Made by a program: the position numbers and the translations under genes
In this document: piece after piece, positions 1 to 64,000 of the stretch
Position numbering within the stretch: the first letter of the stretch is position 1
Layout: every line of letters begins with the position of its first letter
Assembly (NCBI GenBank): GCA_949130485.1
Contig: OX422193.1
Coordinates: forward strand, 2,296,371-2,360,370
Source of the DNA: Agelas oroides
Lineage: Eukaryota; Porifera; Demospongiae; Agelasida; Agelasidae
Length of the DNA: 64,000 nucleotides
Direction of reading: 5' to 3'
The notes under the pieces: model-generated
What the model was told of the DNA's origin: nothing
Seen by the model: only the letters and a program-made list of their open reading frames with translations
Database searches by the model: none

Positions 1-1464
1 ACAAACTGTTAGTAATAAGTACAAAGGCATAACAATTAGCCTTAACACATGAATATTGGAGCCATGCATTCTACACTACTGCCCTCCAGGACTACACCGT
101 AGTATAATATCAGGTTGGCGTTATTTGGAGTAGCTAAGCTTAGGCGTGTCAGATGGGAAACGGTGCCTGATGGCTCGTTCTGTTCAAGGTACGAGCATTT
201 TTTTTCATTTGGTATGCATATTAAAGTACTCACCCATACTTAATTACAGTGACATATATAATGACTTTAGAGAAATATGTATAGTCCATCGCGAACTTGC
301 TAAAATCTGGCACTGTTGTAGTCACAGACTCACGGCCAGACTCCCATACCAGCATAGTCCTAGTCTTGTGCCCAGGACCTAGACCTTCCTCTGTCCTAGC
401 TACTGTATTTAGTGTAAGCATAGATAGCTACTACTCTATTCTACCCGGCAGTATGTTGTATTACTGAAAGTGTAGAGAACTGGGACAAAAGTTCTTTTTT
501 TAGTTAGGGAAGGGGTGGCAGGGGGATCAAGGACTTGCTTGCGTAGGGAGGAAGTTGGAATTTGGCTGTATATTTGCTGTCAGCGTGTGGCATGGTCCCT
601 CAGAGAAATTCAGTAGAACCCTGAAATGCCTCAGCTGAGGGTACTTTGTAAAGAAACACTTCAGGTGAACAAAACGTGTTGAGATTGGGAGAGAAGGTAA
701 GGGAGGGGGGGGGGGGGGGGGGGGGGCTGGAAAGAAAATAATAAACACACTGGGGACAAAACTGTACAGCCACTCAAGCCAGTTACGGATTCATGCCCAA
801 TTATCAAGCGTCAAAATGTATACTGAAATGGCACAAGATGTAGGGATGCTGTAAAGGCACTATGGTGTCTTGCTTGATTGCTTTTTCAAAACATGTCCAC
901 ATGCATGTGCTTTTATTTGTTTATTTTTTGTGACTTGATAGGGGGATTTCATTTGACATCAACACTGCCAATATGTCATTTCTGTGATATATTGACAAGT
1001 AAACAATCAAGCTTATTTCAGCCATGCAATCTAGTGGAAACATTATGGGAAGTTGCTGTGTTTAACTCTTACTTGAACCTCTTGGTCGGGTGCCCCCGGA
1101 ATTGCAATATGGTGATGAACAGAACACCTATAATTATGCTCTCAAAGTAGGGACTGTTTACGGTGAAATGGGGCTGTCCCTGCTAACTGAAAATTTAAGT
1201 AAATTTAAAAACACTGCCTGCCCACATGGATTGGTTTATGGCGTATGACCAGAACCGATGAATTTTGTTACTATGGCTTAATCCACAGCTGCTTTATGAG
1301 TTTTGCAGTTTTCAAGTGACGAAGATTTTTGTTAAAGAAACAATGTCTTGTACTCATGTGTGAGTTGCTAACATACTTTTGCTACATGGTATTTGACTAC
1401 ACAAAGTTATGTTTAGTGCATTCCTTTTATTGCCATCTGTTCATTCAACATTTTTTAAATGTAG
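1..1464. other. No supported gene; probable upstream intron or 5' flank of the first gene
   Basis: I see no recognisable coding exon here. The stretch holds a poly-G run at about 707-726 and otherwise unremarkable AT-rich DNA. The death-domain exon at 1465 begins in the middle of a codon (phase 1), so at least one exon must lie here or before the window. I could not identify it. Short open frames such as 878-1150 have no domain content. Confidence 0.5.
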
Positions 1465-4400
1465 ATCCCACTCTCAACATCCGCAACCTATCTCAAGCTC
1501 TGGTGGAGGTTACTGACTACTATGGGTTGGGAATCAATCTAGGTCTTCAACTTCATGAACTGAAGAAGATCGAGGCAGACCATCAGGGTGTGAATAGGAG
1601 GAAGATGGAGGTGCTTGATCTTTGGTTACAGGGATCCAATCCACAATGGGAGGACCTAATTGTAGCTTTGCAACGCATCAAAATGTGGAATAAAGCTAGG
1701 AAGATACAGGGAGCACTTCAAAGAGGAGAGTACACAGGTATGTCTGCAGGATGGCTATGTTTGTATTATAGGCATATTTCACAGCTAGTATACGGAGTGA
1801 ATGTTTTGGTAAGTAACAGCCATGTACTTTGTTGAAAGCAAGTTACCTAGTTTTCTCATGGTAAACATTTATTTCAAACAGCAGACAGTTGGCTTAAACC
1901 TGAGTCACTGAGATGGAAAGTGAAGTACTATTGTTGGAGGCTTCCAGAGAAAGGTTAGTAAGATGGGTGCATGAAACTACACATGTGGTAGTGTGTTGAC
2001 CGTACATTTGTTTGTGTGAAACATGCTGGGCCTCTCTCCATTTTTCACTCAATTTCCAGGTGCTGGAGCTCTTTTACTCCTTATTGTTGCGTTGCTCTTT
2101 GCTGTGATCATCATCATGCTTGTTCTTGGAGTTCTGCTCTATTCACTTCTTGGCAACATAAATGTGAATGTGAACTCAGGTGTCCCAATGAAACCTGAAA
2201 ATGAAACATTAGAAATAAACACCACAGATTCCATTGCACTGTTTGAAAACCTTGCTTACGCTCCTCACAATCTGCCATTTCTAGATCCTACGCTTCCATT
2301 TGTCGGTAGAGAAAATGATGTTAGAAATGTTACAAACATCATAGTATCATATAAAGCCTCAATAGTTGGAATATCAGGATCTCCTGCTTTTGGAAAGTCA
2401 ACTTTAGCTATTCATATTGGATATAAAGTAGCCGAGAAAGGTATCATGGTGGGTTACATAAATGCTGATGAGGATGACTTGCTCTCTGAGGTTTCTGAAG
2501 GTATTGGAACAAGAGAAATGCTTGCAACAGAAAGCGTTCGCCCCTATTTTGGTAAGAAGGAAGAAACAATGGAAGATACAAAGTTTAAAGGTACACCAAA
2601 ACGCTGGGAGGAAGTGAAGAGGTGGGCTGCTAAGTTGAATGGTAGGGCTCTTCTTGTTTTAGACAACTGTGACAATCCTTTGGAAGAGCAAAAAGGAGAA
2701 CTATTCAAAAAAATAGTAAGTGAGATCTGGCAAGCTGGAGAGGGTAGACTGCAGCTTGTTATCACCAGTCAAACGGAAATTTCTTTTGCAAATATCAATT
2801 TCTTTCCTTATCCAATAAAAAAACTTAGCCTTCACTCCTCTGTGAGTCTGCTGAAGAAGATGGTTGAAGGGTATAGTGTTGCAATGAGTGATGAGCAAGC
2901 AGAGATGATTGGAAATCTCAGTGATGGCTGCCCATTAGCTCTGAGGATAATTGGAACAGAACTTCGAAGTCCAGAAACTGGAGTAACTGAGATAATTCAT
3001 GACCTGACATTGGAAATTATTAAAGTCATTTCTGATCATTCACTGCGAAATGTCAGTCGCTTCCAAGCTATCATGAATGTTGCCTATAGGCGCTTGAGTG
3101 GTGCTATGCAATATTGTGCACAACAAGTGTCTTTTTTTCCTGGCTCCTTTGATCTTCAAGCTGGTGAAAAATTACTTGATTATCGATTTCAATGCATGTT
3201 AGTGCTTGTCCAACGATCACTGCTGGATACATATAGGACTAGTTATGGAGACAATTTAGAGAGGAGATATCAGTTACATAAGCTTATTCAGAAGTTCTTT
3301 TTGGCAAAATACATTGAAGAAAATCACAATTCTACTTCTTTTGTTTTATGGGACAGTTTCAATCGCTCTCTCCAGAACTTCTACTCTGACTATGTTATGA
3401 GGTATGTTGAAGGAGAAAAGACTGAATGGCAGGAACTGAAATTTAGAGCTGAAGGGCACAACACTCAGCTTGCCATGGCAGTAACCATCGAGACATTATC
3501 CTCAGTAATGCCCTCACTTTCAGTACCAGTTGTTTATGGTTACTACAGGAGAATGGTACCAATGAATAGCCTAACCTTCATGAGGGTTTACTACATGCTC
3601 AATGATAAAGAACGTTTGTGTGATATACTTACATTGGAAGTCTGCAGTGCAGTGTATGCTGACTTGTTCTATCAATACTACATTCATGAGTGCAAGGAGG
3701 ATCATCACAACTGCACATTATTCAAGTGTGAGCATGTGATCCATGCTTCCAATCTGCTCTTTAATATCGGAAACATACCTGTAGATGAGCCTACCACCCG
3801 TTCCTTCCTGAAACTTTTTCACAGGTACATCTGGATGTGCAAGTTTGTTTTCATGAGCCGTGCCCAGCCTTGTGTATTTGCCACCTTAATTGCCATCCAT
3901 CTGTTGCTTCACATTGTGAGATGGAAAAAGTTTCAGCAATTGATGCATGTTTTCTTCTGTACTTTACTTTCTGCATGTCTTGCTCTGTCATCTTATATTC
4001 ATTACAGCATTCCATGCATCTTAGGTATCCTAGAGGCTTTCAGTGCAGTTTATGGTCACAAATTTAGTGTTATCTATCTCTTGAGGATGAAGTATGTTTG
4101 CTTCTGTCTGTTTCTGCTTTCATCACCACCTCTTCCTTTTGTTATTGGATATATCACTTTTGTGGTTGTACTCATCTATGTACATCGTGGACCAGTTGCT
4201 CGTTTCTGGTCTAGTTCTCAAGCTCTTCACTCTATTCTATATAGCAATAGTGAGCACCGCATACTCTTGTTGTGTATTTACGCTGTTGCTATTGTCGATT
4301 CTGTCAACAGCAGCATAAACCAAAATTGTGTCATTGAATATGTTGTTGCTGCATATTTTGTTTTACTTACATTGTGTATCACCACTATTAACATGTTTCC

Positions 4401-4698
4401 TCCTCTACGTATCTTTGGGTTCAAAATCCAGCACCTTTATTCTTTTACCCATGTGTGTTTTATCTTAATGCCTAAAGTCCTCTCTCATTCTCTGTGGCAG
4501 TCTCCTATTCCAGTGGAGCTGTTACAGCCTATCCCCTGGTTTTACACAGTACCTTTTGAGAGTGATCTGTGTTATATTCCTCTCTCAGTTGTTGCTTTTG
4601 GTTTGCTTGCTGTTATGCTATTAGACTGTCTTCACCTGTTGTATCTATATTGGCTAACATGTCGCACATTGTACATCTCTGATGTTGCAATTTTATAA
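1465..4698 (+). CDS. Death-domain / transmembrane / NB-ARC protein with polytopic C-terminus (5' end missing)
   Basis: Three exons join in frame: 1465-1737 (91 codons, death domain), 1882-1953 (a NAGNAG acceptor also allows 1885) and 2060-4698 ending TAA. All junctions are phase 1 with GT-AG borders. The first exon shows a six-helix death fold (NLSQALVEV...LGLQLHELKKIE...WLQG). Exon 3 opens with a hydrophobic stretch of about 30 residues (GALLLLIVALLFAV...), then an NB-ARC/STAND NTPase: P-loop GSPAFGKST at about 2377-2403, Walker B LLVLDN near 2650, VITSQ, and a GLPL-like GCPLAL. From about 3800 to the stop lie roughly eight hydrophobic segments typical of a multi-pass membrane protein. There are no LRRs. 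NB-ARC proteins with death domains normally act as nucleotide-switched signalling scaffolds; the polytopic tail is unusual and its role is unknown. The start exon is not visible. An AATAAA lies 277 bp after the stop. Confidence 0.75.
2023..2059 (+). other. Possible alternative start giving an NB-ARC isoform without the death domain
   Basis: An ATG at 2023 is in frame with exon 3 and runs unbroken through the acceptor at 2058-2059 into the membrane segment. A transcript starting here would make a signal-anchor NB-ARC protein lacking the death domain. This is read directly from the frame. Whether it is used is not known. Confidence 0.3.
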
Positions 4699-5428
4699 TA
4701 CCGCTGTTTGTATATAATACTGTTGCACATATTATATTATTCATTGAATGTGCTAAGTATACCTAGTTGACTTTTGCTATATCAACCCAAACTGAAAATG
4801 TATAACACCAGCAATGTGTATGGTATCACTTCAAAGGAGGGTGCAACAATCAAGCATGCATCTTAAAAAGCGTAGCTGTCCTCTTTGTTCTGTTACAAGT
4901 CATACGTTTGTACCACACATGCATGCTACTATTTACCTGTACAATGAATAATCAACTCCTACCTCATGAATAACAATAAAGTGTGATTTCTTAAAATTGG
5001 GTGTGGCCCTTGGCAACACAACACAGCCAGAGAGAGCAAGAGTCCCAATTTGAGAGCTCTGGTGAGTTGGTCGGTGAGTTAGTGGTTCCTAGGAGAGCAT
5101 GTACATGCATGATATACATCACATGATCTCTGGTCTTTTTATTTATTTCTAGTAACTCGGTTACACACAATTAAGCACACTGGTCACCACTGTTGCAGGA
5201 AAATAAAGTGCCCGTGACACTGGGATTAGTGCAACTAGCATCCCTATCAAGAGCTACACTAATATTCTTGCACATGTGTACTAGTTACAGACTATATACT
5301 GTGGTTGTAAGAGGAATGAAGATAGCCAGTTTTGTGACTAGCTATCAACCTTATGTACTGTAGTTAGATATCCACATTGTAAGCTTTGTCTTCTCCCTGC
5401 AGACAATTCTGACCATCTTCCTTTCATC
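4699..5428. other. Intergenic stretch with poly(A) signal
   Basis: This is the 3' flank of the NB-ARC gene and the 5' flank of the ankyrin gene. An AATAAA hexamer at 4975-4980 is a reasonable polyadenylation signal for the upstream gene. I see no coding exon and no clear core promoter element. Confidence 0.4.
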
Positions 5429-18009
<12,581 letters not shown>

Positions 18010-21000
18010 TAAAAAAGCCATACAGTACCATGTTTTAGCTATTATTATACAGTGACCTTTTTATACCACGAACCTTATTGTTTTGGTCTTGATGTTCAGT
18101 ATTTTGTTTATCATGCATATGATGAGAATTTAGATGTTATGAGGCGAAAATAGAGGGAAGTGAAAAGGCTGGCAGTTGATGGGAATCGAACCCGGGACAC
18201 CTAGCTTGTGCAGCCAGTGCTCTGCCACTGAGCTATATACGACAATCGGACAACCACGCACACCTGGTAGCCACTCAGTATGTGCCGTCAGGAGTTAGGG
18301 TAAATTCCATCAGGTGAGAACCCATGCTGAGTGTTTTTTTCAGTTTGAATGCTTAGAATTCTTTGCCTCATGTTGGAATAAAGAGAATATAGAATTTAGA
18401 TGTTATGAGGCAAAAAGTGAAAGCAGTACATATAGAGGATTGTGAGGGCTGGTGGTTGTCCGGTTGTTGTATATTTATTTCAACATGAGGCAAGAGTTCT
18501 AAGCATGCATAATTTATTGCATATGACCATTGTTATATCTGTGACACAGTATTTTACAATGCCTGTGATGTGATAATTATGAGCAGAAAGATTAGATCAA
18601 GGATGTTTGCTGCTCTCAGAGATACTGTATTTGACTATTGTACTGTATCCTAAATATAGTATAAGTGTTACTTGACTGGACAATACATATACAAATTGTA
18701 TATACTTAGTAGATAGCATGACAGCAGTCACATGTATGCCACAATTAGTAGTTGATTATGAATAATTTATCACTGTCCATGCCTCTCCATTTTCCCTCTA
18801 GAGCTAAAGTCCAAAGTTATAGTTTGTGAGGTCTGGGAATTTTCTGCTGCATCAATATGGAAAGACAGCTAGGATGTCCTGTCATCACTTCTATAACTGT
18901 GGCCTAGCTATATACTGTAAAATTATCAATTTCCCCTAGCTAAATAGATGCATAATACTATGCAAAAGTGATCATTGTTTTCTGATTTTAGGCATCAAAG
19001 GGGTAAGTAATTAGATGCCTAACACCAGAAGAACAAACTAACTATGGCTAGGAATTGCCACTATATACACCATAGCATTCCACTGTAGCTTTGACACTGA
19101 TCATGCTCACTGCTGAACAGGGGTATATACCTTGTGTGTGTGAGTGTGTGTTCGGGGGTATAGCTAAGAGGAAGCAAAAAAAAAAGGTTCAGTAGGGTAC
19201 TTGTCCATTCTCCCAAATGTTTGTCAGGCCAAGGTTATCTGTCCACAGACACACGTTGTCATATGATCCATTCTCCACTTATGCAGTGATGTACATCTAT
19301 ATGTGTATACTAGAAAAATTGTAGTGCTGTATATGAGTAATTGTTGTTGTTTTTTTTGGCTGTGCCAGCTGTATGAGCTTATATACAAATAAGATGTTCC
19401 TAGAGGCTGTCCTCCAATCTTTTGGAAAGTACAAGCACACATAATTTAGTTCTATAAGATTATTATACTCAGTATCTACAATATACACTAAATTGTAGCG
19501 GACATCACCGGAAGATGTAACGTACGAATACAAAATCCGTACACCTCCTCTGGGGTTCGTCGAGTAGAAATTCGCCCCCGGGATCCGCCCCAGTTACGTG
19601 CTTGCATGGGTGTGGTTCGAGTGGCCACCTTCTATTTTTTGTTTGACGATCACAGTCCATTCAAGGTGAGTTGTGCTGCGAGACAAGCCAGCCTCGTCTC
19701 CAGTTTCCGTCACGAGGCTGGCTCTCCACATGTATAAGCACATATGAACAAATGGCCGAGGCTATTGCCACACAAAATTTAGCACGAGCCGCTAACATAC
19801 TAATTTGACACCGAGTCACCGACTGCAGCCCAAAGTTTGCTGTTATAGCTACAACCGACCGTAGTAACCACGGCACGCCGTATAAGTGTATGCAAATCAA
19901 GTGGTAGGCGGCACTATTATAAAGCTTTAGCGCGCCCATAGGCCATATGCCATCATCGGAGAAGATCAGCTGGTGTTGGGGAAGCGCTTCTCCAGCTTTA
20001 CGGACGTCCTACTTTCGAGGACTCTTACCTTTGAACCACAGATTGATTGTGAGTTTGTTCAGATTTTGAACTATGCTGACCAACATCAGGTTTGTATATC
20101 AACCATTGCCCGATGTTGAAGGTTTATGTCAATATGATAGCATGAAAACTGGTGATGTTTCTTCAAACACCAGAAGTCCGGCCATTGCAACACTTCAAAA
20201 AGTTCAGCTCATAATGACTTAATTGTGTACCTGAGGAAAAGGCAAGAGCGGGTAATATAAAAAGAGGAAGAGCGTGTAACTCTAGTAGTTGCTACTGTAG
20301 TGACAGCAGAACCTCCCGCCTGTACTATATATAAATAGAGCTTCCTGTTGTATGCCCGGCCCATATGGTTTTGCTAAGTAAGTGTGAAATGTTGATCGGA
20401 AGCTCTTTTTCTATAGCAAGGGGGCTTAATGGACATGGAAAGCAAGCTTTGAAACACTTCAATATTTTTTGTACAGGTGGGAGATTCTGCCTGTTTCACG
20501 AAACACTGAAGTTACATGCTCTCTTTTATATTATGCGCTCTTGCAGTGGCAATAGTCCATCTGGTTGGCAGCAATAGTGGTTTAGTAGCCGTTATCACCA
20601 CCGATTTTTTCCTAGTCAATGAGACTACAATCACTCCATGCATAGCATCTCTTAATACCCTTGCCCCTTCCCTTCAGTGTCAAAATTGTGTTCTTGCATG
20701 CTGCTTGCTTCCCAATTAAAGTATATGGATATGAACATCATGCTTAGCACGAAAGATATTTCATGAATACATAAATACATACAAGCACATGCAAGAGAAT
20801 CTTCATAACCTGACCTCAATCTGACTGACCATGCTTAGGTGGTAAGACTAACTGGGCTATCAACCTGCATTTAAGAAACCACTTAGGGAGTGCTTATGAT
20901 AAAAAAACTTCACTAAAATTGTGCATTTATGAGCCATACTAGTGATTCTCTAGTGCTTTTATGAGTAACAGGACTGCTGGAAAGTATCACTGAAATACCA

Positions 21001-21288
21001 GACCAGCAAGTGATTAAATGAGCAAGTCGTTACTTTTTTCACCTAAGTGGAATGCTGGACTTTGTGGGGCAAGCCTAAGGTAAAAGGGACTCACTAAGTT
21101 TCCAGCTAAATTCCACCCTAGAGTATGCAAACTTTTTTGCTCTTTTCTCAGCACATAAAGCTTGTATCCTTGGATAGTATTACGCTAGCAATATGTATGG
21201 AGTGTATTCATATTTGAAGAAAATACCCATTATGCATAAGTTATGCGTAACAGCGTAATCCTTCTTCCTTGTCCTTTATTTTGTAGTC
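18010..21288. other. Intergenic region between the ankyrin gene and the CARD-NLR
   Basis: I see no coding exon. It contains a tRNA-derived repeat (about 18120-18390), an inverted pair (18356-18376 with 18480-18499), and a short hairpin of the CCTCGT family at 19686-19723. A good acceptor (TTTATTTTGTAG) lies two bases before the ATG at 21289, so a 5' UTR exon of the CARD-NLR probably lies within this stretch. I could not place it. Confidence 0.5.
18120..18390 (-). repeat. tRNA-derived SINE-like repeat
   Basis: On the minus strand, 18172-18243 reads as a tRNA-like body with an A box TAGCTCAGTGG (18225-18235) and a B box GGTTCGATTCC (18181-18193). The anticodon stem pairs, but U33 is replaced by G, the T stem is imperfect and the acceptor stem does not close. 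This fits a tRNA-derived repeat better than a functional tRNA. The flanks contain copies of a GTTATGAGGC motif. Confidence 0.55.
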
Positions 21289-24200
21289 ATGGGTGGCTGT
21301 ACCTCCAAACGAGAGTTGCCAGAACAGGTTTCAAGTCGTTCAGTGCGACACAACCTGCCTGGTGCTGATTCAGCTGAGTACCAAGCATTTCAGTCATGTT
21401 TTGCAGTCTTGAGCAATGGAATCACTGAGCCAGGCTGGCTTGCCACAGAACTGTACTCCAGAGACATGATTTCTAGAGATATGAGACGAGAAGTTCAACT
21501 TGAAACACTTCCTGCTTCAGTGCGAACCCATAAACTTTTGTCATCAGTTGAGGACCAAATTGTAACCAGTCCTACATCCAAGTTCAGAGACCTCCTGGAT
21601 ATCCTCTACAGTGAGCCCTCACTAGAGCATCTGGCAAGAAAGTTGGAGGAAGCTTACAGTAAGTTTGCATTGTAGCAACCACTGATCAAAGTTTGGCATA
21701 GGCCATGCAACATTAATTGTTAGTTTCTCATCCTCATCTGTGCCCATTATAACTGCTAATTTTGCACCACTGTTGCCTTCCAAAGGTAACAGTTAATGCC
21801 ATTACGTATCTCAGACTACAAGTAAGGATCATGGTGTAGCTAAAGCCTCTCAGTAAACATACCCAAGAATCAGTGAAATTCTTCAATCCTCTGGATTTTA
21901 AGAATTATGCTCGTATGCTTGTGCATGGCTACTAATTACACTCATAATGCTGATAGGATAGAAGATGGCTCCACTGTAGTACTGTAGTTGTGACTTCACG
22001 ATGTCCTACTGTCCATGCCCTCTGGTGGAGAATGTCTGGGGGGTTGATTTGTTGTCACTAACACCTTTCTCATCTGGTGTGTGGGATGAGCAATGGAATC
22101 GCAGGGTGTAAAAAGTTGTTACATCACCATAAGAGTTGTGAGTATACTAATGTATGTCATTTACCGAAAGCTCCTGAAATAAATCCCTCCTTTTTGCACA
22201 CTACTTTCAATTAGTCTCATGCATACTCCACATGGTTCCTCATGATACTACTCGCAAGGTTGACAATCACAACAATTGCCATGACTTTCTGGAAGAACAG
22301 CAGCTTTGGTGACTGTATACTATGAGAAATCAGCAGCACTTATGTTGATACTAAGCCAAGAGGCATCGAAGCAGCTTCCATCATCACTGATGACAGGGGA
22401 CAACCCTGCATAAGCTATTGCAAGCAGTGAAAATCTTGGCGGTGGCCAGCAAATAACACTATAGTGATTTAGTGTGTACGTGTTTACAAACACACACAAT
22501 GACAGAGCTAAACCAAAACCTCACTTAAAGCATGCCCAGATCTAGAAGATGCTCACTACGGAGCGTTCACATGATGGAAAAATTTCTTTCCAAGAAATTG
22601 GGGGTTAAGGAGGGTGAGGGTGTTTGCTCGAAGGGGGTGTATTTTGGGAGGTCTTATGGTATGATTATATATAACTCACCTGCGTATTAGCTAATGTTTG
22701 TGCTCAGTATACTGTGTGTTTGCTGTGTTCCTTAGACCATTTGCAGGCAGCTATAATGAGCTTCAGTGGTTGCAGATTAAATTCATACGTTTATTGTATG
22801 TCTGCAGGTATGCATACATGCAGTTCTGTTATCTGCAGTGTTAATGTTGTTGTATAAACTTTGTGGTCTTCTTTCTAAAATTGTGTTCTTCCAATTGGAC
22901 ACTTCCATAAGTCCTATAATTGTTATAACTATTTTTCTACACAGGACCAGGTGCACTTGGAGAACACAGAGTAAGTGATTCAAAATGTGGTGAGAAAAAG
23001 AATCATGATTGTACCGATGAAGGGAAAGGTATGTTTCCTGCACCTGGCATAGAGGTAGAGAGAGTACCTGGTGAGTCAGTGACACCAGTCAAATATCCTC
23101 CCACGCAATCTCCCCTCTCACTTCCCAGCAAACCACTTGAGAATTATGCTTTTTTCCTTCAATCATGCTACACAAGACCATTTACTTCTATGAAATGGCC
23201 ACATTTAGATGCCAGGAAGTATATCAAGCTAGCAGTGATCAGTAATGAGTATGCTAACAGGAAAGAACTTGAAAGGTTCAGACAACAAACAATTCATGGT
23301 TCCATTGATGATATTTTAGAGTGGAAGGCTCCCATTGAAATGGAGGATATTCTCAAACCAAACTGTGTGTATGACATTCATGATGATGAGAAACATGAAC
23401 ACTACCCAGTAACCCAACTGCTAATTGAAGGTGCCCCAGGCATCGGTAAATCTACATTTGCATGGGAGGTGTGTCAGAAGTGGGGCCAGCACCAGCTTTT
23501 CAATGAGTATTCCCTAGTGGTCCTGTTAAAGTTTCGAGATAAGAGAGTGCAAGAAGCTAAGAGTGTTTCTGACTTGTTTTACCATCCCAACCCCAAGTTG
23601 CAGTCTGAAATTGCTGATTTCATTACCATTACTGGTGGTCATGGGCTTTTGCTAATTCTTGAGGGATTCGATGAGGCTCCTGCTTCAAAACAAACAATGG
23701 ATTCAATTTTTGTTAGGCTGTTTACCGGGCAAGAACTTCCCATGGCCACTGTGCTCTTGACTACCAGACCTAGTGCTAGTGCATGGCTTCGTAAACTTTG
23801 TACAGGTAATCATTCCCGCACAATTGAGATTGTAGGCTTTGGTGAGAAGGAGATAGAAGAGTACATTCAGTGTGCTTTCTCAGATCAGCAGTCACGATCA
23901 GATTTCAAGGAATACCTCTCCCTCTATCCACACATCCACAGCATGATGTATGTGCCACTTAACTCAGCTATAGTCACTCGGGTTTATGAGTCTTGTAAGT
24001 CAAGTGGCATAGTTCCCAAAAACATGACCCAGCTTTACTCATCCCTGAGTAGAACCCTACTGCTGCGCTATTTGGAGGATAAAAAGGAGTACAAGGATAC
24101 ATGTACAACTATCAACAGTTTCAAAGATCTTCCTCAACCTGTGTATGATCAGTTTTGTGAGATTTGTAAGATAGCATACACAGGAATCATGAGTGCTGAG

Positions 24201-26195
24201 ACTGAGCTTATCTTTCAAGAGATTCCCAATGACTTTGACTCACTGGGATTGATGCAGAGCTGTCCAGAGCTGTATGTGGATAGGGGAAGATCTGTTTCCT
24301 ATAACTTCCTCCATTTCACTTTTCAAGAATATCTAGCTGCATATCATTGTTTTCAAGAAGGTGAAACCTCCTCTGAAGCATTCATAAAGGAGCACATTAA
24401 TGAAGCAAGACTTCAGGTGGTTGTGAGCTTCCTCTCAGGTCTTTCTAAGCCAAAGTTATCCTTTTGGACAAACCCTGAAATGGAGAAGCTTGGAAATGTG
24501 CAATCCCCACAAGGTATCAACATTCACTTTCTCCACTGCCTATTTGAATCACAAGTTCTTATCTCACCGCAAACCATGGGTACTTCACCTTATGGAGAAC
24601 GTACAGTCTCACAATCAATTAAAAGTTGTCCAGAATCTGTCACCTTTTTTTACAATGGTGTTATAACGCCATATGACTTTTATGTTCTCGGCCACTGTGT
24701 AGCTCACAGTAAGTGGTCTTGGCGAATTCAGGTCCAGCGACCTAGCAGTGGGGACTGGCTTGATGCAATGCTGAATGGACTTGAGACTAAGCGAAAGAGT
24801 GGGTTTATTACAGAAATAGACATTTCTTATTGTGAGTTTGGAAGCAGCATGCCACAACTAATGAAATTGCCAATGCAGCACTTAACTCACCTAGTGCTTA
24901 ACCATACACAAATCACCAGCTCTAGTTTAGATGGCTTAAATTTTAGCATGATGCAGAAGCTGCAATATCTCAAACTTGATTACAACAATTTTGGAAATGG
25001 AGGTTTAGAAGAATTGATTCTGTCATTCTCAGAGCCAAAGTCTTCCCTAACTGAGTTGCACTTAAGAAAAACAGGAATTGGTAGTAAGGACTGCAAAGCA
25101 CTGGGTAAATTATTGGAAGTTGCCACATGCTTAAAAGTTTTAGAGGTTTCTGATAATGATCTGGACCACACGAGTATTCAGTCTATCATTGACAGTGTCC
25201 CAAACAGTACTTCACTGCAGAAGTTAGGAATATCTGGTTCTTCACCAACTATAACTAGTCTGTTATCCTTGAAATCTAAATTAGAACATCTTGACATTGG
25301 GTCTTGTAAAATTTCAACTGAAGATTTGTGCAAATTTGCTGAAACTATTGCCAACAGTCGTAGTACTCTTCGGTACCTATCATTATCTGCAAACTCAGCA
25401 AAAAAGTGTAGCTACGCTATAAGTAGCATGATTAGGACAAATGCAAGCTTACATTTTCTCTTTCTTCAACATTGTGAACTTCAAGGTGATGGTCTCACTG
25501 AAATTGCTTCTGCATTGGAAGAAAATGACACTCTGGAAAGTCTAGACCTCAGTGACAACAAGCTATATTCAAAGTATGTTCCTCAATTTGCAGAAAAGCT
25601 TCAGAAAAACTCAAAGCTGAAAAGGCTGGCAATACAAGTAGATGATTCTGTGGCTTGTCTTGATGCTTTTGACCGATTAGTATCAGCAGTACAATCACAC
25701 CCATACTTGACCTCACTCAGTTTGTGTGAAAGTAATCTTGGAAATGATGGTGCTCAAATAATAGCCCAAAAATTAATAGCAAGTGAACACAGACTATGTA
25801 ATCTTTTGCTAGACAAGTGTAACATAAAGAGTGATGGTGCAAATCATATTGCTACGGCACTAAGAGAGAATAAGTCTCATCTTAAGTTTCTTCTGATGAG
25901 TAGAAATCCAATTGAATGGAAAGATGTTGTAGAAATTGTGGCAAATACTACTTCACTTCAAGAACTAGATCTTCGCAATACCGGAACACCTCGAAATAAG
26001 CAAGAATTCATACAACTCACTGAATGCCTTAAAAAGAGTAACTTGAAAAAACTTTGGCTTTCAGAAGATTGCAAACCCTCTCCATTTAAAGTAGAACCAC
26101 AATCTATCATTACTTTCTGGCCATCTGATCTTGAAGTAGCTGGTTATAAGTATGAAAATCTGTTAAGAAAAGTATTAGAAGGATTAATGGGCTAG
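21289..26195 (+). CDS. CARD-NACHT-LRR protein (NLR) with N-terminal acylation signal, 1206 aa
   Basis: Two exons, 21289-21658 and 22945-26195, join in phase 1 (3621 nt). The protein starts MGGCTSK: Gly2 and Ser6 fit N-myristoylation, and Cys4 could be palmitoylated. Residues about 25-120 form a helical CARD-like death fold (FAVLSNGITEPGWLATELYS...). After a linker comes a pre-NACHT segment, then NACHT: Walker A GAPGIGKST at residues 286-294, Walker B LLLILEGFDE, sensor TTRP, and the winged-helix region around YNFLHFTFQEYLAA. The C-terminal third is about ten ribonuclease-inhibitor-type LRRs (LTELHLRKTGIG, LESLDLSDNKL). Such NLRs sense microbial or danger signals and recruit caspases or adaptors through the CARD. 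Acylation would place this one on the inner face of a membrane. The ATG follows a strong acceptor, so a 5' UTR intron is likely. Intron 1 (1286 bp) holds nothing recognisable. Confidence 0.88.
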
Positions 26196-27227
26196 ATAAA
26201 TCTTGCCTCGAGTTTTATCTCTCAATTTTTAGAGTTTTATTGTACTGCCACTCATTTTTGTTGATGGAAGTGGGGTATAGATGTACATCATAGTGCTCAA
26301 AGATTATATGCTTACACACAAGGCATACTTTTAATGTCAGTTTGTACCTCGCTATTGTACGTGTACCAAGGAGTAATTTGGTTGGGCTATAGCTAATTCA
26401 TTGGCATGTACATCTAGGTAACCATTTAACCATCTATTGAAATTAGTAGTATATTGATTTTACCGTAATGGTATCATTTTGTGCAGTGCACTGAGGAACA
26501 CTTGAAAAATTGGAGATGGAAGTGGGAATAGTGGGAATGTTTAGGCACAGTGTGCTGTTGCTATGGCTGACTGTAGAAAGCTCTTGATCAACACTGAATG
26601 CATGGGCCACTTATTCTCTCTTTGAACAAACATGCTTATCAATTGCTTCTTTTACTTTGTGTAGACCACATTTCTGATACTATACACAGTTTTCACTCTG
26701 GCATTTGCTATTGAAAGCTCACTACTCGGTAAGAGTGGTTAGAAGCAAAAAAAATCAGTGAAAGTAGCCTTGGTTCAAGCTTCAAGTGCTAGTCCCAGCA
26801 CAAATCAAATAGGGCATTAAAGTTGAGGGGACCCATAGGCTAAAATTGGCCTGTAAAGAATAAAATGCAGTAGCTAGTTTATTGTGTATATATGTCAACC
26901 AATAATGTTCCATAACAAACCCCAGCCACCATACGATGAACCACCTGAGTTAGACTCCAGAGGCAATACAATTTGTGTGGTTATGGGTGGTCTCGGGTGG
27001 CCTCAGAAGCACTCTCATAAGGTCTAAATTTCTCTAAACCCTAACCCCCATAGAGTACTGTCTGCTCTGAGCACAGCAAACTGTATGGTATTTATATGTG
27101 TACTAATCTCCACTCTGTGTGCCCCCCTTCTTCAATCTCTGGACCCGCCCCTGTGACTGCACCTTCTTTCTCTAGCATTGGTTTGCCTCTTGCTTTCTAT
27201 AGGAGTAGGACCCCGGAATATGCTGAT

Positions 27228-27840
27228 GGAACTAACACGCAAATCCGCACAAGTTTTGGCTGATTTTACGGTTGAACTAACACTCAAATCAGATGGCTCA
27301 ATTTTGCTGGGAACTAACATGCAAATTCGTACGTCAAGAAAAAAACTAACATGCAAAATCTGCACAAGTTAGTAGCTACCAATTGCAAGTAACTAACACT
27401 CATACCCGTATGAGATATACGGTGTTCACACGTGCCACGCAGTGTTGTTTAAGTTAATCATAACTAAAACTGAAACCCCTTTTAGTAACCTTCAAACAAA
27501 ATTAGTTAACTAAACTATAACCAACTACTAGGAAAGTACATCTTGACTTACTATACTCCAAGTTTAGTAGCTGTGGTTCTATGTACATGTGTCTTAGCAT
27601 GTTCTGACATGTTTCCTGGCTGCTAGATGGAGTCTGAAGATTGCAGATGCTACCCCCATTCCTCCCTCTCAATGGTGACAACCCCTCCAGTAGTCAACTT
27701 TGAATTGTGCTGTGTTAGTCTTAATTATGTACTATAACTATAATCATCACTATAATTACTAAAACCAAAATATTTGGTGCTCTTATTCCAGAACTATAAC
27801 CAAACTATTGAATTACAGTAGTCGGACCATATACATTGCT
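27228..27840. repeat. Degenerate repeat block related to one at 46.9-47.1 kb
   Basis: It starts with several AACTAACA(C/T)GCAAAT units (27228-27365). Then comes an AGTGTTGTTTAAGTTAA stretch followed by TAACTATAAC-type units to about 27800. A closely similar CAGTGTTGTTTTAGTTAACTATAACT block lies inside the hAT-like element at 46.9 kb. It is probably old transposon sequence. Confidence 0.4.
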
Positions 27841-27887
27841 GTTTGCCATGCCATGCCATGCCAGAGCTGTCTTTAGATGGGCTGTAT

Positions 27888-28620
27888 CTAATCACTGGAC
27901 TGGATTGTGGACTGGATTGCTGGACTGGATTACTGGATTGACATTTGAAGTGAATTTGCTTGTATCACCTGACCTCTAGCCAATCAGAAGAGTGGGCGGG
28001 TTATGTTTGTACTAGTATGTTAGCCTCGTACCCAGGCTCTTGGTGGCCCACCTAAAGCCTGGGTATGAGGCTAAAAAGCATGCATGGACTACAATATAGT
28101 AGGGGCAACAGAACAGCTGTAAGATCATGCATGACTGCCCAAGATATAAACACATGCTGCAAAAGTCACTGATGGCACCTCACCAACCATAAAATGACTT
28201 GGAGATTAAACTGAAGTTTTTAACTGTTATTGTTTGTGAAGTGTCTGAGTTATCTCAGAGTAATGTGGCCATGCCAGTTCATGCGTAATTATGTATGGGG
28301 TCTAAAGGCATGCCTCCCACCAAGGAAAATTTTCAGTTTCACCCTTGGTGCATGTGAGAGGCAACTGAATGTAAGGTTACAATTCTCATGCATGGAGCGG
28401 CTTGGTAAGCCTGTTGACACTACCATCACTAGTAAATTTCCAGGCCTTTCAAGCACCAAGCACACTTTCTATCAGACTACATGGTACCTGGTACCATTGA
28501 CTCATTCAACTGCCCCTCATGTAGCTAACATAAAAAAAACTCATTTAGTTCAAATTTCTGTTCAACAATCCAGTCCATCAATCCAGTCCAGCAATCCAGT
28601 CCACGATCCAGTCCAGTGAC
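27888..28620. mobile_element. TIR/foldback element with GGACTGGATTG subterminal repeats
   Basis: The left arm (27888-27950) carries four GGACTGGATT-type units. The right arm (28545-28620) carries the inverse AATCCAGTCC units and ends GTCCAGTGA, the inverse of the left end TCACTGGAC. About 600 bp lies between, including a CCTCGT-family hairpin at 28021-28072. No transposase frame is convincing, so it looks like a non-autonomous DNA element. Confidence 0.55.
28021..28072. repeat. Short hairpin of the CTCGTACCCAGGC family
   Basis: TAGCCTCGTACCCAGGCT is followed after a short loop by AGCCTGGGTATGAGGCTA. The element is about 52 bp long, nearly perfectly palindromic, and nested in the larger TIR element. 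Confidence 0.7.
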
Positions 28621-30164
28621 CTAATTAGTCTTCATGCAAAATTTCATGCTCCAAAGTACTCTCTAACATCTCTGGCATTGCCATGCACTCTAGTAGCCAC
28701 AACAGACATATTGTCAACGACTATACAGCACCACATGATAACTGGATGTGGTGACTGCTAAGCCTTATTAATTCACACTGGTGGACTTTTGCTTGACTGC
28801 AGACCAGAACCCTATGACACTTTTATGTGTAAAGATATAGCATCACAAAGATAACACACATTTTTGCCATAAGGAAGTGGAGCCTTAATATACTTGGGTA
28901 ACTCGTGAAATCTGTAATGCACATGCAGAAAGTTTCCTAGCATTTTTGTATGCCTCTAGATGTAGTAGAGGCATTCAAAATGCTAGGCAAAATAGGCAAA
29001 CAATCTGGATCAGATGAGAAATTTTCCCCTTCTTTCCAAAGTCACCATTTGATTTTGAAGATGTGAACACAGGTGACTGAAGTGAAAACAAATGGTGCAT
29101 CAACTGCAGAGCCATCTTATACAAATACTGCTGCTAAGATTCCAATAACCAACTGATTTTCAAAGTCAGACAATGTATGCCACATATTTGTCATAGTGGG
29201 AATACTGCACTCCTTATGAACCCACTTTACTAGTTAGTCTTGTACGCTGCACCCTTCACAAAATGGGGAGGGTCTCGTCGCACTGCAACCATCGCGTTGT
29301 CACCACAGCAGAATGTTGCCATGATCGATCAGATAAATGCTTTTCGTAGATAGAACCCATTGACATGGACACAGTAGCAAAACAGGTTTAGCCATGCACT
29401 AAAATAACTTTCTTCCTCAGCGACAACTCGTCAGTTGTATATAGCATGACCAGACTATATACTCCTCTTTGTGGCTGCAAGAATATCTACTAGTTTGTTG
29501 CAAAAATTATATATTATGGGAATAATAAAAATTATTATACGCTGGTCACAATAAGCATTGTGAAAAGCATGCAGGGTCAGAGATACAATATAATTGTTGA
29601 TGTGTGTCACCAAGATTCAACAGAAAAGGACAGCAATTTGGTGCGACAATAGGAACTTGTGCAGATTCGTATCAGCAAAACAAGATAGCTTTCCTAGTGA
29701 AGTGAACTTCATCTGGTAGAGAAAAGAATGCATTCCATTATTCAGAATTTTCCATCATAATTGGATCACTTTACCAAGGAGGGTGGCCTGGGAGATTTTC
29801 CCTATCAGGAAGGCACAAGGATTCTCCACACCTCTCCCCTCTGGCTAGGTAGACATTGATTCACTTGTGATAAAATCTCTCAGCCTGGTCACTGTGTATC
29901 AAGTAGCCACGCACAGTGTATATTCAAGGTAGCCTCATTCCTAGTTCTTTACCCTCCTAGGAATTTATCACTTCATGAATATTGAGAGGAAGGTGTGGGA
30001 ATCTCGTAACATGCAGTGATGTCATGTAATATCAAGTAGATTAAATGTAGTCACACAAGGAGTGGTACTCAACCATTACAATTCATATGTGGGCTTTGCA
30101 TTGATCAGTTCGAGTGTACCAAATTGACACTGCCTTACAAACCTTCAGACATTGAACAGACATA

Positions 30165-30230
30165 TATCCTTGTACCCAGGCTCCTCCCCATGCCGAAAAG
30201 CAGCATGGGGAGAGCCTGGGTACGAGGCTA
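30165..30230. mobile_element. 66-bp palindromic mini-element with 11-bp target duplication
   Basis: The hairpin CCTTGTACCCAGGCTCCTCC... / ...GGGGAGAGCCTGGGTACGAGG is flanked by two exact copies of GAACAGACATA (30154-30164 and 30231-30241). The flanking duplication shows it arrived by insertion. It is the best-defined member of a hairpin family also seen at about 8441, 17470, 19686, 28021, 47768, 50872, 51114 and 53052. Confidence 0.75.
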
Positions 30231-30328
30231 GAACAGACATACAATTTACAAGCCAGAAGGGTCTCAAGACTGTCGAGCAGAGCCTTCTGTGTCTACCTTC
30301 TGTCTACCTAGTACGGAAATTACCACAT

Positions 30329-30720
30329 GTGACGAGATCTCTTAGGCTTTCTTCCACTGTGACGAGATCTCTCAGGCTTTCTTCCACTGTAGCGAGATCT
30401 CTCAGGCTTTCTTCCACTATGGCGAGATCTCTCAGACTTTCTTCCACTGTGACGAGATCTCTCAGGCTTTCTTCCACTGTAGCGAGATCTCTCAGGTTTT
30501 CTTCCACTGTAGCGAGATCTCTCAGGCTTTCTTCCACTGTGACGAGATCTCTCAGACTTTCTTCCACTGTAGCGAGATCTCTCAGGCTTTCTTCCACTGT
30601 GGCGAGATCACTCAGGCTTTCTTCCACCGTGGCGAGATCACTCAGGCTTTCTTCCACTATGGCGAGATCTCTCAGGCTTTCTTCCACTATGGCGAGATCT
30701 CTCAGGCTTTCTTCCACTGT
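30329..30720. repeat. Minisatellite, thirteen 30-bp units
   Basis: About 13 head-to-tail copies of a 30-base unit, each containing GAGATCTCTCAGGCTTTC with few substitutions. The period is a multiple of three and the units lack stops, so both strands are open across it (SLRLSSTVTR repeats on +, EESLRDLATV repeats on -). No flanking coding context supports a gene. Confidence 0.9.
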
Positions 30721-31289
30721 ATTTGTACATCAATAAATCAAATACTGGAGACAGTGAAGATGTGGAAATTTGGCTATGCTCAAGGTCAATGGGTATAAAT
30801 ACATTAGGCCCCTATTTGTTGCATATTAGTTTCTCATCAGGAACTTACTCTAAAGTTCGTGCGGGCGGGCGGTCATTACCATTATACCATTATTCGCCTA
30901 CCGCAAAAGAAAGTTCGGCCCCTGGACTCACGCGCGAGGCCACGCTCCATGTGAAGGAAGTAAGGGAGGGAGAAATTTTTTAGTTGTTTTCAGTACGCTG
31001 AGTAGGAAATTCAACCTGTCAATCAGCTGCATCGACGCTTACAAAGTGCGAGATCGATAAAATATACAATAATGGCCAGCGAAGCGGGTCCCAAAAAGCA
31101 TGCGGGTGGGGGATTAGAAACTAACATGCAAAAAATATGGCCTTACTTTGTACAGTCAAACCGTAAAGCCGTCGTCTCATTTGCAGTGAGATCAAGTTGT
31201 CAAGTACCCAAATGATCAAACTTTTGGGACTATTGTATTAGCTGTGACTAGCTACAGTGACTCGGAGTAACTACCTTTTTTGCACACAA

Positions 31290-31530
31290 AAACAAATTTC
31301 ATAGCGCAGTGGTTGACCAACCAGTTGCAGAGGCGGAGACAGCTACCAAGAAGTGGGGGGGCTCATGTTCTAAATGTTAAGCTGTGGGGGCGTGGAAACG
31401 AGATGATATCGTATTTCTCTGTACAACTAGTAGAAAAATTGGGGGGGCTGAGCCCCCCCCCAATCTGAAAAGTGGGAGGGCCTAAGCCCCCTCTGCCCCC
31501 CCTATATCTCCACTTTTGTCAACCGAAACA
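31290..31530. repeat. Degenerate GC-rich repeat with G-run/C-run hairpin
   Basis: GGGGGGGCTGAGCCCCCCCC and neighbouring AAGCCCCCTCTGCCCCCCCT resemble the ends of many DNA-transposon remnants of the CAGAGGCGGA type. The left part reads GCAGAGGCGGAGACAGC; the right end is unclear. Confidence 0.4.
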
Positions 31531-33143
31531 CTAGTTCAGCAAACTTAACAGTTAGTAACTACTGGCTCACCTTGCTCAATTACTGTATCTGTTTTACAGG
31601 GTTCATGGGTACAACTCTACTTGATTCATGTACTTCAGAAATTTAGTTTCCTGTAACTAGGCCCGTATGAAGGCGGAAAAACAATTGTATCTCGAGAACC
31701 ACACAACGCATAAAAACGAGACTTGCACCGTTACGTTGGTAAGGACCTGTAGATTCCAATGATACTAGTATTGTTGGCCTATTGCTTGGGGTAGCTTGGG
31801 ATGTCCACGGCGAAAAAATACATAAATCCACTGTCCGATCATTGAGGGAGCAACCCACTCAATTTTCGGCAACACCCCTCAGCGCCCAAGGCAGCTACGG
31901 TGACAAATATCAGGCGTGCAGCAGCAGGATCTTGCAGCTTTCCAACAGTGCAAAAAATCTTGCCGAGAGTTGCTTCAGAAAGGGAACAGGAAGCGGCGTC
32001 AGAAAATACATTATTTTAGCCGATTATCGAATGTTTCGGACTGTTACGCTAATCGCCCCTAGCGCAAGCGGGGATTGACGCTTGAGTTCCATTTTTCAGT
32101 CGCTGGATACGGTGGACTCCGCCTTCCTTTCCGTGGCATAACCGAGTATCTGCGTGGCTTAGTCTCCGTGTACGAGCGTCCGATTATCGCTGGTGTCCGA
32201 GTATGGATGGTTTTATACTCTAGTGACTTGGTGAACCTATATAGTAGATAGTAGTATCTCCACTGTGCTACTTGCAGGCCCTAGCGCTGTATCATCATCA
32301 TCTCGGCGCGACCAATGTAGAGTCGTCGTAGACCTCTTGCGTCTCTCCTACTGGCTGCGGAGCAGAGGTCAAAGTTGGATGGTGTGATACGGCATTTTAC
32401 GGATTTCCGTAAAAACTGTGTCCTAAACCACAAGAGGAAACGTACACACAAGACGATATGCTACTTGATTACGGTGGGCAATCTACCCGACAGGTGTTTC
32501 ATCAAAAACTCAAGTAGGTGGACCAATCAGTGTCCGGCATTGTTGCATGCATTTATAACGTACATTGACGCTGTTGCGTTTAATATCATGGTGTCACACT
32601 TATTAACGCCGTTGTCAAAATCTCTAGGCCCTAAGCCTGATTCATGATGCGGTCCAAAAGTGTTTGGTTAGCACTGTCGGACAGTGCTGAGATTACTGTA
32701 GGAAGGCCAATAGTGTGTTAGATCCATTTATTTTTCGCTGTGGCTAGAGTACCAGTAACAGTGGGTTTCAGCAGCTATACACAGCGATTACAAGTCCCAA
32801 TAAAGATATAACATATAGACGAATCGCTAGAATACGTAAAATACAAGCTGCTACCCATTTGTCAGCAAGAATCTGCAGTACAGGCACTGTAGCTAATATC
32901 TTAAAGTACCGGTACTGATACTTCCAAGTGTTAAATTGTATTTGTTTTTACAACAATATAATGCACTGCCTAACGAAATGGCTATGATACTAGTTGCATT
33001 AAACTTGGAGTTTGCTGTCAATGAGAACTGTGTAGTCTAGATCCTTCTGAAATTATTGTAGTATGAAGTTGTTCTATATTTAATCATGGATTTACCATAT
33101 AGCTATTGATCATGAATGTTGCAAACAAGAAATCATTAAGTAA

Positions 33144-33420
33144 TCACAACATGTTGGCTGGCAAGTTCACCAGATAGAAAAATGATTCGCATCAGGTGAG
33201 TCTGAACATAGTTGTAGTTACAGCAAATTTGATAAAGCCCAAATTGTATAACAGTGCGTTGAAACTGAAAAAATATAAATATATCACAACATGTTGGCTG
33301 GCAAGTTCACCAGATAGAAAAATGATTCGCATCAGGTGAGTCTGAACATAGTTGTAGTTACAGCAAATTTGATAAAGCCCAAATTGTAAAACAGTGCGTT
33401 GAAACTGAAAAAATATTTCC
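33144..33420 (+). repeat. 140-bp tandem duplication
   Basis: Sequence starting CACAACATGTTGGCTGGC at 33145 repeats at 33285 with almost no change. The near identity suggests a recent event. Confidence 0.85.
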
Positions 33421-33982
33421 AACAAAGTTTACAAATTCAGTAGACACTGTGCTCCCTATCACATTTTGAACTTCAAACCTTCTAGCATATGCAGCGTACA
33501 ATTTGTGCATTTGTTCAGGCTTGCCCTGGCAAATTTGCTTAAGATTGGCTGCAAACTAAATTGATTTTTGAAACATACATAGTGGCTATCCTGGATGTGG
33601 AATGGTTATGATGGGTTTATTTATAGACAACTTGTGTGCGACAGCCAGGAAAGAAAGCTGTCCAATTACTAGGCAAACGTTTTAACATTGTGGGGCGAGG
33701 CTGCATGAGCAAGAAGCAAGCCAGTACTATGGTACCCGTAGTAGTTGACTGGTAGTTACCTAGCACAGCTCCTCTACCTCTGCTTTCTCGACCTTACACT
33801 CCTTTGTTCTGCTGTCTCTGCTTCATATCAAGCTCTGTCTTGTGCAATCCTGCAAACTTGATTTTCCTTCTCCTGTGATTAGTTGAGAGGTCTTCTGGAA
33901 GTGCTCTAGGTAACCTTGCTCAAAACAAGTAGTGAAAAATAAAGTGTAAAGCTGCATATACAGAACAAATAGTTTGTAATAG

Positions 33983-34085
33983 ATAATGCATGGATTTATG
34001 GTCAATAACCACCCAACTCCGAGGGCAGAAACTTCAGACAAGGGTGGTTATTGTGAACCATAAATCCCAGACTAACATGCATTAT
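33983..34085. repeat. Inverted repeat hairpin
   Basis: TAATGCATGGATTTATGGT and AATAACCACCC on the left are mirrored by GGGTGGTTATT and ACCATAAATCCCA...CATGCATTA on the right. It is a roughly 100-bp MITE-like foldback. Confidence 0.65.
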
Positions 34086-37000
34086 GTCTCCAACCTGATT
34101 GGTCCTTGTGAACACACAAGGTAGTTTACACTGTAAACAAGGTACCTTACGTTCTTTTACAACTTCCTGTGGTATATGAAACAGAATTTACAACTTTGAA
34201 CAATCCACAGTATGTTCAACTTACTAGCTTGTGGCTTGCTCAGCCTTGCCCCATTGATACCCCAAATTGTACGTCAGATGAGGGAGTCACCCTGCTTGCA
34301 CCAAGGGCCAGGACACAGTGAGCCCCCATCCAGAGACTTGAATTGGTTGTCAACAATTGTATTGTGATTGGCTGCATGGGCCAGCTTCCTCTGCACTATA
34401 CAATTAGTCTGCGAACTGGATAACCGCTAATGAACTCAGTCTGTTATTACAAAATCAACACACTCTGATGCATATAAAATTGACACCGCATTTCTTCCAA
34501 AAGTATTTGAAGGAAGTGATTCTGATATTCAGTTTTACACTGGCCTTCCATTGTACCCTGTGTTTATGTGCCTGCATAGATACCTTGATCCTCTCCCAAC
34601 GGTATGTGACCCCTGATCTCACCTTAGTTTATGTCAGAGTGATATTCAGCTTACCTCTACCCGAACATTTAAACCCAGAACATGAGCATTGCAACCCGTT
34701 GATGACTTTTCCTGTATGGTATTAATACTGGTGGAGAAAGTAGGTGGGAGGGGGGGGGGGGGGGTATATATCCTTAGGCTGTTGATTTCTAGTTCAAGAC
34801 ATCACAGGAGCAATTATAACACAGGCAGCAAAAGGCAAGGATGAGTAGATGGCAACGAAAAACAAGACCTTTGTGTTATCCCAGGCTGTAGTTCTATGGT
34901 AGTATGTGGAAAGACTGTTGCATGGTTTGCTGCTGATTTTCTTAATTTTCAATCACATGATGTGATGTGCTGGACCAGAATCAAGCAGTAGTTATCGTGT
35001 TTAATATTTCAATCACCCTCTTTTGCTTACTGATCTTGTAGTTTTGGGTAGTATATGTGACAATAATTATAATTTCAGAGACCTTGCCTGTAATTTGGTT
35101 AGCCTATCTATTTGTGTAGTATCATGATTGTGGTTGCCGTACCTGTGTAAAGAGTATCTCGTGCTGACAGTTTCTTTTTTGAAATCTTCTCAATAGGACA
35201 TGACTTTACAATGTGTACTAGAACAAGTGTAGGGTCGATGATAACCGGAGTGGGTGTGTTGTGGCACCTTTTCGTACTTAGGCTTAATTTTGACAAAATT
35301 TTCACTGGTGTTGGTTGTTTGTTAGGTTCCCCCACTTCCTGGGTAGTGAGGTTGAACTGGGCCTACCAGTGTTTCCATGGCTAGCACACAATGTCACCTA
35401 CTGGAAGCATTAATGCAGCAGTGTGATTCCAGGCTGAACTACCTATGCCACAAGCACAGCTTCCGTAAAGAGCCTACTTGTTTTGTGAAGAACAATTGCC
35501 ACTGGCTGTTTGTATGCTCCAGCATTCTCTGAGGGTAACACAGTTGCACGGATGATGTAGTAAACTGAGGCGCTGGTTACATTTACAATGTGAACGGATA
35601 GGCATTGGACCTTCTTTGAGTCAAACAGCCTGTACCCCTCTCAAATGGTTTTGTTGTAGTGACTCTTGTACAGTTTACCAGTGATGATATATGGTGTATG
35701 TGTTTTAGGGTGACTCAAAGAAGTTGAGCATTGAGCATCTATCCATCCATGTTCTAATAGTAATGTTGCCCGATAAGCATCGGATGCTGTCTCATCAGTT
35801 TCAATTAAGCCCATACTTACTTGCTCCTTTCAACCCTATGAATTGTCAGTAATGTGCTTTTTATGTGTGATTTTTGCTAACTGGAAACTGGTTCAAATTG
35901 CTCTGCCTTCTGTGCCGCTAGTAAACCAAGTTACAAGTTTGTCTTCTTTTATTCCAGAATAGCTCAGTCAGTTTTGGGGACAGTGCAACACTGCAAAGCC
36001 TATGTATGATCAGCCTGATATGTCTGTTCTATTAACCATTGAACTTCAAAACAACACTAGAGTATAGGAGAACGACTGCACTACCTTTGGAAGGGGGTTA
36101 ACTGTGAGAGACAGCTGATATGCTCAGGGAAGAACTAGAAACGTAACTGCAGTTGTGCCATTCACATGTCCTCCTCTCCCAAATAATACCTACTGTTAGC
36201 AATACTCCCCAGATGTCATAACAAATATAGGTCTGGAGAATACACACAACCATACATAAATAGGTAATAGTGGATGAATGTCTATAGAACACGTGCATGC
36301 GTCCACAGCTCTATGACTGTGTAAAATAAATTGCAGTCAGGGAACTCTTGTTTCATGAGGATTACATACAAATGTGAGGTACAGGCCTTCTCCTTACTGT
36401 GCTGTAGTTAAGTGGAAATACAGGGCACAAGGTACGTATCTACTATCTAGTTTGTCTGCAGGTTTGTGTGTACTGCTATATATAAACATAGAGCATTGAT
36501 GTTTGGTTGCCAAGGTTAGCACACATGCCTGTGTGTGGCGGTTTATGGCTTTATTCTGTGTCAGACTCCTTCCACTTGCTTTGAAGCTAGCTAATGTGCT
36601 ACAACTAGTCAGATTTAGAAAATGAGCCTATCAGGCTCACCTCCTCCGGCCTTGTTTGGGGCTTATGTTCTATGTTATTGGCTCTTTAAACCACTTGATC
36701 AGACATATTCTAGTTCAATAAGGAGGTTTACTATCAAAGTTTTATATTGAAAGTTATGATTGTGGTCTGGCAGTATAGACCACATGAGTACTTTTAGTTT
36801 CAGGTTCAGAGCCTACCAGACACAGCAGAACCCATTAGAAACCATATATACTACAAGGTACATAAACCACATACTAGTATACATGCTGTTATATGAGCAG
36901 GGCCATACCCATCAGATTTCAAGTGGTCAGGTTGCTAGTGGGTGGGTATTAAAGCACACAACAGCTGGAATTTAGAGAACATGAGATTGCTTCTGAGAGC

Positions 37001-38326
37001 ATTTTTGGGCCAAAACCATGCTTCTCAGAGGCCAGACGACAGAGTTTACATGCATGCATGAATATCCATCTTTCCTGCCCATCGCACCCTACAGCACTGG
37101 TTTCAGGTTCCCGATCGTTCACTACTCTCGCAAGCCACACCCTTCACAGATGAGGCTTGCGAGACTAATTGTTTGCTTGGAAGAACAGAAAGTTGTTGGG
37201 AGGAAGACTCGAAAGAGATTTGTTCATTCTGTTTGCAGCCGTCTCGCAAGTTTTAGCATGTCACATCCAAATGCACGCTGTGTGCATGTGAGCCTTGCGT
37301 AGGTGTCCGCCGAGCAATTGCGCTAATTGAGTGAGGGGAAAAGTGGTGCGGTTGAAACTGGACTAACTGGACCGGTGGCTACAGCCCAGATTATTGGTTA
37401 GGATGGTGTAGTAGTTTTGACAACTCATAGGCTTCATTTCTGGCATTGTGCTACATTGAATCAAGCTAGGGATTACTCTATCTGCAATTTCCTTCTGTGT
37501 GGTGGCAATAAAAACAATGCCACTACACATCCAGCGTTGTCCATTAGAGTTTTGTATGCATTTTAAAATTGGAATTGAGGTTAAAAAATTGACAGCTGAA
37601 AACACATACCAAATATTCTTTCAGAATCAAAACTTAAAAAAATCCCAAAAAATCCACAAGATACAGTCACACATCTAGCTTTCATTGATGAGGTGTGAGA
37701 GGCTAGCAGCACGGCTAAGGCTTTTCATCACCACATAATTATTTGATCATACACTTTACAAACAGCCTTTTATTGCATGTGTTCACTACCGGTAGCACTA
37801 ATGTGAAATATCTTAACTGTGACTAGTGTTACATTTTATATCTCCAGGCTGTATATAAACAAAAAGCTATTACCTTTTATTACCTCTACAACACATTCTA
37901 AGCCTATTTTAACTGCATACAAATGTTTTAACCTTGTTAGTTCACGAATGTCATCTTGACCAAGAGGCATCAGGGAAGAGCTCTTGTGTAGAACTTCGGT
38001 TGAGAACCTTGTTAGCTATCTCATCAGTTAGCTATTTTATTGCTTTGATCTAATATGTGGTCAGCGAAGTGTAAGATGAGAAAGGACAGATATAGAATTA
38101 ACAAGTGTGTGTGATCCAATGGAAAGAGGGTTTATGGCAGAATGTAATCAGTAAGGTGAGGTATCCAGTGATGTGGCCAAGGGTGGGCCAGGGTGGGCCA
38201 GGGTGGGCCTGCCCCATCCAATTTATTAACATTCATTTTTAGGTAGATAGCATGCAAGTATCCACGATTCCAGCACCACTGTTGTAGATTATTTGGACTT
38301 TGCTGGCAATTCTTCTGACTATGTAA

Positions 38327-38490
38327 TATTTAGAACACTCTAGCTGTAGGTAGGGCATTATGTGTTTCATGAGAATGACACAATAAAGGTCAAGGTTTCG
38401 TAATGTACAAGCCACAGGCTAGTGCATTACAAAACTGAGACCATTATTGTGTCATCCATGAAGCCCTACCTAAGTGTTCTAAATGTTTTA
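38327..38490. repeat. Foldback repeat, arms about 70 bp
   Basis: The left arm (TTTAGAACACT...GGTAGGGC...GACACAATAA) is the inverse of the right arm (TTATTGTGTC...GCCCTACC...AGTGTTCTAAA). The loop lies near 38410. Just upstream, three GGTGGGCCAG units occur at about 38163-38205. Confidence 0.7.
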
Positions 38491-38943
38491 GTGCTGTCAC
38501 GTGACCTTCAGCCAATCAGGTGGCTAATTTTGGTTGCTGAGCCATTCAAACGTTCGAGCTGTCGAGGGAGCCGTCGCTGTGTGTGTGGCTCAAAAAAGCA
38601 GTTTTACATCATGTTATAGGTGAGTGAAAAAGTAGACATGACATTAGGAACTGTCTTACCGACAATGCAGTGGCCTAACAACTGGCAGATTTGTGTCTGG
38701 AGCTGCCGCTTAAATTGATGTCCTTGATAATAACGTTGTTGTCGATGCTAGTAGACTTGCTTACTGTTGTGGAAGCTGGCAGACGCGTCACAGGTCTTAA
38801 ACAAAGGCAACAATTAAGCACACACTTCGCTAGTACTTTCCATGTTCGCATTCTTCGTGTACTTCCGTGCTGTTTAACCCTTTACCAACCGATGACGCCA
38901 TATAGCGTCGTCAGATTTTGGCCGCATGTTATCAGTTGGCGCA

Positions 38944-39312
38944 ATCCGTTTTGAAGATAGGCTCTGCGCTAGCAGAAAGGGTGGGACAGGGGGAAGTGGG
39001 TGGGTGCACCGCTCTGGCTGACAGTGCATGGCGGCAGTTGCAGCTGTCTGTAGAAAAGCCTTGGTCAATGCCGGGTGGGCCAATTGTCTGCTTTCTTGCA
39101 CAAACGGGCGTAGAAAACGCTCCTTTCACCTTGTAGGGACTCCATTTCTGGCATTTTAGGCAGCTTTTAGTCCGGAGGAGCGTTCGCTGGTTGGAGGGCC
39201 CTGACTATTGAACGCTCGCTAATGAGTGGGTGTGTCCAAGGTCATGAACCTACATGTGTCAATGAAGTTTTGAGTCAAGTTTCCAGTGCTAGCTCCAAGC
39301 GGAAGTGAAAAT
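38944..39312 (+). repeat. Dispersed repeat, copy A
   Basis: The sequence from TTTTGAAGATAGGCTC to about AAGTGGAAATAC-like ends matches the inverse of 48357-48735 over some 370 bp with moderate divergence. It is an interspersed element of unknown class with no coding potential seen. Confidence 0.7.
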
Positions 39313-40589
39313 ACGGACCATGGAAGGTATCCATAGCCTAATAAACACTTCCAGTAAATAGCCTACGGTTGTTAAAGAGTTAAGTATCTCCATGAAGTGA
39401 ATAGTACGCTTGCCATCCATCCATTATGTGCAAACAATGCCCACTGTAGTACTTTCAATTTTCAATAACATCGAAGGCCTATCAGCTGGTTTTGTGCGGG
39501 CGCGCCTACTTAGATATGATGTGCGGAAGCCAGTTTTAGTACCTTTAGTTGGCATCACACTTCTCTGCATATTGTTTTGCCTGTATTTTCATGCCTTAAA
39601 CTTGATTTTGTACTTCAAAATGTGTGCATTAACAACTTAATGTACACTTAAATGCGCTGACACCTGACCAAATTCTAAACACCTAATTCTGAGTAAAGCA
39701 TGCTTATTTTCAGTGCCTAGCTGTCCATGCCTGAACTCAAATAGGTGTAATGCTATGAATCAATATCACACGAAATCACCAATTTTTGTAGCTTCTCTTG
39801 TAAAAACCCGATTGATTTCTGTGCATGCACATCAGGGTTAAAAGGGTTGTTTGTTCAGAAATCGTTTGACTTGCTAGAGTCCCTGGAAACCCAACTATCA
39901 ATAGAAACTTTGCCAATTAGACACCAAAATTGTGGGATTCAAAAAATCCCAAGGCTAATCATGTAGAAGCAACCACCACAGCGGTTCACAAAATAGTGAC
40001 AAAAACATTGTATTAGAACCTTGAGTTTAGTGGTACAGATTTCTTTCGACTTCAGTGCTACTTTGCTAAAAACGTTATCAGTAGGCTTGACACACTTCAA
40101 AACAAGATTCCACCTCAAGGGAGAAGCCAGACATGAGTTTATCTATCACTAGGGAAATGCATTGTGGGGTGAGCGAGAGCGAGTTGTATCGTGCATTGGT
40201 GTTGTACACACTACCTTGTACTTTCATCTCGCAAACTCTCCTTCAATAGTTGTGTTTATCTGACAACTAATTGAGTATTCCTGTACAGTACTTACTGAAG
40301 GTCAATTAGGAAAATATTGCCCTTCAAGTCAGTTTCAAACATTTGAAGACATGTAGCTAACTAGCTGAGTCAACCTCAGTAAGTATATCAACAGCTTGTT
40401 GCTGCCAAAGAGAAAGACATTGTTGAAAAGTCTGCTTTCATTTGTCTCCTGTGAGACATAGTTTTCTTCACATCTTGCTTTTTGTGCTTTTAGAAGTCTT
40501 GTGTCAATCCACTTTCTGAAAGTGACTAAACTGCTGAAGTCAGGCCTCTCTCAGTTTCTTTTAATCCCTCATGGCAGGCATGTTCTTTG

Positions 40590-40890
40590 CTGAGTGGGTT
40601 TTGGTTGCGTGAGTTTAGCCTGTCTCTGCTTGGAATCTCAGATGCTAGCCACTCTCCTCTGGTTCAAGAGTTCTTCCACTGGACAGCAGACCATGGGTTT
40701 TATACTGTCTGTCTCCCCCTCTAAACTGTCAAATCATGCCTCTCACTTCTGAATACCTCAAAGTGCCCAATCATTTTCAGTTGGCCAAGTGAGTTTCATT
40801 TGCTGGAGTGAAGCCTGTCTCTGCGCAGAGTCTCAAATGCTGATTACAGTTTAAGACATCCACCTTCAACTGGACAGCAGACCATGAGCT
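40590..40890 (+). repeat. Diverged tandem duplication of about 110 bp
   Basis: Segments at about 40605-40705 and 40798-40895 share GCCTGTCTCTGC, a TCTCA(G/A)ATGCT stretch, and ACTGGACAGCAGACCATG followed by TTTATACT. It is an old local duplication with no coding role seen. Confidence 0.55.
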
Positions 40891-41756
40891 TTATACTCTC
40901 AGACTATGCCTCTGATTGACCTACCCTTTCACATACATACCCTTTGGATATAGACAATTTTTACCATGAGTGGGGCACGCTCATGCTCGCCCCAATGGAT
41001 GGCAAGGAGCATCTTTACCTGCTTTACACTAGTGCATGCATCATGAGCCAAAAGTACCCAATGCCCTCAACACACATAGCAATGATTTTAGCTGCAGGAA
41101 TTTTTTTTCTGGAGTCGCTGTGAGGGGTGATTGTGGTGTAGCACCGCTTTCTCATGCATGTTAGTTAACAGAAGTATCGTGTACAATGGTACTGATCAAT
41201 TTGCTATTGGATTGGATGTTTACTGATTGTTCTAGATGTGAGAGTTATTAAAGCTACATTATTTATTTCATTCACATTGGGTGTAATATACCTGATCATT
41301 ATTTATACTGTTGTATAATATCTATTTAACTGTTTCCCATCACTCCCCTTTGTCCAGATGCCAATTGCTACTGAGTCTCAGAATTTTCAGGTCAATACAG
41401 TGAATGCAAGTCAAAGACAACAGCAGTACATTTGCCACCATTGCCAACTGGGTGTAACCCTTGGTCATGCCCTTCCTGTGTCTGTGTTTATGTTAGGGTT
41501 CTCAGCTGTAAATATGGAGCTAACAACCACATACCACATAAACTTCATCAGCCAGTGGTATGTTCATCCACATCACATGACCTTCAGATATGCACCCCTG
41601 GTGCTGCCATTCAGCAATATACTACCAACCATGGTTCTCCAGTGCGGAGTGTTGTGGTCAAACATCAGGAGTTTTTTCTATAGCTCATCCCACTTTGATA
41701 TCTCTGTTACTGCCAGCCTAAATCTTAATTTGTTTTTCAGTCTGGGTAGGAGCATC

Positions 41757-44700
41757 ATGAGGCTGGTATTGCTTCTACTTCTTGTGCTGAGTGGTGATGT
41801 AGAGTTGAACCCAGGTCCTCTTGGTGAGTAGATTTTGATATATATGCTGTACAACCTTTCATCACACATACCACATTTTCATTATATAGGCCAGCAGCTG
41901 GGTATTAATGACTTGCCTGATGTAATGGAAGAGTTAAACATTATCTGTGCAAAATGGTATGATGTCGGCATGCAGCTACGAGTGAGTGTTGATACACTGG
42001 ATGCCATCAAGGAAAAAAACCCAAACAATCCCTCTAGTTGTCTGAGAGAAACTCTCAAGACATGGCTAAAAGAATTCCCCCAATCCCCTACGTGGAACAA
42101 TATTATAGATGCCCTAAGAAGCAACGTTGTTGGTGAAGTGAGGCTTGCTGCACACCTGGAACAAACACACTGCCCAGTAAAAGACACAAGTCTTCCTGCC
42201 ATCACACCACCAGTATCTCCACCACAATCTCTCACTTTGATGACTCCATCACCTACTGCCCACCACACACAGCCATCATGCTTTGGTTTCACCTACACTA
42301 TGGCACCACAGCCGCACTCCTGCCTCTCCCCTACTTGGTCTCCTTACTATTACCATCCAACAAGCAGTTACCCAGTTTCCACTTTATTTTGCCATCCACA
42401 CACATCTAGAGCAAATAACTCTGCTACACTTCCCAATAGTTACTCACAACACTCTCAAGTCCTGCCTGTCCCTACCCGATCAATATCCAGATCTTCCCCT
42501 TCTCCATTAGTATCTGAACAGCTGACTATGCCCCAGCTTACCCCTTCATTATTGCCAATACACGTAACTGCATCACCTCAGTACACAGCACTACAATCTC
42601 TCCCCATCTCTGGTAACTTTGTCCCTGAAGATACACCTACACCACCTGCAACTGTGACCACAGCTACTCATCCCTCACAAGGTATCTTATATTTGTAGCA
42701 ATATTATTTGTATGAGCTGCATATGAGAAATTATTTACTATAAGCCTGTTCACACTGAATTCAATTCAGGACCCTCAAGGCCACATATTACTGTGGAAGA
42801 TCAAGTTCGATTCTTTGAAGATGAACTTGGCAGTCTTATAGACAAGGCCTACAAAGAAGTGACCAAAAAAATGGAACCCTCTGTCTTTCTTTCCCGTATT
42901 ACGTACCTGCCTGTGTCCACTCGCACCCAGCATCGAAGCTTTGTTGTGAAAAAATTGACCAACATTCCACCACCAGTAACCTTTGAAAACATTTGGTCCA
43001 ATTTGAACCTCTACTGGGACTTTCTGAACTATGGACTATTGGAACATGTTATCAATAAATGCGGAAGTGAAGACTTAAAAGAGAAGATGCAGAGTTATAC
43101 TAATCAACTCTCTGCATTCAAACAAAGAACTCGCCTCTGTGACTTTATCGACAGCTGGCCATGCAGAGATGATGGGCCACCACCAGAAGATGGTCTCAAG
43201 CAGTTGGTTGTCAAAATGAAGCAAGAATGGTCCCAGTGCACACTACAAGATGTGGAGTCATTCAAGAAAGCTCTCATCCAAAAGTTCCTTCAACCTGAGT
43301 TTGACGTACTCCTCCAAAAGGCTATGGAGGGGTGTGTCTGTGTTACGTGGCTCATCTCTCCATTCATTGCCACACAACTGCAGAACCGGGCAAACATGGC
43401 TACAGAATTTTTCAAGGAACACAAAATTGATGCAGTGACTATTGATGGTGAGGATGTTTACCTCACCCCTGTCAATAGGTATATTGGCTACCTAAGGAAG
43501 CTGTACAACTCTAAGCTAGAGCCAGTGGGCATTTGCCCTCCTACACAAACTGAGAAGCTTCTTCCCTTCAAGCTTGCAAGGATTGAGAAAGAGAAACTCA
43601 GCATAGTAGATGAGTTCACGAAAAGGTACGTACGAGGGGATATGGATGATGTTGGTTCATACAGTGCTAATTCTTACAAAAAATCCCCAATAGAATTACA
43701 AGAAGTTGGCAAACTTCCAAGTCATTCACAACAAAAGGTGATTCTGATTGAAGGTGCCCCTGGCATGGGCAAGACCACCTTCAGCTGGGAGTTCTGCAGA
43801 ATGTGGGGTAGAGGGGAGATTCTGCAGGGCTATTCCCTGCTGCTCCTACTCCCACTGCGTGACAACCACCTGAAAGAGGCCAAGACCATCTCAGACCTCT
43901 TCTATCACCCAGAATCAGAGCTCAAGCAGGCAGTGATCCAGGAGGTCACCAACAATCAGGGCCAGGGAGTGGCCATCTGGCTGGATGGATGGGATGAACT
44001 CGATCATCAACTACGGGAAAGTGCTTCTGTGTTTCTCGACCTCATCCATGGTAGAATCTTACCCCATGTGACTCTGTTTGTCACAAGCAGACCTTGGGCC
44101 AGTGAGCATCTCAGAGAGAAGTGTGGACGCCGAATTTTCCAGCATGTGGAAATCCTGACATCTGCAAAAGACCAGATTGCACATTATATCAGCAAAGCTG
44201 AAGCTGAAGCTCACCCTAGTTCATTTGCTGCAAAATTCACTGACTACCTCATGTCAAATCCTGTTATCAGGGCAGCTATGTACACACCTGTTACAGCAAA
44301 GATGTTAGCAAAAGTGTTCATCTGGAGACTGCACACTGAGTCACCCCCACCCAACACATTGACTGAACTCTTTGATGCCTTTACCCTCAAGACCCTGGTA
44401 GACCATCTCTCAGAACAACCCCCACATAGTAAGCAGCAGTTGGAGGTTACCACTGTCAATCACCTCCCCAGAGAGGTTTATGAGCAATTCCAGAGCCTGT
44501 GCAGAATGGCTTATGAAGGTATACTAAACAGGCAACAGCTGGTTTTCTCTACCTCCCACCTACCCACTACTGATGCCTCACTCGGCATGATGCAGGAAGT
44601 CCCTCAACTATACACCAAGGGCAAGACCTATCATTTCATCCACTTGACACTACAGGAGTACTTGGCTGCTGTCCACATCTCACATCTTCCCACAGATGAT

Positions 44701-46086
44701 CAAACAAGAATGGCTCAAGAACATTTTAGCAGTGGCCACTTCAAAATGACAATAAGGTTCCTTGCTGGACTTACAAAGTCAGTAAATATACCTACTAGAA
44801 AATGGATGGTGAGTAATGATAACAAACTCATGTATTTTCACATTTTGTTCGAATCAAAAGGCAGTTTACTGACTACAAGAGATTTGTCAGATGAGATAAT
44901 TGTCAACTCACACTACTCCTGGACTCCCCTGGATTACTATGTGACAGGGCATGCCATCTCACATTCCAACTGTTCCTGGAGACTACGGTTTTACAACTCC
45001 TTCATTGATGATGAGAAATTTGCACTGTTTTGTCAAGGCTACGCCACCCCAGGGGAAACTAGATGCAGACACTGTATCTCATATGCCAACTTCAGTGACA
45101 ATCACATCACCTCCAAAAGCATACAGTCATTTGCAAACATACCCTACCATATGCTACCAGACATGAAAGAGCTAGACCTGAGTCACAACAAACTGGATGG
45201 GAGTGCATGTAACTTGCTAGCCGAGGTAGTCCCATCTATGTCTAGCTTAGAGGAACTTTGGCTCAGCTACAACCCAATAGAGTGTGGTGGTGCTGTGAAT
45301 CTAATTGAGGCACTCTGTGGCAGTGGAGTGAAACAACTGTGGCTTGTCAAGACTGGAATTGGAATGCCAGATTGTGAGGCCCTGTGTAAACTACTGAAAA
45401 CAAGTCGCTCACTTCAAAGTCTTCACATTGACCACAACAACTTGTCTACAAACAGTGTAGTGAGTATCATAACTGGACTTGTTCACAGCAAGTCATTCAC
45501 AGACCTGGACATTTCAAACTCGCAATTCAGCATGGCAAGTGTGCATTGTTTATCCACTTGTGTACTGAACGACAAGTCAAATTGCACACTGACATTTCTG
45601 CGGCTACAAGAGTGCTGCATCAGTAGTGAAGGTGCAGTTAAACTGGAAGTTGGACTCTGCAACAACACTACACTTCAATACCTGAACTTGAGTAAAAATC
45701 CCATTGGAAAGCATTTTATGGGAGTGATGGCATTGGCAAAAGTTTTAGTAGAGAACAAAACACTGAAAGAGCTGACGTTATACAACTGCCACATTGGTGA
45801 ACGGGGTGCGTGTAAACTGGCAGACGCACTCCACAAGAATTCAAGTCTGAAGCTTTTGAACCTAGGTCATAACCCCATTGGTGTGAAGGGTGCCTCCTCA
45901 ATTTCAGAGATGATACAACAGAACACATCTCTGAAGGAACTTCAACTGCGTGATGACTCACTTGGAAAAGAGGGGGTTCACCATCTCATTAAAAGTTTGA
46001 AACATAACAAGACATTGCAGGAACTGCAGCTGCCAGAGAAGTACAAATTAGAAACCTGCGACGATAGAATTAATTGGCGGAACTGA
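41757..46086 (+). CDS. 2A-leader / death-domain / NACHT-LRR protein (NLR), 1391 aa
   Basis: Exons: 41741-41823 (ATG at 41757), 41890-42681 and 42770-46086; junctions are phase 1, and 4176 coding nt divide exactly. The start gives twelve mostly Leu/Val residues, then GDVELNPGP, a complete 2A motif. Exon 2 encodes a death domain (residues about 25-110) and a Pro/Ser/Thr-rich linker to about 286. Exon 3 begins with a helical region of about 280 residues I cannot name (FLNYGLLEHVINKCGSEDL, then EGCVCVTWLISPF). NACHT follows: Walker A GAPGMGKTT at residues 615-623, Walker B VAIWLDGWDE, sensor TSRP, and FIHLTLQEYLAAVH. The C-terminus is about nine RI-type LRRs ending at the TGA. The short start is preferred because a strong acceptor (TTTTTCAG) lies 16 bases before it. 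The frame is open back to 41358, so a longer start cannot be excluded. Confidence 0.88.
41793..41819 (+). promoter_or_regulatory. 2A ribosome-skipping motif
   Basis: Codons encode GDVELNPGP, matching the D-x-E-x-N-P-G-P consensus in full. Translation would skip the bond between Gly (41814-41816) and Pro (41817-41819), releasing a 20-residue leader and starting the receptor with Pro. The leader is hydrophobic enough to be a signal peptide when skipping fails. Sea-urchin NLR genes are known to have N-terminal 2A sequences that double as signal peptides; this is the same layout. Confidence 0.9.
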
Positions 46087-46780
46087 AATTACAACCAAGG
46101 TACTAATGTACCTCTCAGCTAGTACGAAAAATTTTTGTCCTAAAGTTTATACACTGTCTCACAGTAACAGCATTTTGATGATTACTTTTTGATACTCTTC
46201 TGTTTGAAAGTTGTGTACGATTACCTCTTTAATTACATATCTTATCCTGTATTGTGTACTTTGAATTTGGTCAGGAAGTTGACTGTGTGCCAATTGTTAC
46301 TGCACGTCACAAATGAAGAGAGGACCAGGTCTCCATGCAGTGTACAAGTGCACAAATGTCATAAAGATTGAAGCAATCAATTCACAAATTGCATGTTGGC
46401 AATAACAATGATTGCACTTCTGGTCTTGAAACTGAATACAATACTCTGAGGTGTGGAATTGCAAGTATGGTTTACTACAGCATAGTGTTTGGAACAAAGA
46501 AACAACCAAATTACAACCAAATTATGCTGCAGGAGTGTAATATGGTACAGGATATATACTCAAAGGGATGCAGCTTGAATGCCTGCTGATATAGTAGTAA
46601 TATAGTGACTCATGCCATGAGTTGACTGTGAGTTTGGCACTGGGCAAATAACCCTCTTCACCAAAAAAGGGGAGAAAAAGACTACCACATGTGCTAGGTG
46701 GGTGAATCAGTATCACTGTTGTATGCATTCTACCACGGTATAACTATAGCATAGTTTTGTACTATGGTTGCAATAGCTAG

Positions 46781-47498
46781 CAGTGGCGGATCTAGAAATT
46801 TAGAAAGGGGGGTTAAGCCACCGGCGCGCGAAGCGCGCTGGAAATTTTGGGTCGCCACGCCCACTTTCGGTCACGTGAACGCATTCATACAAAATATAGC
46901 TGGAAGGCCGAACCGAGGGGTCCGTCACAAATCTCGTACACTGTCCGACAGTGTTGTTTTAGTTAACTATAACTTTAACTAAATAGGCCTACATTTTAGT
47001 ATGGCTTTTTTAAAATCTAGTTAACCAAAACTACAACTAATCAAATTTTTTTTGCTAAGCTGGGAACTATAACTAAAATATCCAACATACAAGAAGAAAC
47101 CTGTCGGCAGAAATCCAAACTGAAATCCAGAAATCCACTGTGAAATCCAGAAATCCACTGTGAAATCCAGAAATCCACTGTGAAATCCAGAAATCCACTC
47201 TGAAATCCAAAATCCACGTGAAATCCAGTGGATTTCGAAATCTCTTACGCCGAGGCGCGCCGTGACGGTACACTCGGACCGAACTGAATATCTCGAAGCA
47301 ACTCTAGGCCTAGTCAAACGTCTGGAGATCAGTAAGGAACTGATACGTGAGTGTGTAACTGTGCCTGGTTGTTGTTGCTGCATGCCACTGCTGCATAATC
47401 ATTTGATGGACTCGTGCAGTTATGTACGCAAAATACATTACTAGCCGCCAAAGGGGGGTGCATTTGCACCCCCCTTACCCCCCCTAAATCCGCCACTG
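46781..47498. mobile_element. Non-autonomous hAT-like DNA transposon
   Basis: The left terminus CAGTGGCGGAT is the inverse of the right terminus ATCCGCCACTG. GCTAG lies immediately outside both ends (46776-46780 and 47499-47503), a 5-bp target duplication. The CAGTGGCGG ends are common in hAT-type elements. The interior is 718 bp with a GCGCGCGAAGCGCGC palindrome, a TAACTATAAC block and a 20-bp tandem repeat. No transposase is present. Confidence 0.7.
47121..47200. repeat. Four 20-bp tandem units inside the hAT-like element
   Basis: TGAAATCCAGAAATCCACTG is repeated four times with one terminal change, followed by partial units. It yields an artefactual repetitive frame (ISGFHSGFLDF) on the minus strand. 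Confidence 0.9.
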
Positions 47499-47767
47499 GC
47501 TAGTACATATACATTCTGTTCATTGGCCACAATAACGACCATTGGCTGGATTACTTAGTATAGCTGCACACCATTTTTAAGCTGAACATGGAGCTCACCT
47601 TGACAGACTGTAGTAAGGTTACTAATTTCTGAGTATTCATGCACTTGTAAAGTGATGGTTATAGATCAGATGCTTTTCTTATTTTGCTTTGATGCAGTGC
47701 AGAGTGCACATAGTTATTTGCAGTGTTGCACCAAATCGTCTTTATAGTCATAGCTTGTATAGAATCT

Positions 47768-47830
47768 AGTCTCGCACCCAAGCCCCTTTTTTCACTATAA
47801 TATAATGGGGAGATCTGGGTAGAAGACTAC
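47768..47830. repeat. Diverged hairpin of the CTCGTNCCCAGGC family
   Basis: AGTCTCGCACCCAAGCCCC is mirrored by GGGGAGATCTGGGTAGAAGACT around an AT-rich loop. Confidence 0.5.
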
Positions 47831-48017
47831 AATTAATCACACACTAGCTGTGGGCTAGCCATTAATATTGATATGTACAAATTAGACTAGTAAGATCGTG
47901 GGGAAAGTCTGAACAAGCCACACACTAACAGTAATCATGTTTGTGCAACCTACGTACAAAACTATAAAAAAAATTTTACAGTTCAAATGTCTGATTGCTG
48001 ATTTGGTTTTAGCATCC

Positions 48018-48395
48018 ATTTTGAACATTCAGTTGATGACTTTACACACACACACACACACACACATATAAATTACTATAATTTTATAGAACATCAGCTG
48101 GTGTACGTATAGTATAAATATGGAGATAAATGCATGCTGTATGACAGTAAACACAAAGGGGAAGTGGTATACGTAGATTGCAAGTATGCATGAGATTCCC
48201 CCTCTGAAGTCGGCTAGTTGTGAATTTGTAGAAGTGTAAAGAACACAGATACCACACATACAATCAAAAGTATCATTGTTGACACTATTTCCTTTAACTA
48301 CTGAATTGTATTTTCTAGAGGTCTTGTTCAGACTAGTCACACCTTTTTTCACCTGTATTTCCACTTCTGCTGTGAGTTAGCCTTGGAAACTTGAG
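48018..48395 (+). repeat. Duplicated CA-repeat block, copy 1
   Basis: This copy contains (CA)12 at 48043-48066, AGAACATCAGCTGGTGTACG, and a tail ending in TGTGAGTTAGCCTTGG. The same order recurs at 48780-49345. Between the copies sits part of the dispersed repeat also found at 38.9 kb, in inverse orientation. Confidence 0.7.
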
Positions 48396-48735
48396 CCACA
48401 CCTTCTTCCACGTGTCCTTTACAAGTTCATGACCTTGACCACACCCACTCATTAGTGAGTGTTCAATACTCAGGGCCCTCCGACAAGAGAACGCTCCTCC
48501 AGACTGAATGCTGCCTAAAATGTCAGAAATGGAGCCCCTACAAGGCGAAAGGAGTGTTTTCTAGGCCCGTTTGTGCAAGAAAGCAGAAGAATGGCCCATG
48601 CACCTGGCATTGACCTGGGCTTTTCTACAGCCAGCTGCCACAGCCGCCATGCACTGCATGTCACCCTCCGGGTGACATCCACTAACCTTCCTTCGTCCCA
48701 CCCTTTCTGCTAGCAAAGAACCTATCTTCAAAATG
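48357..48735 (-). repeat. Dispersed repeat, copy B (inverse of 38944-39312)
   Basis: Read on the minus strand it matches copy A, including TAGGTTCTTTGCTAGCAGAAAGGGTGGGA-like and GGGCCCTGA segments, over about 370 bp. It overlaps the tail of the CA-repeat block, so the two repeats may belong to one element. Confidence 0.65.
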
Positions 48736-48779
48736 GGTTTGGTTTTAGCTGACATGAAATCCCTTGCTACTACTGCAGT

Positions 48780-48814
48780 TCTTTTTGAGCATTCAGTATC
48801 ACTGTTGATGACTT

Positions 48815-48908
<94 letters not shown>

Positions 48909-49345
48909 AACACGTATAAATTACTATATAGAACATCAGCTGGTGTACGTATAGCCAGTTCCTACTGCTGGAACTGGTCAAAAGGTATGTATTTCATACA
49001 CACTTTACATAGGTATATAAGGGCATCCATATCTGCTTGTAGTACAAACTATTATTAGCATAGTATAAATATATGCATGCTGTATGACAATAAACACGAA
49101 GGGGAAGTGGTATACATAGATTGTAAGTATGCATGAGATTCCCCCTCTGAAGTCTGCTAGTTGTGAATTTGTAGAAGTGTGAAGAACACAGATACCACAC
49201 ATACATATCATTGTTGACACTACACTTATATAACTACTGAATTGTATTTTCTAGAGGTCTTGTTCAGACTAGTCACACCTTTTTTCACCTGTATTTCCAC
49301 TTCTGCTGTGAGTTAGCCTTGGAAACTTGAGCCACAGCTTCTTCT
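48780..49345 (+). repeat. Duplicated CA-repeat block, copy 2
   Basis: It has the same order of segments as 48018-48395, but its CA array is much longer (48817-48905) and it has an extra piece of about 100 bp near 48950-49060 that also resembles sequence at 53980-54030. Confidence 0.7.
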
Positions 49346-49708
49346 ACTTTTAGGGTGCACTCACCAACTTTTGATCTACATGCAGTTAAGTTTCTTGCTA
49401 TAGCAACTATTGTTTAGAAATTCCTTGGTTAGCCATGCCTACCACAACCCTCAATTCCTGATTTCGGTTTTTGAAGTAACGTCAAAAATTTGCTGGAATG
49501 ATGGAATCCAGCTCTGATTAGAAGCAAGGTATTGACATGGGATAAAAGCCAAAATTTAGGCAAGGGCTCTTGATAAAAATATCCAGAAATTGACAAAAAC
49601 CTCTCGATTTGTTAGTTCCAAGCATGTTACTCTAGTCAGCAAGGGTTAGCAAGGATTGATCAAGTGCCAACTGTATCTCTGGCTCTAGAAAAGCTACAAA
49701 CATTTTGT

Positions 49709-49800
49709 CCCTGTCCCTGTCTCCCTCCCTCTGTCCTTGTCTCTGTCCTTGTCCCTGTTCCTGTCCCTGTTCCTGTCCCTGTCCCCATCCCCGTCACCTC
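49709..49800 (+). repeat. CTGTCC-rich minisatellite
   Basis: Hexamer- and dodecamer-like CTGTCC(C/T) units fill this stretch. No coding context is seen. Confidence 0.75.
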
Positions 49801-50455
49801 CCTGTCCTAATGGAACTGGAATTAGCAGGGACAGAAACTACAGTCCTAAAGTATATCAGAGCTAATATGATCCCATACAACTGCATGTAGCTACAATACA
49901 ATAATTTTTGCATGCATGAACACACGTACACAACAATTATAATCCGTCTGCTAATTTCCAAAATAGGCACTGGTGCTTAGCATCCTGATATATTTTCAGG
50001 TGTAGACCTAACGGGAGTACAGAATACCTGCATGGAGTGTTGTTAATAGCACAAAACATAATGGCTTTCCAAGAAGAAAACATACAGGAAGGGCGTGAGC
50101 CTTTCACTGTATGGGTTTAGCTTGGAGGTTTCATGGTTATAATCTAAGAAACATCGGTAGCATCACACTTTTGAGTTCCTTCACAATTCTAGTTATTTGA
50201 GAGAGTCATAACACCTACCGCAGTGGGTGCCGAGTATCGGTAGGTCAAATTAAGGTCACACTACAATCGCAAGTGGACGGATGTTTCAGCCAAGAGCTCA
50301 AGTACTAGGTGAGTGACTCGGTATAACTGTTGCACGCACTCAATCAATGTGCCGTACAATTGACGCTGGTGTTACTGCATACAAGATGGAATACCTCGGT
50401 ACAAGGCCACAGAATCGGGTTAGATTCTCGTGTTCTTGGAACGGCAGGCGGGTAC

Positions 50456-51574
50456 TAGAGTAAATGACCAATTGTCGGACGGACTAATATTCGGACGCTT
50501 GTTTCAGGCAAACGAAAGGTTTTCTGCATTTCGATCTTGCGCCAGTTTGTAGACCTACTTGCATACTATTTGCAATCCAAAGATGAACTCGCTGCGGTAT
50601 CGCTTCGCGGTACTACAGGCTAACGAAATTAGCGTCCGAAAACTGCAGATTTCAGACGATACGATCAATTTTCGGACTTTGCTTATACATAAGCTGGAGA
50701 AAGGCACAGAGTTGCCAAATTCGGTAGGCAGGTACTCCTATCCTTCCCCTCACAAAGCTCCAAAGTTTGGGTTCTGCCGCACTTTGCCGATGTAATAACA
50801 AGACGTCATTCGCAGACTATCGCCTGATCAATGTTCGGACACACGTAAACAGAATTCATGCAGCAGTTAGCCTCGTACCCATGCAGGCACCTCCCCAGCC
50901 TGAGTACGAGACAATGCGGCGGTATTTACCGTGCTATAAAACAGCAATAGTGATATAAATACTTGCTACCTCTATTCTTGTGTGAATTTGCAATTGAATC
51001 AGATTCTCAGGTACTGGGACCGTCCATTATGCCTTCAGTGATAGTGTGACTAGTCTGTATGAGTATTCATATCACTATATTGTGTTTTACAGCGTGGTAA
51101 ATAGTCTGCATGGTCTCGTACCTAGGCTGGGGAGGTGCCTACATGAGTACGAGGCTAACTGCTGCATGAATTCTGCTCACGTGTGTCCAAACATTGATCA
51201 GACGATAGCCTGCGAATGACGTCTTGCTATTACATCGGCAAAGTGCAGCAGAACCCAAAATTTGGAGCTTTGTGAGGGGAAGAATAGGAGTACTTGCCTA
51301 CCGAATTTGGCAGTTCTACGCTGCTCTCCAGCTTCTATTTAAGCAAAGTTCGAAAAATTGATCGTATCGTCCGAAATCTGCAGTTTTCGGACGCTAATTT
51401 CGTTAGCCTGTAGTACCGCGAAGCGATACCGCAGCAAGTTCATCTTTGGATTGCAAATAGTACGCAAGTAGGTCTACAAACCGGCGCAAGATCGAAATGC
51501 AGAAAACGTACGTTTCGTTTGCCTGAAACAAGCGTCCGAATATTAGTCCGTCCGACAATTGGTCACTTACTCTA
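50456..51574. mobile_element. Long inverted repeat element, arms about 450 bp
   Basis: The left arm (50456-50915) and right arm (51110-51574) are inverse copies with few differences. Ends read TAGAGTAAATGACCAATTG and CAATTGGTCACTTACTCTA, so TA may be the target duplication. The inner ends contain halves of the CTCGTACCCAGGC hairpin. About 195 bp separates the arms. No transposase frame is convincing. Transcribed, it would form a very long stem. Confidence 0.8.
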
Positions 51575-52498
51575 CATACACTCTCATAAAAAGCATGAAG
51601 TTCATACTCAGTTTCATCAGAGTGTATTTCTGTGTTATTTATTTATTCTTATTTTTTAAATTTTGTATTTTAGTTCTGAACACGTGCTCAGTTTTTATTT
51701 TTATTTATTTTTTTTAGCATATATGTACAATGTACTGAGGTAAAAGTACAGACAAAGAGGAAATAGAATTATGGCGCCATTAAAACTGAGAAAAACTTTG
51801 CGAAGATAAAAATTTTCTGTGTTATTGCTGCCATGCTCCCGTACGTAGGAGCAATCACGATTCGGGCCGAAAGATATTTTGCAGGTTGCGCACAATGTAC
51901 ATTTTTCTTGTCTTGCACGGCACAGCTTTCTCCGCGGCCAGGCTTGCTGAGCAAAATTGCCTCTCGTTACCGAATCTGTTTGCATGCGTTGTTTTTTCAC
52001 TTGTGCTCCTTCCTTTCGCTATAGGCCGAGGCGTTGGTATTCCAAAAACGCTGAGATTGCGGCTCAGCTGAAACTTGCCATTGGGCCCGCGTGAATTTAG
52101 ATCAAACCAACCAGACCAGCTCCTCAAAAGTTGGTGCACGTGGGGACGAAGATCTATAGCTTTGGTTATAACATGCAATTGCAGTAGCTATACGTTCATG
52201 AATCCCATTCATTCAGGCCGCAATATGAAACTATATTGACCATGCCGTTATGGCCGGATAGTTTAGTAATGTAACAAACTGCATCAATTTCTGAGATGCT
52301 TTTGTTAATTATACCACTTCAACAGCATGTACAAAGTTGTTCTCTTGAACTCATCTCATGTTAAAAACTGCAAAGGAAATGCCAGGAATGTAGCCAAATA
52401 GCTAGGTCTTCTGAAATAAGAGACTAGCTAATGTAACTGAAGGAAAGCTTCTCAATGAACTTTCAAGAAAACCTCTTTTGTAGCATTTCTTGATCACA

Positions 52499-52594
52499 CG
52501 ATGTAGGGATGGGGCTTTGCCAATATGTTGACCTTTGCTTTCATGCGTTATCCCTACCTTGTTTGCCTACTTTTTGGCATGCCATCCCTACATC
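52499..52594. repeat. Inverted repeat hairpin with GATGTAGGGATGG ends
   Basis: CGATGTAGGGATGG at the left is mirrored by CCATCCCTACATC at the right, and an inner GGGCTTTGCCAA / TTTTTGGCATGCC pairing adds to it. A single half-site (CCATCCCTACAT) recurs at about 53676. Confidence 0.65.
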
Positions 52595-53051
52595 TTTTTA
52601 CATTTTTAAGTCTTGTTTCTGTACTTTTTTTGATGTTAATCTCAGTTACAGTTAGACCTAAGTGTAATCACAACACCAGAACTTGAAACGGCGTTGACAG
52701 TTTAGTAGTGGTTCCAGGCATGTATTAAATAATTATGTGTAATATAGCCAGCTAGAACCTGATGAAGGTCCAACCACTCTTCCTACCAAACTTTGTGAAA
52801 CCAATTTCAGTTGTCAATCACATGACGATTGACCAGCTGCAGCACAGAAACTACTATCGTACTGACAACTGACCATCCTAGCTTTGCAGTTCAATAAAGC
52901 TGTGAGTAGGCTATTTTTAGTGTAGCTACAAGTAGGCAGCTGAATGCAGCGCCTTACCTACGTAGTGTTCATAAGCCTTGCCCAATGCCGGCGGGAGGAA
53001 AAGACCGTGACAGCCATGCGTACTGCCCGCTTGCGATTTCGCTTGTGTAGT

Positions 53052-53101
53052 AGTCTCGCTTCCAGACCAACGACCGTGGTCTTTGGTCTGGGAACGAGAC
53101 T
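53052..53101. repeat. Hairpin of the CTCGTNCCCAGGC family
   Basis: AGTCTCGCTTCCAGACCAA is mirrored by TTTGGTCTGGGAACGAGACT. It is about 50 bp and nearly palindromic. Confidence 0.7.
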
Positions 53102-53324
53102 TCGTGTGCGCATGCGTACACAATTAGAAAATGGCGTCCTAAGCAACGCACAGCAGCCTCAGAGTGTTGTGAATGGCTTTTGTTGACCAGGGTGAATTTG
53201 AAGCTATGAAGACGCTGAGTGGTCGCAGAGCTCCGCGCTGTGATAAGCATCAGTTTTGTGCTAAAATTACGGTGAGTGCTTGAACCATTTTTGAGTTATT
53301 GTTGTTTGAACAAAAGTCGTAACG

Positions 53325-53480
<156 letters not shown>

Positions 53481-55213
53481 AAGAAAAATGGCACTTTTGC
53501 TAGCGCACACTTTGTGTTTAGCTGTCTTCCGCGTGGCTTTTGGCCACTTCTATGAGTCTTGCTGATCACAAAGGCACTCAAAGAGGAAGCCTGGGCGCTT
53601 AAATGAGCTTTTAGCGTGTTTGTGGTGAAGTTATACGGCTTTTGCTTAAGTATTGCATATATTGCGCGTCGGCGCCATCCCTACATAGAGAGTCTACCGA
53701 CTCTCTGATAGGCTGGCATGAATTCCCTCACTGTTTGCTCTAGCTACTCAGATGAGTGGTCTGATACTGCATGCAGTACACCTGAAGGTTCAGAATCTAC
53801 ACTGTTGATGGATTTTTGTTCCGTTGCAGTTGTAGCCACTGGTGATACAGTGGGCTATAGCTAGTTAGCACAAAGTGTTATATAACATGCAGTGTATTTC
53901 AAGGACATGAGACTACATAGGATATTCCAGAGTATCAGGTAGGCAGTCCACTACGTTACTGACTATGTATATCAACTGGTAGCCAGCTCCAATCATTGGA
54001 AGTGGTCATCAGGTTCAGAAAATACATAAGCACGTGCTATATATTATAATTCATAAAGCAGCTATTTGCATGTGTTTTTATGTTGTAAGGGTAATCAAAT
54101 ACCTTGCAGTGCAGACAAAGTGGCATCAATAATTTTTAATTATGCACACAGCAACAATCAGTAAAGTCTGAACACAATTCAGCTACCCATAAGATCTATG
54201 CTGTAATTATTGTCTCATAGACTTACACTACGTTGTGCAAGTTCCAGAATTAGATATTCTTTTTTTATCCTTCTTATGGAATACTATTCCTTTTAATATA
54301 GTTAATAGCACTTCCTATGGTGCATTTAAATCCAAGTTAAAATTGTTTTTTACCTGAACCTAGTACTTTGTTTTTGTGCTGTTGTAGCAGTTGTCGTTAT
54401 TCTTTGTGTTGTGTATCGTAATTACTGTCTTTCTTGTTTCCCTTTTCTTTTTCCTTTTTGTTCTTGTTGCTATCTGTACCTGGGGGAGCACTTATTATAG
54501 GCCCGGTCCTCTTGTGCAACCCTTTCTCTCAGAGATAAGATTATTTCAATTCAACTCAACCTTGAGGAGATGTGTACTCATTGAACTATAAATTAGGCCT
54601 CGACCACAACTGCTCATTACTTGCAACTCTGCCCATATACTAATATTGTGCAGACTATTACTAGTGATATTGTAATGAAGGTGATAAGAATAGAGTACCG
54701 GGGGTATACCGTATCAAGAGGTAGAGTTAGTGAACTTCCACATACTATTATTGTGCTATGCTAACACCAGTGGCAAATAGAATTGGATCAGTATGTACAC
54801 CAGTAGATCTTCAATCTATAGATTTGATTCCACTCTTTGTTCACCCACTCATCGCACATATGATACAAGTAAAATCGTTCTGTAATCCCCTTCACTGTAG
54901 GTTAGTCTAATTATCTGTTGTCAACATCAATGAGCATGCAGATTGAAGTCAGACTGCCTGTTTTGGAAGTTAAGACTTCCCATCAATGTGCATGGGAGGG
55001 AAAATTTTTGATTCCAAAGTTTTCCAATGACTGACACTGAGGTATAACTGAAAGTGATTATCTTTGAATTTTACAGTACTTCTTGGGAAACTGTTGCAGG
55101 TTACTTCTGCATTAGTGATAGAAGCATTTACCTTACAGTAGTCAGTAAGTCACTAACTAACAATTGTTCTATTTACTGTTGAACAGACATAGCTATTTAA
55201 CAGAATTGGAGAG

Positions 55214-64000
<8,787 letters not shown>

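Follow-up and report, generated by a model that had tools for sequence, protein, structure and literature searches.

Expanded Death/NACHT/LRR families were reportedly described in Amphimedon by Yuen in 2014, and the cellular use of 2A has, to our knowledge, few described examples. A precedent among NLRs comes from the sea urchin Strongylocentrotus purpuratus, whose 14 SpNLR2A sequences, as tabulated by Roulston et al. (2016, Traffic), comprise 26 residues at the very N-terminus (PMC4981915). For the motif itself, a PNAS survey of 2026 describes six StopGo classes, and the four for which it gives assays (1, 3, 4 and 6, the last of them L-rich) were about 92.7% to nearly 100% active in reticulocyte lysate (PMC12846837). 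Among sponges, a 2026 account of Dysidea avara reports expanded Death/NACHT/LRR families and transmembrane domains in some NLRs (PMC12909245). Here we describe a gene of the sponge Agelas oroides that joins these themes. A sequence-only reading of the same DNA had seen in it the layout of sea-urchin NLR genes, and the tabulated SpNLR2A sequences make that precedent a real one (PMC4981915).

The window gene and its 2A motif

The window, the whole stretch of 64,000 nucleotides that was analysed, lies at C11:2296371-2360370 in a 259 Mb assembly of 141 contigs. A pattern search for a silicatein-like active site, taken as a sponge marker, gave one hit, of cathepsin-like sequence (CGSCYAF), which is uninformative on that point. 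On its forward strand, positions 41757-41823 translate as MRLVLLLLLVLSGDVELNPGPL, with gtgagt right after, and the octapeptide DVELNPGP at 41796-41819 satisfies the D(V/I)ExNPGP pattern of StopGo/2A in the sequence and in genome pattern searches; the predicted skip falls between Gly (41814-41816) and Pro (41817-41819). The hydrophobic stretch and canonical 2A that had been noticed at 41757-41823 are indeed present, ahead of a Death-NACHT-LRR gene and in an L-rich context. This context reads ..LLLVLSG before the motif's D and, compared by eye with the L-rich classes as that survey presents them, is suitable, although position 15 is L in the window gene and those classes favour S (PMC12846837).

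The motif belongs to a probable first coding exon (41358..41823, +), recognized by an AG followed by ATG, an open frame and genomic matches, that encodes a pre-2A polypeptide of 153 residues and runs on through the closing Pro of the 2A into the codons that follow. By sequence and Kyte-Doolittle scan, the hydrophobic segment leading into the 2A covers residues 132-148 (41751..41801, +) and includes the Met at 41757; the site of the family's first hydrophobic segment, residues 35-51 (41460..41510, +; LGHALPVSVFMLGFSAV), is not above chance in the window copy by the same scale. A predicted phase-1 intron, gtgagt...tatag (41824..41889, +; acceptor at 41888-41889), leads into exon 2 (41890..42681, +), which encodes a Death domain (PF00531, Pfam match 41910-42119, E 7.6e-07) and then a Pro/Ser/Thr-rich linker. 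After a second predicted intron, exon 3 (42770..46086, +) encodes a linker, a NACHT domain (43738-44196; PF05729, E 4.6e-18), LRRs (about 45166-45906; LRR_6, E 1.3e-17) and the stop at 46084-46086. All three domain matches are above their cut-offs and are joined by predicted splicing; the joined gene from 41358 would have 1524 residues, with the predicted skip after residue 153.

Elsewhere in the window, a NACHT-LRR frame occupies 22929-26195. There is no second NPGP, so NLR genes with and without 2A both occur in the window. At 1320-4698 a frame encoding a Death domain precedes another, whose NB-ARC match is weak (20.1 against a cut-off of 23.5) and in which many hydrophobic stretches can be seen by eye; this may be a membrane-bound STAND gene. 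At 30128-30798, where no gene is obvious, short frames repeat TVARSLRLSS and CSEISQAFFH units in tandem.

NPGP alone is unremarkable, since AAYCCNGGNCC occurs once in the window against 0.50 expected. Genome-wide the full motif behaves differently: GAYNTNGARNNNAAYCCNGGNCC (D-x-E-x-NPGP) gives 286 matches in 259 Mb and the reversed-pattern control none, with 179 matches of the D-V-E form and 104 of the D-I-E form, and GDVE-x-NPGP with a hydrophobic x gives 42 matches against 0 in the control. Classification rests on the 222 places listed among these 286, of which 146 lie in leaders of the two families described below (A and B) or precede Death or NACHT matches. The A and B exons contain 129 distinct listed sites, one counted in both families. 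Of the 93 listed sites outside them, 13 have a Death match in the 6.5 kb that follow, 4 have a NACHT match in the 16 kb that follow, 44 overlap a match to a 2A-PHD mobile element and 32 are unclassified, L042, L044, L047, L048 and L050 among the latter. A Death match lies inside 34 of 36 distinct 3-kb loci around 2A sites (L001-L038 minus two repeats); the two loci without one, L003 and L024, have listed Death matches 3.1 and 1.5 kb downstream. The motif is not due to chance and is seated before Death exons.

Leader families and the receptors behind them

Used as a query, the 155 codons from 41358 gave 67 matches in the genome (family A), 64 of them stop-free; 27 start from residue 1, 61 cover residues 31-154 or more, and nearly all full-length matches share 39-54% identity with the window exon. 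A second family, B (MGIDLATWRARIG...), gave 86 matching pieces, 81 after merging; it likewise carries the 2A and precedes Death exons. Ahead of the tail no significant similarity between the families was found among 15 A and 13 B sequences (best blastp E 0.05; hhalign probability 0.4%), and for want of any such resemblance we favour repeated assembly of the layout within this genome. By a fixed rule applied to the listed sites, the motif is intact in at least 61 of 66 merged A exons and in at least 66 of the 81 merged B exons (at least 69 of 81 allowing 150 bases past the match). By one and the same pattern, donor-like sites follow NPGP at 22 of 23 family-A and 10 of 14 family-B loci; L009, the exception in family A, is intronless.

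Position and strand tie both families to Death domains. Among the matches listed, at least 53 of 66 A exons are followed, on their own strand and no more than 5 kb away, by a Death match (median distance 380 bases), and none has one upstream or on the opposite strand. For family B the figure is at least 27 of 81 exons, a lower bound because 150 of 864 Death candidates were scored. Four paralogous loci bear on the same coupling (INDEPENDENCE from splice prediction): in L009, L045, L051 and L052 a single frame runs without a break from the leader through the 2A into Death-like sequence, so that no predicted intron enters the argument there. The Pfam Death match is above cut-off in L051 and just below it in L009 (20.5 vs 22.6); it is not called in L052 or L045, where the Death-like label denotes similarity to the window protein. 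L045 represents a further group, with Death-like sequence straight after the 2A. L038 retains a donor and so provides no intronless fusion.

We assembled 41 places at 54% or more identity to the window NACHT from 143 rows, dropping two second pieces. Other NLR first exons do carry the leader, in answer to a search that the sequence-only reading had called for: a family-A leader occurs in the 12 kb before 30 of these 41 close relatives. Coordinates compared by hand add seven more with a 2A (L022, L023, L025, L027 and L054, and, with a B leader, L026 and L028), for a total of 37. Of the rest, C1:27841531 keeps the start of the leader only (L053), C22:4549656 reads DIQTNPGP (L055), and those on C21 and at C1:399386 are fragments. 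As a control, a NACHT match lies within 12 kb downstream of 30 of 66 A exons and upstream of 8 of 66, the latter because arrays produce such neighbours. Of the 100 other listed NACHT places, 3 have an A or B exon upstream, and another four 2A sites are found no more than 16 kb from a place in this set. Set against 37 of 41, these few indicate that the 2A leader is the rule for one NLR subfamily and not for all. A further large NACHT expansion is found on contig C17, where identity to the window NACHT is about 40%; for none of the places listed there does an A or B leader occur in the 12 kb upstream.

In L039, the one family-B gene read further, the linker is followed by a 1437-residue ankyrin-repeat frame, with NACHT absent. 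This locus and L003-L008 belong to a family-B 2A-Death array at C1:4.06-5.10 Mb, nearly all on one strand and mostly spaced every 10-30 kb. L044, L048 and L050 make up a further leader group: L044 and L050 share a WRA(K/R)IG motif with family B, the L048 frame begins AKIGLW, and no downstream domain was found in the listed frames of these three loci. In the protein database, a window query (residues 1-270 of an 800-residue piece) had one match, P0002, in which a predicted protein kinase is linked to a Death sequence from the window's family while leader and 2A are absent; the link may be a gene-calling fusion. A family-B query had 12 matches (P0003-P0014); P0003-P0007 cover 99-100% of the leader-2A-Death query, and P0008 is 100% identical to part of L039 over 41% of the query. 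The family-B matches may be gene calls on unspliced DNA from the same or a close animal.

Leader length, hydrophobic segments and the proposed two-part product

The sequence-only reading counted the first 21 codons of the protein from 41757, and this start is not confirmed. The frame containing the 2A is open over 41319-41831, its ATG at 41358 stands directly behind the pyrimidine-rich tttgtccag, and the homologous exon is about 150 codons long. Across the aligned family-A copies the first Met (41358 in the window) is kept in 14 of 15, with AG immediately before it in 15 of 15. This alignment comprises 15 of 23 loci and leaves out L016, L018 and L021 (missed by the start pattern), L022, L024 and L025 (altered leaders), L027 (a stop just before the core) and L037 (start unmatched). 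A Met 12-26 residues ahead of the motif, in contrast, is found at 5 of 23 family-A loci, the window included, and at 2 of 14 family-B loci. Since the upstream frame is homologous in 61 of 67 matches, the first Met is kept in nearly all aligned copies and the near Met is found in few, the pre-2A product is probably about 153 residues long and not 20. No exon upstream of 41358 was identified. Copies on contig C9 mostly match from about residue 26-27 onward, and L056, the one of them that was read, has a different N-terminal part.

Several measures bear on whether the long leader is coding. Pairwise gap lengths are divisible by three in 433 of 463 cases in family A (14 sequences) and in 46 of 46 in family B (13 sequences), and the other two forward frames contain stops in 14 and 12 of 14 A sequences and in 13 and 13 of 13 B sequences. 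Ahead of the tail, median dN/dS is 0.49 in A (104 of 105 pairs below 1) and 0.41 in B (78 of 78 below 1); over the last 24 codons it falls to 0.22 and 0.26, respectively. Between the window and 10 paralogues, pre-2A dN/dS is 0.42-0.65, overlapping the shifted-frame controls (0.59-1.19 and 0.59-0.87), in an alignment built in frame 0 and so favouring that frame over the controls. The leader frame is kept, with moderate amino-acid constraint and fast evolution.

Two hydrophobic segments recur within it. By Kyte-Doolittle scan a hydrophobic segment, at most a candidate signal peptide, adjoins the 2A in the window gene, and the hydrophobic run before the 2A exceeds six residues in families A and B. 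Of 31 leaders from four groups (15 A, 13 B, 2 C, 1 D), 29 have a first segment, defined by a 17-residue Kyte-Doolittle mean of at least 1.85, and in each of these it also exceeds shuffles of its own leader at p < 0.05. The window (1.64, p 0.36) and L006 (1.44, p 0.33) fall short on both counts. Within family A, the other 14 leaders reach 2.08-2.51 against the window's 1.64; standing at shuffle level, the window gene has lost, or nearly lost, this family feature. Where present, the first segment ends 56-109 residues ahead of the skip point. An AlphaFold model of the paralogue L052 (12 sequences; mean pLDDT 38, pTM 0.27) places helices at residues 36-72 and 138-155 that fit the two segments but are almost wholly below pLDDT 50; in its Death region (residues 181-220) block means are 69-79.

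We propose, with a probability of roughly 0.55, that StopGo splits a small N-terminal protein from a cytosolic Death-NACHT-LRR receptor and leaves a minor, tethered, uncleaved form. The window gene would then be a receptor encoded as a two-part StopGo polyprotein, in which exon 41358-41823 gives a polypeptide of about 153 residues ending in the hydrophobic, L-rich 2A. Most ribosomes would skip the Gly-Pro bond, releasing this 153-residue protein and a 1371-residue cytosolic receptor that starts with Pro, while the minor uncleaved product of 1524 residues would retain the hydrophobic tail and be membrane-tethered. Efficient skipping of the window 2A is expected by analogy, because its LSG and L-rich context is close to the L-rich StopGo classes and the four classes assayed were active. 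The released piece would be membrane-prone in most paralogues, where the second hydrophobic segment is present, and less clearly so for the window gene. The sequences themselves show the motif, the layout of the gene, its recurrence across the family, the conserved frame and Met of the aligned copies and the family's hydrophobic segments; from these we infer splicing, skipping, membrane insertion, topology, a separate role for the released piece and the localisation of the products.

A more elaborate version, in which the first product is a membrane protein made one to one with the receptor and the skip ratio reports ER docking, so that soluble or tethered receptor is made according to the state of the secretory pathway, strikes us as doubtful. 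The ribosome exit tunnel holds about 35-40 residues. A first segment ending 56-109 residues before the skip point is beyond what the tunnel holds, and SRP could see it first; with that segment intact, as in 29 of 31 leaders and not in the window's, the ribosome could be docked on the ER translocon when the skip choice falls. In artificial polyproteins, as described in PMC2978324, the 2A reaction can be inhibited when the part before it is translocated. Two membrane spans would keep the receptor cytosolic, suiting a Death-domain protein better than secretion would, and the charges around the second segment, by eye, do not clearly support a hairpin.

Of the rival readings, the strongest, which we still hold to be unlikely, keeps the start at 41757 and sees a 20-residue signal peptide plus 2A as in sea-urchin NLRs, so that skipping would give a cytosolic receptor and read-through one that enters the secretory route. 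Both Mets are present in the window gene, and the one at 41757 is well placed, directly adjoining the hydrophobic core. Moreover, L022, L024 and L025 have lost most of the long leader and carry MERR/MRR right before the core, like the short sea-urchin form, which indicates that a short leader is viable; decay of the window's first segment to chance level suggests that its long leader may no longer matter. For one sea-urchin leader, SpNLR2A6, the published account demonstrates both skipping, at about 80%, and signal-sequence activity (PMC4981915). Against this stand the open upstream frame, homologous over most of its 155 codons, and the rarity of a near Met beside the well-kept upstream one; for a 2A at the very N-terminus of SpNLR2A type (26 residues), Met 41757 is present, yet the homologous frame starts at 41358. 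The secretory route of the sequence-only reading comes out weakened, because the hydrophobic tail is in part an L-rich StopGo context and also precedes the 2A in the mobile-element copies read, while the short-leader paralogues and the well-placed window Met continue to speak for it.

That same overlap invites a reading in which the tail is simply the L-rich exit-tunnel context for StopGo, with no targeting role, and leader-2A units were captured from mobile elements to add or shed an N-terminal extension. L-rich contexts ending in (A/S/C)G are among the StopGo classes described in that survey (PMC12846837), and nearly half of the listed sites outside A and B (the 44 of 93) overlap a PHD-element match. 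Five mobile-element-like loci (L041, L042, L043, L046 and L049) also have hydrophobic residues before the 2A, followed by a PHD-like finger or cysteine-rich start; L046 carries PHD and DUF6570, so such elements here need not all be retrotransposons. The window protein, however, matches the element loci only over about residues 137-178, the tail and motif; the hydrophobic run in A and B is longer than six residues; and the upstream segment stands above its shuffles in nearly all leaders of four groups. We regard this reading as quite unlikely. Decay is visible among near relatives, L053 keeping a leader start without 2A and L055 combining DIQTNPGP with a broken hydrophobic tail, so the window's 2A could conceivably be a decaying relic whose skipping activity is gone; with the motif intact in most A and B exons although nearly all full-length A matches are only 39-54% identical to the window exon, and dN/dS at 0.22-0.26 over the last 24 codons of the leaders, this is highly improbable.

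Relation to known 2A systems

If the proposed two-part StopGo polyprotein is confirmed, over a hundred Death-domain genes in one animal genome would have StopGo as their shared front end, and leader families without detectable shared sequence would have reached the same layout. The leaders would provide naturally occurring 2A variants, equivalent to a mutagenesis experiment in the host itself, and a testable account of why some sponge NLRs are reported to have transmembrane segments. Having both genes and mobile elements with the motif in one genome would also allow its origin to be tested. APE-type non-LTR retrotransposons bearing 2A were reportedly described by Odon et al. in 2013; the 2A elements of this genome resemble those in having hydrophobic residues and a 2A near the N-terminus, before a PHD-like finger, with the Death domain absent.

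We found no 2A leaders in sponge NLRs in the open-access literature; a 2025 survey of eukaryotic and viral 2A (Rao, Cell Reports), outside that scope, could already list these genes. The main text on Dysidea avara contains no mention of NPGP, skipping, 2A-like, 2A peptide, recoding, signal sequence or signal peptide (PMC12909245). With the L-rich StopGo classes, as the survey presents them, the window gene shares D(V/I)ExNPGP, D at position 12, G at position 11 and an L-rich stretch before; it differs in having L and not S at position 15 and in belonging to cellular immune-type genes, whereas that survey covers virus genomes (PMC12846837). What it has in common with SpNLR2A, as tabulated, is that a Death-type NLR gene carries, at its N-terminal end, a 2A-like motif together with a hydrophobic leader (PMC4981915). 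Here, in contrast, the exon is some 130-165 codons in length and a second hydrophobic segment is usual; there are two or more leader families, and a Death-ankyrin gene also has such a leader. The principle is therefore known from sea-urchin NLRs; the leader length and the scale seen in this sponge are new to us.
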